From NCBI GenBank assembly GCA_025060595.1, contig JANXBX010000004.1, positions 132,827 through 196,826 on the forward strand: 64,000 nucleotides of DNA. The letters are read 5' to 3'. The stretch's first letter is position 1. Every line of letters starts with the position of its first letter. A program made the translations under genes and the position numbers. The notes below the pieces were generated by a model, which was given only the letters and a program-made list of their open reading frames with translations, was not told the origin of the DNA and ran no database searches. Below, one piece after another: positions 1 to 64,000 of this stretch. This DNA is from Synergistota bacterium (GTDB lineage: Bacteria > Synergistota > GBS-1).

Positions 1-824
1 CCTTCCCCATAGGGCCTATTCATCAGAAACAAAACATTATCATCTACATGTTGTATAGGTATATCAAAATAAGAACATACCTTCTCTAAAGATAAGATAG
101 TCTCTACTAATTCCCCATCTATTTTAGCTGGATGAAGATAAAGAACCCTTACCCAAAAATCCCCTCCTAACTCAGAAAGTTTTCTTAAGAGCAGGGAAAG
201 AGACAAAGGATACAAAGTACTATCCTGAGACACCAGAACAACCTCTTTTTTTCCACTTCTTATAAAATCCTCAACCTCTTTCAAAATCTCATCTAAAGGT
301 CTAGCTCTATAGGGCCCTCTTATATTAGGAATAACACAATAACTACATCTATTATTACACCCCTCGGCTATTTTAACATAAGCATAAAAGGTTTTCTTTA
401 AAGGGAAGCGTAATCCACTCTCAACCCATCTATCTGGAAAGGGCTTAAGGAAAAATTCCCCTTCAGCCTTATTCTTCAAAGCTTTAAATAAAAACTCCCC
501 AACTTCCTGAGGATAGCTGGTACCTGCAAAATAGTCCACCTCTTCAAGTTCTTTTAAGCTCCTCTCTCCAAGTCTTTGAACTAGACATCCAACAAGAGCT
601 ATTCTTTTAATTACACCTTCCCTCTTAAGTTGAACAAGCTTTTTAAGCCAAGAGTAAGATTCGCTCACTGCTGAATCTATAAAAGCACATGTATTCAACA
701 CAACAAGGTCAACATCCTCCAAACTTGATGAATAATCTAATCCTGCTTCAACAAGCTTACCAGCTATAAGCTCACTATCGACTTCGTTTTTAGGACAACC
801 TAAACTAATAATTCCAAATCTCAA
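1..824 (-). CDS. rimO: Ribosomal protein S12 methylthiotransferase RimO (partial, 3' end outside window)
   Basis: Radical-SAM enzyme that adds a methylthio group to an aspartate of ribosomal protein S12. The visible part starts with the MTTase N-terminal domain (ISLGCPKNEVDSE, then NTCAF) and continues into the radical-SAM domain with the cluster motif GCNNRCSYCVIP (CxxxCxxC) near minus-strand position 350. The reading frame is open to base 1, so the C-terminal part and TRAM domain lie outside. There is no in-frame ATG; a TTG at 824 lies downstream of GGAGG at about 840 and gives a start right before the conserved N terminus. It is the last visible gene of the minus-strand operon. MiaB is the main alternative, but SLGCPKN and the overall pattern favour RimO. 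Confidence 0.9.
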   Translation of the reverse strand, partial: MRFGIISLGCPKNEVDSELIAGKLVEAGLDYSSSLEDVDLVVLNTCAFIDSAVSESYSWLKKLVQLKREGVIKRIALVGCLVQRLGERSLKELEEVDYFAGTSYPQEVGEFLFKALKNKAEGEFFLKPFPDRWVESGLRFPLKKTFYAYVKIAEGCNNRCSYCVIPNIRGPYRARPLDEILKEVEDFIRSGKKEVVLVSQDSTLYPLSLSLLLRKLSELGGDFWVRVLYLHPAKIDGELVETILSLEKVCSYFDIPIQHVDDNVLFLMNRPYGE

Positions 825-851
825 GTCCTCTAAACAACCTCCCTCTTTCCA

Positions 852-1739
852 CTATGGGAACACCATATCTACAACTCCACCTTTACTTGAAGGTAAAGGA
901 ACCTCTTTATCATTAAAATAAACCTTAACACCAGCTATATTTCCAAATCTTACCATTATATTTTCCTCAGCTTCCCAAAGCTTTTCATCCCCTTTAACAA
1001 GAACTCCCTCAAAAATCTTCTTTCCGTCTGCTAATACTCTAATCCAACATCTTCCCACAGCTATAACCTTTAACCTAAGCTTTTCTGCTTTATGAGTAAC
1101 AGGCTTCTCTGGAGCTGACGAAGCTAAAGGCAAACTTTGGGTTGACATCATCGTTGGAAGAGAGGTAGTCGCAGAGGAAACCGCTTCTTCATGCTTGATC
1201 GATTGGGTTGAGTGAGCAACCAATCCCTCTTTAGCCTCGTTCTTTAAGCTCTCCGATGAAGGTACCTGAGCAACTTGAGACCCTTTTAAAAAGGTCCGAC
1301 TTAAAATGTTAATACTCCCTGTCCAAGAAGCATAAAAGTAAAGGCCCCCTCCTAAAAGAAGAACCAAAAGAAAAGTTATAAGCAACCACGGTCTTTTAGG
1401 TTTAACACTCTTTTCAACGTTAGCATCATAAGCAGGTAATTTCTCTTTAGCTTCTTTAAGGACCTGACTATCATAAGACTCTTTTCTAATAGCCTTATAG
1501 ATCTCCTTTAGCTCATCAGGATCAAGACCTAATGCTAAAGAAATATTCCTTATAAAACCCTTAACATATACATCCCCAGGAAGAACGTCAAAATTTTCCT
1601 CCTCTATAGCTTTTATAAATTCCTTACTTATTTTAGTAACATCCGAAAGATATTCTATACTTATACCCTTTTTCTCTCGCTCTCTCCTTATTATCTCCCC
1701 CAGACTTCTTCTTTCCCTAGCCTCCATAGCCTTAATCAC
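852..1739 (-). CDS. RodZ-like membrane protein with HTH and DUF4115 domains
   Basis: Predicted bitopic protein of 295 residues. An N-terminal cro/C1-type HTH_25 domain (about residues 12-80, with GEIIRREREKKGIS and VKGFIRNISLALGLDP) is followed by a linker, one transmembrane segment (about 118-138) and a Ser/Thr-rich spacer. It ends in a C-terminal beta-rich DUF4115-type domain with WIRVLADGK and FEGVLVKGD. This is the layout of RodZ, which links the MreB cytoskeleton to the cell envelope. The GTG start at 1739 overlaps the rpe stop by 8 bases (GTGATTAA), implying translational coupling; an ATG four codons later is the alternative. Function is inferred from architecture only; mreB is not in the window. 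Confidence 0.75.
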   Translation of the reverse strand: MIKAMEARERRSLGEIIRREREKKGISIEYLSDVTKISKEFIKAIEEENFDVLPGDVYVKGFIRNISLALGLDPDELKEIYKAIRKESYDSQVLKEAKEKLPAYDANVEKSVKPKRPWLLITFLLVLLLGGGLYFYASWTGSINILSRTFLKGSQVAQVPSSESLKNEAKEGLVAHSTQSIKHEEAVSSATTSLPTMMSTQSLPLASSAPEKPVTHKAEKLRLKVIAVGRCWIRVLADGKKIFEGVLVKGDEKLWEAEENIMVRFGNIAGVKVYFNDKEVPLPSSKGGVVDMVFP

Positions 1740-2388
1740 CTCTTAAAACTTTTATTGCCGCAATCGGATCATCACTACAAAAAACAGAAGCTCCTCCTAC
1801 CAAAACTGTAGCACCAGCCTCCCTTAAAGCAAGGGCATTTGAAGAGTTTACACCACCATCTACAACTATTTCAAATCCTAATCCTTCTTTATCCCTAAAC
1901 TCTCTCAGAGATTTGATTTTTTCTAAAACCCACGATATGAAAGATTGTCCACTGAAACCAGGATCGACACTCATCATCAAAACGTAATCTATCTCAGTTA
2001 ATATAAACTTAGCGCTCTCCCATAAAGTGGCAGGATTAAAAGCTATTCCTGCCTTCTTCCCTTTCTCCTTTATACTCCTTATAAGCCTTAAGGGGTGCCT
2101 TTCTGCCTCCCAATGAAATATCAAAATATCCCCACCACTTTCTATAAAGCGGTCTACCCAGAAGGAAGGGTTTTCCACCATAAGATGAACCTCTAATAAA
2201 AAAGAATTAAATTTTTTCTTTATATCTTCTACAAGCTTAGGTCCAAAAGATAAATTGGGTACAAAATGTCCATCCATAATATCTACATGAAGAAGATCCA
2301 ACTCGTTTTCTATCTTACGCAAGGCTTCCCCCAAGTTTAGAATATCAGCAGCAAGAATAGAAGGAGCTACTTTTACTCTTTTCTCCAT
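1732..2388 (-). CDS. rpe: Ribulose-phosphate 3-epimerase
   Basis: Cytosolic TIM-barrel enzyme of the pentose phosphate pathway that interconverts ribulose 5-phosphate and xylulose 5-phosphate. The family signatures are all present: APSILAAD at the N terminus, LHVDIMDGHFVPN carrying metal-binding His and Asp, HLMVENP, MSVDPGFSGQ with the catalytic Asp region, and the phosphate-binding VDGGVN near residue 177. The length of 218 residues is normal. The ATG at 2388 overlaps the end of the PASTA gene by 16 bases, and the stop overlaps the RodZ-like start. Confidence 0.96.
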   Translation of the reverse strand: MEKRVKVAPSILAADILNLGEALRKIENELDLLHVDIMDGHFVPNLSFGPKLVEDIKKKFNSFLLEVHLMVENPSFWVDRFIESGGDILIFHWEAERHPLRLIRSIKEKGKKAGIAFNPATLWESAKFILTEIDYVLMMSVDPGFSGQSFISWVLEKIKSLREFRDKEGLGFEIVVDGGVNSSNALALREAGATVLVGGASVFCSDDPIAAIKVLRGD

Positions 2389-3416
2389 GGATATCTATCC
2401 TCCGCATAAAACTCACCATCAAGTTGAACTCTTATAACATTATCACCAACAGCAGGAATTCTCAAGTTAATGGTTTCTCCAGACTTACATTTTTTGTTAA
2501 AAATTACATGCTGGCCACCCGAATCTATCTGGATAATCTCAACTAACCTTTCAGGTTTACCTGGAGGAACAGTAAAACTAAAATCTATTATTCTTCCCCC
2601 CTTGGGGACAGCAAGCTCGATCTTTTCCAAGCTACTTGTAGAAGGAGACACCATGCTTGTGGTCGTTGGAAGAACAGTTTCCTGTTTTGTTTCCACAGGC
2701 TTCTCAACCACCTCCTTCGATGGCGCCTTTCTCACAACTAAATTAATTTCGCCACCAGGTGAAACAGAAGAGAAAGGAGACGGTTCCTGAGATAATACGA
2801 TACCCTCCTCTCCACTTTCAACCTTCTCTGAGATTTTACCCAACTTAAATCCCTTTTCCTGAATAACCTTTTTCGCTTCATTTAAGGAAAGACCTACAAG
2901 ATCAGGAACAGAAACCTCTTTTACTTCATAACCCAGACTAACAAGAAGATCAATTTTACTTCCCCTTTTAACTCTTCTACTAGGAGATATAGATTGACCA
3001 ATTACTATGTTTTCAGCTCCCAAAAAGGATCTAATGCTTATAACATCTCCTATAACGAGACCGGCTTCCTTTATAAAAGCATTAACTTCACTAAGCTTGC
3101 GCCCGATAAGCTCAGGAACCAAAACCATATCACCTTTACCACTTATGACCACCTCGATAGTACTTCCTTTTCTAACGCTCAAGCCTGGAAGGGGTTTTTG
3201 CGAAACTATATAGTTTGGAGGAAACGTAGAACTTTCCTCCTCTCCGACCACTTTTATGTTAAGACCAACGCTATTAAGTAACTTTGTAGCTGATGTAATT
3301 TCCTTACCAACTAAGGGAGGAACAGGAACCTTGGTAACTCCTATACTTAAGTAAACATAGAGAAAACCCAAAACTACACCTATTAAGATCATCACCAAAA
3401 GTTTCCATCTTTTCAA
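2373..3416 (-). CDS. PASTA-domain membrane protein without kinase domain
   Basis: Protein of 347 residues with a short cytosolic start, one transmembrane helix (about 5-27) and three tandem PASTA domains (about 31-93, 97-162 and 168-231). These show the recurring pattern of VP-x-LVG, a helix and a final strand with GS(T/K)I. A Ser/Thr/Pro/Glu-rich linker and a small beta-rich C-terminal domain (about 263-347) follow. PASTA repeats normally bind peptidoglycan or muropeptides at the tail of Ser/Thr kinases or class B penicillin-binding proteins, but here no catalytic domain is attached, so an extracytoplasmic wall-sensing or scaffold role is inferred. It lies 6 bases after rsmB and overlaps rpe by 16 bases. 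Confidence 0.85.
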   Translation of the reverse strand: MKRWKLLVMILIGVVLGFLYVYLSIGVTKVPVPPLVGKEITSATKLLNSVGLNIKVVGEEESSTFPPNYIVSQKPLPGLSVRKGSTIEVVISGKGDMVLVPELIGRKLSEVNAFIKEAGLVIGDVISIRSFLGAENIVIGQSISPSRRVKRGSKIDLLVSLGYEVKEVSVPDLVGLSLNEAKKVIQEKGFKLGKISEKVESGEEGIVLSQEPSPFSSVSPGGEINLVVRKAPSKEVVEKPVETKQETVLPTTTSMVSPSTSSLEKIELAVPKGGRIIDFSFTVPPGKPERLVEIIQIDSGGQHVIFNKKCKSGETINLRIPAVGDNVIRVQLDGEFYAEDRYPWRKE

Positions 3417-3422
3417 ATCTTC

Positions 3423-4721
3423 TCACCTCCTTAAAAGAAGAGCAAAAAAACCATCTTCTATGTAATAACCATAATCAGTAGCTTTCATTACCATAGGTTT
3501 AAGCCATTCTGGATTAAGTATCTCATACTCCGGATGTATCTTCAAGAATTCTCTCACTATTTCTTCATTCTCCTCAGGGAAAAAAGTACAAGTAGAATAA
3601 ACCAAATATCCTCCTCGCTTAAGGTATGCTGAAGAAACATCTATTAAACTTTTTTGAAGGTTAACCAGCTCTCTTATTCCTGCGGGAGTAATCCTAAGCT
3701 TTATCTCCGGTTTACCCCCAAGGTCAGCAAGATTAGAGCAAGGAACATCGAGCAAAATCTTCGAAGCCCAGCTTTTCAACTTAGGGTCTAAGATTCTCAA
3801 ATCCATCGCAATCAGCGCATCTGCTTTGTAACTAAGCTTGCTCAAAAAACTCCTTAATACCTTAAGCTTCCATGGATAAATGTCTACAGAAACCAATTTT
3901 CCTTTACCATTCAACCTCTGAGCTATATCCGCAGATTTTACACCTCTACCCGCACACAAATCTAATACATTATCTCCCTCCTGAATTTCAAGGGATTTAA
4001 CAGCAAGCATAGAAGATAAGCTCTCCATCCAAAAAAGCCCCTCATCCCAGCCTGGTATATCTCGAGGGAAAACAGAACTCCTGATTAAAAAACACCCTTT
4101 AAGCAAAGGGATTTTTTCTAAAATTAACCCTTTTTCTTTAAGAGAAATAGAAAAAGCCTCTTCATCAGTCTTTTTCAAGTTAACATGAACATATAACTTT
4201 GGTTTATCATTACCTCTTTTCAAAAGCTCTTTAACAAACTCTTCATCCTTAAAGTAGCCTAACAGAGCCTCAACCAACCATTCAGGATAGGAAAACTTCA
4301 AAGCAAGATTATCTTGAGGAGGCTCAACTTTCTCTCTAAGGTAAGCTCTTAAAACAGCATTTACTAAATTACCAATCCCCCCATGGAAATACTTCTTCGC
4401 AAGCTCAACAAGTCTAAAGCAAATAAAAGGTGCTTTTTCCGAAGAGTGAAATCTTAACTGGTAAAGCCCAATAAGTATAATCCATTTAGCTAAATTAGGA
4501 AGCTTCGCCCATTTTTTCTCACCAACAAGTCTCCTTGCTATCCACTTAAGAAGATAGATATAACGTACAACCCCATAGCATATATCCGTCACAAACCTAG
4601 AAGCTTCAGACGGGATCTTCCCAGAATCTATGGAGCTCCTCAAAAGTGGCTCTAACCAACCACCTTTTTCTACTTTTATAAGAATATCAAAAGCGTACTC
4701 TTCCCAAATCTTTTCTCTCAA
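3423..4721 (-). CDS. rsmB: 16S rRNA (cytosine-C5)-methyltransferase RsmB
   Basis: SAM-dependent methyltransferase for m5C967 of 16S rRNA. An N-terminal NusB-like RNA-binding domain (about 1-140, with GVVRYIYLLKW and VNAVLR) is followed by the Rossmann methyltransferase domain: motif I LDLCAGRGVKSADIA, motif IV DVPCSNLADLGG and motif VI STCTFFPEENEEIV with the catalytic cysteine. Motif IV is unusual because the common PCSG-LG is PCSNLAD here. The length of 432 residues is normal. The start is TTG at 4721, inside the last 35 bases of the upstream DUF6391 gene, with AGGA close upstream. Confidence 0.93.
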   Translation of the reverse strand: MREKIWEEYAFDILIKVEKGGWLEPLLRSSIDSGKIPSEASRFVTDICYGVVRYIYLLKWIARRLVGEKKWAKLPNLAKWIILIGLYQLRFHSSEKAPFICFRLVELAKKYFHGGIGNLVNAVLRAYLREKVEPPQDNLALKFSYPEWLVEALLGYFKDEEFVKELLKRGNDKPKLYVHVNLKKTDEEAFSISLKEKGLILEKIPLLKGCFLIRSSVFPRDIPGWDEGLFWMESLSSMLAVKSLEIQEGDNVLDLCAGRGVKSADIAQRLNGKGKLVSVDIYPWKLKVLRSFLSKLSYKADALIAMDLRILDPKLKSWASKILLDVPCSNLADLGGKPEIKLRITPAGIRELVNLQKSLIDVSSAYLKRGGYLVYSTCTFFPEENEEIVREFLKIHPEYEILNPEWLKPMVMKATDYGYYIEDGFFALLLRR

Positions 4722-5376
4722 CAGTCCTCACAAAAAAGTCTGTGGGAATGTAAAAGAAAGGCAACCCCCACATTTTGATTCCCCTTCCACCATATTCTAC
4801 TCCAACTATTTCCATATCCGTAACATCAGCGAAAGTAGTAAGCTTACGCTGAACCCACGGACCGAATAACGGACCAAGAATATAAGATAGCGCAAGAGCT
4901 ATAACTATATTTAATACTGTTAAATATCCTGTTACAAATAGTAAAAGCAAAAAGGCAACCGCAGAAACAAAATTAACCATTGCCATAGTAGTACCGCATC
5001 TTTTGTGAACAGCTAATTCCTTTTCCCCGTTTTTCAACCTAAATAAAGCAACACGAGCAGCCTCTTCAAGTAAAAAAGGGTCAACGAAACCCTTTATATA
5101 AAATCCATCCACTCTAGCTAAACCAGCTAAATTAGTCGGACCAAACCTCTCTTCTATAACATTTATAGTCGCATGTTCAAGGGCATGATTCTTTCTAAGC
5201 TTCTTGTTTGTAGCTATCTTTAATATTTCCACAGGGACAGTAAGTATAGTATAAAGAGAATACATAATAAAGCCAAATGGAAGAAAGAAAAGAAGAGCTA
5301 AAAAAAAGAGGAGGAGAAAGGGAAAGAGCCAAGGAACAAAAAAGAGAAATAGCAAAAGGAATAATATTAGTGGCAA
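4687..5376 (-). CDS. DUF6391-family membrane protein
   Basis: Protein of 229 residues, recognised as the DUF6391 family from the HALEHATINV motif (about residue 64) followed by RFGPTNLAGLARVDGFYIKG. It starts with a long hydrophobic hairpin (about 2-45) and has two further transmembrane helices (about 128-175). Its function is unknown. The HxxEH-like HALEHAT motif looks as though it could bind metal, but that is only a suggestion. The start is TTG at 5376, 1 base after the zinc peptidase gene; the last 35 bases overlap rsmB. Constant company with a membrane zinc peptidase suggests a shared envelope function. Confidence 0.7.
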   Translation of the reverse strand: MPLILFLLLFLFFVPWLFPFLLLFFLALLFFLPFGFIMYSLYTILTVPVEILKIATNKKLRKNHALEHATINVIEERFGPTNLAGLARVDGFYIKGFVDPFLLEEAARVALFRLKNGEKELAVHKRCGTTMAMVNFVSAVAFLLLLFVTGYLTVLNIVIALALSYILGPLFGPWVQRKLTTFADVTDMEIVGVEYGGRGIKMWGLPFFYIPTDFFVRTVERKDLGRVRF

Positions 5377-5377
5377 C

Positions 5378-6061
5378 CTATTCCCTCTCTCCTCTCAAGA
5401 TTAAAAGTCTTACAAGTTGAAGGGCAGCCATCGCAGTTGCAGCAATATAAGTTAAAGCAGCTGCTCCCAGTACCTCTTCTATAGCCCTAACTTCCCTTCC
5501 AGACACATAGCCGCTTGAATAAAGCACCTTAACAGCCCTTGAGCTAGCATTAAACTCAACAGGAAGGGTTATAAGCTGAAATAGCACTGCTCCTGAAAAG
5601 GCTATTATACCCACATCCATAAGGCTCGGGATGCCAAAAATAAACCCTAGGAGGAAAAATGGTATAGCGAGTTGAGAACCAATGTTAGCCACAGGAACTA
5701 TCGCATTTCTCAGAGAAAGAGGTAAGTAACCTGTAGCATGTTGAATAGCATGCCCTACCTCATGAGCTGCTATACCTATAGCCGCTATTGAACGACTATT
5801 GTAAACTTCAGATGAGAGTCTTAGAATCCTTGAACGTGGATCATAATGATCTGTTAACTCTCCTGGAACCATATCTACAGGAACGTGTGTTAAGCCACTC
5901 CTATCAAGCATTTCACGAGCAACAACCCAAGCCGGTTTGCCAATCCCTGCTGGAATAGCCGAATATTTTCTATAAGTCGATTGGACCTTCGCTTGAGCAT
6001 ATATTGCAAGAATCAACGCTGGCATGAGAAGTATAAAAGTCCAGTCTCCTAAATAAAGCAT
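5378..6061 (-). CDS. YugP-type neutral zinc metallopeptidase
   Basis: Membrane-embedded peptidase of the Zn_peptidase_2 (YugP) family, 227 residues. An N-terminal transmembrane segment (about 4-24) precedes a domain with VVAREMLDRSGL and the zinc motif AAHEVGHAIQHATGY (HEVGH, about residues 100-104); two or three further helices follow (about 117-165 and 200-222). The substrate is unknown in the family; envelope protein processing is the usual inference. The ATG at 6061 directly follows the iorB stop, so it is in the same transcript. Confidence 0.88.
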   Translation of the reverse strand: MLYLGDWTFILLMPALILAIYAQAKVQSTYRKYSAIPAGIGKPAWVVAREMLDRSGLTHVPVDMVPGELTDHYDPRSRILRLSSEVYNSRSIAAIGIAAHEVGHAIQHATGYLPLSLRNAIVPVANIGSQLAIPFFLLGFIFGIPSLMDVGIIAFSGAVLFQLITLPVEFNASSRAVKVLYSSGYVSGREVRAIEEVLGAAALTYIAATAMAALQLVRLLILRGERE

Positions 6062-6625
6062 TCAAATCACCTCCTTAATCTCGGCTCTTTTACCCAAGTC
6101 AAAGGCCTTTAAGTTTATATCCCTAAACTTGTATGGAATTATATTCTCTATAACTTTCCTAAGGCCCTCTGACGGGAAAAGGTCCTCTCTCAAAGAGGAA
6201 AGAGCACCTAACATAACTACGTTTAAAACGCTAGGATTTCCAAGCTCCCAAAGAGCTACTTTATATCCATCTACAATATAAAGCTTTATCTTTCTTCCCT
6301 TTATTAGCTCTTCTATAACAGGATGGTTAACTTTGAAATTAATATCACCATTTAAAACAGCAAGCCCTCCCTCTTTTAAGAAAGGCAAATTCATTAAACC
6401 CTCGTTCCAGTCAAAAGAAAGGAGTATGTCAGCTTCCCCTCTCATCACAAGAGGACTTTTGTAATGTCCTATCTTAAGATGAGATACAACGCTTCCGCCT
6501 CTCTGTGCCATTCCATGAATTTCAGAGCCTATCACATTAAATCCTTTAGATAGAGCATATTCTCCTATAGCGCGAGTAGCCAAAAGTATTCCCTGTCCTC
6601 CTATACCACAAAAGACCATCTGCAT
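6062..6625 (-). CDS. iorB: Indolepyruvate ferredoxin oxidoreductase, beta subunit
   Basis: Small subunit (187 residues, the pyruvate ferredoxin oxidoreductase gamma-type domain) of the IorAB complex. The complex oxidises aryl-pyruvates from aromatic amino acid transamination to aryl-acetyl-CoA while reducing ferredoxin. The N terminus GIGGQGILLATRAIGEYAL and the EIHGMAQRGGSVVSHLKIG stretch are diagnostic. It lies 3 bases downstream of iorA in the same transcript. It points to amino-acid fermentation in the cytosol. Confidence 0.93.
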   Translation of the reverse strand: MQMVFCGIGGQGILLATRAIGEYALSKGFNVIGSEIHGMAQRGGSVVSHLKIGHYKSPLVMRGEADILLSFDWNEGLMNLPFLKEGGLAVLNGDINFKVNHPVIEELIKGRKIKLYIVDGYKVALWELGNPSVLNVVMLGALSSLREDLFPSEGLRKVIENIIPYKFRDINLKAFDLGKRAEIKEVI

Positions 6626-6628
6626 GAT

Positions 6629-8428
6629 CTACTCCTCCTTTATAGCTTTAACTGGACAAATTTGAGTACAAACACCACAGTTAATACAAAACCTTAAATC
6701 TATAAAGGCCTTTCTTTTATCACTATTAAAACCTAAACCTGGACAACCAAACTCACTTATACAATATCTACAACCAACACATTTCCCTTCATCCACATAT
6801 ATCTTTTTATCATAGCGCTTTCGCTCAAGAAGCTTACAAGGATGTTTAGATATCACCACTGCCACTTTACCTTCTTTCTTAACATAATTCCAAGCTTCTT
6901 TAAGAAGTTCTATAGTCTCAACAATATTATAAGGATCAACTGTCTTAACAAACTTTACACCACATCCCTCAACTAGCTTAATAAGATCCACCCTCTCTCC
7001 ATCTTTCATTACGTTTACCCCTGACTCAGGAGTAGGTTGCCCTCCTGTCATAGCAGTAACATGATTATCGAGTATAAAGAGTATGAACCTATGTTTATTA
7101 TAAACAGCATTTATGAGCCCAGGAACTCCCATATGGTAAAAAGTAGAGTCTCCTATTGTAGACACAACCGGAACATTATCTCCTAAAGCTATACTAAAAC
7201 CAGATCCCATCGTAACAGCTCCACCCATACACATAACACTATCTACAGCCTTTTGATTAATACCTAAAGTATAGCAACCTATATCACTCGGGTAAACACC
7301 GTCTGGAAAAGCTTTTCTCATGGCAAAGAAAGCCGCGCGATGCGGACACCCTGCACATAGTATTGGTCTTCTTACACTAATCCCTAAAGAAGATAAGACC
7401 TCGTTATACCCTTCTGGCACTTTAAGAAAGTCAATTTTAAAAAACTTCGATAAGACAGAAGCTATAACCTCAGGTGTAAGCTCTCCCGCTGCAGGAACAA
7501 TGCCATTCCACTTACCCAAGACCCTTTCTCTTTCAGGAAGCTGTACTTCTACTACAGGATAAGTCTCTTCAAAAACTAATACTTTATCGCATAACGAGAG
7601 AAACTCCTCTATTATCCTTTCATCCACTGGAAAAGCTCTTCCTATCTTTAACAGCGGAACATCTATATGGTGCCTATCAATTATATCTTTAACCACAGAG
7701 TAACTCACACCACTTGCTATTATACCAAGCCCGGCCCTTTTAGGGTTCTCTATTCTAGAGAAAGGATCTTTCTCCTTACTGATTTCTTTCATTTTTTCAT
7801 TTAACCTTTCATGATGCTTTCTTCTCACAGCTGGAAGGCAAACCCATCTCTGCGGATTTTTAAGAAAATTACCTTGCCGACGTTTAAAATCTATTTTCTC
7901 AACAGGCACATTTTGCCTCGCATGACACACTCTTAAACCAGGCCTAAGCATAACTAAAATATTATACTTCTCTGAAAAATCATATGCAAACTTCACCATT
8001 TCCTTAGCTTCCCTAGGAGAAGAGGGATCATAAACAGGCACCTTGGCCATCATAGCAGCAAATCTACTATCCTGCTCTGTTTGAGAACTATGAGGACCAG
8101 GATCATCAGCCGAGATAACTAAAAAACCAGCAGCTATATCGTTATAAGCCACACTCATAAAAGGATCAAAAGCAACATTAAGACCCACCTGCTTCATAGC
8201 AACTGCTGCTCTTTTACCAGCAAAAGAAACAGTCGCAGCTATCTCAAAAGCAACCTTTTCGTTAACACACCACTCTACATTAGCATCTATTCCCTCCTCC
8301 TTATAGAAATCAGCAACTGCAGGAAGAATCTCAGAAGATGGAGTCCCAGGATAAGAGGTTACTACCTCTACGCTACATTCTACTATTCCACGAGCTATGG
8401 CTTCATTTCCAAGCAAAAGCTTTTCCAT
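6629..8428 (-). CDS. iorA: Indolepyruvate ferredoxin oxidoreductase, alpha subunit
   Basis: Large catalytic subunit (599 residues) of the thiamine-diphosphate-dependent IorAB complex. The N-terminal pyrimidine-binding domain starts LLGNEAIARGIVE and contains SYPGTPSSEI. The TPP-binding domain is near residues 355-480, with CAGCPHRA, GDSTFYHMG and ILDNHVTAMTGGQPTP. The C terminus is a two-cluster ferredoxin domain (about 542-599) with CVGCRYC plus a later CP, and CINCGVCTQICP. All eight cluster cysteines are present. It is transcribed after the thioesterase gene and before iorB. Confidence 0.96.
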   Translation of the reverse strand: MEKLLLGNEAIARGIVECSVEVVTSYPGTPSSEILPAVADFYKEEGIDANVEWCVNEKVAFEIAATVSFAGKRAAVAMKQVGLNVAFDPFMSVAYNDIAAGFLVISADDPGPHSSQTEQDSRFAAMMAKVPVYDPSSPREAKEMVKFAYDFSEKYNILVMLRPGLRVCHARQNVPVEKIDFKRRQGNFLKNPQRWVCLPAVRRKHHERLNEKMKEISKEKDPFSRIENPKRAGLGIIASGVSYSVVKDIIDRHHIDVPLLKIGRAFPVDERIIEEFLSLCDKVLVFEETYPVVEVQLPERERVLGKWNGIVPAAGELTPEVIASVLSKFFKIDFLKVPEGYNEVLSSLGISVRRPILCAGCPHRAAFFAMRKAFPDGVYPSDIGCYTLGINQKAVDSVMCMGGAVTMGSGFSIALGDNVPVVSTIGDSTFYHMGVPGLINAVYNKHRFILFILDNHVTAMTGGQPTPESGVNVMKDGERVDLIKLVEGCGVKFVKTVDPYNIVETIELLKEAWNYVKKEGKVAVVISKHPCKLLERKRYDKKIYVDEGKCVGCRYCISEFGCPGLGFNSDKRKAFIDLRFCINCGVCTQICPVKAIKEE

Positions 8429-8433
8429 AAAAA

Positions 8434-8829
8434 CTAGCCCTCCCTTCTTATAATTAAAAGAAACTCCTCTGGAACCTTAACCATTTTACCATTTTTGTCT
8501 ACAAAACAATGCTTTGTTCTTCCTAATGCTATTAGTTTACCATCCCGCTCAACTCTATATAAGAAACTCACAGAGTAATCTTTTATTTCCTCTATTTTAA
8601 CTTTAATGGATATAAGGTCATCATAAAAAGCGGGTGCTTTATACCTACACCAAGATTCCACAGCCGGCATGAATATTCCTCTTTTCTCAAGCTCAGAGTA
8701 TGGAAATCCCAAACTTCTGCAAAACTCTGTTCTGCCAACTTCAAACCAGTCTAAATACCTTCCATAGTAAACCACACCCATTTTATCAGTTTCTCCATAA
8801 CGAACTCTTAAACTAACTTCTACTTCCAT
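8434..8829 (-). CDS. YbgC/4HBT-family acyl-CoA thioesterase
   Basis: Hot-dog-fold thioesterase of 131 residues. The YbgC active-site pattern is visible as GETDKMGVVYYGRYLDWFEVGRTEF, with the catalytic aspartate at about residue 14, followed by FSPY-like and KAPAFYDDLI segments. It is the first gene of the long minus-strand operon, 5 bases before iorA. This makes hydrolysis of aryl-acetyl-CoA or another IorAB product a reasonable inference, but the substrate cannot be read from sequence. Confidence 0.85.
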   Translation of the reverse strand: MEVEVSLRVRYGETDKMGVVYYGRYLDWFEVGRTEFCRSLGFPYSELEKRGIFMPAVESWCRYKAPAFYDDLISIKVKIEEIKDYSVSFLYRVERDGKLIALGRTKHCFVDKNGKMVKVPEEFLLIIRREG

Positions 8830-8853
8830 GAAGATCCCCCCTGAATAAAAAAA

Positions 8854-9134
8854 CCGTGGTCGTGCACCTACCTTCGATCAAACCTCTCCAGGACGTTCCT
8901 TAAACCTTTGGCTCCAGCCAAGCACCCCCGTGGCACCCAAAGATTACCGCTTACCGTTGCTCCCTTCCGGGCCTGGCGGGGTTCACGGATCTTTGCCGCA
9001 CGGGACCCAGCTTTCAACGCCTCCGGCTTAAGGCTGCTCCTAAAGAAGATGACCTCTGGGTAGGAATTCAACCCCGCTATAGCGGATTGCGGGTTTTTAG
9101 GGCACCGCTACCTCCCCATCTAGCACGACCACGG
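8854..9134 (-). ncRNA. ffs: Signal recognition particle RNA (large bacterial type)
   Basis: Scaffold RNA of the signal recognition particle. The ends form a 12-base inverted repeat (ccgtggtcgtgc at 8854-8865, gcacgaccacgg at 9123-9134) that makes the terminal part of helix 5. On the minus strand the 5' part carries the Alu-domain signature (GGGGAGGTAGCGGTGCCC, then AACCCGCAATCCGC). The centre carries the universal helix 8 motif CCAGGCCCGGAAGGGAGCAA at about 8952-8973. The size near 281 nt is the Bacillus/Thermotoga large form, not the 4.5S form. It lies last in the tRNA/tadA stable-RNA operon. Confidence 0.95.
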
Positions 9135-9152
9135 CTACCTCTCAATATATAA

Positions 9153-9244
9153 TGGCGGAGAGGGAGGGATTTGAACCCCCGGGGCGGGATCAACCGCCCA
9201 CTCGCTCTCCAGGCGAGCGCCTTCGACCACTCAGCCACCTCTCC
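9153..9244 (-). tRNA. tRNA-Ser (GGA anticodon)
   Basis: Class II tRNA with a long variable arm. The acceptor stem GGAGAGG pairs with CCTCTCC, the discriminator is G73 and CCA is encoded. The anticodon stem CTCGC/GCGAG encloses the loop CTGGAGA, giving anticodon GGA (codons UCU/UCC). The T loop GTTCAAATC is present. Confidence 0.96.
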
Positions 9245-9259
9245 GCATGATCCTTTTAA

Positions 9260-9353
9260 TGGCGGAGAGAGCGAGATTTGAACTCGCGAGACGGCTCTAA
9301 CACCGCCTACTCGATTTCGAATCGAGCGCCTTTGACCTCTCGGCCATCTCTCC
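9260..9353 (-). tRNA. tRNA-Ser (CGA anticodon)
   Basis: Class II tRNA with a long variable arm. The acceptor stem GGAGAGA pairs with TCTCTCC, with encoded GCCA at the 3' end. The anticodon stem CTCGA/TCGAG encloses TTCGAAA, giving anticodon CGA (codon UCG). It sits 2 bases downstream of tadA in the same transcript. Confidence 0.96.
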
Positions 9354-9355
9354 GC

Positions 9356-9817
9356 CTATTTCCTCTTTTTGACAAAGAAAGACCGCAAAAGTTCCCGACT
9401 TTCTTCTGCCAAGACTCCTCCTTCTACCTCTACAAAATGATTAAAGCTATCATGTTGAAGTATATTTATAACGCTCCCTGCTGCACCAGCACGAGGGTCC
9501 GGCAAACCATAAACTAACCTTTTTATTCTTGCTTGAACCATTGCTCCCGCGCACATAGGACACGGTTCAAGAGTAACATATATAACCAAATCAGTCAAAC
9601 GCCATGTCCCCAACTTTGATGCTACTTCCTTTATAACTAAAAGCTCTGCATGAGCCAAAGGATCCTGCAATTGCTCTCTCTTATTATGAGCACGCGCAAC
9701 CACTTCATCATTTATAATTCCAACCGCCCCTACGGGAACTTCGTCTTCCTCTGCAGCCTTCCTAGCTTCCTCAAGAGCTATTCTCATAAAAAATTCGTCT
9801 TTGTCCAAAACCCTCAT
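9356..9817 (-). CDS. tadA: tRNA-specific adenosine-34 deaminase TadA
   Basis: Zinc-dependent deaminase that converts A34 to inosine in tRNA-Arg(ACG). The zinc and catalytic motifs are complete: HAELLVIKE (His and Glu) and PCPMCAGAM (two Cys). The length of 153 residues is typical. The ATG at 9817 is 13 bases from the 5'-flanking tRNA-Arg(ACG) gene, its own substrate, and the gene is sandwiched between tRNAs on one transcript. Processing of the flanking tRNAs would release the mRNA segment, so expression may depend on how fast tRNA ends are cut. Confidence 0.95.
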   Translation of the reverse strand: MRVLDKDEFFMRIALEEARKAAEEDEVPVGAVGIINDEVVARAHNKREQLQDPLAHAELLVIKEVASKLGTWRLTDLVIYVTLEPCPMCAGAMVQARIKRLVYGLPDPRAGAAGSVINILQHDSFNHFVEVEGGVLAEESRELLRSFFVKKRK

Positions 9818-9830
9818 CTTTCAATATAAA

Positions 9831-9907
9831 TGGCGCGCCCGAGAGGACTTGAACCCCCAACCCGTGGATCCGTAGTCCACAGCTCTATCCAGTTGAGCTA
9901 CGGGCGC
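9831..9907 (-). tRNA. tRNA-Arg (ACG anticodon, TadA substrate)
   Basis: Cloverleaf of 77 bases with CCA encoded. The acceptor GCGCCCG pairs with CGGGCGC; discriminator G. The anticodon stem GTGGA/TCCAC encloses CTACGGA, giving anticodon ACG. This is the one bacterial tRNA whose A34 is normally deaminated to inosine, and the enzyme for this is encoded directly downstream. Confidence 0.97.
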
Positions 9908-9914
9908 GCTCCTT

Positions 9915-10004
9915 TGGCGGTGAGGGAGGGATTCGAACCCTCGAGAGGGATTACCTCTACTCGCTTAGCAGGCGAGCGCCTTCGACCTGCTCGGCCACCT
10001 CACC
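9915..10004 (-). tRNA. tRNA-Ser (GCU anticodon)
   Basis: Class II tRNA with a long variable arm and encoded CCA. The acceptor GGTGAGG pairs with CCTCACC. The anticodon stem CTCGC/GCGAG encloses CTGCTAA, giving anticodon GCT (codons AGU/AGC). It is the first gene of the stable-RNA operon, 18 bases from the -10 box. Confidence 0.96.
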
Positions 10005-10021
10005 ATCCATTACTTGTAAAA

Positions 10022-10050
10022 ATTTTAACAAGCCATAAAGATATTGTCAA
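10022..10050 (-). promoter_or_regulatory. Sigma-70-type promoter of the tRNA/tadA/SRP RNA operon
   Basis: On the minus strand a perfect -35 box TTGACA (10050-10045) is separated by 17 bases from the -10 box TAAAAT (10027-10022). The tRNA-Ser(GCU) 5' end at 10004 lies 18 bases downstream of the -10 box. Confidence 0.8.
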
Positions 10051-10098
10051 GGCATAAAGCCCTTTCATAAAATTTCAAGTTAATAGCTAAAGAAAGAC

Positions 10099-10126
10099 TT
10101 GTATCAGGACAAAAATATGCGATAAT
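10099..10126 (+). promoter_or_regulatory. Probable promoter of the diguanylate cyclase operon
   Basis: TTGTAT (10099-10104) and GATAAT (10121-10126) with a 16-base spacer, 45 bases before the GTG start at 10171. Match quality is moderate. Confidence 0.45.
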
Positions 10127-10170
10127 TCTAATTAAGAAACAAAGTAGAGAGGAGGGTAGAATAGTAATAG

Positions 10171-11130
10171 GTGAGAATTCTAATCGTAGATGACAGCAAA
10201 CTTATACGAATCCTTCTTAAAGACATTTTGCAAATGGAAATAAAAGGCAATATCGACGAGGCTAGTAATGGAGAGGAAGCTATAACTAAACTGCATAATA
10301 ATTCCTATGACCTTATAATTTTAGATGTCTTCCTTCCTGATATATTGGGTATAGAAATCATAGATCAAATAGCAGCTTTAAAGAAAGAATGGATACCTAT
10401 AATAGTTATAACTTCAGCAGAAAACAAGGAATTCCTGAAAGAAGCTCTTGAAAAAGGAGCTATAGATTACATTAAAAAACCTTTTGATGAGATAGAAATC
10501 CTAGCAAGAGTAAAATCTGCTTTAAGGACAAAAAGGCTTTACGATGAGCTAAAAGAGGCAAATGAAAAACTAAAGGAAATGGCCATGACCGATGAACTCA
10601 CCAAGCTCTATAACAGAAGATACACCATGATCATTCTTGGAACAGAATTTAAAAGAAGCAAAAGGTATAAAAATCCACTTTCAGTAATAATAGGAGATAT
10701 CGACCACTTTAAAAGCATAAATGACAATTATGGACATCTGATTGGGGACGAAGTATTAAGGATATGTGCAAAACTAATTAAAGAAAACACAAGAGAAATA
10801 GATGTGGCAGGAAGATACGGTGGAGAAGAATTCTTGATAATATTGCCTAATACCACTCTTGATGGTGCTGTAATTGTAGCTGAAAGATTGAGACGAAAGA
10901 TAAAAGAAATTCCCTTTAAGGTTCTTGATAAAAACTTTCCCATTCATATAAGCATGAGTTTTGGAATATGCTCCTATCCAGAAAAAGACATAGAAAACGA
11001 AGAAGATATGCTTAAGTTAGCAGACGAAGCCCTTTACATATCAAAGCAAAATGGAAGAAACCAAACAACATTTTACATAAATGGGAGATTCATAAGCTTA
11101 CCTCAGGAGGTAATAAAAAGTGAAGCTTAA
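10171..11130 (+). CDS. Response regulator with GGDEF diguanylate cyclase domain (PleD/WspR type)
   Basis: Makes the second messenger c-di-GMP from two GTP on phosphorylation. The receiver domain (about 1-120) has the acidic pair VDDSK, the phospho-acceptor Asp52 in IILDVFLPD and the conserved Lys in IKKPFD. A short coiled linker leads to a GGDEF domain (about 137-300) with the intact active site GGEEF at 217-221. An RxxD inhibitory site (REID, 208-211) sits exactly five residues before it, so product inhibition is predicted. The start is GTG behind GGAGGG. It is the first gene of an operon with trmI and queH; no partner histidine kinase is in the window. Confidence 0.92.
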   Translation: MRILIVDDSKLIRILLKDILQMEIKGNIDEASNGEEAITKLHNNSYDLIILDVFLPDILGIEIIDQIAALKKEWIPIIVITSAENKEFLKEALEKGAIDYIKKPFDEIEILARVKSALRTKRLYDELKEANEKLKEMAMTDELTKLYNRRYTMIILGTEFKRSKRYKNPLSVIIGDIDHFKSINDNYGHLIGDEVLRICAKLIKENTREIDVAGRYGGEEFLIILPNTTLDGAVIVAERLRRKIKEIPFKVLDKNFPIHISMSFGICSYPEKDIENEEDMLKLADEALYISKQNGRNQTTFYINGRFISLPQEVIKSEA

Positions 11131-11893
11131 AGAGGGTGACACAGTTCTACTTTTTGCTGAATCAGGAACATCGTTTTTAACAAAGGTATCAAGAAAAAAG
11201 ATCTCTACACATCTGGGGGAGTTAAATCTCGAAGATGCCATTGAAAAAAGCTATGGAGATTATATAGAAACACATAAAGGAGAAAAGGTGTTCTTAGTTA
11301 AGCCTCCGGTAGGGGAATTTATAAGAAGGCTTAAAAGACAAACCCAGATTATCTTTCCAAAAGAGGCGGGCTATATACTTATGTATTTAGACATTTTCCC
11401 AGGAGCAAGAATAATAGAGTGCGGAACAGGAAGCGGCTCCCTTACCACAGTTTTTGCTCATTTCGTCGGGGAAAAGGGAAAGGTTTACTCTTATGAAAGA
11501 AGAAAAGAATTTGCCTCCTTAGCAGAAGAAAATCTTAGAAAGTGGGGAGTATCAGAAAGAGTAGAAATAAAAGTGAAAGATATAGAAGAAGGCTTCGATG
11601 AGGAAAGGGTAGATGCCGTATTTTTAGATCTCCCAAACCCATGGGATTATATAAAGCAAGTTAAAAAAGCTCTCCTTCCAGGAAGACATTTCGGAGCGAT
11701 CTGCCCCACTTTTAATCAGGTAGAAAAGCTTACTGAAACCCTTAAAAGAGAACATTTCATTTGGATAAGGGTTTTGGAACTGCTACTAAGAGAAATAAGG
11801 CCGTCACCTGGAAAGATAAGACCCGAAGACAACATGATAGCCCACACAGGTTTTCTGATTTTTGCTACCTTAGTAAAAGAGAATGAGGGATAA
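11120..11893 (+). CDS. trmI: tRNA (adenine-58-N1)-methyltransferase TrmI
   Basis: SAM-dependent enzyme for m1A58 in the T loop of tRNA, a modification important at high temperature. The 257 residues start with a small beta-domain (KEGDTVLLFAESG), then the linker QTQIIFPKEAGYILMYL. The Rossmann motif I is IIECGTGSGSLTTVFA, and the motif with catalytic Asp is VFLDLPNPWDY. The GTG start at 11120 has AGGAGG 9 bases upstream and overlaps the end of the cyclase gene by 11 bases. Confidence 0.92.
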   Translation: MKLKEGDTVLLFAESGTSFLTKVSRKKISTHLGELNLEDAIEKSYGDYIETHKGEKVFLVKPPVGEFIRRLKRQTQIIFPKEAGYILMYLDIFPGARIIECGTGSGSLTTVFAHFVGEKGKVYSYERRKEFASLAEENLRKWGVSERVEIKVKDIEEGFDEERVDAVFLDLPNPWDYIKQVKKALLPGRHFGAICPTFNQVEKLTETLKREHFIWIRVLELLLREIRPSPGKIRPEDNMIAHTGFLIFATLVKENEG

Positions 11894-12440
11894 AATTTTA
11901 CTTCATATATGCTGTGCTCCTGATGCAACATACCCCTTCTTAGAGCTCTCAAGAGCATACGAGGTTATTGGATATTTCTATGGCTCCAATATCCAACCAG
12001 AAGAAGAGTACATTAAAAGACTAGAGGCCATTAAAAAGCTCTCTAAAGAATGGAACCTCAAAGTGCTAGTTGATGAATATAATCCAATAAGCTGGTTTGA
12101 AGAGATAAAGGGGCTTGAAAACGAACCAGAGGGAGGGAAAAGATGTGAACGCTGTTTTTACGTCCAACTTAAAAGAGCAGCAGAAACAGCAAAAAGCGAA
12201 AGAGTAAAAACTTTTACCACAACTTTAACCATAAGCCCTCACAAGGATGTGAAGCTTATTAACCAAATTGGTAAAGAAATAGACAAAGAGATAGGTATAG
12301 CTTTTTTAGAAAGGGTTTTCAGAAAGAATGAAGGGTTTAAAAAAAGCATAGAACTAAGTAGAAATCTCAACCTTTATAGACAATCTTATTGCGGATGCAT
12401 CTTTAGTTTAAGAAAGGAGGAAAGATTAAAATGGAGCTAG
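11883..12440 (+). CDS. queH: Epoxyqueuosine reductase QueH
   Basis: Iron-sulfur enzyme performing the last step of queuosine synthesis in tRNA, the non-orthologous replacement of QueG (DUF208). The signature cysteines are all visible: LLHICCAPD at the N terminus, CERCFYVQLKRAAE in the middle and SYCGCIFS near the end. The length of 185 residues is typical. The ATG at 11883 overlaps trmI by 11 bases. With trmI it makes a tRNA-modification pair under the promoter of a c-di-GMP synthase. Confidence 0.92.
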   Translation: MRDKILLHICCAPDATYPFLELSRAYEVIGYFYGSNIQPEEEYIKRLEAIKKLSKEWNLKVLVDEYNPISWFEEIKGLENEPEGGKRCERCFYVQLKRAAETAKSERVKTFTTTLTISPHKDVKLINQIGKEIDKEIGIAFLERVFRKNEGFKKSIELSRNLNLYRQSYCGCIFSLRKEERLKWS

Positions 12441-13387
12441 GTAAACTCTCCCCAAAATTAATGGAAAAGCTAATTTTCCCCTATCTTGGAGCACCAAATA
12501 CCCGTGTAGAGCTTGGCCCTGCTGTAGGAGAAGATGCAGCTGTTATAAACGTAGAAGGAGAGAAATATCTCGTTGTTTCTTCAGACCCAATAGTAGGAGC
12601 TGATGAAGAAATGGGCTTTTACTTAGTTCATATAAATGCAAATGACGTGGCATCTAAAGGAGGAGACCCCTCTTTTTTCATTACTACTATTATAGTCCCT
12701 GAAAGCTGGAACGAAAACGCCTTGGAAAACTTGATGAGAGAAATCGACAGAGAATGCAAAAAGATAAAGATATCCCTCATAGGAGGGCATACTGAAGTAA
12801 CTAAAAAATTTAAATACCCGATCCTCTCAGGAACTATGTTTGGGTTTGCACCTAAATTAATGAAAGCAGACAACATAAGACCCGGAGATAAAATAATCTT
12901 AACAAAGGGAGCAGGAATAGAGGGCACCTCCATATTAGCAAGGGTTTTTAAAGAAGAGCTTTCCAAAGTATTAAAAGAGACCGAACTAATAGAAGCTCTT
13001 GAGCTTAAAGAAAAAATTTCAGTAGTAGAAGAAGCAAGAATTCTAAGAAAATGGGCTGTATTTATGCATGACCCTACAGAAGGCGGTATTTTAGGAGGAT
13101 TGTACGAGTTAAAGCTGAGAAGCGGTCTTAATATAAATATAAACCTTGAAGATATACCCATTCCCCAAATTACCCAAAAAATTTGTAGCTACTTTAAAAT
13201 AGATCCCTTAAAGCTTATAGGGTCAGGTGCTCTATTAGCTGTGATACCAGAAAGCGATATAGAAGATGCTATAGCAACCCTTTTAAACCATGGTATAAAA
13301 GCAAATGTGATCGGCACTTTCACAGATAAAGATGGAAACTTACCTTATTCCGAAGGTGACGAACTATGGAAGCTTTTAAGTTGGTGA
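12431..13387 (+). CDS. AIR-synthase-related (PurM/HypE-like) protein
   Basis: Member of the PurM superfamily of ATP-dependent enzymes, 318 residues. The N-terminal half has GPAVGEDAAVI, HINANDVASKGGDPSFF and GGHTEVT, and the C-terminal half has DPTEGGILGGLYE; these are typical of HypE/ThiL relatives. It lacks neighbouring hyp genes and does not end in the PxCC-like cysteine of HypE, so assignment as HypE is not supported. The ATG at 12431 overlaps the queH stop by 10 bases. The 3' end overlaps the convergent THEP1 gene by 43 bases. The substrate is unknown. Confidence 0.75.
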   Translation: MELGKLSPKLMEKLIFPYLGAPNTRVELGPAVGEDAAVINVEGEKYLVVSSDPIVGADEEMGFYLVHINANDVASKGGDPSFFITTIIVPESWNENALENLMREIDRECKKIKISLIGGHTEVTKKFKYPILSGTMFGFAPKLMKADNIRPGDKIILTKGAGIEGTSILARVFKEELSKVLKETELIEALELKEKISVVEEARILRKWAVFMHDPTEGGILGGLYELKLRSGLNININLEDIPIPQITQKICSYFKIDPLKLIGSGALLAVIPESDIEDAIATLLNHGIKANVIGTFTDKDGNLPYSEGDELWKLLSW

Positions 13388-13869
13388 GGCAGTTCATTCC
13401 TATTAGTTAAGGTGACCTCTATTATTCTCACATCGCTTCTTTTTCGTATAGCCGCAATTACAGGGTGATTTATCCTGCCCATAGTGGCTAAAACCTTAGA
13501 ACTATCCAAAGCCCTAAATAATACTTTTATAAACTTCTCTGAATAAAGCTCCATTTTACCTATCTCATCTATAACTATAAGAGGGGATCCTTCTTTGATC
13601 CCCTCCTCTATCTCTCCGACTCCAATGTCTTCAAAAGCTCTCAAGTCAACTCCATATTTTCCAACTCTATAAGAAGAAGAAAAGCTTTCATGAGCTAATA
13701 TTGCCTCCTTCCCAGAAAGGGTCAAAAGTTTAAACCCTTTCCTTACCCCTCCTTCCCTAATCTCTTCCGTAAAGAATCCCCTGATACCCTCTTTTCCTTC
13801 TATAAGCTTTTTAATAAGCGTAGTTTTACCAATACCAGGCAAACCTGTCAGTATAATATGTTTCATCAC
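13345..13869 (-). CDS. THEP1-type nucleoside-triphosphatase
   Basis: Small P-loop NTPase of 174 residues in the THEP1/NTPase_1 family, best known from thermophiles. The Walker A motif is LTGLPGIGKTTL at the N terminus, with Walker B LIVIDEIGKMEL (about 95-106) and FTEEIREGGVRKGF before them. The family hydrolyses ATP and GTP slowly; the cellular role is not established. The ATG at 13869 overlaps the hom stop by 4 bases. Its 3' end is antisense to the last 43 bases of the PurM-like gene. Confidence 0.9.
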   Translation of the reverse strand: MMKHIILTGLPGIGKTTLIKKLIEGKEGIRGFFTEEIREGGVRKGFKLLTLSGKEAILAHESFSSSYRVGKYGVDLRAFEDIGVGEIEEGIKEGSPLIVIDEIGKMELYSEKFIKVLFRALDSSKVLATMGRINHPVIAAIRKRSDVRIIEVTLTNRNELPHQLKSFHSSSPSE

Positions 13870-14897
13870 ATCTTTAGCATCTTTCTTGAAAGAGAGATCA
13901 AATCTGAAAGAAGCGCATATCCAGCTTCTCTGCCTCCTGCTCCTCTACCTACTATAGTAACATCTCCTATAGTATCCGTTGAAAAAGTTATAGCATTAAG
14001 CGTTCCCAAGATGTTAGCTAGAGGATCGCTTAAAGGAACTTCTTCAGGAGCAACAGCAACCCTTACAAGATTGCCTTCTTTATAGCCCTTAGCTATAAGC
14101 TTATACCTTCTACTTCTAGAAAGGGCAGATTTTATATCTTCAACTTTAATATCCGTTATACCTTCACAACAAATATCATCAAGCTTTAAAGTTGCACCCA
14201 TCACAACATTAGCCAATATAAGGGCTTTCGCCCCTGCGTCCCATCCCTCTACATCCATAGTAGGATCAGCCTCAGCATATCCTAAGCGTTGCGCTTCTTT
14301 CAAAGCTTCTTCAAAGCTCATACCTTCCTCCATTTTTGTTAGAATATAATTGGTAGTTCCATTCAAAATCCCCCTAAAAGAAATTATCTCACTTCCAGGC
14401 AAACACTCTCTCACTAAATTAAACACAGGAGTTCCTGAAAGAACCACTCCCTCAAAGCGAAACTCAACACCGTTTATTTCCGCAAGTCTTTGTAGATCCT
14501 TTAAATAAAGCAACACAGGACCTTTATTAGTAGTTATAACATGTCTTTTTGCAGACAAAGCTTCTCTCATATGAGTATAAGCCGGTTCCCCAGTCTTAAG
14601 GTCAGTCCATGTTGCTTCAAGAACCACGTTAGCGTTCGTCTTGGTTATCGCAGACAAGGGATCTAAATCAGTTATTACCCCCGGATAAGAAGATATTTCA
14701 GACTTTGATGCGAGATCAAGCACTTTAGATAAGTTCAAACCATCAGGATCATAAGCAGAACCTCTAAGCTTGTCACAAACAGCAACTACATTAATCCTAA
14801 GCCCCTGCGATTCTAGCTCCCTTTTTTTCTCAAGAAGCAAACTTAAAAAGCCTTGACCTACATTGCCACAACCTATAAGAGCAACGTTAATGGCCAA
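13866..14897 (-). CDS. hom: Homoserine dehydrogenase
   Basis: Reduces aspartate semialdehyde to homoserine on the path to threonine and methionine. It has an N-terminal NAD(P)-binding fold (VALIGCGNVGQGF), EATWTDLKTGEPAYTH and TTNKGPVLLY. The catalytic region has GTTNYILTKMEEG, EADPTMDVEGWDAGAKALIL and GRGAGGREA. There is no ACT domain, so it may be feedback-insensitive or regulated otherwise. I place the start at TTG 14897, six bases after AGGGGGTG (14904-14912). The longer TTG frame at 14924 would put that ribosome binding site inside the gene, and the ATG at 14903 abuts it. Confidence 0.93.
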   Translation of the reverse strand: MAINVALIGCGNVGQGFLSLLLEKKRELESQGLRINVVAVCDKLRGSAYDPDGLNLSKVLDLASKSEISSYPGVITDLDPLSAITKTNANVVLEATWTDLKTGEPAYTHMREALSAKRHVITTNKGPVLLYLKDLQRLAEINGVEFRFEGVVLSGTPVFNLVRECLPGSEIISFRGILNGTTNYILTKMEEGMSFEEALKEAQRLGYAEADPTMDVEGWDAGAKALILANVVMGATLKLDDICCEGITDIKVEDIKSALSRSRRYKLIAKGYKEGNLVRVAVAPEEVPLSDPLANILGTLNAITFSTDTIGDVTIVGRGAGGREAGYALLSDLISLSRKMLKM

Positions 14898-14928
14898 GAG
14901 CATCACCCCCTTTATAGATATCAACTAG

Positions 14929-16053
14929 CTATAAACCAGTTAACCTTGTTTTTAAAAAATTAAACCAATTTTTAGCATCATTAGCTATGGCAAAAGTTTC
15001 ATAAACATCTTTCCTTCCCTCCAAAGAAAAAACATAAAGCGATATACCGTGAGAAAGAGGAAATATACCATCACTAAGATGCCATTCCGATAAGACTACT
15101 TCTTTAAGCGTCTTCTTAAGACTTTCAAGGATAGAATTAACCGAATCAGAAAGACTTAAACCTTTAACTTTCTCACAGAAATCATAAAGATCTCTAAAAC
15201 AAAAGCTCTCCCCTGCTTTAATAAAGTAAGTTTGCGTTTGGGCAATTGCTCCCCAGAGAGCAAAAACATCTCTAAAGTTAATAAGTTCATTCCCAAGTTT
15301 ATCAAGTCCTTCTAAAAGGTTAGAAAGCTTAGCCAGAGAGACCATCGATATGGCAACTTCTTTTCTCTTGCTATAAAGGCTTTTAAAATTATCAATAAAA
15401 GCTTTCCCAATTTCAGATGCCCCCTGCCCAGGATTTCTAACTATGCTTTGCAAAACTTGCTCATAATCAAAACCATCATCAGGCATTATTCCTTGCAAAG
15501 CAATAACGAAAGAAACGCTATTTTTAACTTCGTTAAGAAGCTCAATTTCAGCTTTAGCGGAAGAGTCAAGAACTAATAAATCCACTTTAGACTTAAAAGA
15601 TGAGAAAACCTTGAGAAGTTTTACCCACTCTACTAATCCATTCCATATGTCTGGATGATCCCTCTCCCAGAGAACCAGCATGTATTTTTCAGCCGAATAG
15701 TTTTCAATACACCAGTTAACAAAAGAAAGCAAATCACTTGGAGAAGTAGGAGATGCTTCTGGTAAAGTATTAAGAAGCTCTAAGTTCCCCTCCCCAACGA
15801 AATACCGAACCATACCTCTGCCGCTACTAGAGCATCTTTGAACTAACACCTTTACATGATTCGAGGAACCCACCCTTCTCATCTCATACAAATCTATTCC
15901 TCCGAGCTCCCTTGAAGTAGAACTAGAATCGTTCATAAAAACCATAACCGTCCATTTAGGTATTAATGGTTCCGAACCCCCACCACTATCACCACATCCA
16001 TAAAGAACAAACACGAATAAAAAAGCTAATAAAAGAAAAAAGGACAATCTCAC
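14929..16053 (-). CDS. Clostripain-fold (C11) lipoprotein with lost catalytic cysteine
   Basis: A secreted paralogue of the upstream C11 protease, 374 residues. The N terminus is a lipoprotein signal with lipobox LYGC (Cys20), giving a membrane-anchored protein. Domain start PKWTVMVFMN matches PSWTIMVFMN of the neighbour. The WDHGDGW motif is replaced by WERDHPDIW and the catalytic FDACLMG by LDSSAKA, so the nucleophile cysteine is a serine or lost. A pseudoprotease or substrate-binding role is inferred. The GTG start at 16053 gives a 4-base GTGA overlap with the protease stop and follows GGGGGTG; an ATG at 16083 is the less likely alternative. Confidence 0.75.
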   Translation of the reverse strand: MRLSFFLLLAFLFVFVLYGCGDSGGGSEPLIPKWTVMVFMNDSSSTSRELGGIDLYEMRRVGSSNHVKVLVQRCSSSGRGMVRYFVGEGNLELLNTLPEASPTSPSDLLSFVNWCIENYSAEKYMLVLWERDHPDIWNGLVEWVKLLKVFSSFKSKVDLLVLDSSAKAEIELLNEVKNSVSFVIALQGIMPDDGFDYEQVLQSIVRNPGQGASEIGKAFIDNFKSLYSKRKEVAISMVSLAKLSNLLEGLDKLGNELINFRDVFALWGAIAQTQTYFIKAGESFCFRDLYDFCEKVKGLSLSDSVNSILESLKKTLKEVVLSEWHLSDGIFPLSHGISLYVFSLEGRKDVYETFAIANDAKNWFNFLKTRLTGL

Positions 16054-17981
16054 CTTTTTCTCACCCCCAAAAGGGAAATCCAACCAAAGGAGAGTAAAAT
16101 CAAAACGCTTAAACTTCCTTTATAACCCAAAGTACATCCCGAAGAAACTACAAACTCGTCATCATCACCGTTACCATTAGCAGGATTAAGCTTAAGGGCG
16201 TAATACATAAGAGGTTCAATACGAGCCGGAATGTAAATGGTTGGAACCTGTTCTTCACTTCCCATAGAAGATAAAAGTGGGTATTCCCCAATGAAAGAAG
16301 AACTACCGCCATCATAAACTTGGAAATAATAACCTACAGTTGAGCCTGCTTTGAAAGGGAATCTCCCGGATCCAATCGGTATCTTAACCTCAACTTCAAG
16401 AAAACCATCCTCACGTATACCTCCCTTAACTTCAACTTCTGGACAAAAGGAGGGATCCAAGAAGCGTACCCTATATTGAGAGTAATCATACCAAAGCGGA
16501 TAAAAGTAAGCTACCCAATGATTCCCATCATAGGATATCTTAAGCATGCCCTCACAACTATTCCTATCTAAAGGAAAGGAGGCATTTCCATCAGAATCTA
16601 TATAAATAACTATAGAATCCCCCACATCTAAAGAAGTATCATCATAAACCTCAAAAGCCACGTAAAGCGCATCTTTAGTATTTTTAAAATAAGCCTTAAA
16701 GGGAAAAGAATCAAAAGATGGCAATTTAAGAGCACCTTCTACTTCACTATTGCCAACTAGACCATCTATTTTAAAAGACCCATACCCAACGCTCATGACT
16801 TCCCTTGTCTCTTTAAGATAAGTCTTTATAAACTCACCCCACCCAGTCATGCTCGAAAAGTCATGCCTCGAATCATCATAGAATCTATCATACGCTCCTT
16901 CTCCTCTCTCTGGAAAATATATACTCAAACCATGAGCATTTTCATAGGAGGAATAGCTCTCTACAACAGCTTTCCTTATAGCTTCACACAGCGAAGAAGC
17001 AAGTTCGGTTGAAGAGCTTCTCCAACCCGCTAAGTAAGACACAAAGGAATAGAGGTCTATTATAGAAGGATCATAAAATACTTGAGCTCTAGCCCTTGCG
17101 AGCTTTGCAAGTGATATCTCGTTTCGCAGCTTTGAAGAAAGCTCTTTTAATAAAGAAACAACATCATCTATTCTGCTAAGATCTATCAGGGAAAGAGTGC
17201 TTCCAGAGGTTTCCCTATAATTTTTTACTATAATCTTACCCAACTCCCTTGGTGATACGTCTACTCCATTACTTAATAGAGACACAAGTTCTTCTAAGAT
17301 TAGGTCATAGCGCCATCCTTCCCCAGGAATTACGTCCTCAGAAGCAACCATAAATGAAGCATAATCCTTAAGCTCATAAGCTACCTCAACCATTCCCATA
17401 AGACAAGCATCAAAACCTATAAGATCTACTCTATAACCTCCATTACTTAAAATTCTTAAAGCAGTTTGAACCTCATCCATGTAAAGATAATCATTATCTG
17501 TTTGATCATAACCAGCAACCTTCCAAGCTCTATTGAGTCCCCCTCCTCTTTTCCTCCATCCATCACCATGATCCCAAATTATAAGAGCATAATGCTGAGC
17601 AGGATAGTTATCAATTGCCCAAGAAACAAAATCTACTAACGCATCTGACTTCCCCATGTTTACCTCTCCAAGATTTTGGACCGCATTAACAAAAACAGGA
17701 GCCATAAAACGAGACAAAGCAAATCTCAATGTACCAGCCCAATTATCGCAGATACCCTCAATAGTTCCAATATAACCTGGAGCCCTATCAAGCTGAACAA
17801 CAACATTAATAAGCTGAGAATCTAAAGGTGCAAGAACCATCTCAACAAAATCAGCTATAGCAGCTTCTTCAAGATCGTTATCAGCATTCATAAAAACCAT
17901 TATTGTCCAAGAAGGTAAAGCAAAAGCAACCATCGAAAAACCTAGGACGAAAAGTAGCGATAAAAAAACAGGCCTCATCAT
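16050..17981 (-). CDS. Secreted clostripain-family (C11) cysteine peptidase
   Basis: Exported protease of 643 residues. It has a signal peptide (about 1-22), then a C11 domain with catalytic His138 in IIWDHGDGW and Cys193 in IGFDACLMGM, followed by VASEDVIPGEGW. After about residue 385 comes a beta-sandwich like a CBM9/DOMON substrate-binding domain (DSIVIYIDSDGNASFP). The tail (about 612-643) is a sorting-signal-like tripartite end: SSGC, a hydrophobic stretch and RKR. C11 peptidases cut after basic residues and often self-activate. It overlaps the FN3 gene by 4 bases and the pseudoprotease by 4 bases. Confidence 0.88.
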   Translation of the reverse strand: MMRPVFLSLLFVLGFSMVAFALPSWTIMVFMNADNDLEEAAIADFVEMVLAPLDSQLINVVVQLDRAPGYIGTIEGICDNWAGTLRFALSRFMAPVFVNAVQNLGEVNMGKSDALVDFVSWAIDNYPAQHYALIIWDHGDGWRKRGGGLNRAWKVAGYDQTDNDYLYMDEVQTALRILSNGGYRVDLIGFDACLMGMVEVAYELKDYASFMVASEDVIPGEGWRYDLILEELVSLLSNGVDVSPRELGKIIVKNYRETSGSTLSLIDLSRIDDVVSLLKELSSKLRNEISLAKLARARAQVFYDPSIIDLYSFVSYLAGWRSSSTELASSLCEAIRKAVVESYSSYENAHGLSIYFPERGEGAYDRFYDDSRHDFSSMTGWGEFIKTYLKETREVMSVGYGSFKIDGLVGNSEVEGALKLPSFDSFPFKAYFKNTKDALYVAFEVYDDTSLDVGDSIVIYIDSDGNASFPLDRNSCEGMLKISYDGNHWVAYFYPLWYDYSQYRVRFLDPSFCPEVEVKGGIREDGFLEVEVKIPIGSGRFPFKAGSTVGYYFQVYDGGSSSFIGEYPLLSSMGSEEQVPTIYIPARIEPLMYYALKLNPANGNGDDDEFVVSSGCTLGYKGSLSVLILLSFGWISLLGVRKR

Positions 17982-18718
17982 ACTCCCCTCCTCATAAAGA
18001 AGCCTAAAAGGGAAACAAAAGATAAAAATATAAAAGACAAATCAAAACTTCCTTCTCTCAAAGAACAACCAGCACTAAGATAAAACTCCCCCTTTGCAGA
18101 TTCTGTTCTAACTTCGATTTCAGGAGAAGATGTTCTTCCAGCACTATTAAACGCTAAAACTCTATAAGTATACTTGGTATTTTCAGAAAGACCTGTATCT
18201 ACATAACTTTCAGAGTTTGGAGGAAGAATACAAACCTCAACCCAGTTACTACCATGCTTTCTCTCAACTATGAAGCCATCCTCGTTATCTGAAATATCTT
18301 TCCACCTAAGCTCTACTTCTGATGAGGAAAGAGCTTCACCTTTTAAATCAGAGGGAGGCTCTGGATATCCTATAGTGGTCACAGGAAAGGAAAGTTCACA
18401 ATAATTCGTATAGTAGTTTCCCTTATAAGCCTTAACCCTATAAAAATAACTTTCTCCTGGTGTTAGCCCCACATCATTATATACATTTAAATCTGGAGGA
18501 AGTATCGCAATTCTAATCCAATTATCACCAATTTTTTTTCTCTCAACTATAAAACCATCTTCATCTACCGAGTTATCCCACCATGTTAATCTCACGTGAG
18601 TTGGAGAAATTATTTGGGCCTCCAAATTAGAGGGAGGAAGGGGAAGAGAAAAAGCCCCTTGAGGAAACAAAAGCATAAAAAATAAAAAGACCACGCAAAA
18701 GATTCTACCTTTTCTCAT
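17978..18718 (-). CDS. Secreted protein with two fibronectin type III domains and C-terminal anchor
   Basis: Protein of 246 residues with a signal peptide (about 1-24) and two tandem FN3 domains (about 27-113 and 118-205). The domains share the pattern VRLTWWDNSVDEDGFIVERK / VELRWKDISDNEDGFIVERK, a recent duplication. The C-terminal tail (about 215-246) is SAGC, a spacer, a hydrophobic helix and MRRGV, like the tail of the adjacent protease. This suggests both are processed and anchored by the same sorting enzyme. A role as a surface adhesion or scaffold partner is inferred. Overlaps are 4 bases (ATGA) with the protease and 14 bases with the TPR gene. Confidence 0.85.
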   Translation of the reverse strand: MRKGRIFCVVFLFFMLLFPQGAFSLPLPPSNLEAQIISPTHVRLTWWDNSVDEDGFIVERKKIGDNWIRIAILPPDLNVYNDVGLTPGESYFYRVKAYKGNYYTNYCELSFPVTTIGYPEPPSDLKGEALSSSEVELRWKDISDNEDGFIVERKHGSNWVEVCILPPNSESYVDTGLSENTKYTYRVLAFNSAGRTSSPEIEVRTESAKGEFYLSAGCSLREGSFDLSFIFLSFVSLLGFFMRRGV

Positions 18719-19334
18719 TTCTAGCCCTCCTTAACTGGTCTAAAAGATACTTAGCTACTTTATCTTTACTATCTAAAGCTAAAGCCCTCTCAAGATACCA
18801 TTCAGCTTTATCATAATTTCCTAACTCAAAAGCCACTCTCCCAGCCCAAAGAAAAGCTTTCTGAAAATCGGGATTCAAAGCACAGGATTTTTCATAAAGA
18901 GCTAACGCCTTCTCCTTTTCCCCTCGAGAATAAAAAATATAAGCCTTCTCATAAATTTCAAATGGCTCTTTTCCTTGCCTTATTATTTCCTCACATACCT
19001 TAACAAAGTACTGAGCTACTTTGTTATCTGGTTGAACCTCAGCTAACTTTTTCCAAGTACTTAATGCATCATGATACAAACCAAGCTCTTGATACAACCT
19101 CGCTAACCAGTAAAGGGCTTTAGCATGTTTGGGATCTCTTTCTAAAACCATGTTGTAGAATCTTATGGCCATATCATAAAACCCTTCTTGATAGTAGTTA
19201 TAAGCACCTTCAAAATATCTTTCGGTAACGAGCTTCTCTATATCCTCACTTTCTCCCACCTCAGCTAAAGCGAAAGACTCCAAAACCACAAGCAAGAAAA
19301 GAAGTGAACAAAATAAAAAATTGGATTTTCTCAT
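18705..19334 (-). CDS. Secreted TPR-repeat protein
   Basis: Protein of 209 residues with an N-terminal signal peptide (about 1-24) and four to five tetratricopeptide repeats in two blocks (about 36-110 and 125-205). The repeat consensus is clear in AIRFYNMVLERDPKHAKALYWLARLYQELG and KAEWYLERALALDSK. It acts as a protein-binding scaffold outside the cytoplasm. It is the first gene of the four-gene secreted-protein operon and its end overlaps the FN3 gene by 14 bases. An extended -10 sequence (TGCTATAAT, 19357-19365 on the minus strand) lies about 25 bases upstream. Confidence 0.85.
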   Translation of the reverse strand: MRKSNFLFCSLLFLLVVLESFALAEVGESEDIEKLVTERYFEGAYNYYQEGFYDMAIRFYNMVLERDPKHAKALYWLARLYQELGLYHDALSTWKKLAEVQPDNKVAQYFVKVCEEIIRQGKEPFEIYEKAYIFYSRGEKEKALALYEKSCALNPDFQKAFLWAGRVAFELGNYDKAEWYLERALALDSKDKVAKYLLDQLRRARNEKR

Positions 19335-19395
19335 TTTTTCAACCCCTCCCTAAGAAATTATAGCATAAGGTTTTTTAAAAATTATACTCTCATAC

Positions 19396-19425
19396 TTGAT
19401 TTTATCGTAGGATTAGTTTTATAAT
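19396..19425 (+). promoter_or_regulatory. Promoter of the dksA-like/gltX/tRNA transcript
   Basis: TTGATT (19396-19401) and TATAAT (19420-19425) separated by 18 bases, 34 bases before the ATG. The ribosome binding site AAGGGGTG lies just before the start. Confidence 0.65.
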
Positions 19426-19459
19426 TTTAAGGAACTTTATAATAACAAGGGGTGAAAAG

Positions 19460-19807
19460 ATGAGAGATCTGTCACGCTTTAAAAAACACCTTGAAGAAAT
19501 ACGAGAAACACTTAAAACGAGACTAAAGGTAATAGAGGGAGAAGGTCCTCGATATGCAGGCTCAGAAGAGGTAGATGTAGCAAATTATATGAATGAAATG
19601 GATTCTTTATTCAGGGAAAAGGAAGAAGCTGAAAAAACTTTGAAAAGGGTTGAAAAGGCCTTGAAGAGATTTGAAAAAGGGACTTACGGATTATGCGTAG
19701 ATTGTGGAAAGGAGATAAGCGAGGAAAGGTTAGAGGTCGTTCCCTTTGCCGAAAGATGCATAGAGTGCGAGAAAAAACTTAATAAAGTAGGGAGGAAATT
19801 AGGATAG
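19460..19807 (+). CDS. DksA/TraR-family zinc-finger protein
   Basis: Protein of 115 residues with an N-terminal coiled coil (about 1-75, rich in Glu, Lys and Arg) and a C-terminal four-cysteine zinc finger (CVDCGKEI, then CIECEKK, about 82-106). This is the DksA/TraR layout, which binds the RNA polymerase secondary channel and modulates stringent control of rRNA and tRNA promoters. The stop TAG shares its last base with the GTG start of gltX. The pairing recalls E. coli, where dksA precedes the GluRS-like gluQ. Confidence 0.88.
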   Translation: MRDLSRFKKHLEEIRETLKTRLKVIEGEGPRYAGSEEVDVANYMNEMDSLFREKEEAEKTLKRVEKALKRFEKGTYGLCVDCGKEISEERLEVVPFAERCIECEKKLNKVGRKLG

Positions 19808-21087
19808 TGGTAAGAGTCAGATTTGCCCCAAGCCCAACAGGTGCCCTCCATGTAGGAGGTGCAAGAACTGCCCTCTTTAACTGGCTTTTTGCCAGAAATA
19901 AGAAGGGCGTTTTTATTTTGAGAATAGAGGATAGTGATTTTCAAAGATCAACTAAAGAAGCAGAGGAAACCATACTTCAAGGATTGCTTTGGCTTGGCTT
20001 AGAATGGGATGAGGGACCATACAGACAAAGCGAAAGATTAGATATATATAGAAAATACGCTGAAAAGCTTGTTAGCGATGGCAAAGGTTATGAGGAAAAC
20101 GGAGCTCTTATATTTAAGGTCCCTCCCGGTGAAACAAGCTTTAATGATATAGTTTGGGGAGAGATAAAAATTAAAAATGAGACCCTTAAAGACATCGTTA
20201 TGATTAAGTCAGATGGTACTCCAACCTATAATTTTGCTGTTGTGGTGGACGACCATGATATGGGCATAACTCACGTGATACGCGGTGAAGACCATATAGC
20301 TAACACGCCTAAACAAATCTTAATCTACCAAGCTTTTGGCTGGGAGATTCCAAAATTTGCTCATTTACCAATGATATTGGGACCAGACAAATCCAAACTA
20401 AGTAAAAGACATGGTGCTACCTCTGTAGCTGAGTATAAAAATCTAGGGTTTCTTCCTGATGCCTTCTTCAACTATTTAGCCTTACTGGGGTGGAGCCCGG
20501 GTTTCGATCAAGAGATATTTTCCCGTGAAGAGTTAATTAACCTTTTCTCCCTTGAGCGAGTTATAAAAAGAGGTGCGGTGTTTGATATAAAGAAGCTCGA
20601 ATGGATGAATGCCCAATATATAAAAAGTACCCCTGGAGAAAAGCTACTTGAGCTTGTTTTACCATTTTGGGAAAACAAGGGATGGATCAAAGAGGAAAAT
20701 ATTGATAAGGGATATCTTATAAAAGTCATAGATTTGGTAAAAGAGCGTTGTAAAACCCTTATAGACGTGGTTAATTTTAGCGATTACTTCTTGCAAAAAG
20801 AACCAACCTATGATAAAATCTTTGTCAGTCAGGAGATAAAAGGCAAAGAAAAGTTACTTTTAGAGGTTGCCGAGAGATTAGAAAAAATTCAATCTTTCGA
20901 TGCTTCAAGTATAGAAACTTGTCTTAAAAGCTTTGCAGAAGAAAAGGGTATAAAATTAAAGGAACTTGCCCAAGCCATAAGGGTAGCTATAAGTGGGAAA
21001 AAAGTTACTCCTCCTCTCTTTGAAGTAATGGAGACTCTTAATAAAGATATAGTAGTTGAAAGACTAAAACGCTGGGGAATCGTCTAA
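19807..21087 (+). CDS. gltX: Glutamyl-tRNA synthetase, compact form, ending inside a tRNA gene
   Basis: Class I aminoacyl-tRNA synthetase of 426 residues that charges tRNA-Glu and, in organisms without GlnRS, also tRNA-Gln. The HIGH motif reads APSPTGALHVGGARTALFNW and the KMSKS motif is KLSKRHG (about residue 200). It is about 40-60 residues shorter than usual: after KLVSDGKGYEENGALIFKVP the connective segment that normally starts with a Cys/Tyr-rich stretch is missing. The GTG start at 19807 follows GGGAGG. The last five codons (Trp-Gly-Ile-Val-stop) are also the first 15 bases of tRNA-Gln. Confidence 0.95.
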   Translation: MVRVRFAPSPTGALHVGGARTALFNWLFARNKKGVFILRIEDSDFQRSTKEAEETILQGLLWLGLEWDEGPYRQSERLDIYRKYAEKLVSDGKGYEENGALIFKVPPGETSFNDIVWGEIKIKNETLKDIVMIKSDGTPTYNFAVVVDDHDMGITHVIRGEDHIANTPKQILIYQAFGWEIPKFAHLPMILGPDKSKLSKRHGATSVAEYKNLGFLPDAFFNYLALLGWSPGFDQEIFSREELINLFSLERVIKRGAVFDIKKLEWMNAQYIKSTPGEKLLELVLPFWENKGWIKEENIDKGYLIKVIDLVKERCKTLIDVVNFSDYFLQKEPTYDKIFVSQEIKGKEKLLLEVAERLEKIQSFDASSIETCLKSFAEEKGIKLKELAQAIRVAISGKKVTPPLFEVMETLNKDIVVERLKRWGIV

Positions 21088-21147
21088 TTGGCAGGACACG
21101 GGACTCTGGATCCCGCTGTGGAGGTTCGAGTCCTCCTTCCCCAGCCA
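21073..21147 (+). tRNA. tRNA-Gln (CUG anticodon), overlapping the gltX 3' end
   Basis: Cloverleaf of 75 bases with CCA encoded. Acceptor TGGGGAA pairs with TTCCCCA; discriminator G. The anticodon stem CGGGA/TCCCG encloses CTCTGGA, giving anticodon CTG. Bases 21073-21087 are shared with the gltX reading frame, including its TAA stop, which is part of the D arm (GTCTAATTGG). 5' processing of the tRNA would therefore cut the gltX mRNA just before its stop codon. Confidence 0.97.
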
Positions 21148-21168
21148 CATAACGGAAAAGGTAGAGGT

Positions 21169-21244
21169 GGCCCCTTCGTCTAGCGGCCTAGGATGTCGGG
21201 TTCTCAGTCCGACGACGCGGGTTCAAATCCCGCAGGGGCTGCCA
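21169..21244 (+). tRNA. tRNA-Glu (CUC anticodon)
   Basis: Cloverleaf of 76 bases with CCA encoded. Acceptor GGCCCCT pairs with AGGGGCT (a G-U pair at 1-72). The anticodon loop TTCTCAG gives anticodon CTC. It lies 21 bases after tRNA-Gln in the same transcript as gltX, the enzyme that charges it. Confidence 0.95.
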
Positions 21245-21250
21245 CTTTTT

Positions 21251-22174
21251 TTATTTCAAAGCTCTATTAGTCTTATTAACGAAGTAAACCCCTATTAATA
21301 TTAAAATTCCACCAAATATCAGAGAAAAACTCATTTCCTCTCCTAAAACAATTGAAGCTGCTACCATGCCTACTACAGGCTGTATGTTCATAAAAACCCC
21401 TACTTTCGAGGCCTCTAAAGCATCTAAAGCATCATACCAAAAAGCATAAGCAAGACCCGTACTCAGAAGCCCCAAGAAAAGCACTGCAACTAAGAGCTTA
21501 AAATCTCTTAAAACGATAATTAGATCATTAAAATATCCCTTCAGGATAAAGGTAATACCTATTAAAATAAAACCAAAAAGCACAGTATAAAAGATACTTA
21601 CAAGCTGAGGAATCTCCCTATGCCTATGAAGGAAAAGCCTTGAAATAACAGAGAAAAAGGCCCAATTAAAAGATGTAACCAGAATTATAATGTCTCCTAC
21701 CGTGCTTATACCCTGCTTTAAGACTAAGCTAATATCTCCCTCGCTCACTACAACTAAAACTCCAAAAAAGGAAATAGCTATTCCTAAGATCTTTAAATAA
21801 GAAAGATTTTCCTTAAGCAAGAACCTACTCAATATAGCAATGAATATTGGAGTTGTGGCTACTATCCAGGTAGCAGTTGAAGCTTTAGAAGAGTAAAGAG
21901 CATAAGCTTGAACCCATAAGTGCATGTATATCGCTATAACTCCAAAAAATAAAAACCAAGGAATAACGGACTTTGAGACTCTTAAGGACACGTTCCTTTT
22001 TCTAAGCAATATACCTAACACCATTAATCCGATTAAAACGCGAGAGAAAACAACCGAAATAGGAGCTATATGAGGAATTAAGTATTTGGTAGCTACAAAT
22101 GACATACCCCAAACAAAAACAGTAAGAAAAAGCTTTAGGTATAATAACCAAAGATCCTTACTCTTTAAAACCAA
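21251..22174 (-). CDS. EamA-family (DMT superfamily) transporter
   Basis: Integral membrane protein of about 307 residues with ten predicted helices in two EamA repeats (N half with WGMSFVATKYLIPHIAPISVVFSRVLIG; C half with TGLAYAFWYDALDALEASKVGVFMNIQPVVGMVAA). The family exports amino acids or metabolites; the substrate cannot be read. I choose TTG at 22174, five bases after AGAGGTG; an upstream TTG at 22207 would extend it by 11 residues without a ribosome binding site. It stands alone, 69 bases from the next operon. Confidence 0.85.
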   Translation of the reverse strand: MVLKSKDLWLLYLKLFLTVFVWGMSFVATKYLIPHIAPISVVFSRVLIGLMVLGILLRKRNVSLRVSKSVIPWFLFFGVIAIYMHLWVQAYALYSSKASTATWIVATTPIFIAILSRFLLKENLSYLKILGIAISFFGVLVVVSEGDISLVLKQGISTVGDIIILVTSFNWAFFSVISRLFLHRHREIPQLVSIFYTVLFGFILIGITFILKGYFNDLIIVLRDFKLLVAVLFLGLLSTGLAYAFWYDALDALEASKVGVFMNIQPVVGMVAASIVLGEEMSFSLIFGGILILIGVYFVNKTNRALK

Positions 22175-22276
22175 AAGAGCACCTCTTTTACAACACAAGA
22201 TAAACAAACCAACTTTTATACTATTTTAGCAAAGCAACTTCTAAAAACAAACGGCTTCTTGAATTAAATTTACTCC

Positions 22277-23488
22277 TTAACCTCTATACTTTTCAACTAA
22301 AATTAAGAATTCCTCATCTGTTAAACTCCTTTTCTTTTCTATACCAGCCCTTTTAACATCCTCTAACAGTAATCTCTTCTTATCCTCATCAAGCTCTATA
22401 CCGTATTCTTTTAATTTAAAGTTAATAGAAGCCATTCCACTCTTCTTACCCAAAAGAAGTTTAGGACTCTTTTTCAAAAAGGCCGGATTTAAGGCAAACA
22501 TAGCAAGGGGAGCCTTAAATATAACGTCCGCCCCTATCCCAGACTCCCTACTAAATATCTCAGCTCCCACTATAGGCTTATTAGGTGGGATAGCAAAACC
22601 TGTAGTCTCCCTGACCAAATCAGAAAGCTCCTGAAGCTTTGAAAGGTCTATACCTATGTCTATTCCCATAAGGAGAGTTATAACTGTAACTACTTCTTCA
22701 GTGCTACAGTTACCAGTTCTTTCCCCCATTCCATTAACGCAACAATGGATAACTTCCGCTCCCGCCTTTAAAGCGGCAATGCTATTAGCTACAGCTAAAC
22801 CAAAATCGTTATGAGTGTGAACTTCAACAGGTACATCCCAGAGTGATTTTATCAGAGTAACAATATACTCCATAGATTCAGGAAGAGCACACCCCATAGT
22901 ATCAACAACCGCTATCGAATCCGGAAGAATATTAACCTTTTTTAACTCGGTCAACAATTTGACAAGATCTTCCTCTTCTGCTCTCGTAGTATCAAAGGGG
23001 AAGAAAACTGTATATAGTCCCATTTCTTTAGCTTTGCTTATAGATTTCACACTCTCCTCTATAGCTCTTTCCACAGGCCAATTAAACTGATACTCAAGTT
23101 TTGGCTTACTTATAGGAACTTCGATTATAATACCATCCACTTCACAATCAGCTGCAGCTACTATATCTTCCTCTCTAGCTCTAACAAAGCCAAAGATTTT
23201 CGACGGAAGTCTCATCTTTCTTATCTCCTTTATTGCCTCTCTGTCCTCGGTCGAGACCACAGGCATTCCTGCTTCAATCCTGTGTATACCAACTTCACTA
23301 AGTTTTACAGCGATTTTGACCTTCTCATCCTTTCTCAAGACCACACCTGGAGTTTGTTCCCCATCACGTAGTGTAGCATCATGAATCTGGATAGTAGAAG
23401 GAAGATTCCACCTTTTCCTAATTTCATTCTTAAAATTATAAGGACTAACCCACCAATTTTCAGACCTATAGCCATGAACTGCTTTCAT
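22277..23488 (-). CDS. Homocitrate/2-isopropylmalate synthase-like enzyme (HMGL-like family)
   Basis: Alpha-acyl-CoA-dependent condensing or lyase enzyme of the DRE-TIM family, 403 residues. The metal/catalytic motif is HDATLRDGEQTPGV, followed by HRIEAGMP, VHTHNDFGLAVANS and GMGERTGNCSTEEV. The LeuA-type C-terminal allosteric domain is absent, as in NifV/AksA-type homocitrate synthases. It ends the TAXI-TRAP operon, overlapping the permease by 4 bases, so it probably acts on the imported compound or its product instead of in leucine synthesis. The exact reaction is unknown. Confidence 0.85.
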   Translation of the reverse strand: MKAVHGYRSENWWVSPYNFKNEIRKRWNLPSTIQIHDATLRDGEQTPGVVLRKDEKVKIAVKLSEVGIHRIEAGMPVVSTEDREAIKEIRKMRLPSKIFGFVRAREEDIVAAADCEVDGIIIEVPISKPKLEYQFNWPVERAIEESVKSISKAKEMGLYTVFFPFDTTRAEEEDLVKLLTELKKVNILPDSIAVVDTMGCALPESMEYIVTLIKSLWDVPVEVHTHNDFGLAVANSIAALKAGAEVIHCCVNGMGERTGNCSTEEVVTVITLLMGIDIGIDLSKLQELSDLVRETTGFAIPPNKPIVGAEIFSRESGIGADVIFKAPLAMFALNPAFLKKSPKLLLGKKSGMASINFKLKEYGIELDEDKKRLLLEDVKRAGIEKKRSLTDEEFLILVEKYRG

Positions 23489-25323
23489 GAAATTCCCTCC
23501 TTAGTTTTAGGTTTTAGAACATATATAAATGATACTATAAGCAAACCTACTAAATCAGTAAATAACCCTTCCTTGATCAATAACATTCCCGCCCCAAAAA
23601 GAAGAAATCTTTGCCATAACTTAAGATCACCTTTAAAATAACCAACTATACTTGCAGCGATAGCTAAAACCCCTATTATGGAAAAAACAATAGAAAACAA
23701 AATATTAAACAACGTACCTTCTAAAAGCAAAGTCGAACCATAAACAAACATAAAGGGTAACACAAAGCTAACCAAACCATATTTAAAAGCTGTCCAACCC
23801 ACTTTATTTAAGTCTGCCTTCGCAATACTGGCAGCAACATATGAAGCTAAGGCAACTGGCGGAGTTATGGTTGATATACATCCAAAGAAAAACACAAACA
23901 TATGAGCAGCCAATAATGAAACTCCCATCTTCACAAGGGTCGGAGCTACAACTGAAGCAAGTATAAGGTAAGCAGCAGTTGTAGGAAGCCCCATCCCTAA
24001 GATTATGGAAAATACCATAGTCCAAATAAGAGCTAATAACTTATTACCCCATGAAAAAACAAAAATCAGAGAAGAAACTCTTACTCCCAAACCAGTTAAA
24101 GATAAGACCCCTACTATAATACCAGAAGCTGCACATGCAATTGCTATCGGTACAGTATCTCGTGCTCCCTTCTCCAAAGCATTTAAAATCTTGAAAACAA
24201 GATCTTTATCTACCTTATGTTTTGAAACTATATGAACAATGAGAAGAGACAAAATAGAATAATATGCAGCTTTGAATGGAGAAAAGCCTATCACAAGCAT
24301 ATAAGTTAGAACGACTATAGGTATAATAAAATACCATCCTTCCTTCATCACTCTATAAAAGGAAACTTCCTCTTTCTCATGTACTTTGAACCTTATTCTC
24401 TTGGCCTCCAAATGAACTATGATAAATATCGAAAGAAAATACAAAATAGCAGGTAAAACAGCAGCTCTCATGATATGAACATAAGGTTTACCTATAATTT
24501 CAGCCATGATAAAGGCAGCAGCTCCCATTATAGGAGGCATTATTTGTCCTCCTGTTGCTGCTACCGCAGATATAGCACCAGCCTTCACAGGTTCATAGCC
24601 TTCCCTTATCATCATAGGAATAGTTAAGCTTCCTGTTATAGCCACATTCCCAGCTGCAGATCCAGAAATCATACCTACCAAAGCGCTAAAAATAATTGAC
24701 GTTTTCGCAGCAGCCGCAGTAACGTTTTTAGTAATGGACAGCGCAAACTTATAAAGAAATTCGCTTGCCCCAAACTCGCTTAGAAAAGCTCCATATATGC
24801 AAAATAGTATAATATAGGTTGAAGATACCCCTATTGGTATCCCAAACAATCCCTCGGTTGAAGTAAATAAAAAGGCTGTAACTCTGCTTAAAGTGTAACC
24901 TTTACCTTTTAAAATAGACGGAAGATATGGAGCTATAAAAGGATAAACTAAAAATAGTCCACTTATTATAGCTAAAGCAAAACCTGTTGCCCTGCGCGTA
25001 GCTTCTAATACTAAAAAAATTGCCAGAATCCCCACCAAGATATCAAGTTTAGTAGTAACTCCTCCACTTGATGTTATACTTTCCCACCTCACCAAGATAT
25101 AAACCCCGCTTATTAAAGCTAAGACTGCCTCTAGGGATCTAATAAAGCGATTTAGCTTACTCCATTGCTGAGATCTTTCAAGGAAACTCCAAAAACATAT
25201 AAACAACATCATCATCAGATGAAATGTCCTAATTGTCATTGCAGAAAACGAAACAATTCCAGACACATTTACTAGATGAATAAGGGAAGTTAAAATAGCT
25301 GCTACAAAAATTATCTTTTTCAT
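23485..25323 (-). CDS. TRAP transporter permease, fused 4TM/12TM subunits (TAXI type)
   Basis: Integral membrane protein of 612 residues with about 17-18 helices. The N-terminal DctQ-like helices are fused to the large DctM-like subunit, which is characteristic of TAXI-TRAP systems. Signatures include SGSAAGNVAITGSLTIPMM, ATGGQIMPPIMGAAAFIMAE and GLPTTAAYLILASVVAPTL, plus TPPVALASYVAASIA. It uses ion gradients to import an organic anion delivered by the TAXI binding protein. It lies between the DUF6282 gene (11 bases) and the condensing enzyme (4-base overlap). Confidence 0.93.
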   Translation of the reverse strand: MKKIIFVAAILTSLIHLVNVSGIVSFSAMTIRTFHLMMMLFICFWSFLERSQQWSKLNRFIRSLEAVLALISGVYILVRWESITSSGGVTTKLDILVGILAIFLVLEATRRATGFALAIISGLFLVYPFIAPYLPSILKGKGYTLSRVTAFLFTSTEGLFGIPIGVSSTYIILFCIYGAFLSEFGASEFLYKFALSITKNVTAAAAKTSIIFSALVGMISGSAAGNVAITGSLTIPMMIREGYEPVKAGAISAVAATGGQIMPPIMGAAAFIMAEIIGKPYVHIMRAAVLPAILYFLSIFIIVHLEAKRIRFKVHEKEEVSFYRVMKEGWYFIIPIVVLTYMLVIGFSPFKAAYYSILSLLIVHIVSKHKVDKDLVFKILNALEKGARDTVPIAIACAASGIIVGVLSLTGLGVRVSSLIFVFSWGNKLLALIWTMVFSIILGMGLPTTAAYLILASVVAPTLVKMGVSLLAAHMFVFFFGCISTITPPVALASYVAASIAKADLNKVGWTAFKYGLVSFVLPFMFVYGSTLLLEGTLFNILFSIVFSIIGVLAIAASIVGYFKGDLKLWQRFLLFGAGMLLIKEGLFTDLVGLLIVSFIYVLKPKTKEGIS

Positions 25324-25334
25324 TTAAAACCCCT

Positions 25335-26216
25335 CTAAAGACTAAGCAACTTTGATGGATTATCTTTTGTCATCATATCTAACTCCTTCTGGGTAACACC
25401 ATACCTTAGAAGAAGATAACAATACGCTCTCAACCCTTCCACAGGAGATGGGCTGTACACTTGACCATAGTCTGTGATTAAAATGCAATTCTGTGCTCCA
25501 ACTTCCTTTATTATTTTTACTATTTCACTGGGATCCTGTTTACCATTATAAGAGGAACAAACACCGTAAGAGAGCGTTAAGGTAGCCCCGAGAGAAACGA
25601 GTTCCCTTAAAACATCCAAGGTAAAGTCTTCCGTCCAAGCATTAGGATGTGTTATCTCAAGCTTGCTATAGCCTATGGCTTTGCTCTCTTTAGCCAAAGC
25701 AAGACACTCTTGAGGGGATACATGTCCTGACGCTAAGATAGCATCATATTCCTTACAAGCTCTTAGGATCTCGTGAACCTCCTCCTTTAATTTCCCTCTA
25801 TCATCTAATATGGATATCGGCTCTATCTTTTTACCGAAAGAAGAAGTGTTAACATATGCTTTTATCCAGTGTCCCCTCTCAGCTTTCCTGATACCATATT
25901 CTGCATCAGTGGTAGGCAACCAGATTACCTTTCCACCAGACTTAAGAGTAGCTATAACAGTTCTTACATTTAACCCTCCCGTAGGGCCATTTAACGCTAT
26001 GCCTCCAAACACTTTAACCTTCAATCCAAGCTGATTTGCAACATGGGCATCTCCTACCGTAGAAGCTAAATGCTTTTTAACAACTATGGCTTTCATTCCC
26101 CTAGAATCCGCCTCTTTTGCAAGCCTAAGGCTATCTCCATAACGAGGAACATAATCAGGCCCTACATGAATATGGAGATCGATCATCCCTTCTAAAATTC
26201 CATCATCTACAAACAT
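25335..26216 (-). CDS. DUF6282-family, amidohydrolase-like protein
   Basis: Protein of 293 residues resembling the PHP/amidohydrolase TIM-barrel group. Motifs are GMIDLHIHVGPD at the N terminus (His-x-His metal site), VVKKH, ILASGHVSPQE, EITHPNAW and LITDYGQ near the end. These supply the usual His and Asp metal ligands, so hydrolysis of a cyclic amide, lactone or similar bond is inferred. It lies between the binding protein (12 bases) and permease genes, so it probably opens or processes the imported substrate. No experimentally characterised homologue is known to me. Confidence 0.75.
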   Translation of the reverse strand: MFVDDGILEGMIDLHIHVGPDYVPRYGDSLRLAKEADSRGMKAIVVKKHLASTVGDAHVANQLGLKVKVFGGIALNGPTGGLNVRTVIATLKSGGKVIWLPTTDAEYGIRKAERGHWIKAYVNTSSFGKKIEPISILDDRGKLKEEVHEILRACKEYDAILASGHVSPQECLALAKESKAIGYSKLEITHPNAWTEDFTLDVLRELVSLGATLTLSYGVCSSYNGKQDPSEIVKIIKEVGAQNCILITDYGQVYSPSPVEGLRAYCYLLLRYGVTQKELDMMTKDNPSKLLSL

Positions 26217-26228
26217 CTGTCTCCCCCC

Positions 26229-27185
26229 CTATTTTCTAGATCTTTCATCGAAGTACCTTTTAGCTCCAGGATGGAGAGGGATTGGCACCTTAGAAGCCTC
26301 CTCTAAATCTATCTGTTTGGCAATGGCATTCATATTTCTAAGCTCTTCCAAGTTATCAAAAATAGCCTTTGTTATTTGATATACTAGGATCTCATCTACA
26401 TCAGATCTTACTATAAGAACGTTTCTTATCCCTATAGCAACAGCATCTTTCTCAAGCTTATAAACATCCTTAGGAACAACTATCTTTGAATAGTAAGGAT
26501 GCTTCTTCATAATGTTGGCCATTTTATCATCCTCAATGTTTATAAATTTTATTCTCTTATTAGCAGTTAACTCTAAAACAGCAGAGGCAGGATAACCAGA
26601 CAAAGCCAATGCTATATCAACATTTCCATCAGCTAAATTCATAAAACCGTCACTATACGAAAGATAACTCGGCAATATATCTTTAATACTAAGACCATAC
26701 TCTTCAAGAACAACCTCTAAAACAGGAATAGTTCCACCCCCAGCTGGTCCAACGGCAATCCTTTTACCTTTAAAGTCAGAAACAGCGTTTATAGGAGAAT
26801 TTCCCAACGTTATAATGTGAAAAACACTCGGATGAAGCGAAGCTACAGCACTTATCTTAAGTTTGTCCTTATAAGGAGGCATACCCATAACACCAAAGTA
26901 AGCTAAATTGGCATTAGTAAGACCAAATTCTACATCTCCCTGAGAAACCAACCTGGGATTTTCAACCGATCCCCCTGTTACCTCTGCAACCATCTCTACA
27001 TCCTTAACATACTTATTAACTATATTAGCAATACTCTGTCCCAAAGAAAAATAAGCTCCTCCAACGCTTGCTGTTCCGATACTGATATACTTTTTGCTCC
27101 CACTTGCAGCTACAGCTTTACCTAAAGAAAAAGAAATAATTAACGCTAGCACCATTAAAATCCCTGCCAACCTTTTGCCCCCCAT
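26229..27185 (-). CDS. TAXI-family TRAP transporter solute-binding protein
   Basis: Periplasmic or surface binding protein of 318 residues with an N-terminal signal peptide (about 1-27). The TAXI signature ISIGTASVGGAYFSLGQSIANIVNKY begins at about residue 35; VAEVTGGSVENPRLVSQGDVEFGLTN and FKGKRIAVGPAGGGT follow. It delivers the substrate to the fused permease. The ligand is unknown; TAXI proteins bind glutamate, oxoglutarate or other organic acids. It is transcribed directly after the GntR gene (30-base gap). Confidence 0.93.
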   Translation of the reverse strand: MGGKRLAGILMVLALIISFSLGKAVAASGSKKYISIGTASVGGAYFSLGQSIANIVNKYVKDVEMVAEVTGGSVENPRLVSQGDVEFGLTNANLAYFGVMGMPPYKDKLKISAVASLHPSVFHIITLGNSPINAVSDFKGKRIAVGPAGGGTIPVLEVVLEEYGLSIKDILPSYLSYSDGFMNLADGNVDIALALSGYPASAVLELTANKRIKFINIEDDKMANIMKKHPYYSKIVVPKDVYKLEKDAVAIGIRNVLIVRSDVDEILVYQITKAIFDNLEELRNMNAIAKQIDLEEASKVPIPLHPGAKRYFDERSRK

Positions 27186-27215
27186 GCTCTTCCCCTCCTT
27201 TAAAACAGAAAAATT

Positions 27216-27872
27216 TTATTTAAACTTAGACTCCTTCAAGGCCTTTATAAAACTTTCTGCAGCCCTTTTACGATGCTCCCTTATAAAAGTCTCCAATTCT
27301 TCCTTTTTCTTATTTTTTATTAACTCGACGATCTTTTCATGCTCCAACAAAGACTCCTCCCCCCTATCTGGAGAAAGCATAAATACTGCACGAGTCCTTT
27401 CCCACCTATTCCAAAGCTCCATAATCAATTCATAAAGCTTTTTATAAGGATTTAACGAACATATATAAGCATGAAATTCCTTATTAAGGTTTCCGTATCT
27501 TACATAATCTTTGTTCTCCAGGGCTTTACGCATCTCCCCTAAAAGCTCCTCTAATCTCTTAAAATCCTTTTCAGTAAAGCGATCAACACCTTCTCTCGCA
27601 GCAAATCCCTCAAGCACTCCTCTTATGATATAGGACTCCATGATGTCAACATCTTCGACCCCTCTAACTACTGGACCTACATGTGAACGAATTTCAACTA
27701 ATCCTTCTCTTTCAAGAATCCTTAAGGCTTCCCTAATTGGAGTTTCACTGACCCCTAATTCCTGAGCGATCTTCCCAATTACTAAACGTTCTCCTGGCTT
27801 GTAAACACCGCTTACGATATTCTCTCTAAGCTTTTCATAAACAGCTTCTACCTTAGTTTTATAAACTATCAC
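27216..27872 (-). CDS. GntR-family transcriptional regulator (FadR/FCD subfamily)
   Basis: Protein of 218 residues with an N-terminal winged HTH (about 5-72, ERLVIGKIAQELGVSETPIREALRILEREGLV) and a C-terminal FCD effector domain (about 78-208) with the metal-ligand-type pattern EFHAYI and EHEKIVELI. It is the first gene of the TAXI-TRAP operon and probably controls it in response to the imported acid. An imperfect 20-base palindrome covers its own -10 box, indicating autoregulation. The start is GTG at 27872 behind AGGTGG. Confidence 0.9.
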   Translation of the reverse strand: MIVYKTKVEAVYEKLRENIVSGVYKPGERLVIGKIAQELGVSETPIREALRILEREGLVEIRSHVGPVVRGVEDVDIMESYIIRGVLEGFAAREGVDRFTEKDFKRLEELLGEMRKALENKDYVRYGNLNKEFHAYICSLNPYKKLYELIMELWNRWERTRAVFMLSPDRGEESLLEHEKIVELIKNKKKEELETFIREHRKRAAESFIKALKESKFK

Positions 27873-27890
27873 ACCTTCTCACCACCTATC

Positions 27891-27923
27891 ATATAGTATA
27901 TATCCTATATAAAATCTAGTCAA
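27891..27923 (-). promoter_or_regulatory. Promoter and probable GntR operator of the TAXI-TRAP operon
   Basis: On the minus strand, TTGACT (27923-27918) and TATACT (27900-27895) are separated by 17 bases. The palindrome ATATAG-T-ATATAT-C-CTATAT (27891-27910) differs from perfect symmetry only at the single bases flanking its centre and covers the -10 box. This is the expected position for a repressor operator. Confidence 0.7.
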
Positions 27924-27938
27924 GCGAAAAACTTAAAA

Positions 27939-27967
27939 TTGAACATGAAGATAAAGTGTGATATAAT
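27939..27967 (+). promoter_or_regulatory. Promoter of the thi operon
   Basis: TTGAAC (27939-27944) and TATAAT (27962-27967) with a 17-base spacer, about 30 bases before the TPP aptamer. It diverges from the GntR promoter, whose -35 box is only 15 bases away. Confidence 0.75.
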
Positions 27968-27997
27968 GTTAATCGAAGACGAAAACTATAATAGGTT

Positions 27998-28097
27998 ACT
28001 CCGTGGGGGAGCTCCTACTAAGGGGCTGAGAGGAGGACGTAAAGTCCTCGACCCCTTGAACCTGATCCGGGTAATGCCGGCGGAGGGAAACGGAAGT
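27998..28097 (+). promoter_or_regulatory. TPP riboswitch aptamer (THI element)
   Basis: The conserved THI-box blocks are all present: GGGGGAGCTCCT, AAGGGGCTGAGAGGAGG, then ACCCCTTGAACCTGATCCGG and GTAATGCCGGCGGAGGGAAAC. The outer stem P1 pairs CCGT near 28001 with ACGG near 28090. It binds thiamine diphosphate and switches the downstream thi4-thiC genes off. Confidence 0.97.
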
Positions 28098-28112
28098 TAA
28101 ATCTTAGAAAAA

Positions 28113-28148
28113 ATCCCTCCGCCTGTATGGCGGAGGGATAAATTTTTT
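28113..28148 (+). terminator. Intrinsic terminator (expression platform) of the TPP riboswitch
   Basis: Perfect 11-bp hairpin ATCCCTCCGCC/GGCGGAGGGAT (28113-28123, 28129-28139) with loop TGTAT, then six Ts (28143-28148). The 5' arm can instead pair with GGCGGAGGG inside the aptamer (28079-28087), which is identical to the terminator 3' arm. The same CCCTCC could also mask the ribosome binding site AAGGAGGGG at 28149. Confidence 0.85.
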
Positions 28149-28163
28149 AAGGAGGGGAAAAAA

Positions 28164-28916
28164 ATGAGAGACATAATCATATCAAAAGCTATTTTAGAGA
28201 GTTTTTTTAAGAAGCTTGTAAGTTCCTTAGAGCTGGATGTAGCTATAGTGGGAGCAGGTCCAAGCGGTCTAGTAGCATCTTATGAACTTGCTAAGAAAAA
28301 TTTTAAAGTAGCAATATTCGAGGAAAGAAATACACCAGGAGGAGGAATTTGGGGAGGAGGAATAATGTTTAATGAAGTAGTTTTAGAAAGAGAACTTGAG
28401 AGTTTCCTAAAAGAGCTTGACGTAAAATATAAGATTATCGAAGATCATATAGTAGTAGACTCTTGTCATTTTGCATCTGCCCTAATATACCATACAACTA
28501 AAGCCGGAGCTCTTCTATTTAACAACGTAAGCGTTGAGGACGTAGCTATGAAAGATGGTAAAATCTGCGGAGTAGTAGTCAACTGGGGACCAGTTAAAAA
28601 ATTAGGGCTTCATGTAGACCCTATAACTATTAAAGCTTCCTATGTTGTAGATGGAACAGGACACCCAGCAAACGTTGTATCTCTCCTTGTAAAGCGAGGG
28701 CTTATGGAAAAGAAAACCGAATTCCCAATGAACGCAGATGAAGCTGAAAAGTTTGTCGTTGAAAAAACCGGTGAGGTTTTTCCAGGACTCTTAGTTTCAG
28801 GAATGGCTGTGTGTGAAGTCTATGGAGGACCTAGAATGGGACCAATATTTGGAGGTATGATTTTATCCGGAAAGAGAATAGCAGAAATAATAAGCGAAAG
28901 GGTGTCCAGGAAATGA
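28164..28916 (+). CDS. thi4: Sulfide-dependent adenosine diphosphate thiazole synthase (Thi4 family)
   Basis: Makes the thiazole moiety of thiamine from NAD and glycine. The 250-residue protein has an N-terminal Rossmann FAD/NAD fold ([11 protein letters not shown] at about 27-37), [12 protein letters not shown], and [11 protein letters not shown] at the C terminus. Where eukaryotic suicide enzymes have the sacrificed cysteine, this has His150 in LHVDP, as in archaeal enzymes that use free sulfide catalytically. A multi-turnover, sulfide-using, anaerobic enzyme is inferred. It is the first gene under the TPP riboswitch; ATG has AAGGAGGGG upstream. Confidence 0.93.
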
Positions 28917-30187
28917 CACAAATGGAAATGGCTAAAAGAGGAATAATATCTGAAGAAATGAAAAGTGTAGCAGAATACGAGGAAGTGGACGTAAAATTAG
29001 TCTGCCAAAAAGTTGCTCAAGGAAAGGCAGTTATACCCAAAAACAAATTACATAAGGTTGAAAAGCCTATGATAGTAGGAGAAAATTTTAGCGTTAAGGT
29101 AAACGCAAATATAGGAACATCAAAGGGATTCTCATCTCTTGAGGAAGAAAAAGAAAAAGCAAAAATAGCTATTGAATACGGAGCAGATGCCTTAATGGTT
29201 CTTTCAACTTGGGGGAATCTAAGAGAGATTAGGAAAGCTATAGTTGAAATCTCTCCCGTACCAGTAGGCTCAGTACCTATTTATGACTCTGCAGTTAAAA
29301 GCTATGAACTTAATAAAAATGTAGTGGACTTCTCTGAAAAAGACTTTTTAGACATGGTAATTACTCACGCTGAAGATGGAATAGACTTTATGACTATACA
29401 TGTTGGCATTACAAAGAGATTATTGGAGTATATAAAAAAGTCCAAGAGGATCTTGAAAATAGTAAGTAGAGGGGGAAGCATAATAGCTGGTTGGATGATA
29501 AAGAACAACAAAGAAAACCCCTTTTACAAACACTTTGATGAGCTTTTAGATATAGCTAAAGAATATGATATCACCCTGAGTTTAGGAGATGGGATGCGTC
29601 CAGGAGCAATAGTAGATGCAAGTGACTCTCAACAATTTGAAGAACTTTTCACCCTTGGAGAGCTTGTAGACGAAGCAAGAAAAAAGGGAGTCCAAGTAAT
29701 GATAGAAGGACCAGGTCATATACCCCTGAATGAAGTAGAAATGAACGTTAGACTAATGAAAAAAGTTGGGAAAGAAGCTCCTATCTTTCTTCTTGGTCCT
29801 CTTCCAACAGATAGAGCCATGGGTTACGACCATATAGCCTGTGCCATAGGTGGAGCATTAGCTGGATATTTTGGAGCAGATTTTCTATGCTATGTTACTC
29901 CGGCTGAACACATCTCTTTACCAACTGTTGAAGACGTAAAGGAGGGAGTAATAGCCTCAAAGATAGCAGCAACAATTGCAGATGTCGCTAGAAGAAATCC
30001 AAAAGCATTAGAATTAGAGAGAGAAATGGCCTTAGCGAGAAAACACTTCGACTGGGAAAAGATGTTCAAACTCGCATTAGCTGGAAACGTAGCAAAAGAA
30101 AAACACTTTAAACGTCCTTATGATGACAAGGGATGTTCTATGTGCGGCCCATTTTGTGCTATCAAAATAGCTGAAGAATACATATGA
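28913..30187 (+). CDS. thiC: Phosphomethylpyrimidine synthase ThiC
   Basis: Radical-SAM enzyme that rearranges aminoimidazole ribotide into the thiamine pyrimidine HMP-P. The 424 residues include [28 protein letters not shown] and the C-terminal unusual cluster motif CSMCGPFC. It is the short (anaerobe/archaeal) version without the long N-terminal domain. The ATG overlaps the thi4 stop by 4 bases (ATGA), so both thiamine halves are made from one riboswitch-controlled message. Confidence 0.96.
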
Positions 30188-30199
30188 TAAAATTTAATT

Positions 30200-31120
30200 A
30201 TGGGGCTAAATCAATGGCTTTTAAATAAACTTCTATCAAAGGAAAAACAAGAACGAAAATCTATAGGATACCTTGAAGGATGGATTAGCATAATAGGGAA
30301 TACAATCTTATTTTTATTTAAGTTAATAGCGGGTATGTATCTAAACAGTATATCTTTGATAGCGGACGCTTTTCATTCTCTTTCCGACGTTTTAACATCC
30401 GGAATAGTAATCTTAGGCTTCAAACTAGGGGATAAACCCGCAGATGAGAAACATCCTTTTGGTCATGGAAGAATAGAACAAATATCTGCAATTTTTATAG
30501 CCTTTATACTAATCATAGTAGCATACGACTTAGGAAAGAGCTCCCTTAACAGAATCTTACATCCACAAAAAACCGAATTTAATACATACGTGCTTTTAAT
30601 ATTAATCCTTGCAGCCATCTTTAAAGAGTGGATGGCTAGATTTTCCACATACCTTGGGAAAGAGATAAACTCCACAGCTTTAATTGCAGACGCTTGGCAT
30701 CATAGAAGCGACGCTATAGCTACGCTTTTAGTAGCTATAGGTTTAATAATGGCAAAGCTAAGCTTCCTTAAAATAGACGGCATAATAGGATTAATAGTCT
30801 CCATACTCATAGGTTGGATTGGGATAGACATAGTTAAAAGCTCATCAAGCTTTCTTATTGGAGAAACACCTGATAAGAAACTACTAGAGCTTGTGAAGAT
30901 AGCAACCTCTTCTACTCCAGGAGTAATAGACTACCATGACGTTTCAGTCCACGATTATTCAAGTAACAAGGTTATAACCCTTCATATAGAAGTAGATAGA
31001 AATATAACTATAAAGGAAGCCCATGATATAGCACTAAAGATACAACGCATTATACAAAATGGAATTAAAGAAGCAAAAGTTATAATACATATTGATCCTC
31101 TAGGAGAAAAAGAAGATTAA
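30200..31120 (+). CDS. Cation diffusion facilitator (CDF) transporter
   Basis: Divalent metal exporter of 306 residues with six transmembrane helices (about 28-215) and a C-terminal cytosolic CDF dimerisation domain (about 220-306). Metal-site motifs are SLIADAFHSLSDVL (helix 2) and LIADAWHHRSDAIAT (helix 5), with HPFGHGRIEQI between helices 2 and 3. The two-aspartate/histidine pattern suits Mn, Fe or Zn. It starts 12 bases after thiC without a clear ribosome binding site and is probably in the riboswitch-controlled transcript; a link to the iron demand of Thi4/ThiC is only speculative. Confidence 0.88.
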   Translation: MGLNQWLLNKLLSKEKQERKSIGYLEGWISIIGNTILFLFKLIAGMYLNSISLIADAFHSLSDVLTSGIVILGFKLGDKPADEKHPFGHGRIEQISAIFIAFILIIVAYDLGKSSLNRILHPQKTEFNTYVLLILILAAIFKEWMARFSTYLGKEINSTALIADAWHHRSDAIATLLVAIGLIMAKLSFLKIDGIIGLIVSILIGWIGIDIVKSSSSFLIGETPDKKLLELVKIATSSTPGVIDYHDVSVHDYSSNKVITLHIEVDRNITIKEAHDIALKIQRIIQNGIKEAKVIIHIDPLGEKED

Positions 31121-31158
31121 ACTAAAAATCTATTAAAGCGGTATTGCCCCTTCCATAC

Positions 31159-32574
31159 TTATCTATCACATCTTTGATCAACCCTTAAGTTTCCCCTTGC
31201 AAGAGAAGCCGATATTGCAGCTAAACAAAGTACAGTAAATACTAAAAAAGAAGTCTTCAAGCTTAAAATAAACGAAAGATATTTATCAGGAGTAATCTGA
31301 ACTCTACCTATATATATGGAAAATATAAGCATAACTATTCCCATACTAAACATCTGACCAAGAAGACGCATAGTGGCTACCATTCCTGATGCTACTCCAT
31401 AAAAGCGCCTTTCAACAGAACCCATTATAGCACTAGTATTGGGGGAGGAAAAAAATGCAAAGCCAAACCCCAGGACTATAAGAGATACTATTATATAGTT
31501 TATAGCTGTGCCCTCCTTTAAAAAACTAAGCAAAAATACTCCCAAAGCTGTAATCCCCATTCCAAAAGATGCTATTATCCTCGGCTCAATTCTGTCAGAA
31601 AGCCTACCCGCAATGGGAGAAAAAAGAGCCATCATGAGAGGCTGAAATATAATTATAGAACCAGCAAAACGAGGATTTAATCCCTTTATGTATTGCAAAT
31701 ACAAACTTAATAAGAAGGTCACAGCAAAGGTTGCACTATAGTGAATTAAAGCAGCTAGGCTTGAAAAGGCAAAAACCCTATTACTTTTAAAAAGGGATAT
31801 ATCAAGTAAAGGATATTTCACTCTACTCTCCCACAGAACAAAAAATATAAAGATTCCACACCCCAAGGCAAGCAAAGCAAATCCAGAAATATCTGGAACT
31901 CGCGAAAAACCACTCATTAAAGATACAATTAAAAAAGCATAAAGCAGGAACCCCATCTTATCGAAGCTCTCATTCTTAGCTTCAGCCCATTCTCCTTTAA
32001 CTTTTCTAAAAGCGAGAAAAGCAGATAGTAAGGTTAAAGCGAAACCAATAAAAAATATACTTCTCCATCCAATGCAATAGGTCAAATACCCTCCAATGAA
32101 AGGGCCTAAAGACATACCGGAGTATGTGGAAGCCACATTTATACCTAAAACTTTACCTCTTTCTCTTGAAGGGAAAACAGAGGTTAAAATCGCTATGTTA
32201 GTAGCAAATATCATAGCTCCTCCTATACCTTGTAAAATACGAAAAACTATAAGAAAATATGGATCTTTGGGCGTACCACATAGGAAAGAGAAAACAGCAT
32301 AAAATAAAAGTCCCATTAAAAAAATTTTTCTTCTACCGTATATATCCGCTATTCTACCAAAAGGAACGGTAAAAACTGCACAAGATATTATGTAAGCAGT
32401 AGCAACCCAGTTTAGTAAAATTGCATCCATTTTAAACTCTCTTCCTATAGTTGGAAGAGCAATATTAATAGAAGAAACCATAAAGGGAATAATAAAGGAA
32501 GTTAAAACAGCAATTAATAAAATAGCTCTCTTATTAACTTGTATTTCCATCGTATATCCACTATTAGAACTCAC
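31159..32574 (-). CDS. MFS drug/metabolite exporter (DHA2-like)
   Basis: Integral membrane transporter of 471 residues with 13-14 predicted helices. Motif A (GRIADIYGRRKIF) lies between helices 2 and 3, and the antiporter motif C (GMSLGPFIGGYLT) in helix 5, both typical of proton-coupled exporters such as EmrB/QacA. The GTG start gives a 4-base GTGA overlap with the methyltransferase/ATP-grasp gene, so the two are translationally coupled. Export of the product of that enzyme is inferred. Confidence 0.88.
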   Translation of the reverse strand: MSSNSGYTMEIQVNKRAILLIAVLTSFIIPFMVSSINIALPTIGREFKMDAILLNWVATAYIISCAVFTVPFGRIADIYGRRKIFLMGLLFYAVFSFLCGTPKDPYFLIVFRILQGIGGAMIFATNIAILTSVFPSRERGKVLGINVASTYSGMSLGPFIGGYLTYCIGWRSIFFIGFALTLLSAFLAFRKVKGEWAEAKNESFDKMGFLLYAFLIVSLMSGFSRVPDISGFALLALGCGIFIFFVLWESRVKYPLLDISLFKSNRVFAFSSLAALIHYSATFAVTFLLSLYLQYIKGLNPRFAGSIIIFQPLMMALFSPIAGRLSDRIEPRIIASFGMGITALGVFLLSFLKEGTAINYIIVSLIVLGFGFAFFSSPNTSAIMGSVERRFYGVASGMVATMRLLGQMFSMGIVMLIFSIYIGRVQITPDKYLSFILSLKTSFLVFTVLCLAAISASLARGNLRVDQRCDR

Positions 32575-34505
32575 CTTGCTACAATAAGCCCATTCTTTCG
32601 CTCACCATTAATAGCACGAATTCCTAAGCGGCGCTCTGCTGCCTCCAATATAGCCCTAAGCATCTCCGAATAAGAAAATCCTGCTATCTTAGCCATCTTA
32701 GCCAAATGTCCATCCCAACACCAACCAGGATTGGGATTTACCTCTAAAAGCTTAGGCACACCCCGAGAGTCAAGTCTCCAATCAAACCTACAATAATCCC
32801 TCGCTTCCAACCTTTCAAAAAGCTTTAAACAACACTCTATTATAAACTTCTCCGTTTCCTCGGGAAGATTGGCAGGAATAGACCTTATCTTCCAATAAGG
32901 GGAGTCAGGCAACCACTTAGCCTCGTATCCACAAATAGGAGGAAGCTCTGGGGGGAGAACGGAATAGTCCTCTTCAGTGATAGGCAAAACAATATAGTTT
33001 CCTGGAACATTTCCTATTATACCTACAGTTAAATCGCTCCCAGTCAAAAACTCCTCTACTAATATAGGCTTATCATACCCAAACTTCTCTCTTACATCCA
33101 ATATAGCGTTTATCAATCCTTCAATATCATTAACCACACTCTTTTGAGTTATACCAAAACTTGAATCACCAAAGTTAGGCTTAACTATAACTGGAAACCC
33201 AAAAGGAATCTCAAAAGATGTATCTTCAGGTTTAACAAGGAAGGCCTCCGGCACAGGAATACCCATCTCCTTGGCCACACCACGCACAAGAGATTTATCA
33301 TAGCAATGAGCAAGACACTGAGGGCCAGCACCTGTATATGGTATTTCAAGCATATCTAAAAGAGCCGGAATGTGAAGCTCTTTTCTTGGGTCGTTATTGA
33401 AACCCTCGTCACACAAGTTAAAAACTAAATCAATCTTATTCTTAAGCCTTAATAGATCATAAATTAAGGTATCATGATTATCAAGATACACAAAGTTATA
33501 CTCAGTAAGCTCCCTCAAAGCATCTTTCATTCTGTTAATAGTATATATATCATCATCATCGAAAACACCAAAGGGCTTTAACGGATCAGCCTTACGAGGA
33601 TCCCCTAATATAACGGCTACAGTAGCTATCTTCTCCTTCTTTTTCTTCTTAACTGGCGTCCAATCCTTTTTGGCTACAGCAGTTACTATAATCCTACGTT
33701 CCATCATACCTAAGTCCTGATTCCGCTGAGAGACAGATTTAACCTCCCCATGAATAGTTACATCGCTAAAGCCGGCAGCAGTAAGAAGTTCCTTTAAACT
33801 TTCACGTGTATAGAGCCTTTCTGCATAAAATTGATCCGCTATAACACCTTTCTCAACATGGGTTATAACCTCTCGAGTGATCAAACGTTGCTTATCCCAA
33901 GACAATGATCTCTCCCTACAAACAAAGTGCTTTCTATCTATCCATTCCCAAGACCTCGCTTGGAAATTCTCTCGCAAATACTCACCATCAGCTACGTCTA
34001 TAAGAATGCGCCCTTGAGGCTTAAGGACCTTAAAAACCTCTTTTAAAACTCTTATATCATCCTGAACCGTTTCAAAATAGCCAAAGCTATTACCTAATAG
34101 CATGACTACATCAAAAGAATCTGCTTGATATGGTAACTTACGAGCATCTCCTTCCCTAAACTTTACATTTAAGCCCTCCTTCTTAACCCTCGCCTTGGCC
34201 TTCTGAATAAGATAGTGTGAGCGATCAAGCCCCTCTACGTTTTTGAATCCTCTCCTCGCCAGCTCAATAGAATGTCTTCCTTGACCACAGCAAAGGTCTA
34301 ATATCTTGTCCTCCTTAGAAAGGTTTAAAATGCTTAAAAAGAGGTCCACTTCAGCTTTAGTGATAGCCTTGTCTTCCACCACATCAGCATCTGTTTTTAA
34401 ATACATAGAGTTAAATATTCTTCGCCACCAATCAGGATGAACGTGCTCTTCTAAATCCTCAACAGGCCCTAATACCTTCCTGTGCCTCTCATGCCTTTTC
34501 TCCAT
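32571..34505 (-). CDS. Fused SAM methyltransferase / ATP-grasp (D-Ala-D-Ala ligase-like) enzyme
   Basis: Bifunctional protein of 644 residues. The N half (about 15-280) is a class I methyltransferase with motif I ILDLCCGQGRHSIELA and FDVVMLLGNSFGY. The C half (about 300-640) is an ATP-grasp ligase: VFNLCDEG, PYTGAG, PVIVKPNFGDSSFGI (nucleotide loop), VEEFLTGSDLTVG, and the magnesium residues in FDWRLD and LLEVNPNPGW. The ligase joins a carboxylate to an amine with ATP; the methylase may cap the same molecule. Coupling to an MFS exporter points to a small secreted peptide-like product. A cell-wall D-Ala-D-Ala ligase role is unlikely given the fusion. Confidence 0.85.
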   Translation of the reverse strand: MEKRHERHRKVLGPVEDLEEHVHPDWWRRIFNSMYLKTDADVVEDKAITKAEVDLFLSILNLSKEDKILDLCCGQGRHSIELARRGFKNVEGLDRSHYLIQKAKARVKKEGLNVKFREGDARKLPYQADSFDVVMLLGNSFGYFETVQDDIRVLKEVFKVLKPQGRILIDVADGEYLRENFQARSWEWIDRKHFVCRERSLSWDKQRLITREVITHVEKGVIADQFYAERLYTRESLKELLTAAGFSDVTIHGEVKSVSQRNQDLGMMERRIIVTAVAKKDWTPVKKKKKEKIATVAVILGDPRKADPLKPFGVFDDDDIYTINRMKDALRELTEYNFVYLDNHDTLIYDLLRLKNKIDLVFNLCDEGFNNDPRKELHIPALLDMLEIPYTGAGPQCLAHCYDKSLVRGVAKEMGIPVPEAFLVKPEDTSFEIPFGFPVIVKPNFGDSSFGITQKSVVNDIEGLINAILDVREKFGYDKPILVEEFLTGSDLTVGIIGNVPGNYIVLPITEEDYSVLPPELPPICGYEAKWLPDSPYWKIRSIPANLPEETEKFIIECCLKLFERLEARDYCRFDWRLDSRGVPKLLEVNPNPGWCWDGHLAKMAKIAGFSYSEMLRAILEAAERRLGIRAINGERKNGLIVAR

Positions 34506-34551
34506 TTAATTTCCACTCTCCCCCATTTATTTTTTTATGTTTTTATTTACC

Positions 34552-35895
34552 TCACACTCCAAGTATTATACTAGCCACACCAAGATATACCCCTGTACCA
34601 ATTATATCTGCAAGAGTAGTTATAAGAGGCGTGCTTGCAGAAGCTGGATCCTTCTTAAACTTGACAAATATAAAGGGTAATAAAACCCCAACAAGACTAC
34701 CAGCTATAACGTTTATGATCATTGAAGTAACTACAACCAAACATACCTTTAAACTTCCACTCCTAATTATGCCCATTACAGAAATTCCCAAACCCATTAA
34801 TATTCCTAATATACTTGCAATCACAAGTTCTCTTCCAAAAAGATACAACCAGTCTTTTAAACGCACCGTTTCGAGAGCAAGAGCCCTTATAACAAGCGTA
34901 GCCGCTTGCGAACCAGCATTACCTGCGGTATCTACCAAAACTGGGAGAAAGGTGACTAAAACTATATATTTTGCTATAGTCTCTTCAAACGAGCTTATTA
35001 TACTACCTGTAACAAAATCCATAACCAGAAGTATGATAAGCCAAGTAAGTCTACTCCTCAATATCTTTTTTATAGGAGCTTCCTTTATATTTGTCAAAAG
35101 CTCTATACTCTCAGGAGGAGCTTCTATAGCAGAATATTTAACAAAATCTTCAGTATGCTCCTCCTGAATAACATCTAATAAGTCATCTACAGTAACTATA
35201 CCTAAAAGGTGCCCCTCTGAATCAGTAACGGGTAAAGCTATTAAGTTATATCTCCTTGCTAACTTTATAGCTTCCTCCTGATCTTGATCAGCAGTGATAG
35301 AAACTACCTCAAAGTCCATTATAGACTCAACAACCTGATTGGGATCTGCTAAAAGCAACTTCCTTATGGGTATATCGTCGAGCAAACGCCATCCATCATC
35401 TACCACATAAACTATATCTATCGTTTCCGAATCCTTTCCCCACTCTCTAATATGTTCCAAAGCTTTGCTTACCGTCCAACCCCGTTTAATAGCCACATAA
35501 TCAGGTGTCATCAACCTACCAACGCTGTTCTCCGGATAACCTAAGAGCTGGAGCGCTTCCCTTCTTTCCTCAGCAGAGAGAAGATTCAAAAGCCTTCTTA
35601 AGAGCCTTGGAGACAAACGTTCAAAAATTCTTGTCCTCTCATCAGGATCAAGCTCGTTAACTATAGACCTAACGTGTTCATCAGGTAAAGCCTTTAATAT
35701 ATACTCCTGCACGCTTCCATCAAGCTCAAAGAAAACATCTGCTTGAAGATCTGGAGGCAAAAGTCTTAAAGCTAGAGGTCTATCTTTAGGATCGATCTCC
35801 CTAAAAAGCTCCGCAATATCAGGTGCCGACCATGATGATAATATATCCTTGGCTCGTTTCCAATCCCTGTTTTCAATAGCCTCAATCCCTTCCAT
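34552..35895 (-). CDS. mgtE: Magnesium transporter MgtE
   Basis: Mg2+ channel. The N-terminal superhelical MgtE_N domain (about 15-125) with FERLSPRLLRRLLNLL is followed by two CBS domains (about 130-255) including VTVDDLLDVIQEEHTEDF. A five-helix membrane domain (about 285-447) has TFLPVLVDTAGNAGSQAATLVIR. The N and CBS domains gate the pore by sensing cytosolic Mg2+. I choose ATG at 35895, nine bases after GGGAG, which gives the usual 447 residues; a GTG at 35952 would add 19 residues without a ribosome binding site. Confidence 0.93.
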   Translation of the reverse strand: MEGIEAIENRDWKRAKDILSSWSAPDIAELFREIDPKDRPLALRLLPPDLQADVFFELDGSVQEYILKALPDEHVRSIVNELDPDERTRIFERLSPRLLRRLLNLLSAEERREALQLLGYPENSVGRLMTPDYVAIKRGWTVSKALEHIREWGKDSETIDIVYVVDDGWRLLDDIPIRKLLLADPNQVVESIMDFEVVSITADQDQEEAIKLARRYNLIALPVTDSEGHLLGIVTVDDLLDVIQEEHTEDFVKYSAIEAPPESIELLTNIKEAPIKKILRSRLTWLIILLVMDFVTGSIISSFEETIAKYIVLVTFLPVLVDTAGNAGSQAATLVIRALALETVRLKDWLYLFGRELVIASILGILMGLGISVMGIIRSGSLKVCLVVVTSMIINVIAGSLVGVLLPFIFVKFKKDPASASTPLITTLADIIGTGVYLGVASIILGV

Positions 35896-36006
35896 TAGCT
35901 CTAACTCCCTTTTTTCTATCCCACTATCCTCACTCCTTTCAAAAGCTTCCACTTTGGGTTTATTTTAACAAGATGACTTGAATTTATCCATAACTCTCCA
36001 TAAAAA

Positions 36007-36432
36007 TTATCCCTTATCTTTCTCAGCGAAAAAGCTTTCTATCCATCTTTTTATATCATCACGAACCTCTCTAAACTTATTAATAATCTCCTCTTCGCTC
36101 CCAACAGCCTGCGACGGATCTTCGAATCCCTTGTGAATATATTCCTTACCCCCTGGGAAAAATGGACAAGAATCCCGGGCACTATCACATACGGTTACAA
36201 CATAATCAAACTCCTCCCCTAAAAACTCCTCTAAACCTTTAGAACGATGATGAGAAATATCTATACCAATTTCAGCCATGACTTTTATAGCATAAGGATT
36301 AACCCTGGATGGTTTAGTTCCAGCACTATAAGCTTCATAAATATCCCCGTAAATAGCATTAAGAAAACCTTCCGCCATTTGAGACCTGGCAGAATTATGA
36401 GTACATACAAATAAAACCCTCTTTTTTGACAT
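36007..36432 (-). CDS. arsC: Arsenate reductase, thioredoxin-coupled LMW-phosphatase type
   Basis: Reduces arsenate to arsenite. The low-molecular-weight phosphatase loop VCTHNSARSQ (Cys10-x5-Arg16) is at the N terminus, and the redox cysteine pair characteristic of this class is in VCDSARDSCPFF. The length of 141 residues is typical. The start is ATG at 36432, six bases after GGGGGTG. No ars repressor, pump or acr3 gene lies beside it, so this is an orphan arsC; a tyrosine-phosphatase role is the alternative, but the second cysteine pair argues for ArsC. Confidence 0.88.
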   Translation of the reverse strand: MSKKRVLFVCTHNSARSQMAEGFLNAIYGDIYEAYSAGTKPSRVNPYAIKVMAEIGIDISHHRSKGLEEFLGEEFDYVVTVCDSARDSCPFFPGGKEYIHKGFEDPSQAVGSEEEIINKFREVRDDIKRWIESFFAEKDKG

Positions 36433-36488
36433 GCTCATCACCCCCTCTAACCTTGACTTTCCTTATAAACATAAATAAAATAGCTTAC

Positions 36489-37670
36489 ATGAAAAAAAGA
36501 GTTATAATTACAGAAAAAGCAGAGCAAAAACTAAGGAAAGGTTTTTTATGGATTTACGATAACGAAATATTAAAAATAGAAGGAGAACCTTCGCCTGGGG
36601 ATATAGTTAGCATACACAATGCTAACAGAAGCTTTCTTGGAAAAGGATATATAAACCCAAGGTCCAAAATAACTATAAGAATTTTAACAAGAAAAGATGA
36701 AGAAATAAACAGGGATTTTTTAAAAAATAGAATTGTTAACGCATGGGAATATAGACAAAAGATCATCAACTCAGACTCTTTCAGAGTTGTTTTCAGTGAG
36801 GCAGACCTCCTACCGGGACTAATAGTAGACAAGTTCAAGGACATACTGGTCTTACAAATTCTTACCCTAGGAGTAGAAAGATTTAAGGAACAGATAGCAG
36901 ATGTTCTAAACGAAATCTTTAACCCGAGAGGCATATATGAGAGAAATGATATATCAACAAGGGAATTGGAAGGTTTACCGCAAGTTAAGGGCTTCCTGAA
37001 GGGTCCTTTTGAAACCCAACTGGAAATAGAAGAAAACGGCCTCAGAATATTAGTAGATGTTGAAAATGGGCAGAAAACCGGCTATTTTCTTGATCAAAAT
37101 GAAAACAGAAAAGCCTTAAAGGGATTAGTGGAAGGAGCAGAAGTGCTAGACGCCTTCTGCTATACAGGGGGCTTTTCACTACATGCCCTTAAATACGGAG
37201 CTAAAAACGTGGTAGCTATTGATTCCTCGAAAAAAGCTATAGAGCTCGCTAAAGAAAACGCCAAGCTCAATGGTTTCGAAAATAAAATCGAATTTATAGA
37301 AGATAACGCTTTTGATATATTGAGGAAATTCCATAAGAGCAGGAAAACGTTCGATGTTGTGATCCTAGATCCTCCTTCCTTCGTAAAATCACAGAAAAAC
37401 TTAGAGGGAGCTATAAAAGGGTACAAGGAGATAAACTTGAGAGCCATGAAAATATTAAGGGATGGGGGATTCTTAATAACTTGTTCTTGTTCCCATCATA
37501 TAACTCCCACGCTATTCCAGCAAATTATAGAATCAGCAGCAGTTGATGCAAATAAAATTTTACGTCTTGTTGAATTAAGATATCAGTCAAAAGATCACCC
37601 CATTCTTCTATCTCATCCGGAAACACTCTATCTTAAATGCGGAATATACCAGGTTCTTAAGAAACCTTAA
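36489..37670 (+). CDS. rlmI: RlmI-like 23S rRNA (cytosine-C5)-methyltransferase
   Basis: SAM-dependent rRNA methyltransferase of 393 residues. It has an N-terminal PUA RNA-binding domain (about 2-70, RKGFLWIYDNEI and GEPSPGDIVSI), a middle beta domain with NGQKTGYFLDQNENR, and a Rossmann domain with LDAFCYTGGFSLHAL, VILDPPSFVKS and TCSCSHH (catalytic Cys). The ATG at 36489 starts the conserved PUA domain; a longer frame from 36426 would overlap the divergent arsC and has no support. No strong ribosome binding site is seen. The exact target (C1962) is inferred from family. Confidence 0.9.
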   Translation: MKKRVIITEKAEQKLRKGFLWIYDNEILKIEGEPSPGDIVSIHNANRSFLGKGYINPRSKITIRILTRKDEEINRDFLKNRIVNAWEYRQKIINSDSFRVVFSEADLLPGLIVDKFKDILVLQILTLGVERFKEQIADVLNEIFNPRGIYERNDISTRELEGLPQVKGFLKGPFETQLEIEENGLRILVDVENGQKTGYFLDQNENRKALKGLVEGAEVLDAFCYTGGFSLHALKYGAKNVVAIDSSKKAIELAKENAKLNGFENKIEFIEDNAFDILRKFHKSRKTFDVVILDPPSFVKSQKNLEGAIKGYKEINLRAMKILRDGGFLITCSCSHHITPTLFQQIIESAAVDANKILRLVELRYQSKDHPILLSHPETLYLKCGIYQVLKKP

Positions 37671-37672
37671 CC

Positions 37673-38959
37673 TCATTCAACTTTTACATTAGCTCCCAAG
37701 TCAGTCATTAAGGTGAAGAAATTTGGAAATGATACTGAAACGCAATCTACATCATTAACCGTGGTCTCACCATCAGCAAACAACCCAGCTACAGTTAAAG
37801 CCATTGCAATTCTATGATCTCCATGACTATTAACCTCAGATCCCCTGAGGCCTCCAGCTCCATTTATAAATAGAACTCCTTCTCTTAAACCTATACGAGC
37901 TCCCATCTTAGAAAGCTCCTCAATCATAACAGCAACCCTATCCGTCTCCTTAAACCTAATAGTATCAAGACCTCTTATTGACGACTCGCCTTTCGCAAAA
38001 CAACCCAAAACGGTTAATATAGGAAAGAGGTCAGGACTATTTGAACAATCAACCTCAAAAGCTCTCAGATCTCTTCCCCCTCCAACCAGTATTGAATTAT
38101 CTGAAAAGTTCACTTTCAAATCCGCTCCCATGCCCATAAGTATATCCAGTAACACAGAGTCAGCCTGTGTAAAGGAAAGATCAACGTTTTCAAACCTGAT
38201 TTCAGAGCTAGTCACAACCGCAGCAACTATAAAGAAAGATAAAGAGCTCCAATCGCTAGGTATGAGAAAATCCACAGGCTTAAAATCCTGTGGACCCTCG
38301 ACCTCGAAAAACTTCAACTCCGGATCATAGTTTAACCTAATACCTGTCCTTTTAAGCCATTCAAGCGTCATCTTTATGTAAGGTTTCTCCTTAGGATCCC
38401 TTACCTCGATACAAGTTTTACCATTTACAAGAGGCGTAGCTATTAAAAGGGATGAAAGAAACTGGGAAAACTTACCATCAAGCTGAGCTTTTCCTCCCTT
38501 CATGATACCTCTAACTACCACGGGAGGAGCATCCACGTTCTCCCTTGTTCTAAAAGCCGTCGCGCCTAACGATCTTAAGGCAGTTAAAAGCTCCTCTATC
38601 GGTCTTCTCCGAATCTGATAGTCCCCAGTTAGAACGCTCCAACCCTCAAGAAGTCCCGCCACCCCTGTCATAAAATATATAGTGGTACCAGAGTTACCTA
38701 CATTAACGACATCATCAGGTACCTTTAAGTTCCTTCCAACACCACGAATAACCCAATGATCTTGCTTAAGCTCAATTTCAGCTCCGTAAAGCTTACAAGC
38801 CCTAACTGCAGATAAAGTATCCTCACTGTACAGGGGCTTTCTTATTATTGTTTCTCCCTCCGTCAAAGTTCCTATCACTACTCCCCTTATGGTATGACTT
38901 TTAGAACCAGGAACGGAAGCTATTCCCCTTAAGCTACTTACCCTTACAACAGCTTTCAT
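37673..38959 (-). CDS. EPSP synthase (AroA) homologue with altered catalytic motif
   Basis: Protein of 428 residues of the 3-phosphoshikimate 1-carboxyvinyltransferase family. PGSKSHTIR (Lys, Ser and Arg of the substrate site), NVGNSGTT, RRRPIEEL, DLFPILTVLG, RFKETDRV and GDHRIAMA are kept. The C-terminal SKSFP motif, whose Lys (E. coli Lys411) is catalytic, reads SVSFP, and the SSQ phosphate site reads FSQ. It may be a divergent AroA or a paralogue with another enolpyruvyl chemistry. It overlaps tctA by 4 bases, an unusual place for a shikimate gene. Confidence 0.8.
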   Translation of the reverse strand: MKAVVRVSSLRGIASVPGSKSHTIRGVVIGTLTEGETIIRKPLYSEDTLSAVRACKLYGAEIELKQDHWVIRGVGRNLKVPDDVVNVGNSGTTIYFMTGVAGLLEGWSVLTGDYQIRRRPIEELLTALRSLGATAFRTRENVDAPPVVVRGIMKGGKAQLDGKFSQFLSSLLIATPLVNGKTCIEVRDPKEKPYIKMTLEWLKRTGIRLNYDPELKFFEVEGPQDFKPVDFLIPSDWSSLSFFIVAAVVTSSEIRFENVDLSFTQADSVLLDILMGMGADLKVNFSDNSILVGGGRDLRAFEVDCSNSPDLFPILTVLGCFAKGESSIRGLDTIRFKETDRVAVMIEELSKMGARIGLREGVLFINGAGGLRGSEVNSHGDHRIAMALTVAGLFADGETTVNDVDCVSVSFPNFFTLMTDLGANVKVE

Positions 38960-40434
38960 CTCCCCTCTCCCCTAAAAACTTTAATACCACGCAAATTAAA
39001 AGCCAGCCAAAAGAGCAGCATAAGTATTAGAACTAAAGTAATAGGCCTATAAACCAGCGCTAACCAAAAATTATCACTGGTTTGAGCAAGGGCAACAGCT
39101 TTCCTTAAGTTAAAATCCATCATGTTTCCAAGAACTAATCCTAATACAAGAGGGGCAACAGCGTAATCCTTCATTCTCATAATAAAACCAAGTACACCAA
39201 ACAAAAGCATTAACGAAGTTTCAAAAAGGCTATTATTAACTGCATATGCTCCAATAACGCAGAGAACGGAAACGCTTGGCAAAAGGAAACACTTAGGTAC
39301 GGTAACGACACGAGCCAAAAGAGGAGCTAAAGAAACTGCTAGAATCAAAACAGCGAAAGCACCCACAAAACCACCTATAACTACGGCATAAAATAATTCT
39401 GGCGTCTGAATAAAAAGCGTTGGGCCAGGACGCAATCCATGAACATAAAAGGCAGCTAGCATAACAGCAGTTACAGCATCTCCAGGAACAGCCATAGTTA
39501 ACATAGGTATTAAAGCTCCTCCTATACATGCATTATTTGCTGCCTCGCTTGCAATTACCCCTTCTATAGCTCCTTCTCCAAAGGGCTTAGATGGCCTCTT
39601 AACGGTTCTTTTAGCAGCATCATAGGCCATCAAAGCAGCGATAGGTCCGCCCACACCAGGCAAGGCCCCAATGAAGGTTCCAATCAATGAAGACTGTATA
39701 GACAAACGCCAATGCTTTATTATCTCCCAAAGATCAACCCTTTCCTTAACTATCTTCTCAGCTATAGTTCCAAGACCTTTCTGAGATATCTGGATCAAAA
39801 CTTCAGAAAAACCAAATAACCCTATAAGCGCTGGAACTATATTGATACCACTAAGGAGGCTTGTAGAACCAAATGTAAATCGACCAACACCAAAAACAGG
39901 ATCCATACCTACTAAACTCAAGATCACCCCTATAGTTGCACTTATTAAACCTTTTAAAAAGCTCCTCGAAGTGAGGGAACCAACCATAGTAAGTCCAAAC
40001 AGAGCAAAAAGAAAGTAATCAAAAGGGGTAAAGGCTAAAGCGATCTTCGTTACAGGTTTAGCCACTGTAAGAAGAATAATTAAACCTATTATGCTTCCAA
40101 TAAAAGAGTGAATCGCAGCAGCATAAAGAGCAGTTTTAGCCTTACCTTGTCTAGCCAGGGGAAAGCCATCAAAGGTCGTTGCCACTGAGGAAGGAGCTCC
40201 CGGGATGTTTATCAAAACGGCAGAAATCGCACCCGCATAAACTCCAACGACATAAACTCCCATTATAACCGCAAGGGCATCAACCATGGGCCACGGCATG
40301 GTTATAGAAACAAGAAGCGCCGTGGCCATAGTCACAGTTAACCCTGGTAATGCCCCTACAACTAATCCTAATAAGGAACCTACAAAAACCAAAGCGAAAA
40401 ACTTAAGGGTAAAAAAATCAGCTATACTTACCAT
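38956..40434 (-). CDS. tctA: Tripartite tricarboxylate transporter, large permease TctA
   Basis: Large membrane subunit of 492 residues with about 12 helices. TctA signatures are GALPGLTVTMATALLVS at the N terminus, GVYAGAISAVLINIPGAPSSVATTFDGFPLARQG, and the repeat GALPGVGGPIAALMAYDAAKR, with EAANNACIGGALIPMLTMAVPGD. It imports a carboxylate with cation symport, fed by the TctC binding protein. It lies 8 bases after tctB and overlaps the AroA-like gene by 4 bases. Confidence 0.95.
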   Translation of the reverse strand: MVSIADFFTLKFFALVFVGSLLGLVVGALPGLTVTMATALLVSITMPWPMVDALAVIMGVYVVGVYAGAISAVLINIPGAPSSVATTFDGFPLARQGKAKTALYAAAIHSFIGSIIGLIILLTVAKPVTKIALAFTPFDYFLFALFGLTMVGSLTSRSFLKGLISATIGVILSLVGMDPVFGVGRFTFGSTSLLSGINIVPALIGLFGFSEVLIQISQKGLGTIAEKIVKERVDLWEIIKHWRLSIQSSLIGTFIGALPGVGGPIAALMAYDAAKRTVKRPSKPFGEGAIEGVIASEAANNACIGGALIPMLTMAVPGDAVTAVMLAAFYVHGLRPGPTLFIQTPELFYAVVIGGFVGAFAVLILAVSLAPLLARVVTVPKCFLLPSVSVLCVIGAYAVNNSLFETSLMLLFGVLGFIMRMKDYAVAPLVLGLVLGNMMDFNLRKAVALAQTSDNFWLALVYRPITLVLILMLLFWLAFNLRGIKVFRGEGR

Positions 40435-40442
40435 AGCACCCT

Positions 40443-40850
40443 CTAAGGAAGCACCACCCTTAACAAAACACCAAAGGTATAGTAAATAGATGCAGTTAAC
40501 CCAATTGGAAGGATAGTTAAAATCAGGATATTTCGAACCCCCAGAATTAAGAGGAAGAGAAAAGAATAAACAATGGTAGAAAGATTAAAGTGAAGAATAG
40601 GAAGAGATAAAATATAACCCATGCATAAAACTATACTAAGCAGCGTAGTTTTCCAATCACTAACACTTCCCCTTTCAGCCTTTTTTACTCCATAAGTTTT
40701 TCTCAAAAGGAAAACGGAAAGTATCAGAAGTACAACACCTAGAATTAGCGGGAAAAGGCCAGGTGAAAGAGCCCACTCTCCAAAAGAATGAAGAGAAAGA
40801 GCGTGATATATAATAAAAAGTGAGATAATTAGAAAAAGTACTCCCTCCAT
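40443..40850 (-). CDS. tctB: Tripartite tricarboxylate transporter, small permease TctB
   Basis: Small membrane subunit of 135 residues with four predicted helices (about 2-20, 31-49, 68-86 and 92-130) and the TctB-type GLFPLILGVVLLILSVFLL stretch. It partners TctA. Sequence conservation in this family is low, so the call rests on topology and position between tctC (7-base gap) and tctA (8-base gap). Confidence 0.88.
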   Translation of the reverse strand: MEGVLFLIISLFIIYHALSLHSFGEWALSPGLFPLILGVVLLILSVFLLRKTYGVKKAERGSVSDWKTTLLSIVLCMGYILSLPILHFNLSTIVYSFLFLLILGVRNILILTILPIGLTASIYYTFGVLLRVVLP

Positions 40851-40857
40851 CTTAGAA

Positions 40858-41847
40858 TCAAGGTTTAGGTATACCGAACTCCTCAGGACTATGCTTAGCT
40901 ACACCAGCCTCATAAAGCAGCCAGGACACAACAGATTCCCAGTGCTTCCAGTAATTCAAGACCGCCTGTCCTTCAAGATGATGCATAGTAACATAGTGGA
41001 CCTTCTTAACAAATTCAAGCCACTGAGGATCATTAACTGCAGCTTTTGCAGCCTTTAGCAGAACCTGTTTAACATCCTCCGGCGTTCCCTTTTTAACTAA
41101 CAAGCAGTTTGGAAACTCCAATGGGAAATATTTTTTAAGCTCAGGAATCACTTGAGTTATAGGAGGAACCCCAGGAAAAGCCTCCACAGGCTTGTCAGAC
41201 CAGACTGCTAAAATCCTCATATCCCCAGAGGCAACATACCCCAAAGCGGGAGCCGTATTAGGAGAAGTAAACTCGACCTGTCCGCCTAAAACAGCAAGCA
41301 TTGCTTCTTGCCCTCCACCGAAGGGGATAAGAGCAACATCCAAACCAACTTTCCTAAGAAGTAACCCTTGAATGTGTCCACTTGCACCAGGTCCAGAGTA
41401 AGACATACGAACTTTTCCAGGACGTGCCTTTATATCTGCTATCAGATCCTCTATTTTGTTATATGGAGACTTAGAGGAAACCGCTATAACCTTAGTATCA
41501 TAAACCATCATAATCAAGGGATCAAAATCGTTAAAGCTTAACTTGCTTATACCCATTACACGGAAGCTTCCAGGAGTTTCAGCCGAAAACAGAACAGTAT
41601 AACCATCAGCCGGTTTGGAGTAAACGAATTCCGTTCCGACTCCTCCAGAGGCTCCAGGTTTGTTTAAAACCACAACAGGCTTTCCTAAATGTTTCTCAAA
41701 TATGGGTGCAAATGCCCTAGCTACCGTATCAGTAACTCCACCAGCGCTCCAAGGAACAACTAAAGTTATAGGCTGCTCTGGAAAGGCTCCAAAAGCTGGC
41801 GAAGAGAAAAGCACGATAAAAAGCATTAATACCAAAAGCCTCTTCAT
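40858..41847 (-). CDS. tctC: Tripartite tricarboxylate transporter substrate-binding protein (TctC/Bug family)
   Basis: Extracytoplasmic binding protein of 329 residues. After a signal peptide (about 1-21, ending FSSPAFG) the Bug-family start FPEQPITLVVPWSAGGVTD appears, followed by NKPGASGGVGTEFV and ARPGKVRMSYSGPGASGH. It captures an organic acid for TctAB. I choose ATG at 41847, eight bases after AGGAGGTG; an upstream TTG frame (41868) would cover that ribosome binding site. It is the first gene of the operon tctC-tctB-tctA-aroA-like; the 242 bases upstream hold no clear promoter match. Confidence 0.93.
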   Translation of the reverse strand: MKRLLVLMLFIVLFSSPAFGAFPEQPITLVVPWSAGGVTDTVARAFAPIFEKHLGKPVVVLNKPGASGGVGTEFVYSKPADGYTVLFSAETPGSFRVMGISKLSFNDFDPLIMMVYDTKVIAVSSKSPYNKIEDLIADIKARPGKVRMSYSGPGASGHIQGLLLRKVGLDVALIPFGGGQEAMLAVLGGQVEFTSPNTAPALGYVASGDMRILAVWSDKPVEAFPGVPPITQVIPELKKYFPLEFPNCLLVKKGTPEDVKQVLLKAAKAAVNDPQWLEFVKKVHYVTMHHLEGQAVLNYWKHWESVVSWLLYEAGVAKHSPEEFGIPKP

Positions 41848-42089
41848 AGATAAACACCTCCTATACAACTAATATACAGGGAAACTACTATATAAAGATA
41901 TCAAAAGATTTGAAAACAATCAATATGAAAAAATCTACTACATAACTCTTCTTAATACACGGATTAACCGTTTTAACTTTCAGAGGAAGTTTAAGACATA
42001 ACCCTAAATCTTCTTAAGAGGACTCGAATAAAAACAAGTGAGGCACATCTTTCTGAGGTTATCGACAAAAAGCTCATCCTATATAAAAA

Positions 42090-42167
42090 TGGCTCCGGCG
42101 GCAGGACTCGAACCTGCAACCTAGTGGTTAACAGCCACCCGCTCTGCCGGTTGAGCTACGCCGGAGC
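42090..42167 (-). tRNA. tRNA-Asn (GUU anticodon)
   Basis: Acceptor GCTCCGG pairs with CCGGAGC; CCA is encoded. The anticodon loop CTGTTAA gives GTT. It is the last of six tRNAs in the cluster. Confidence 0.96.
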
Positions 42168-42190
42168 ATCTTAATAACGCCTTATTAACT

Positions 42191-42265
42191 TGGAGGCGGC
42201 GCCCGGATTTGAACCGGGGTATAAGGGATTTGCAGTCCCCTGCCTTGCCGCTTGGCTACACCGCC
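42191..42265 (-). tRNA. tRNA-Cys (GCA anticodon)
   Basis: Acceptor GGCGGTG is matched at the 3' end by CGCCGCC; discriminator U73, the usual CysRS identity base, and encoded CCA. The anticodon loop CTGCAAA gives GCA. Confidence 0.95.
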
Positions 42266-42275
42266 ATCAAAATAA

Positions 42276-42351
42276 TGGAGCGGAAGACGGGACTTGAACC
42301 CGCGACCTTCTCCTTGGCAAGGAGACGCTCCACCACCTGAGCTACTTCCGC
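42276..42351 (-). tRNA. tRNA-Gly (GCC anticodon)
   Basis: Acceptor GCGGAAG pairs with CTTCCGC; discriminator U73 and encoded CCA. The anticodon loop TTGCCAA gives GCC. Confidence 0.96.
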
Positions 42352-42369
42352 TCATCTATAAACTAATAG

Positions 42370-42445
42370 TGGTGGCGAGACCTGGAGTCGAACCAGGGAC
42401 ACACGGATTTTCAGTCCGCTGCTCTACCACCTGAGCTATCTCGCC
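42370..42445 (-). tRNA. tRNA-Phe (GAA anticodon)
   Basis: Acceptor GGCGAGA pairs with TCTCGCC; discriminator A73 and encoded CCA. The anticodon loop CTGAAAA gives GAA. Confidence 0.96.
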
Positions 42446-42467
42446 ACTTCTCAAGGATCTTTAATAA

Positions 42468-42545
42468 TGGCGGGGCTGACGGGACTTGAACCCGCGATCT
42501 CCTGTGTGACAGACAGGTGTGTTAACCGGGCTACACCACAGCCCC
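42468..42545 (-). tRNA. tRNA-Asp (GUC anticodon)
   Basis: Acceptor GGGGCTG pairs with CAGCCCC; discriminator G73 and encoded CCA. The anticodon stem CCTGT/ACAGG encloses CTGTCAC, giving GTC. Confidence 0.95.
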
Positions 42546-42563
42546 GCACATTTCAACTCTAAA

Positions 42564-42638
42564 TGGTGGGCGAAACAGGGTTCGAACCTGTGACCTCCTG
42601 CTTGTAAGGCAGGCGCTCTCCCGCTGAGCTATCCGCCC
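42564..42638 (-). tRNA. tRNA-Val (UAC anticodon)
   Basis: Acceptor GGGCGGA pairs with TTCGCCC; discriminator A73 and encoded CCA. The anticodon stem CCTGC/GCAGG encloses CTTACAA, giving TAC. It is the first gene of the six-tRNA transcript. Confidence 0.96.
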
Positions 42639-42650
42639 AACCCGGTATTA

Positions 42651-42679
42651 AGTATAATAGAGAAGCTTCACAAAGTCAA
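42651..42679 (-). promoter_or_regulatory. Promoter of the six-tRNA operon
   Basis: On the minus strand, TTGACT (42679-42674) and TATACT (42656-42651) with a 17-base spacer. The first tRNA begins 13 bases downstream of the -10 box. Confidence 0.8.
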
Positions 42680-42745
42680 GTAGTTATAAACTATTATGCC
42701 TCTCTGTCAAGCAACTAAGAACCTTTGCAAAGCGCTTTCAAGTCA

Positions 42746-43816
42746 TCATTCATCCTCAAACTCTATTCCAAGTTGAGTAAATGCCTCCTTTACCTTCATC
42801 TCATAATCACTTTCGTTTATTTCTCCCTCTTCCGCCCTTATCCTGATCTCCACCATATTAAACTTCTGTCTCAAAAAAGATATTATCTTCATAACATCTG
42901 AAGCCCTTCCTTCGGGAAGTTTAAATTTTAACTTCACTCTATCTTTCTTGGATATACCTAAAGATAAAGTCCCTTCAGGCTCTTTTATCACTGATTTTGA
43001 TTTATCAGGAAACCCTATATATCTGTCCTTTTCCTCAATTTTTAAGGAGGATTCTACCTCAGGGCTTTTTGGTTCGATCTTATTTTTTCTTTCTTTTACT
43101 TTTTGTTCACATATCTCTTTCTTTATTAGGATCTCTTCTTCTTTAAAGCATATCTCTGGATTTTGTCCTTCTCCATAATAGTTTAAAACAATCTCATTAC
43201 CACGAAGCTCCCCAAGCCCTAAGATCTTCCCTTCAATAGCCCTTTTAATTCCATCAACCAAAACCTCTTTATTGGCAAATCTCAGTGCTCCTGGCGTTCT
43301 ATAGCTGGAATCCAAAATATTTTTAGTAGATACATAATCTTTATCACCTAAAAGCCTTTCCTTTATAACTATTGGATCAATAGCTTCCAGTATGTTACCT
43401 TCTCTTTTCAGAGCATCATATACTAATATATTTAAAGCTCTTTTTTCTCCTACAGTAGGTAATCCTAAATCTTCCTTTTCGCTCTTTCCAGGTATAAAAA
43501 TATTTCTATAAGCTCTTCTAAGCTGATCCCCTAAAGTTCCTCCCAAAGTTTTCAACCTCTCTTCCACTTCTCTCTTTTGCTCATCGGAAAGATTTAAGTT
43601 TTCATTTTTTATATACTCACAGGCTAAATAGTCCCTTATCGTATTTTTTAAGGCTAAGCGCTCACTTTCTATGGGAATTAATAAAAATATCGTGTTTACA
43701 TTTACTCTTGGAGTTTCACCTTTAAATCCAAATATCTTATCAATCAACTCCCTTTTCTCTTCTTTTAAAATTACAAGCTTAAACTCTTCGTTATCAGAAA
43801 CAGATTGAAAGACCAC
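42746..43816 (-). pseudogene. C-terminal fragment of a DUF499-type AAA+ ATPase (defence island)
   Basis: A 356-residue frame resembling only the C-terminal third of DUF499 proteins, large ATPases (about 1000 residues) found in defence islands with DUF1156 methyltransferases and helicases. The start EEFKLVILKEEKRELIDKIF, the PRVNVNTIFLLIP stretch and the end RIRAEEGEINESDYEMKVKEAFTQLG fit the family tail. The Walker A part is missing. A TAA stop stands immediately before the GTG at 43816 and there is no ribosome binding site, so the 5' two-thirds have been lost. Family assignment is from memory of the pattern. Confidence 0.6.
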
Positions 43817-43893
43817 TTATAAACCAGGTTTTACTTTTTAAGAACAGCAATAATTCAAGCCCGTTTCCTTTAATCTATGATATCCTCCCTCAC

Positions 43894-45789
43894 TTAATGA
43901 TTGTTCTGAATTATCTTTTTCAGAAAACCCAAAGTTTCATCATCTTCACAATATATATAAGTGCCTAGTACCCCTCGTGTAAGAAATATTCTATACCTGT
44001 TTATCAACAATTTCATTGCAAGCTTCTTTGAATCCATATCTCCCTTCTTAGCTTTATTAAAAATTACCCTTAAACTAGGCCTACCAATTGTATCCTCACA
44101 ACTATCCCCTAAAGTCCATTCAGTTTCTCTCCAAACTAAATCCCTTCCCCAAATTAGTCCTATATAGTCAGCTTCAAAACCTTGAACTCCGTAAATTGAG
44201 GCACAATGAGTTAGCTTATTACTTTCTCCCCCAAGCCAAAAATTGGGATACTGAATCTTTTCATCCATAAGCCAATAAATGAACACATTTTTGTTTTTGT
44301 ACCTTTCAAATCCGCTATATAAAGGATATCCAACTCGCAGGTTTTTCTCACTTTTTTCAGTTTTATTCTTTCTATCCCCTGGAGATTCAGTAAAAGATGC
44401 TATAATAGCTATTTTATGTTTTTTTTCTCCCTTCTTCTTCAAATAGGAAATGAAATCTTCAATATTTGAGAATACTTTTAATTCATAATTAGTCAGTCGT
44501 GGGAAAACTATATCTTTAGGATTAACCAAAAGCTTTTCAATAAATTGATGATATAAAGCTCCTCCTTGCACCCTATATATTCCTTTTAGAACTATTTCTT
44601 TATAAGGTATATCTAGCTCTTTAGCTGTGTTTATAAAGTTTTCTCTCCAACCTTCTTCTTCTGCATTTAATATTTGATTCTCATCAAAGAAAAAAACAGT
44701 AATATCCCCTCGCTGCATTGCAACTCTTATATTCTCTTTAGTCATTCTCTGCGCTTCATCATAAATCACCAGCTTAAAATGAGGATAATAAGGGTCCCCT
44801 TCAGCAAGACCATTATTTCTACCAGTAGAATAAAATTTTATAACACTATCAAGACCAGGTGCACATTCGAAAAATATTTTCCTAATAGTGTTTATAAGCC
44901 TATTATTCCTATAACTAAGAATAGCAAGATTAGAACAATTATCTCCAATCTCACTAAAAACCTTCAAAAGAAGTAAAACCGCAACATAAGATTTACCTGA
45001 ACCAGGTAGCCCACTTATTATGTAACACAATTTATTATTACTTTTTAACTCATTAATAATCTCTTCTATTATTTTTATCTGCTCCTCAGATGGACCAAAC
45101 CCCCTTGCGCAGAGAGATTCATAGGCTCCTTTCCTCAAAATTTCAAAATTTTCTCTTATAGCGTTTAACAACAATGTAGATTGAATATACTCCCCATTTA
45201 TAAAAGACTGAACTACTTCCTCCTCTAATACTCCAGATATGTTTTCTTTAATATAATTCAATATTTTACCCGGATCTCTTGTTATTAGTATTTCACTACA
45301 CCTTGAACTAATGTTTTCAGAAAGAGAATTGTAAAGCCATCCAACTCCAAATATATTAAAGTTTACTGCTGATGAGTGACAGTATTTTAATTTACCTATA
45401 TAATTAAGTAACTGAATTCGTGGATGCTGATATATCTGCCCATTTGCCTTCACAATATTTTCACTAATTTCCTCGATTCTATTCCAACCTTTCAGTTCAA
45501 ATATCAATGCAACAGGCTTTCCTAAACTATTCTTCCCAAATATTATAAGATCAATTCTCTCATTACTCATTGGAAGTTTATATTCCATAGCAAAAAAAAG
45601 ATCCCCGTTAAGATTTTTAAATAATTTCCTAACATGCAATAATGCTCCTTCCCATGCTCTTTTCTCCTCCAAACTAGGGTATTCTCCAGAAACATTATAA
45701 ATTCCTTCAAATAATCTTAATAAAATACTTTGGTTGCTTTCTTTTAAAAAACTTTTTATGGTATCAACTAATACTAATGGCTTAAACAT
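43894..45789 (-). CDS. DUF2075 helicase with N-terminal PD-(D/E)xK-like nuclease domain
   Basis: Protein of 631 residues. The N-terminal part (about 40-130) holds a PD-(D/E)xK-like core, RIDLIIFG and VALIFELKGW. A P-loop helicase-like DUF2075 domain follows (about 245-620): Walker A IISGLPGSGKSYVA, Walker B LVIYDEAQRM, VFFFDENQIL, and a C-terminal VQGFEADYIGLIWG with NRYRIFLTRG. Such proteins occur in defence islands and act on DNA, but the role is not established. The ATG lies 1 base after the stop of the truncated helicase stub. It is the only intact member of this decayed cluster. Confidence 0.8.
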   Translation of the reverse strand: MFKPLVLVDTIKSFLKESNQSILLRLFEGIYNVSGEYPSLEEKRAWEGALLHVRKLFKNLNGDLFFAMEYKLPMSNERIDLIIFGKNSLGKPVALIFELKGWNRIEEISENIVKANGQIYQHPRIQLLNYIGKLKYCHSSAVNFNIFGVGWLYNSLSENISSRCSEILITRDPGKILNYIKENISGVLEEEVVQSFINGEYIQSTLLLNAIRENFEILRKGAYESLCARGFGPSEEQIKIIEEIINELKSNNKLCYIISGLPGSGKSYVAVLLLLKVFSEIGDNCSNLAILSYRNNRLINTIRKIFFECAPGLDSVIKFYSTGRNNGLAEGDPYYPHFKLVIYDEAQRMTKENIRVAMQRGDITVFFFDENQILNAEEEGWRENFINTAKELDIPYKEIVLKGIYRVQGGALYHQFIEKLLVNPKDIVFPRLTNYELKVFSNIEDFISYLKKKGEKKHKIAIIASFTESPGDRKNKTEKSEKNLRVGYPLYSGFERYKNKNVFIYWLMDEKIQYPNFWLGGESNKLTHCASIYGVQGFEADYIGLIWGRDLVWRETEWTLGDSCEDTIGRPSLRVIFNKAKKGDMDSKKLAMKLLINRYRIFLTRGVLGTYIYCEDDETLGFLKKIIQNNH

Positions 45790-45790
45790 T

Positions 45791-46174
45791 TTACCTATAG
45801 GCGCTTACTTTATGATTTATATAACCATATACAGCTTCTATTTGATGGGGGAGAGGATCTATCTTGGAAACATTTACTGCAAGAAGCGGATCATAAAGAG
45901 ACGCATATTTATATCTAAGAACTTCTAAAGAAAGGAATACTTTCCAAGCTTCTTCCTTGAATAATCTATTTATAGTTTTTAATTTTATTTTATCAAGATC
46001 CTTTAAGGGAATTAGATCGTCAACACGTCCACCGCTTTTTAGCAAAGATCCAATTATGTGAAGATAACTCTCGTAACTTTCAACCAAATCAACCTTTACA
46101 GGCTCTGGCCAAAAAGGTCCAGAAATCACACTTCCTCGTTTCAGATCCGCTAAAATCGCTTCCTTATCTTTCAC
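45791..46174 (-). pseudogene. N-terminal stub of a SNF2/DEAD-type helicase (defence island)
   Basis: A 127-residue frame that matches the leader part of large SNF2-like helicases. GSVISGPFWPEPVKVDLVES is the start, LYDPLLAVNVSKIDPLPHQIEAVYGYI is the segment that normally runs straight into the Walker A motif. Here it stops after nine more residues, so all ATPase motifs are missing. The GTG start with GGGGGTG upstream is intact, so a short protein could still be made. A complete small protein with a borrowed domain is the alternative. Confidence 0.6.
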
Positions 46175-46346
46175 AAAAGCACCCCCTTTAATTTACTATT
46201 TATATGCAACATATTCTGTATAAATAGCTTTGATTTTTATTTTATCAAAAATAAATAATACTCTACAAGCTAAAGGCTTAATAGGCTAAAATCTCAAGTA
46301 AAACTGAAGAGCAACTATTCCACGGTTTGATTAAAGATAGCCTTTT

Positions 46347-48158
46347 ATGATATCATTTTACAGCCCTTGGTTAGAAAGAGATGGTGATTATAAGATGCTC
46401 GATTTTTTACCTATAACCATAGAAGAGGCAAAGAAAAAAGGCTGGGATGAGCTGGATGTAATAATAGTAACGGGAGACTCATATATCGATCACCCCTCCT
46501 TTGGAGCAGCCGTAATAGGAAGGATCTTAGAATTTCATGGCTTTAGGGTGGGCATACTCCCTCAACCTGATTGGAAGGATAAAAACACCTTTAAGGCATT
46601 AGGAAAGCCTAGATTATTCTTTGGTATAACCGCTGGAAGCGTAGACTCCCTTGTAGCTAACTATACCCCCAACAAGAGAAAACGAGAAAGCGATGCTTAT
46701 ACACCAGATGGCAAGCCTGGTAGACGACCTGATAGAGCAACTATAGTATATGCAAATGTAGTCCACGAAATTTACCCTGATGTTCCAATAATACTAGGAG
46801 GTATAGAAGCAAGCTTAAGAAGATTTTCTCACTATGATTATTGGGAAGATAGAGTAAGACACTCCATACTTCTTGACGCCAGAGCAAAAATATTAGTGTA
46901 TGGAATGGGAGAAAAGCAAGTGGTTGAAATCGCTAAGAGGTTATCGTTACAAAAGCCTTGGTATGAAATATATCAGACACCAGGAATAGTCTACTCATTA
47001 AGTGAAAAGGAGTTCGCTGAGCTTTTCAAGGATAGGAAGTTTTTGCTCCTTCCATCTTTCGAAGATGTATCTCAAGATAAGGAAGCCTATTACGAGTTTC
47101 AGCAAAAGCTTATAAGGGGATTAAGAGAAAGGTTAACGCTAGTTCAAAAGGATGGTAAAAGATATGTTATACAGAATCCACCTACCATTTATACTACCGA
47201 AGATCTTGACTTAGTTTATTCTTTACCCTTTAAGAGGCTACCTCATCCCTCTTACAAGGAGAGGATTCCCGCCTTAGATACGGTAATTACATCTATAACA
47301 TCTCATAGGGGATGTTTCGGAAGTTGCACATTCTGCTCCCTGAATATCCATCAAGGTTGGCAAGTAATATCAAGAAGTCAAAATTCTATTCTAAAAGAGG
47401 CCTTTAAACTAACATCTCACAAAAGCTTTAAGGGGACGATATCAGATATAGGTGGACCCACAGCTAATATGTATCAAATCAAATGCAAGTTAAATAAGAT
47501 ACCTGGGACATGCTTGAAGAGAGAATGCCTATTCCCAGAAGTGTGCGAATATTTAGAGCTAGATTATTCCGCCCAACTTGATTTACTTAGAAAAGTAAAA
47601 GATATACCTAAAATAAAGCACGTTTTTATAGCTTCAGGAATAAGGTACGATCTAGTGTTAGAAAATGAAAATTACTTAAGAGATCTGATAAAAGAGGGAT
47701 TTATTGGTGGACATCTATCAGCTGCACCAGAACATGTTAAGGACCACGTCCTTGAGATAATGAAAAAACCCTCTTTTAAGACTTATGAAAAGTTTGTCGA
47801 AATTTTTGAGAGAGAAACTAAGAGCCTTGATAAGGAACTATATATAATCCCATACTTTATCTCAGGTCATCCTGGAGCAACAATTAAAGATGCTTGGGAT
47901 TTAGCAATCTATGTTAAAAATCTAGGACACTATTTAGAACAGATACAGGATTATACACCACTTCCTTTAACAGTAGCATCTTGTGCTTTCTATACAGGGT
48001 TTCATACCTTAAGGAAAGAAAAAATTTATGTTCCTAAAAGCTACGAAGAGAGAAGACTCCAGAGGGCATTAGTTCAATGGAGGGACAGAAAAAATAAGGA
48101 GTTTCTCCTTAAAAATAGGGATAAGATTCCATTCCCCCTAGAGAGGATTATAAAATAA
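46347..48158 (+). CDS. YgiQ-family radical SAM protein
   Basis: Protein of 603 residues. The YgiQ N-terminal domain has GWDELDVIIVTGDSYIDHPSFG, GITAGSVDSLVANYTPNKRKR and LGGIEASLRRFSHYDYWED. The radical-SAM domain has SHRGCFGSCTFCSL (CxxxCxxC, about residue 320). A later Cys-rich segment has CLKRECLFPEVC. The reaction is unknown for the family. The ATG at 46347 starts the conserved N terminus; no strong ribosome binding site is seen. It is a single-gene unit ending in a hairpin shared with the convergent htrA. Confidence 0.92.
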   Translation: MISFYSPWLERDGDYKMLDFLPITIEEAKKKGWDELDVIIVTGDSYIDHPSFGAAVIGRILEFHGFRVGILPQPDWKDKNTFKALGKPRLFFGITAGSVDSLVANYTPNKRKRESDAYTPDGKPGRRPDRATIVYANVVHEIYPDVPIILGGIEASLRRFSHYDYWEDRVRHSILLDARAKILVYGMGEKQVVEIAKRLSLQKPWYEIYQTPGIVYSLSEKEFAELFKDRKFLLLPSFEDVSQDKEAYYEFQQKLIRGLRERLTLVQKDGKRYVIQNPPTIYTTEDLDLVYSLPFKRLPHPSYKERIPALDTVITSITSHRGCFGSCTFCSLNIHQGWQVISRSQNSILKEAFKLTSHKSFKGTISDIGGPTANMYQIKCKLNKIPGTCLKRECLFPEVCEYLELDYSAQLDLLRKVKDIPKIKHVFIASGIRYDLVLENENYLRDLIKEGFIGGHLSAAPEHVKDHVLEIMKKPSFKTYEKFVEIFERETKSLDKELYIIPYFISGHPGATIKDAWDLAIYVKNLGHYLEQIQDYTPLPLTVASCAFYTGFHTLRKEKIYVPKSYEERRLQRALVQWRDRKNKEFLLKNRDKIPFPLERIIK

Positions 48159-48182
48159 AGGGGGCTTTTTCCTCAGCCCCCT
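48159..48182. terminator. Bidirectional terminator hairpin between ygiQ-like gene and htrA
   Basis: Perfect 8-bp stem AGGGGGCT (48159-48166) / AGCCCCCT (48175-48182) right after the ygiQ-type stop codon and overlapping the htrA stop. T-rich sequence follows on the minus strand. Confidence 0.7.
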
Positions 48183-49569
48183 ATTTACCTAAACTTATTG
48201 AAACATAGAAAGTACTTCCACTTCTTGAAACTAAAAGCACAAGAGAATCCTCCTTTAAGCTTGAAAGAGCCTCATCCCAATCTTTAAGGTTACGTATCTC
48301 TTTTCCATTAACTTCAACTATAACATCTCCTTCTTTAAGACCAACCATACCTGCAGGGCTCTCAGGATCAACATATGTTATAACAACGCCATTATCCTCT
48401 ATAAGATTATACTTACGTCTAAAATCTGAGGTAATATCAGAAACCTTTATACCAATATTAATTTCAGGGGTTTTAGAAATCCTCTCCTCTTGTGGAGGTT
48501 CACCTAAAACAACGGTTATATTTACAGTTCTATCCTTTCTCCAAACAGATATATTAACCTTTTCCCCAGCTTTACGGCTTCTTATAGCAATCTGAAGCTC
48601 TGCTGGAGAGTTAACCTCTTTACCATCAACACTTAAAATCACATCTCCTCTTCTTAAACCGTATTTCTCCGCTGGACTACCAGGAACTATACGAGCTATT
48701 ATTACTCCCTTGGCCTCCTTTAAACCAAAGCCTTTAGCTAAAGATGGAGTCATAGCCTGAAGATACACTCCAAGCCATCCCCTTTTAACTTTGCCAAACT
48801 CAATTAAATCCTGTAATATCTGCTTTGCTGTGTTTATTGGAATGGCAAAGCCTATACCCTGAGCATAGGGAATTATCGCAGTGTTTATACCTATAACTTC
48901 ACCGTTTAGATTCAAGAGCGGCCCTCCACTATTCCCAGGGTTTATAGCAGCATCAGTTTGAAGAAAGTTCTCAAAGCTACGATCTCCCGCAGTAATAGTC
49001 CTACCCTTAGCGCTTATAACTCCCACAGTAACTGTGTGAGATAAACCAAAGGGATTTCCGATAGCAACAACCCACTCACCAACCTCTACCTTATCAGAAT
49101 CTCCAAGAGGAAGAGAAGGAAGACCTTTAGCGTCTATTTTTATAACAGCTAAGTCAACCGTTGGATCTGTTCCAACAACCTTAGCATTAAATTTTCTATT
49201 GTCAGCAAGAGTGACTATTATCTCATCAGCATTCTGGACAACATGGTTATTAGTTAATATATACCCATCCTCAGAAATTATAAACCCTGACCCCTTACCT
49301 CTCATAGGAATTATACGAGTAAATCTCTCATATTCCTCTCCAAAGAATCTTTTCCATAAAGGATCATCCATAAACGGGAAAGGTATAAGGGATCTTCTCA
49401 CCATGGTCACAGTATCAATGTTAACAACAGCCGGACCAACTTTCCTAACTATCTCCGCTATATTTATACCCGCTAATCCCTGAGGAGCCGAAACAGCAAA
49501 AGTCATACCGCTTGAGAAAACTCCCAAAAGAGCAAAAGCAATAAACGTGTAGAATATTAGCTTCCGCAA
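48181..49569 (-). CDS. HtrA/DegP-like periplasmic serine protease
   Basis: Envelope stress protease of 462 residues. Signal peptide (about 1-25), trypsin-like domain with the triad His in LTNNHVV, Asp in TVDLAVIKI and Ser in NPGNSGGPL, then two PDZ domains (about 255-355 and 370-460). It degrades or refolds damaged exported proteins. The start is TTG at 49569, eight bases after AAAGGGGG. It lies downstream of hsp20 with only the hsp20 terminator between, so readthrough could join the two stress genes. Confidence 0.93.
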   Translation of the reverse strand: MRKLIFYTFIAFALLGVFSSGMTFAVSAPQGLAGINIAEIVRKVGPAVVNIDTVTMVRRSLIPFPFMDDPLWKRFFGEEYERFTRIIPMRGKGSGFIISEDGYILTNNHVVQNADEIIVTLADNRKFNAKVVGTDPTVDLAVIKIDAKGLPSLPLGDSDKVEVGEWVVAIGNPFGLSHTVTVGVISAKGRTITAGDRSFENFLQTDAAINPGNSGGPLLNLNGEVIGINTAIIPYAQGIGFAIPINTAKQILQDLIEFGKVKRGWLGVYLQAMTPSLAKGFGLKEAKGVIIARIVPGSPAEKYGLRRGDVILSVDGKEVNSPAELQIAIRSRKAGEKVNISVWRKDRTVNITVVLGEPPQEERISKTPEINIGIKVSDITSDFRRKYNLIEDNGVVITYVDPESPAGMVGLKEGDVIVEVNGKEIRNLKDWDEALSSLKEDSLVLLVSRSGSTFYVSISLGK

Positions 49570-49602
49570 ATTTTCATTCCCCCTTTCTAGACAAAAAATT
49601 AA

Positions 49603-49629
49603 AGGAGGGGCTCTCAGAGAACCCCTCCT
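49603..49629 (-). terminator. Intrinsic terminator downstream of hsp20
   Basis: On the minus strand AGGAGGGG (49629-49622 region) pairs with CCCCTCCT (49610-49603), followed by a T-rich run (revcomp of 49594-49602). It separates hsp20 from htrA and probably works as a partial terminator. Confidence 0.75.
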
Positions 49630-49637
49630 ATATTTTA

Positions 49638-50129
49638 CTACTCTTCCTTTTCAATCTCTACTCTGAAACCTTCCTCCTTTTCCGGCTCAGCCTTAGGAAG
49701 AATTAAAGTTAGAATTCCATTTTTGTAAGAAGCTTTGGACTCGGATGGCTTAACATCCACAGGTAGAGGTATAGTCCTTGCAAAGCTACCATAAACTCTT
49801 TCACATCTGTAATAGCTTTCATCCTTAATCTCTTCATCCCTTCTCAACTCACCCTTCATAATAACTCGATCCTCAAGCACTCTTATATCTACATCTTTAG
49901 GATCGATGCCAGGTAACTCCGCTCTAAGAACGAGCTCCTTCCCTTGATCGTAAAGCTCAATCCGCGGACTGCAAGATGTAACGCTCCATTCTCTCAAAGA
50001 GGGTTTATCCCAACTTCCAAAGAAGGTACTTACTACATCGTTAAACCACCTATCAAGCTCCTCGTGGATCCTATCTAAGGAGCTAAATATACCCTCCTCT
50101 CTCCTCATGGGCAACCACCTTCTTCTCAT
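49638..50129 (-). CDS. Hsp20-family small heat-shock protein
   Basis: Alpha-crystallin-type holdase of 163 residues. A short N-terminal arm (RIHEELDRWFNDV) precedes the crystallin domain (about 54-150) with LRAELPGIDPKDVDIRVLEDRVIMKGEL and YKNGILTLILPKAEP; the C-terminal tail has VEIEKEE. The ATG at 50129 is preceded by GGAGGT seven bases upstream; a longer frame to 50246 would cover the promoter. Its promoter carries an inverted repeat, suggesting heat-shock repression. Confidence 0.93.
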   Translation of the reverse strand: MRRRWLPMRREEGIFSSLDRIHEELDRWFNDVVSTFFGSWDKPSLREWSVTSCSPRIELYDQGKELVLRAELPGIDPKDVDIRVLEDRVIMKGELRRDEEIKDESYYRCERVYGSFARTIPLPVDVKPSESKASYKNGILTLILPKAEPEKEEGFRVEIEKEE

Positions 50130-50173
50130 AACTACCACCTCCTTAATCTGACTTTCTTTGACTTTCCGATTTA

Positions 50174-50203
50174 ATTTTATTGACCAAATAGTTTTTAGGT
50201 CAA
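50174..50203 (-). promoter_or_regulatory. Probable hsp20 promoter with inverted repeat
   Basis: On the minus strand TTGACC (50203-50198) and TAAAAT (50179-50174) with an 18-base spacer. TTGACC and GGTCAA (50180-50203) form a 6-bp inverted repeat with 12 bases between, lying across the spacer. It is not CIRCE. Confidence 0.5.
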
Positions 50204-50363
50204 ACAGCTTAAAGCCGTTTAAAAGAAAACTAAAAGCGAATATCAATCAAAATTACATATATTTAACCCATATCTAACTATATCTTTAAATTACGCTTGT
50301 TTTCTTTCAAATATCATTTCTACCAGACGTGTTACAACATCAATCATCGAGAAGCATTCCCTT

Positions 50364-50406
50364 AAAAAAATTAAATCCCCCACTTATATCAAAGTGGGGG
50401 ATTTAA
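50364..50406 (-). terminator. Intrinsic terminator of the bpsA-dnaK-rpsU operon
   Basis: Perfect 15-bp stem TTAAATCCCCCACTT (50371-50385) / AAGTGGGGGATTTAA (50392-50406) with loop ATATCA, followed on the minus strand by seven Ts (50370-50364). Bases 50204-50363 on the hsp20 side hold nothing else recognisable. Confidence 0.9.
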
Positions 50407-50420
50407 TTTCATTCCCTTAC

Positions 50421-50591
50421 TTACTTTTTCTTGCGACGAGAAGTACGACGCTTACGACGTTCGCTCGGCTTCTCATAGAAAGAACGTCTCTTCATCTCGG
50501 CAATGAGACCAGAACGCTCGCACTTCTTTTTAAAGCGGCGTAAGGCGTCATCTATAGTCTCATTTTTACCGACGATTATTTCTGCAGCCAT
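50421..50591 (-). CDS. rpsU: 30S ribosomal protein S21
   Basis: Small basic protein of 56 residues starting [21 protein letters not shown] and ending in a [10 protein letters not shown] tail, with [22 protein letters not shown] in between, the complete S21 sequence. It binds the 16S rRNA 3' region near the anti-Shine-Dalgarno. It has GGGAGGGTGAG upstream of ATG 50591 and lies 24 bases after the HIT gene, as the last gene of the bpsA-dnaK operon before a strong terminator. Confidence 0.95.
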
Positions 50592-50615
50592 TAACTCACC
50601 CTCCCTTCAAAAAAA

Positions 50616-50975
50616 TCAACCTGGTGGCCAACCCATGGAACGCCCGCCAAGAAGATGGAAATGAAGATGATATATAGTTTGACCTCCGTCATCGCCACAA
50701 TTATTAACCACCCTAAAACCCTTCTCAGCAAGTTTATACTCCTCTGCTAAAAACTTAATAATCTCAAAGATATGAGATATAATACGCCAATCCTTAACTT
50801 CTAATAAACTTTCTACATGCTCTTTGCTTATAAGAAGAGCATGAAAAGGAGCTTGACGATTTATATCCTCTATAGCAATAATCTTGTCATCTTCATACAG
50901 CTTAACACTAGGAAGCTCTCCCTCTATTATCCTACAAAAAACACAGTCTTTACTCGTCCTTTTTTCAGCTACCAA
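50616..50975 (-). CDS. HIT-family (HinT-like) nucleotide hydrolase
   Basis: Histidine-triad protein of about 119 residues that hydrolyses AMP-linked substrates such as adenosine phosphoramidates. The start CVFCRIIEGELPSVKLYEDD and the triad HLHFHLLGGRSMGWPPG at the C terminus are complete. I choose TTG at 50975, eight bases after GAGGGTG; a GTG at 50999 is the alternative and overlaps the J-domain gene by 31 bases. HinT commonly sits next to rpsU, as here. Confidence 0.9.
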   Translation of the reverse strand: MVAEKRTSKDCVFCRIIEGELPSVKLYEDDKIIAIEDINRQAPFHALLISKEHVESLLEVKDWRIISHIFEIIKFLAEEYKLAEKGFRVVNNCGDDGGQTIYHLHFHLLGGRSMGWPPG

Positions 50976-51733
50976 TTTTCCAGCACCCTCTTTACCCACA
51001 TCCTAACTTCCGCATCCCGTTCTACGTTAAGAAGAGCTTTTAAGTAAGGAGTAGCTCTCTTGTCACCCAAAAACATCAAACCCCTTATCCCAGCTAACCT
51101 CACCTCCACAAGAGGATAATTAAGTAGAGATATTAACACCTGAAGTGCTTCCTCACCTCCCATTCTAACTATTGCTTCAAGAGCCATCTTTTTAAGGTCA
51201 GATGTTCTCCCATTAATAAGAATGTCTTTGAGTTTAGGTAATGCTGACTTATGGTTAACTTTTTCTAAGGCTTTTATTGCGATCTTAACTATCTCATCAT
51301 CTTGATCTCCCAAAAGCTCAACGAAAGCATCTAAAACCTTCTGCTCATAAGCAAAGTTCAAAAGATATTTTACAACCTCTCTCCTTAAGTATAGATTATC
51401 ACTTTTTAGCCTATCTAATAGCAAATCTATAGAAACCCTTAAATTTGCCCTTTTCGCTTTATTTTCCAACTTCCTAAGTATATCTATGGCTTGTTCTGAA
51501 AGCTTCCTCTTTTTATCCCTATTTTCTCCCTTTGAACACTGAGTAAAAGCCTTTCTTGTAAGATAGTGATAAGCTCTAACAATCTCCTCATACTTATCTT
51601 GGAACTCCTGAGATGCAACATCCGGGTGATATTTCAGAGCTAGCTTTCTAAAAGCCCTTTTTACTTCCTCTACAGAAGCTCCTACAGGGAGGCCTAAAAT
51701 CTTATAATAAAGAGCTAACTCTTCTCCCTGCAC
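50969..51733 (-). CDS. J-domain protein with C-terminal HEAT repeats
   Basis: Protein of 254 residues. The N-terminal J domain (about 7-62, YKILGLPVGASVEEVKRAFRKLALKYHPDV) has the HPD needed to stimulate Hsp70 ATPase. The rest (about 85-254) consists of about five HEAT repeats, e.g. EALQVLISLLNYPLVEVRLAGIRGLMFLGDKRATP, in place of the Gly/Phe and zinc domains of DnaJ. It is therefore a dedicated co-chaperone for the DnaK encoded directly upstream, with which it shares 1 base. The HEAT part probably chooses clients. Confidence 0.88.
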   Translation of the reverse strand: MQGEELALYYKILGLPVGASVEEVKRAFRKLALKYHPDVASQEFQDKYEEIVRAYHYLTRKAFTQCSKGENRDKKRKLSEQAIDILRKLENKAKRANLRVSIDLLLDRLKSDNLYLRREVVKYLLNFAYEQKVLDAFVELLGDQDDEIVKIAIKALEKVNHKSALPKLKDILINGRTSDLKKMALEAIVRMGGEEALQVLISLLNYPLVEVRLAGIRGLMFLGDKRATPYLKALLNVERDAEVRMWVKRVLENW

Positions 51734-53445
51734 TACCTTCCCAACTCCCTCTCAAACTCGCTAAGTAACTTTAAAATGTCTTCTAACTCTGACTTTTCTG
51801 CAATTCCTACCCTTTCCCTCAGACCTTCAAGAACCTCTCTAACTCTTTTAGCTTCATCAGCTTCAAGAAAAACAATCTTCTTCTCTAAAGAGGCCAAAGT
51901 AGAGTTAACCCTTTCTCTAAGTTGCCTTACTTCAAGTTCCTTTTTATCCCTTTCTTTTTGAATCTCCGCCTCTCTTATTATTCTTTCTACTTCCTTATGC
52001 GGAAGCTCCTTAACCCCTTTTATCTCTATCTTCTGCTCTTTTCCTGTATCAAGATCCTTCGCTTTAACATGAACTATCCCATTAACATCTATGAAAAAGG
52101 TTACCTCGATTCTAGGCACACCCTTGGGAGCTAATCTTATTCCAGTAAGCTGAAATCTTCCCAAGGATATATTCTCCTCAGCCAATGGTCTTTCTCCCCG
52201 AAGAACATGAATCTCAACCGTAGACTGATTATCCGCAACCGTCGTAAATATCCTTGAAGCTGAAACAGGAATAGGGGTATTCCTTTCGATTATCTTGGTG
52301 AATATACCTCCTACAGTTTCGACTCCAAGAGACAAAGGTGTAACGTCTACAAGAACTATGCCAGTTACCTCCCCTTTTACCATTGCTGCTTGAATAGCAG
52401 CCCCTAAAGCCACACATTCATCGGGGTTTACCCCTCTTAAAGGCTCCTTTTTAAGAATTTCTCTTACTTTTCTTTGAACCAACGGAACCCTTGTAGAACC
52501 ACCAACAAGTAAGACCTGATCTATATCTGCTGGAGAGAGGTTTGCATCCTCCAGTGCCCTTAAAACAGGCTCTTCAACTCTATCAACTAAATCTTTAATT
52601 AAATCCTCAAAAAGATCTCTCCGCAATACATGGTAAAAATGCTTTGGCCCAGACTCATCAGCAGCTATAAATGGTATGTTAATTTCCGTTTCATAAACCT
52701 CCGAAAGCTCTATTTTGGCACGCTCAGATTCCTCCTTAAGCTTCTGCAAAGCCATTCTATCTTGAGACAAATCAATACCAGTTTCCTTCTTGAACTCTTC
52801 TAATAAATACTCCATTATCCTATCATCGAAGTCATCCCCACCTAAATGATTATCACCAGATGTGGCTTTAACCTCGAAAACCCCTTCAGCTATCTCTAAT
52901 ATAGAAACGTCAAATGTACCTCCTCCAAGATCAAAAACAAGAATCTTAAGTTCCCTATCAAGTTTTTCTTTCCCCAAACCATAGGCTAAGGCAGCAGCTG
53001 TAGGTTCGTTTATAATCCTTAAAACTTTAAGCCCAGCAAGTTCCCCTGCCTCCTTCGTAGCTTGCCTTTGAGCATCACTAAAATAAGCGGGAACAGTTAT
53101 AACAGCCTCCTTAATGCTATCGCCTAAAAACTCCTCAGCATCCTCCTTAAGCTTCTTTATTATCAAAGCAGCTATGTCTTGTGGTCTGAAAAACTTACCA
53201 TCTATTTCAACCTTATAATCACTACCCATGTATCTTTTTATAGATGATATGGTTCTATCGGGATTAATAACAGCCTGATTCTTAGCAGGCTCACCAACCA
53301 ATATTTCTCCGCTTTTAGAAAATGCCACAATTGAAGGAGTAACCCTCTTACCACGCCTGTTAGGTATAATCTCTGGCTTATCTCCATTCATAAAAGCTAT
53401 TGCAGAATAGGTAGTTCCAAAATCTATACCAACTACTTTACTCAA
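51733..53445 (-). CDS. DnaK-type Hsp70 chaperone, short form
   Basis: Hsp70 of 570 residues. The ATPase domain starts [18 protein letters not shown] and has [15 protein letters not shown] and [10 protein letters not shown]. The substrate domain (about 370-480) has [13 protein letters not shown]. The C-terminal helical lid is about 60-70 residues shorter than in E. coli DnaK (638 residues). It sits with a HEAT-repeat J protein rather than with grpE/dnaJ, so it is probably a second, specialised Hsp70. It lies 17 bases after bpsA. A HscA-like role is possible but no isc genes are present. Confidence 0.92.
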
Positions 53446-53462
53446 GCTCCTAAGACACCTCT

Positions 53463-54509
53463 TTAAGTGGTCGAGCTCTCCTCATCCTCATATATATCTT
53501 CAGATAGGGGCTCATTCCACCTCTGGAAACCATCAAGAGTCTCTATCCTGTATAAAGCGGAAACATACCAAATACCCTTAGGATCGCTTTTAAGCGGATT
53601 AAGATCCCACGCTTTCATACTCCGATAATAGGGCCAGTTAACATATTCATTAAACTCATTTATTATGTCTGTTATCACAAGGCCAGCATCCACCAAGAAT
53701 TTCTGAATATTTCTCCACTTGTTCAATGACGTTTCAACATGCGTCAGCCCCACATATCCAGCACAACCAGAACCTTTAAGAGTAGCTATGCCTCTATACA
53801 CAAACGCTTTAAAGCCAGCTAAAGTTTCCTCCGGATCTGTAAAGAAGACGTCAAATTTCCCCAGCAATTCATCAGGCAACGGCTCTCTAAGGTCAACCCT
53901 TCTAACCTCAAGATTGCTTAACCCCTTTTCCTCTCTAATCTTGCTCTCAAAATCAAGGATTCTCCTATCTATATCAATCACAACCACCTTTCTGGGCAAC
54001 CTTGTGAGAGCTAAAGCTAACCCCACAAGATCATCATCTCCCAGAGTTATAATATCCTTCCCTCTCACATCCCCTCTCATATCAGCAAAAGCTACCCTCG
54101 CTAAGGTAGTCTCAGGTGTAACATATCCCTGGTCGTACCGATGAAGAGCTTCAGGCCTGTTCTCCTGGATTTTGAGAAACTCCTCATAAACCTCCTTGAA
54201 AGCGTCAATTGTAACACTCTTGCCACCACACTTATCACATATATATCTTCTGTAAGGTTGAATACCAAGGGATTCAGCTCCTTTTCTCCCCTTTTCCGTT
54301 AATACTATCTCTTCACCTTGATACTCTACCCACCCTTCCCTTTCGAGAAGCTTGATCAAAGACGCCACAGCCGGAAGGGAAACCATAGAGTATCTAACTA
54401 TCTCCCAAAAATCACCTGTAACAAACAAAACAGAAAGAACCCTTTCTACGTCCCTTGGGAAAATCGGTATATTAGTTTCCTTTCTAACTTGAGAAGCGTA
54501 TATTTCCAT
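53463..54509 (-). CDS. bpsA: N4-bis(aminopropyl)spermidine synthase (branched-chain polyamine synthase)
   Basis: Transfers two aminopropyl groups from decarboxylated SAM to the central nitrogen of spermidine, giving branched polyamines that stabilise nucleic acids at high temperature. About 348 residues: N-terminal winged-helix-like domain, a CDKCGGKS zinc-type motif (about 88), and a Rossmann domain with [14 protein letters not shown] and [13 protein letters not shown]. The usual TDPP is TDPE here. Start chosen at ATG 54509, eleven bases after GGAGGAGG; ATG 54530 and TTG 54545 are alternatives. It leads the dnaK operon. Confidence 0.88.
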
Positions 54510-54554
54510 CAATTTCAATCCCTCCTCCATCTCTCTTATTAACAAATAAATTTT

Positions 54555-54589
54555 ACTATACCACCTTGGATTTGAAAAGGTGCTATAAT
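54555..54589. promoter_or_regulatory. Divergent extended -10 promoters (bpsA operon and 54625 gene)
   Basis: Plus strand: TGCTATAAT at 54581-54589, serving the gene at 54625. Minus strand: TGGTATAGT with TATAGT at 54560-54555, serving bpsA. Both have the TGn extension and no good -35 box. Confidence 0.45.
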
Positions 54590-54624
54590 TAAGGGAGATA
54601 CAAAAAGCAAAAGGAGGGAGTTAA

Positions 54625-55239
54625 ATGATAGGCTGGAGCGTATCCCACCAAGAGTTCACTATAGAAGATCACTACTATTTCTCAATCTTAAAAAACACCA
54701 TTAAATATAAGCTGTTAAACTCCATTAAAGAGGCTTGGGATTGTAATGTTATAGTCTTTAACTATCCTGAGAAACCATTCAGCAAAGATGAAATAGATGA
54801 TATCATCTCCCTTGTAAAAATGGGTAAGAAAGTTATAGCTTTAGGATACTACATGAATGAGGATAATGTCGCTTCAATCTTAAATGAGCTTTCTCTTCCT
54901 TTTGGTTTGAAGATGCTACCTTCGGCTGTAATAGATAACATCAATTCCCTACAAAACGATCCATATCTTGTTATCACAGGCAAGGTTAAGAAATTCAATG
55001 AAGGCGTTAAGAGGCTACTAATGCCTTGTGTAGCTCCTATAGAGATAATAGGAGGAGAAGGAGAACCTATCATCTTAAGTGAAGATTCTTCTTCTCCTCC
55101 ATATCAAATACTCGGAGCTTACTCTAGATATGGTAAAGGAGAATTTATCCTCATAGGAACGTGCGTTTTTTGGGACAACTTTTCAATAAATCAATTTGAT
55201 AATATGCAATTTTCCCTTAACCTTCTAAAATTTCCTTAA
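54625..55239 (+). CDS. Uncharacterised protein, GATase1/ThuA-like fold suspected
   Basis: A 204-residue soluble protein without signal peptide or membrane segment. I do not recognise a named family. VIVFNYPEKPFSKDEIDDIISLVKMGKKVIALGYY and the ending SRYGKGEFILIGTCVFWDN look like the glutamine-amidotransferase-like domain used in DUF4350/IFT52-type proteins, which bind but often do not hydrolyse. No catalytic Cys-His-Glu set is evident. The ATG has AAAGGAGGGAG upstream, so it is surely translated. Its 3' end overlaps the convergent aminotransferase by 23 bases. Confidence 0.65.
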   Translation: MIGWSVSHQEFTIEDHYYFSILKNTIKYKLLNSIKEAWDCNVIVFNYPEKPFSKDEIDDIISLVKMGKKVIALGYYMNEDNVASILNELSLPFGLKMLPSAVIDNINSLQNDPYLVITGKVKKFNEGVKRLLMPCVAPIEIIGGEGEPIILSEDSSSPPYQILGAYSRYGKGEFILIGTCVFWDNFSINQFDNMQFSLNLLKFP

Positions 55240-56425
55240 TCGCAGCACCTAACCTCCTTATGCCTTCCTTTATCTCTTCCTCAGAAGGATAAGTAAAGTT
55301 TATTCTCATTTCGTCATTTCTCTCACCATAAGGATAGAAAGCGCTTCCTACTACGTAGGCAACATTGTACTTCTCCACCGCCAGCTTAAAAAGCTCTGTA
55401 GTATCAAAACCCTCAACTTGAACCCAATAGAAGAAACCGCCACCGGGACGAGAATACTTTGTCCCTGCAGGTAGGTACTTATCTATAGCCTCCTCCATAA
55501 CATTACGCTTAAGACTATAATGCTTTCTTATAATCTCTATCTGAGGCTCAAGCCAACCTCTTCTACAGAACTCCGCTATAAAGAATTGAGCAAACAAACT
55601 AGTTGAAAGATCCATTCCTTGCTTTGCAAGAACAAATCTCCTTACTATCTCCTTATCCCCTATTATCCATCCCACCCTCATACCTGGAGCTAATATCTTA
55701 GAAAAACTACCACAATATATTACTCTATTCGATACATCCATGCTCTTTATAAGAGCAGGAGGTTTCTCATCGTAGTATATTTCACCATAAGCATCATCCT
55801 CAACTATAACGAAATCGTACCTTTCCGCTATTTCGTAAAGCTTTTTTCTCCTCTCAAGAGAAAGAACTCTTCCCGATGGATTCTGGAAATTAGGTATAAC
55901 ATAAATAAACTTAGGCAGTGGTAGCTTCTCATTAAGTCTTTTCTTTATATCCTCTTCAAGAAGATCTACAATCATTCCATCTTCATCCATAGGTATACCT
56001 ACAAAACGAGCTCCACAATTTCTAAAGGCAACCAATGTTCCTACATATGTAGGAGCTTCAACATAAACAAAGTCACCATAATCTATAAATACTTTGCCAA
56101 TAACATCCATAGCCTGCTGAGAACCAGTAACAATTACCACATTATCATGACTAACTGGAAAACCGTAACGTTTACTACACCAATCAGCAATAAACTCTAC
56201 AAGCTCATCAAGTCCTTCCGTTTTACCATACTGTAAGGCAGTATTAGCATACTCCTTAACTAAGGGTGATATCTCTACAAACTTTTCCCCAGGGAAAATT
56301 CTCGGATCAGGTAAACCCCCAGCAAAGGATATAACACCTGGCTTTTTAGCCATTGAGAGAAGCTCACGAATAGCAGATGGTTTAAGTTCTCTACCAATGG
56401 CGGACAACTTTGCATTCCAATTCAT
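55217..56425 (-). CDS. PLP-dependent aminotransferase (LysN/MocR-like, class I/II)
   Basis: Aminotransferase of 402 residues close to 2-aminoadipate/aromatic aminotransferases. Start motif ISFAGGLPDPRIFP (about 33), then VTGSQQAMDVIGKV, YVIPNFQNPSGRVLSLERRKKLYEIA, VIVEDDAYGEIYYD, and the PLP lysine in GSFSKILAPGMRVGWI (about 242). It makes 2-oxo acids from amino acids, consistent with supplying aryl-pyruvates for IorAB. It is a single gene facing away from the tRNA-Ser; substrate assignment is not possible from sequence. Confidence 0.9.
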   Translation of the reverse strand: MNWNAKLSAIGRELKPSAIRELLSMAKKPGVISFAGGLPDPRIFPGEKFVEISPLVKEYANTALQYGKTEGLDELVEFIADWCSKRYGFPVSHDNVVIVTGSQQAMDVIGKVFIDYGDFVYVEAPTYVGTLVAFRNCGARFVGIPMDEDGMIVDLLEEDIKKRLNEKLPLPKFIYVIPNFQNPSGRVLSLERRKKLYEIAERYDFVIVEDDAYGEIYYDEKPPALIKSMDVSNRVIYCGSFSKILAPGMRVGWIIGDKEIVRRFVLAKQGMDLSTSLFAQFFIAEFCRRGWLEPQIEIIRKHYSLKRNVMEEAIDKYLPAGTKYSRPGGGFFYWVQVEGFDTTELFKLAVEKYNVAYVVGSAFYPYGERNDEMRINFTYPSEEEIKEGIRRLGAAIKEILEG

Positions 56426-56494
56426 GCCCTATCCCCCCTTAATTTTTCAACTCTCGCTTTATTATACCACTTTTTTTGATATAATATATAGAGC

Positions 56495-56586
56495 GGAGAG
56501 GTGTCCGAACTGGATAAGGAGCCGGACTTGAAATCCGGTAAGCCCTCGTAAGGGCGATGTGGGTTCGAGTCCCACCCTCTCCGCCA
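56495..56586 (+). tRNA. tRNA-Ser (UGA anticodon)
   Basis: Class II tRNA with a long variable arm. Acceptor GGAGAGG pairs with CCTCTCC, with encoded GCCA. The anticodon stem CCGGA/TCCGG encloses CTTGAAA, giving anticodon TGA. A TATAAT at 56480-56485 is placed 9 bases upstream of the gene. Confidence 0.96.
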
Positions 56587-56644
56587 TTATTTTATAATAT
56601 CAGAATTTATTATTTTTTGAAAGGACACAGTTAACAAAAATAGC

Positions 56645-57592
56645 ATGAAAATAAAAGTATACTTATGGTTTTTTGTCACTGTTATTTTATGTTCTTTTCC
56701 TATTTTAAAAGAAAAAGAGATCTTTCTAACTTTCGATGATGGCCCTATATCCCCTTACACCACAGAAATAGCAAAAATGCTTGAAAAGGAAGGAGCAAAA
56801 GGAACGTTTTTCTTGGTAGGTAAAAAGGTGACCATCCATGGAGATATTGTAAAAGAGCTAAACAAAAGAGGACACACAATAGGAAATCACACCTTTAATC
56901 ATAACAGATTCAGTGAGGAGAGCTTAGAGGAAAGCCTAGAAGATCTTCTGAAAGCAGAGGTAGTGCTTGCCGAAAAGATCGGTTACTTTACCAGAATATA
57001 TAGGCCTCCGGGAGGAAGAATCCCCAAAAGCAAAGAAAGAATTTTTGAAGATCTTGGTTTTAAAGCTGTTTTTTGGGATGTAAATACTCGAGACTTTGAA
57101 GGAAGGAGCAGTTTCTATATAATATTTAAAACTTTACTTATAAGCTGGGACAGAAGCATCATATTGATGCACTCCTGCCCCAGCGCCATCAAATCCTTAC
57201 CTACACTGTTAAAACTTCTAAAACTATTTAATTTCAAGATCAAGCCTCTTCCTATAGAAGAGCTCTCAAGCACAGCTCCAAACCATCAGATAATTAAAAT
57301 CAACGATAGGCAGAAATTTTTACTTCAGCTTATAGGCATGACCGACTTTGTAAGAAGTGATACATTCCTTCTTGAAAAAGCGCTTCTCTCACTAAGAGAC
57401 TATAAAGACTTTCTAACAAGCTTATCTAATATAAGAGCTATTAAGAGAAAGTCTCAAGATCCGGAAGAGGAAGAGTTCTGGGAAAGAGAAAAGGCACGAT
57501 TAGAAGTCTATATTAGGCAATCGATAATAAGAAGAAAGCTCTTAGAAAATCTCATAGCAAATATAATTTTACTTCCAAAGGAAGCTTATTAA
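56645..57592 (+). CDS. Polysaccharide deacetylase (NodB domain, CE4)
   Basis: Protein of 315 residues with an N-terminal hydrophobic signal or anchor (about 6-20). The CE4 motifs are complete: LTFDDGP (metal Asp), GNHTFNH (metal His pair), RPPGGR, and DVNTRDF, plus ILMHSCPSA near residue 178. It removes acetyl groups from surface sugars, e.g. peptidoglycan GlcNAc, outside the cell. After about residue 200 there is a coiled-coil-rich extension of unknown role. Its 3' end overlaps the convergent DUF554 gene by 24 bases. Confidence 0.92.
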   Translation: MKIKVYLWFFVTVILCSFPILKEKEIFLTFDDGPISPYTTEIAKMLEKEGAKGTFFLVGKKVTIHGDIVKELNKRGHTIGNHTFNHNRFSEESLEESLEDLLKAEVVLAEKIGYFTRIYRPPGGRIPKSKERIFEDLGFKAVFWDVNTRDFEGRSSFYIIFKTLLISWDRSIILMHSCPSAIKSLPTLLKLLKLFNFKIKPLPIEELSSTAPNHQIIKINDRQKFLLQLIGMTDFVRSDTFLLEKALLSLRDYKDFLTSLSNIRAIKRKSQDPEEEEFWEREKARLEVYIRQSIIRRKLLENLIANIILLPKEAY

Positions 57593-58240
57593 TGGAGAAA
57601 CTATTAAAGCTGGGAGAAAATCCCCTACCTTTATATCCTTTATATCGAGTAACCTAAAGCCTATTGCAAGTATCATAATTCCTCCCGTTGCTGTGAAATT
57701 CCCCAAAATGAACTCTTCCTTTAAGAAGAAAAGTTGAGAAGCAAAGATGGTTAAAGTCCCCTGAATAACTAAAACAGAAAGAGTAGAAAGTAGTACTCCA
57801 AAGCCTAATGTAGAAGCAAGCATTATAGAAGTAACAAAATCAAGTAAAGATTTTAAAAAGAGTATCTCAGGTTTCCCCATCAAACCATCTTGAAAGCAAC
57901 CAAGCACCGTCATCGGACCCACACAGAATATAATCGTGGCAGTAAGCCACCCTTTTACTATGTCCTCCCTCTTTAACTTCCTCTCAAAGAATCTTCCAAT
58001 ACCTTCTATTTTATACTCAAGCTCACACCATGTCCCTATAGCCCCACCTATAACGAGAGAGAGTATAACTGCAAGTAATTCTTTACCTTCAAAACCCATT
58101 TTGATTCCTATAAGCAAAGTAGATAACCCTAAAGCCTGAAGCATGGCTATCCTGACCTTCTCAGGAATTTGCTTTTTAAGAAGCAATCCTAAGGAACTTC
58201 CCACAATAACAGCTAATGTGTTTACAAAGGTACCCGTCAA
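57569..58240 (-). CDS. DUF554-family membrane protein
   Basis: Protein of about 223 residues with seven or so transmembrane helices and the DUF554 start GTFVNTLAVIVGSSLGLLL, then GGAIGTWCELEYKIEGIG and GPMTVLGCFQDGL. Function unknown. The start is TTG at 58240, six bases after GAGGGAA and 1 base after the ahcY stop; an upstream frame to 58297 would be antisense-free but lies inside ahcY without support. It follows ahcY in the same operon. Confidence 0.88.
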   Translation of the reverse strand: MTGTFVNTLAVIVGSSLGLLLKKQIPEKVRIAMLQALGLSTLLIGIKMGFEGKELLAVILSLVIGGAIGTWCELEYKIEGIGRFFERKLKREDIVKGWLTATIIFCVGPMTVLGCFQDGLMGKPEILFLKSLLDFVTSIMLASTLGFGVLLSTLSVLVIQGTLTIFASQLFFLKEEFILGNFTATGGIMILAIGFRLLDIKDIKVGDFLPALIVSPLISFLWK

Positions 58241-58241
58241 G

Positions 58242-59510
58242 TTAGGTTCCCTCCTCCCATGAGGAAAGGTATTTCTCTTGTTCAAGCGTAAGTTCATCTA
58301 TCTCTATACCCAGAGCCTTAAGCTTAAATTTAGCTACTTCTTTATCTATCTTTTCAGGAACAGAATAAACCTTTTTCTCCAATTTATGCCCTTCCTTAAC
58401 TAAATATTCAGCAGATAGAGCCTGATTTGCAAAACTCATATCCATAACTGAAGCTGGATGACCTTCCGCAGCTGCAAGGTTTATAAGCCTACCCTCAGCT
58501 AAAAGATATAGCTTTCTCCCATCTGGCATTTCATATTCATCTACAAGCTCCTTAACCCTTCTTTTAGATACAGCTATCCTTTCAAGAGCGGAGATATCTA
58601 TCTCCACGTTAAAATGACCAGCATTACATAAGACAGCCCCATCTTTCATCAACTTAAAGTGCTCTTCTCTTAATACATTTATATTACCAGTAGCTGTACA
58701 AAATATGTCACCAATTCTTGCTGCTTCCTCCATTTTCATTACATAATAACCATCCATCCACGCTTCTATCGCTTTAATTGGGTCCACTTCGGTTACTACA
58801 ACATGCGCCCCCATACCCCTAGCTCTCATCGCTATTCCCTTTCCACACCAACCATAACCAGCAACTACAAATATTGAGTCAGCAAGAAGCTTACCCGTAG
58901 CACGCATAATACCATCTATTGTGCTTCTACCAGTACCATACCTATTATCAAACATATGCTTTGTCAGTGCCTCATTAACCGCAATAATAGGATACATTAA
59001 GACCCCACTTTCAGCCATAGCCTTAAGTCTTATAACACCTGTAGTAGTTTCCTCTGTTCCCCCAATCACATCCTTTACAAAAGAAGGTTTTTCTTTGTGA
59101 AAGGTCGAAACCAGGTCTGCTCCATCATCCATCGTTATATGAGGTCTTTTAGATAAAACAGCCCTTATATGAGAATAATACTTTTCTCTATCCTCCCCTC
59201 TAACCGCAAAAACAGGAATATTATATACAGAAACCAACGCAGCAGCTACGTCATCCTGTGTACTTAACGGGTTAGAAGCGCATAAGTATACCTCGGCTCC
59301 TCCCTCTTTAAGGGTTATCATCAAATTTGCCGTCTCAGTAGTAACATGAAGACAAGCTCCTATCCTTATACCGCTTAGCGGTTTTTCCCTGATGAACCTT
59401 TCCCTTATAACTTTTCTCAAAACAGGCATATCCCTCTCTGCCCACTCTATTCTCCTACGCCCCTCTTCAGCAAGACCCAAATCCTTAACGTCGAAATCCA
59501 CATCCTTCAC
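58242..59510 (-). CDS. ahcY: S-adenosylhomocysteine hydrolase
   Basis: Cleaves S-adenosylhomocysteine to adenosine and homocysteine, relieving product inhibition of the many SAM methyltransferases seen here. The 422 residues include [11 protein letters not shown], the NAD-binding [28 protein letters not shown] and the substrate residues in DDGADLV. The C-terminal end lacks the K-x-x-x-Y-R-Y tail of eukaryotic and many bacterial enzymes, which is the shorter archaeal/Thermotoga form. It lies 3 bases after nfi, and DUF554 follows. Confidence 0.95.
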
Positions 59511-59513
59511 CCC

Positions 59514-60197
59514 CTAAAACAGCGTCATTTCACCTTCTTTATGCTTTATCCTTTCGATAACATTATGAGCTTCCCTTAAGGGTTTAGGGAGCCTGTAACC
59601 GTCACAACACGAAAGAACCAATTTTATAGCTACATCAAGAGTTATAGCATAGCCAATAGAAATAAATAGTGGATTAACATTGTCCTTCGTTCTAAGAACA
59701 GCTCCTATTATCTCATCCCCATCGTAAATGTAGCTGTAATCTCCTTGCTTTAACCCAGGCTCCTTAAACTTACCAAATAGATGAGACTTAGCACAACCAA
59801 CTGTTGGCGTATCCATGTAAATACCAAAATGCGTTGCTATACCCATTCTTCTAGGATGAGCTAAGCCCGCCCCGTCTATTAACCAAACGTCTGGTTTTTT
59901 CGAAAGCCTAGAAGCAGCATCAATAAGAAGAGGCATTTCTCTAAAGGCAAGAAGACCAGGAATATAAGGAAATTTAACTTCCTTTTTAACGCTTATTTTC
60001 TCCAATAAACTTAGTCTTGGATAAGAATAAACCAATACCACAGCATAACCTATATCCCCATCGTAAGCTAAATCCGAAGCAGCAATAATCTCAAGTCTCG
60101 AAATATCAACCCTATTCTCCAAAACTATTTTACTTCTTAACTCATTCTGAAGCTTTATAGCTTCCTCAGGAGTAATATTCCACTTGTGCATACTCAA
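59514..60197 (-). CDS. nfi: Endonuclease V
   Basis: Repairs deaminated DNA bases (inosine) by nicking one base 3' of the lesion, a useful function at high temperature. The 227 residues include AASDLAYDG (metal Asp), PYIPGLLAFREMP, and LIDGAGLAHPRRMGIATHFG with TVGCAKS. All family motifs are present. Start is TTG at 60197 or ATG two codons later at 60191; neither has a clear ribosome binding site. It lies just downstream of the rplL terminator. Confidence 0.93.
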   Translation of the reverse strand: MSMHKWNITPEEAIKLQNELRSKIVLENRVDISRLEIIAASDLAYDGDIGYAVVLVYSYPRLSLLEKISVKKEVKFPYIPGLLAFREMPLLIDAASRLSKKPDVWLIDGAGLAHPRRMGIATHFGIYMDTPTVGCAKSHLFGKFKEPGLKQGDYSYIYDGDEIIGAVLRTKDNVNPLFISIGYAITLDVAIKLVLSCCDGYRLPKPLREAHNVIERIKHKEGEMTLF

Positions 60198-60206
60198 AAA
60201 TTTAAA

Positions 60207-60234
60207 AGGAGCGGGCTAAACAAGCACCGCTCCT
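60207..60234 (-). terminator. Intrinsic terminator after rplL
   Basis: On the minus strand AGGAGCGG (60234-60227) pairs with CCGCTCCT (60214-60207), followed by a T-rich run TTTTAAATTTTT (to about 60196). The stem begins inside the rplL stop codon. Confidence 0.8.
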
Positions 60235-60619
60235 ACTCCAATTCAACCTTAGCTCCAGCTTCTTCAAGCTTCTTCTTGATTTCCTCAGCTTCTTCCTTAG
60301 ATACGCCTTCCTTAACAACAGAAGGAACTTTCTCAACAAGATCTTTAGCTTCCTTAAGGCCAAGGTCTGTAAACTGCCTAACAACCTTTATAACCTGGAT
60401 CTTATTAGCACCAGCATCTTTAAGAACTACTTTAAATTCGGTCTTTTCCTCGGCCTTTGCCTCAGCAGCAGGAGCTCCAGCAGCCGCAACAGGAGCAGCT
60501 ACAGCAATAGGAGCAGCTACAGCAGAAACCCCAAACTTTTCCTCTAGAGCCTTAACAAGCTCCGCAAGTTCCAAAACTGTCATCTTCTCAATTGCCTGTA
60601 TTATTTCCTCCTTAGTCAT
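60233..60619 (-). CDS. rplL: 50S ribosomal protein L7/L12
   Basis: Stalk protein of 128 residues. The N-terminal dimerisation part (about 1-35, [16 protein letters not shown]), an Ala-rich hinge (about 36-58) and a C-terminal domain with [39 protein letters not shown]. It recruits translational GTPases. It is 3 bases after rplJ. Confidence 0.97.
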
Positions 60620-60622
60620 AAC

Positions 60623-61156
60623 TTATCCCTCCTTCTCTTTCTTCTCCTTTATTGCATTAAGAACATAAACCAAGTTTCTTGGAACCCCATTCAGAACATT
60701 AAGCAGTCTCTGAATGGGAGAGTTAAGACTACCAAGAAGCTTTGCAACCAAATGCGCTTTGGGCGGCAACTCCGCTAGCTCTTTAATCTGCTCAGGAGTT
60801 ATAAACCTCTTTCCGAGATATCCTCCTTTAAGGAGGAATTTCTCTAACTGTTCAGCATGTTTCTTAAGTATTTTGGCTATTTCAACAGGATCAGAGTAGG
60901 AAATAGCAAGAGCGTTATCACCGTTAAATAAATCTTCGTGAATTTCATAACCTGCTTCTTTAAAAGCTCTTTTAGCTAAATTATTCTTAATGACATGAAA
61001 ATAAGCTCCGGCCTTCTTAAGTTCATTCCTAACCACATTCATTTCCGGAGTACTCAAGCCATGGAAGCCTGTAAAGAAAGTAGCTGTACAACCTTTTAAA
61101 GCTTCGGCCATCTTACTAACCCATTCTACTTTTTCAGGTCTTGGCCCTTTCCTCAT
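60623..61156 (-). CDS. rplJ: 50S ribosomal protein L10
   Basis: Stalk base protein of 177 residues that anchors L7/L12 dimers. The N terminus RPEKVEWVSKMAEAL and the centre FHVIKNNLAKRAFKEAG and LKGGYLGKRFITPEQIKELAELPP are typical. The L10-L12 complex also represses its own operon through the leader at 61180-61325. ATG 61156 has AAGGGGGTG upstream. Confidence 0.96.
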   Translation of the reverse strand: MRKGPRPEKVEWVSKMAEALKGCTATFFTGFHGLSTPEMNVVRNELKKAGAYFHVIKNNLAKRAFKEAGYEIHEDLFNGDNALAISYSDPVEIAKILKKHAEQLEKFLLKGGYLGKRFITPEQIKELAELPPKAHLVAKLLGSLNSPIQRLLNVLNGVPRNLVYVLNAIKEKKEKEG

Positions 61157-61179
61157 CTATTCACCCCCTTTTCAACACT

Positions 61180-61213
61180 AAAAATAAAATCCCCTGGCCT
61201 GAGACCAGAGGAC
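61180..61213 (-). terminator. Attenuator (terminator) in the rplJ leader
   Basis: On the minus strand TCCTCTGG (61212-61205) pairs with CCAGGGGA (61197-61190), loop of seven bases, then TTTTATTTTT (61189-61180). The loop and flanking stem bases GGTCTCAGGC (61206-61197) are perfectly complementary to GCCTGAGACC at 61312-61303, giving an antiterminator alternative. Confidence 0.75.
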
Positions 61214-61249
61214 TTTACCGAAAATGCAAAATTTTCCTTTTAACAAATT

Positions 61250-61325
61250 TTAGCCTCGGTAGGCGGATTTTTAAAATCCTTTAAGGTTTTAAAACCACCT
61301 ACGGTCTCAGGCTTCTTATTAACTT
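61250..61325 (-). promoter_or_regulatory. Ribosomal protein L10 leader (L10-L12 binding element)
   Basis: Autoregulatory RNA in front of rplJ. On the minus strand GCCTGAGACCGTAGGTGG (61312-61295) faces CCGCCTACCGAGGC (61266-61253), the kink-turn-like stem bound by L10(L12)4 in other bacteria. Binding would hide GCCTGAGACC and so favour the downstream terminator. Confidence 0.8.
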
Positions 61326-61335
61326 TTTATAAACC

Positions 61336-62049
61336 TTACTCTACAGCAAGTTCTTTCTGAGCTATATTCGGGTCTATTTTAACACTTGGCCCCATAGTTG
61401 GAGAAATAGCAATGCTTTTTATATATTGCCCCTTAGCCGCTGGGGGCTTTGCTTTTATAATAGCAGAAAGAAGAGCTTGAAAGTTTTCATAAAGCTGATT
61501 TTCTGAAAAAGAAGCTTTCCCTATGGTAGCATGAACTATACCATATCTATCAACTTTAAATTCTATTCTTCCGCTTTTTATTTCCTTAACAGCCATTCCC
61601 ACATCATTAGTTACCGTCCCTGCCTTCGGGCTAGGCATTAAACCTCTTGGCCCAAGGATCTTACCTAATCTACTGACATGACGCATCATGTCAGGTGTAG
61701 CTATAGTTGCATCAAAGTCTATCCAACCTTCGTTCTGGATCTTCTCGATCAACTCTAAACCACCAACATAGTCAGCCCCCGCTGATTTGGCCTCTTCAGC
61801 CTTCTCTCCTTGAGCAAAGACAAGGACCTTTTTCTCTTTACCGGTGCCGTGAGGAAGTAAGGCTGTTCCTCTAACTTGCTGATCAGCATGCCTTGGGTCA
61901 ACACCTAATCTTATTGCTACATCTATACTCTCATTAAACTTAGCATTAGCAAGCTTCTTAACAAGAGAAATCCCTTCCTTACTTGAATAAAGTTTTCCTT
62001 TTTCAATAATATCCTTCAAAGCTAAATATCTTTTACCTCTTCTTGCCAT
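61336..62049 (-). CDS. rplA: 50S ribosomal protein L1
   Basis: 23S rRNA-binding protein of the L1 stalk, 237 residues. It starts [25 protein letters not shown] and has [23 protein letters not shown] and [19 protein letters not shown]. It also acts as a translational repressor of the L11-L1 unit in many bacteria. It lies 56 bases after rplK. Confidence 0.97.
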
Positions 62050-62105
62050 TTAAACTCCCTCCTTGTGGTACATTAACGAGCCTTTTAAGACTCTCCCACT
62101 AAAAA

Positions 62106-62534
62106 TTAACCTTCTATTATTTCTATACCCATACTCCTTGCAGTTCCCTCGACTATTTTCATAGCAGCCGTAATGTCATTAGTATTCAAATCGGGCATCT
62201 TTATTTGAGCTATTTCTCTTAACTGAGCCTTTGTAATTCTACCTACTTTGTTCCTATTAGGCTCACTAGAACCCTTCTCGATCCCCGCTGCTTTTTTGAG
62301 CAAGACTGATGCTGGCGGGGTCTTAAGCACAAAAGTAAAACTTCTATCAGAGTAGATGGTCACAACTACAGGTACAGTCATACCTGCTTGACTTGATGTG
62401 GCAGCATTAAAGGCCTTACAAAACTCCATTATATTAACACCATACTGACCAAGAGCTGGCCCCACTGGCGGAGCAGGCGTAGCTTTTCCAGCAGGTATAA
62501 GAAGTTTAACTTCAGCTACAACCTTTTTTGCCAA
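62106..62534 (-). CDS. rplK: 50S ribosomal protein L11
   Basis: Protein of 142 residues at the GTPase-associated centre, required for RelA-type stringent signalling. The pattern [34 protein letters not shown] and [18 protein letters not shown] is complete. It follows nusG by 13 bases. Confidence 0.97.
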
Positions 62535-62547
62535 GGCTATTCACCTC

Positions 62548-63093
62548 CTACATCTTTTCTAACTGCATGAAATCGATCTCTACCGGTGTTTCTCTTCCAA
62601 AAACATTTAAAAGAACCTTTACCTTACCTTTCTCCGAGTTAATCTCTTTAACAATACCCACTGAACCCTCAAAAGGACCGTCTACTATCTTAACTGTCTC
62701 ACCAGGCTCAAGATCTATCTTAATCTGTTTCTTCTCCTCTATACCTATTTGTTGCAGAATGGACTTCACTTCTTCATCGTTTAAAGGTACCGGATTTCCA
62801 CCTGATCCCACAAATCCCGTTACCCCCGGAGTATTCCTAACAACAAAATAAGATTGCTCATCCAATATCATCTCTATTAAAACATAGCCCGGAAAAACCT
62901 TTCTCTTTGTTATCTTCTTTTTACCTCCCTTTATACTAACCCTCTGCTCAATAGGAACAAGAACTTTAAATATTTTATCTTCCATTCCCATAGTCTCTAT
63001 CCTCTGCTCCAAATTAGCCTTGACTCTATTCTCATATCCTACATAGGTATGAACCGCATACCATTTCTTCTCCTTTTTTCCATCAATCACCAA
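62548..63093 (-). CDS. nusG: Transcription termination/antitermination factor NusG
   Basis: Couples RNA polymerase to Rho or ribosomes. The 181 residues have the NGN domain (KKWYAVHTYVGYENRVKANLEQRI, then RKVFPGYVLIEM and VRNTPGVTGFVG) and a C-terminal KOW domain (PGETVKIVDGPFEGSVGIVKEIN). It starts six bases after secE. Confidence 0.97.
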   Translation of the reverse strand: MVIDGKKEKKWYAVHTYVGYENRVKANLEQRIETMGMEDKIFKVLVPIEQRVSIKGGKKKITKRKVFPGYVLIEMILDEQSYFVVRNTPGVTGFVGSGGNPVPLNDEEVKSILQQIGIEEKKQIKIDLEPGETVKIVDGPFEGSVGIVKEINSEKGKVKVLLNVFGRETPVEIDFMQLEKM

Positions 63094-63099
63094 GTAGGT

Positions 63100-63282
63100 T
63101 CACCTCAACAGTTTACCCATTACCCATGTACAAAATATATCTACTAAACCAAGATATACAGAAACAAGCATGACAACTACTATAACAGTCAGCGTAGCAT
63201 ACATAACTTGCTTCCTCGATGGCCAAGTTACTTTTTTAAGCTCCGCCCAAGCTTCTCTTAAAAAAGATATAAACCTCTCCAT
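63100..63282 (-). CDS. secE: Preprotein translocase subunit SecE
   Basis: Single-helix membrane subunit of the SecYEG channel, 60 residues: a cytosolic amphipathic part (FLREAWAELKKVTWPSRKQV) and one transmembrane segment (about 30-50). The ATG at 63282 is eight bases after GGGGGAG; a longer frame to 63306 starts inside the ribosome binding region and is rejected. It stands between tRNA-Trp and nusG as in most bacteria. Confidence 0.95.
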   Translation of the reverse strand: MERFISFLREAWAELKKVTWPSRKQVMYATLTVIVVVMLVSVYLGLVDIFCTWVMGKLLR

Positions 63283-63313
63283 AACGTCATCTCCCCCAAA
63301 ACACATAAAATAA

Positions 63314-63391
63314 TGGCAGGCCCGGCAGGACTCGAACCTGCAACCCCCGGATTTGGAATCCGGTGCTCTAACCTATTAGAGCTACGGACCT
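63314..63391 (-). tRNA. tRNA-Trp (CCA anticodon)
   Basis: Acceptor AGGTCCG pairs with CGGGCCT; discriminator G73 and encoded CCA. The anticodon stem CCGGA/TCCGG encloses TTCCAAA, giving CCA. Its position between rpmG and secE is the conserved one. Confidence 0.96.
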
Positions 63392-63411
63392 GCGCATTTA
63401 TAATTATACCA

Positions 63412-63561
63412 TTACTTCACCTCGCGGTGAAGGGTATGCTTATTACACCATCTACAGTATTTTCTTGTTTCAAAACGCCCCTGTTTCCCTTTTCTATTCA
63501 TTAACACCGTATAATTTCTTCTTTTACACTCTGAACAGGCAAGCGTCAATATATCAGCCAC
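63412..63561 (-). CDS. rpmG: 50S ribosomal protein L33
   Basis: Protein of 49 residues with four zinc-ligand-type cysteines (LACSECKRRNY and YCRWCNKHTLHREVK) and TRKYC in the centre, the zinc-binding C+ form. The GTG start at 63561 has GAGGTGAG upstream, and the gene lies 17 bases after tuf. Confidence 0.95.
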   Translation of the reverse strand: MADILTLACSECKRRNYTVLMNRKGKQGRFETRKYCRWCNKHTLHREVK

Positions 63562-63578
63562 AAAAGCTCACCTCTATT

Positions 63579-64000
63579 CTAATCAAGTATTTCTGTGACT
63601 ACTCCAGCACCTACAGTTCTGCCACCTTCTCTTATAGCAAAACGCAAGCCTTTCTCCAAAGCAACAGGAACTATCAATTCTACTTCAAATGTAGCATTAT
63701 CACCAGGCATAACCATTTCAACACCCTCAGGCAATTTTATAGTACCAGTAACATCTGTAGTCCTAAAGTAAAACTGAGGACGATACCCCGTAAAGAAAGG
63801 TGTATGACGACCACCCTCTTCTTTCTTCAATACATAAACCTCAGCCTTAAACCTCTTATAAGGCTTTATAGTACCAGGAGCAGCTACAACCATACCACGC
63901 TCCACATCCTTCTTGTCTACTCCCCTTAATAAAACACCCACATTGTCTCCAGCTATACCCTCATCCAATATCTTCCTGAACATCTCAACACTCGTAACCA
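63579..64000 (-). CDS. tuf: Elongation factor Tu (C-terminal part; 5' end outside window)
   Basis: The visible 140 or so residues cover domain 2 end and domain 3 of EF-Tu, with [45 protein letters not shown], and the ending [21 protein letters not shown]. It delivers aminoacyl-tRNA to the ribosome. The frame is open to the window end and heads the tuf-rpmG-tRNA-Trp-secE-nusG transcript. Confidence 0.97.

Follow-up and report, generated by a model that had tools for sequence, protein, structure and literature searches.

The gltX gene of this Synergistota bacterium ends inside a gene for tRNA-Gln(CUG), which is followed on the same strand by a gene for tRNA-Glu(CUC). The features of the locus are collected in Table 1, with positions numbered along the window, that is, the whole stretch of 64,000 nucleotides that was analysed. 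Translation of gltX begins at a GTG codon (19807) and its final codons read AAA CGC TGG GGA ATC GTC TAA. Positions 1–15 of tRNA-Gln(CUG) double as the end of gltX, four sense codons followed by the stop codon, and the stop corresponds to U13-A14-A15 in the D-arm of the tRNA. An earlier note on this DNA had described the Trp-Gly-Ile-Val-stop tail as the first 15 bases of tRNA-Gln(CUG), with tRNA-Glu(CUC) 21 bases further on; the first statement is confirmed by the reading frame, ARAGORN and Rfam, and the second by ARAGORN.

Table 1. Features of the gltX–tRNA locus (positions in the window).
Feature	Position	Strand	Basis or remark
Operon promoter-like site, TTGATT-18-TATAAT, before the DksA/TraR-type gene	19396..19425	+	Same site in four family genomes
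DksA/TraR-type zinc-finger protein gene	19460..19807	+	Stop codon shares one base with the gltX start
gltX, glutamyl-tRNA synthetase, 426 aa	19807..21087	+	TIGR00464 over cut-off
Promoter-like element within gltX, TTGCAA-17-TAAAAT, TG before the -10; candidate tRNA promoter	20791..20819	+	Five genomes
Conserved rare Arg codon CGC, last before the tRNA	21070..21072	+	Same in 4/4 family genomes
tRNA-Gln(CUG)	21073..21147	+	ARAGORN; 5′ end 21073 also by Rfam
gltX stop codon TAA (tRNA-Gln positions 13–15)	21085..21087	+	Sequence, reading frame
tRNA-Glu(CUC)	21169..21244	+	ARAGORN, Rfam; 21 nt 3′ of tRNA-Gln(CUG)
Seven-T run right behind tRNA-Glu; possible transcript end	21246..21252	+	Read directly

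The overlap is more than a matter of chance. Among the 45 different tRNA genes of the genome, collected through Rfam loci, a single one is entered from upstream by a long frame (at least 100 aa), namely tRNA-Gln(CUG) after gltX. In the same collection the Gln and Glu anticodons (CUG, UUG, CUC and UUC) are represented by one tRNA gene each. Over positions 19300–21400 nothing apart from the two tRNAs reaches an Rfam E-value of 1, and no riboswitch or T-box was detected upstream of gltX.

What is special to this locus is that positions 1–15 of the tRNA take over the conserved C-terminal codons of gltX together with its stop. In most relatives, in which gltX has an ordinary end, the C-terminus of the enzyme follows the pattern R-L-x-[HYF]-[YWF]-G-[LIFVM]-[LIVM], and the tRNA read from its first base encodes W-G-I-V-stop in place of the usual HYGL[IV]. 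Since this tRNA-encoded ending can replace the usual motif and stop, the fusion would have cost little. Towards its end the gltX of family f5 contains TGGGGCATACTC, which is close in sequence to the 5′ end of the tRNA, and at the matching place it reads CAC TGG GGC ATA CTC. This includes TGGGG, with which tRNA-Gln begins, and joining the genes at so short an identity would keep the C-terminal motif of the synthetase. The route of the fusion thus seems readable from the shared TGGGG and the matching WGI[VL] tail. In the predicted structure of GltX (mean pLDDT 91) the last helix spans residues 413–422, so that residue 422 is both its end and the last residue encoded ahead of the tRNA, while the tail (423–426) is modelled as coil with lower confidence (mean pLDDT of the last block, 69). 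The protein is also short, as approximately 30 residues of Thermotoga maritima GluRS2 are absent between residues 95 and 100 (window 20089–20106), and GltX lengths are similar in relatives from the phylum.

The expectation that close relatives would share the overlap is borne out. The junction reads CGC-TGGGGAATCGTCTAA throughout the window family, which comprises four genomes (that of the window, G000, plus G001, G002 and G003), although the contig of G001 ends within the tRNA. In a fifth genome, G005, which belongs to another family, 17 extra bases lie ahead of the tRNA, so that gltX enters tRNA-Gln(CUG) in a different frame and meets its stop 31 nt inside it; this genome is a draft (82% complete), and a single base error would alter its gltX frame. 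There, tRNA-Gln(CUG) is followed by a run of T and not by tRNA-Glu. At this locus (L072, G005:C94) the UGGU immediately 5′ of the tRNA could pair with the GCCA at its 3′ end. The 25 relatives from other families that were read directly have a gltX with its own stop and no tRNA-Gln behind it. Across 185 genomes of the phylum, compared by coordinates and among the matches listed, gltX adjoins tRNA-Gln(CUG) in these five only; in the phylum at large tRNA-Gln(CUG) and tRNA-Glu(CUC) stay paired, again among the matches listed, and lie away from gltX.

The gltX tree places the window family and G005, a long branch, outside the other 25 relatives. The gene immediately 5′ of gltX divides the 30 genomes compared in the same way: a DksA/TraR-type gene is found there in the five overlapping genomes, and the other 25 have none at this place. 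In E. coli, dksA adjoins gluQ, a paralogue of GluRS, so the pairing may not be accidental. The identical overlap in four family genomes is weak evidence of selection, because these genomes share a common ancestry.

The order of genes extends well beyond this phylum. Public genomes were scanned for a tRNA-Gln(CUG) pattern with tRNA-Glu behind it; in the arbitrary sample of loci that resulted, gltX lies upstream on the same strand at 28 of the 76 with a recognised tRNA-Gln, among the matches listed (L103–L182). In these, the linked gltX often lies 20 to 200 nt from the tRNA, with spacers of up to 2.7 kb, and the linked loci come from Corynebacterium, Nocardia, Bifidobacterium, Dehalococcoidia, Syntrophomonas, Gelria and Eisenbacteria. 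Around the Dehalococcoidia locus, gltX stands 20 to 90 nt before the tRNA in 18 of 30 loci (L220–L249). Overlap of gltX with tRNA-Gln occurs in none of the 28 linked loci, among the matches listed. The order gltX, tRNA-Gln(CUG), tRNA-Glu(CUC) is therefore widespread in bacteria and not special to the genome of the window, and the overlap looks like a family-specific variant of it. Searches of open-access literature brought up nothing relevant to this gene order, to overlaps between tRNAs and coding sequences or to co-transcripts of mRNA and tRNA.

With regard to the pathway that produces Gln-tRNA, the earlier note had pointed out that bacteria without GlnRS charge both tRNAs with GluRS and amidate Glu-tRNA-Gln with GatCAB, and as regards glnS and gatB the gene content of this genome agrees with that scheme. 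A glnS gene was not found in the genome (99% complete), in which TIGR00440 matches the two GluRS genes alone and far under its cut-off. The genome does carry gatB (at G000:C1:80934-82352, where TIGR00133 exceeds its cut-off with E 3.4e-175), as do all 61 genomes examined. GlnRS scores over cut-off alongside GatB in 20 of these 61, patchily within the phylum and never in the window family. The second GluRS gene lies at G000:C5:49831 (locus L001, G000:C5:48331-51945), and both genes occur in the four genomes of the family. The closest solved structure to the GltX of the window is T. maritima GluRS2, and to the second enzyme T. maritima GluRS1, a likeness that is suggestive as a lead on charging specificity. 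The gltX–tRNA linkage is not tied to the indirect pathway, since it persists in some genomes that possess GlnRS, e.g., that of Syntrophomonas. The idea that linkage marks the loss of GlnRS likewise found no support: GlnRS accompanies 4 of 26 loci with the linkage and 11 of 33 without it (Fisher p 0.14), a comparison confounded by the many Actinomycetota.

No terminator-like site was scored from the operon promoter-like site to the tRNAs, nor was a hairpin terminator scored after tRNA-Glu. Of the 26 tRNA transcription units of the genome, 19 are preceded by a sigma-70-like promoter whose -35 hexamer lies between -38 and -56; tRNA-Gln(CUG) has no such site there. In the four family genomes no near promoter appears within 250 nt at a threshold of 9 of 12, and at 8 of 12 a single weak site turns up, in one genome only. 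Among unlinked relatives, 17 of 25 show promoter-like sites no more than 120 nt from their tRNA-Gln(CUG) at a looser threshold. As the usual near promoter is missing, transcription of the tRNAs out of gltX is very likely, judging from the sequence. A candidate seen by eye near 20967 (TTGCCC, TATAAG) was dropped because it is not conserved in the aligned relatives.

The promoter-like element within gltX complicates this picture. It lies at -282 from tRNA-Gln in the four family genomes, and G005 has the homologous TTGAAA-17-TAAAAT with the same TATGATAAAAT, despite a GltX that is only 56% identical; the corresponding region holds no such site in any of the 25 relatives without the linkage. The peak of synonymous codon conservation in gltX falls at the element or directly 5′ of it, and 7 of 10 codons over it are identical, vs. 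19% for gltX overall. In 2000 synonymous shuffles, which ignore shared ancestry, a site common to all five genomes never appeared and an extended site in G000 and G005 appeared in 0.45%. In the window the element scores no more than 9 of 12; it sits in coding sequence and was picked out post hoc. Most of the other tRNA promoters in this genome are stronger, and over the whole region promoter-like sites are no more numerous than in shuffled sequence. Taken together, these observations make a tRNA promoter inside gltX likely, so that part of the tRNA, or even the greater part, may stem from a transcript without the enzyme message. The supply of tRNA may then be partly uncoupled from enzyme synthesis, and the full-length gltX message is probably not its sole source.

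The earlier note had proposed that gltX is cotranscribed with both of its substrates, and had named a separate strong promoter between gltX and tRNA-Gln as evidence against its proposal. The first idea is supported by the lack of a terminator and of a near promoter, and is weakened by the conserved internal element; the contrary evidence was not found close to the tRNA, but the internal element comes close to it.

The same note had argued that cleavage by RNase P at the 5′ end of tRNA-Gln would remove the stop codon from the gltX message, and the anatomy of the locus supports this: the expected site (21072/21073) is 5′ of the stop, which remains on the tRNA side. After the cut, the gltX mRNA would end at codon 422 with no normal termination, and tmRNA is present in the genome. 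The further statement, that every transcript yields the tRNA or else a message that can be translated in full, goes too far: several rounds of translation are possible on a single transcript ahead of its cleavage. The codon just ahead of the site, CGC, makes up 2.7% of the Arg codons in the frames of the window. A pairing of its G-2 with C74 and of its C-1 with G73 is predicted, which would give the tRNA precursor an acceptor stem of nine pairs; such pairing, a lead from a single codon, could slow or shift the cleavage.

The explanation that we favour, and regard as probable, is that the locus is a gltX–tRNA-Gln–tRNA-Glu unit whose spacer has shrunk below zero, and that its message, once cut, is retired from enzyme synthesis. 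The spacer would have been lost in a transcription unit of a known type, with tRNA-Gln supplying W-G-I-V and the stop. The tRNAs would be made from transcripts that leave gltX, started at the operon promoter ahead of the DksA/TraR-type gene and probably at the one inside gltX as well, and RNase P would excise from any full-length message the tRNA plus the final four codons and the stop of gltX. Ribosomes that later reach the end of the cut message would need rescue by tmRNA. Each full-length message would thus be retired after maturation of the tRNA, which would keep the enzyme low relative to the stable tRNA. A ribosome that stands at the gltX stop would sit over the 5′ portion of the tRNA, and folding and termination would compete from moment to moment and not over the life of the transcript, so that several GltX proteins could be produced ahead of cleavage. 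The steps that we infer are that the genes are co-transcribed, that the internal promoter is used and that translation is lost after cleavage. The overlap is most likely a product of compaction that possibly also limits the translation of gltX, and this effect is in our view more probably a tolerated by-product than selected regulation.

Selected regulation is the bolder reading: the rate of RNase P cleavage would decide between enzyme and tRNA and couple substrate production to the synthesis of GltX. The position of the stop on the tRNA side of the cut speaks for it, as do the retention of the overlap in two families although their frames differ, and the rare CGC that precedes the tRNA in all four family genomes, whose predicted pairing with G73/C74 could slow cleavage. 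We nevertheless consider it unlikely, given that the conserved internal element could yield tRNA without enzyme message, that the genome has a second GluRS and that linked clusters elsewhere function with spacers of 20–200 nt and no overlap. It is similarly doubtful that RNase P, by making the gltX mRNA non-stop, caps the enzyme obtained per transcript while pairing between CGC and the tRNA 3′ end tunes the cleavage.

A simpler proposal, to which we give a real though less than even chance, is that a deletion at the shared TGGGG fused gltX to the tRNA with no functional consequence, translation being completed before the tRNA folds and the tRNAs coming mainly from the promoter inside gltX. The fit of WGIV-stop to the conserved C-terminus, the TGGGG at the matching place in the gltX of f5, the conserved internal element and the predicted coil of the GltX tail are all consistent with it; it leaves unexplained, in a small sample, the conserved CGC codon and the absence of a stop before the tRNA in both families. 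Finally, tRNA-Gln could be transcribed from a promoter of its own in the last codons of gltX, with the overlap incidental to transcription. This arrangement would be typical of most tRNA units of the genome and of many unlinked relatives, yet it is very improbable here: in all four family genomes the 250 nt before the tRNA are free of sites that reach 9 of 12, and lowering the threshold to 8 of 12 brings in a single weak site in a single genome.

If the coupling is real, a single cleavage would fix how much of a synthetase is made relative to its substrate tRNA, and no regulator would be needed. Even if the overlap is merely tolerated, it offers a clear bacterial case in which the gene of a structural RNA supplies the last codons and the stop of a protein gene. 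The conservation of gltX, tRNA-Gln(CUG) and tRNA-Glu(CUC) across phyla ties, in turn, a synthetase to its substrates, and no description of this tie was found in the open-access literature searched.

The closest counterparts of this locus are the clusters of Actinomycetota, Dehalococcoidia, Syntrophomonas and others, which share with it the upstream gltX on the same strand and the order and anticodons of the tRNAs; in them, however, gltX keeps its own stop codon and, among the loci listed, never overlaps the tRNA. As for the indirect pathway, T. maritima resembles this bacterium in its lack of GlnRS, its GatB and its two GluRS enzymes, both of putative charging specificity in this bacterium. 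Transcripts that join mRNA and tRNA occur in E. coli, where secG-leuU and the thrU-tyrU-glyT-thrT-tufB operon are examples. In these, as proposed here, the tRNA is excised from a protein-coding transcript, but tRNA and coding sequence do not overlap and the message keeps its stop after processing. The transcripts of animal mitochondria show tRNA punctuation: the excision of tRNAs sets the ends of the messages and may fall within or at stop codons. The end of the gltX message would likewise be defined by the excision of a tRNA; the difference is that in mitochondria polyadenylation completes the stops, whereas here the unit is a bacterial operon with tmRNA available for rescue.
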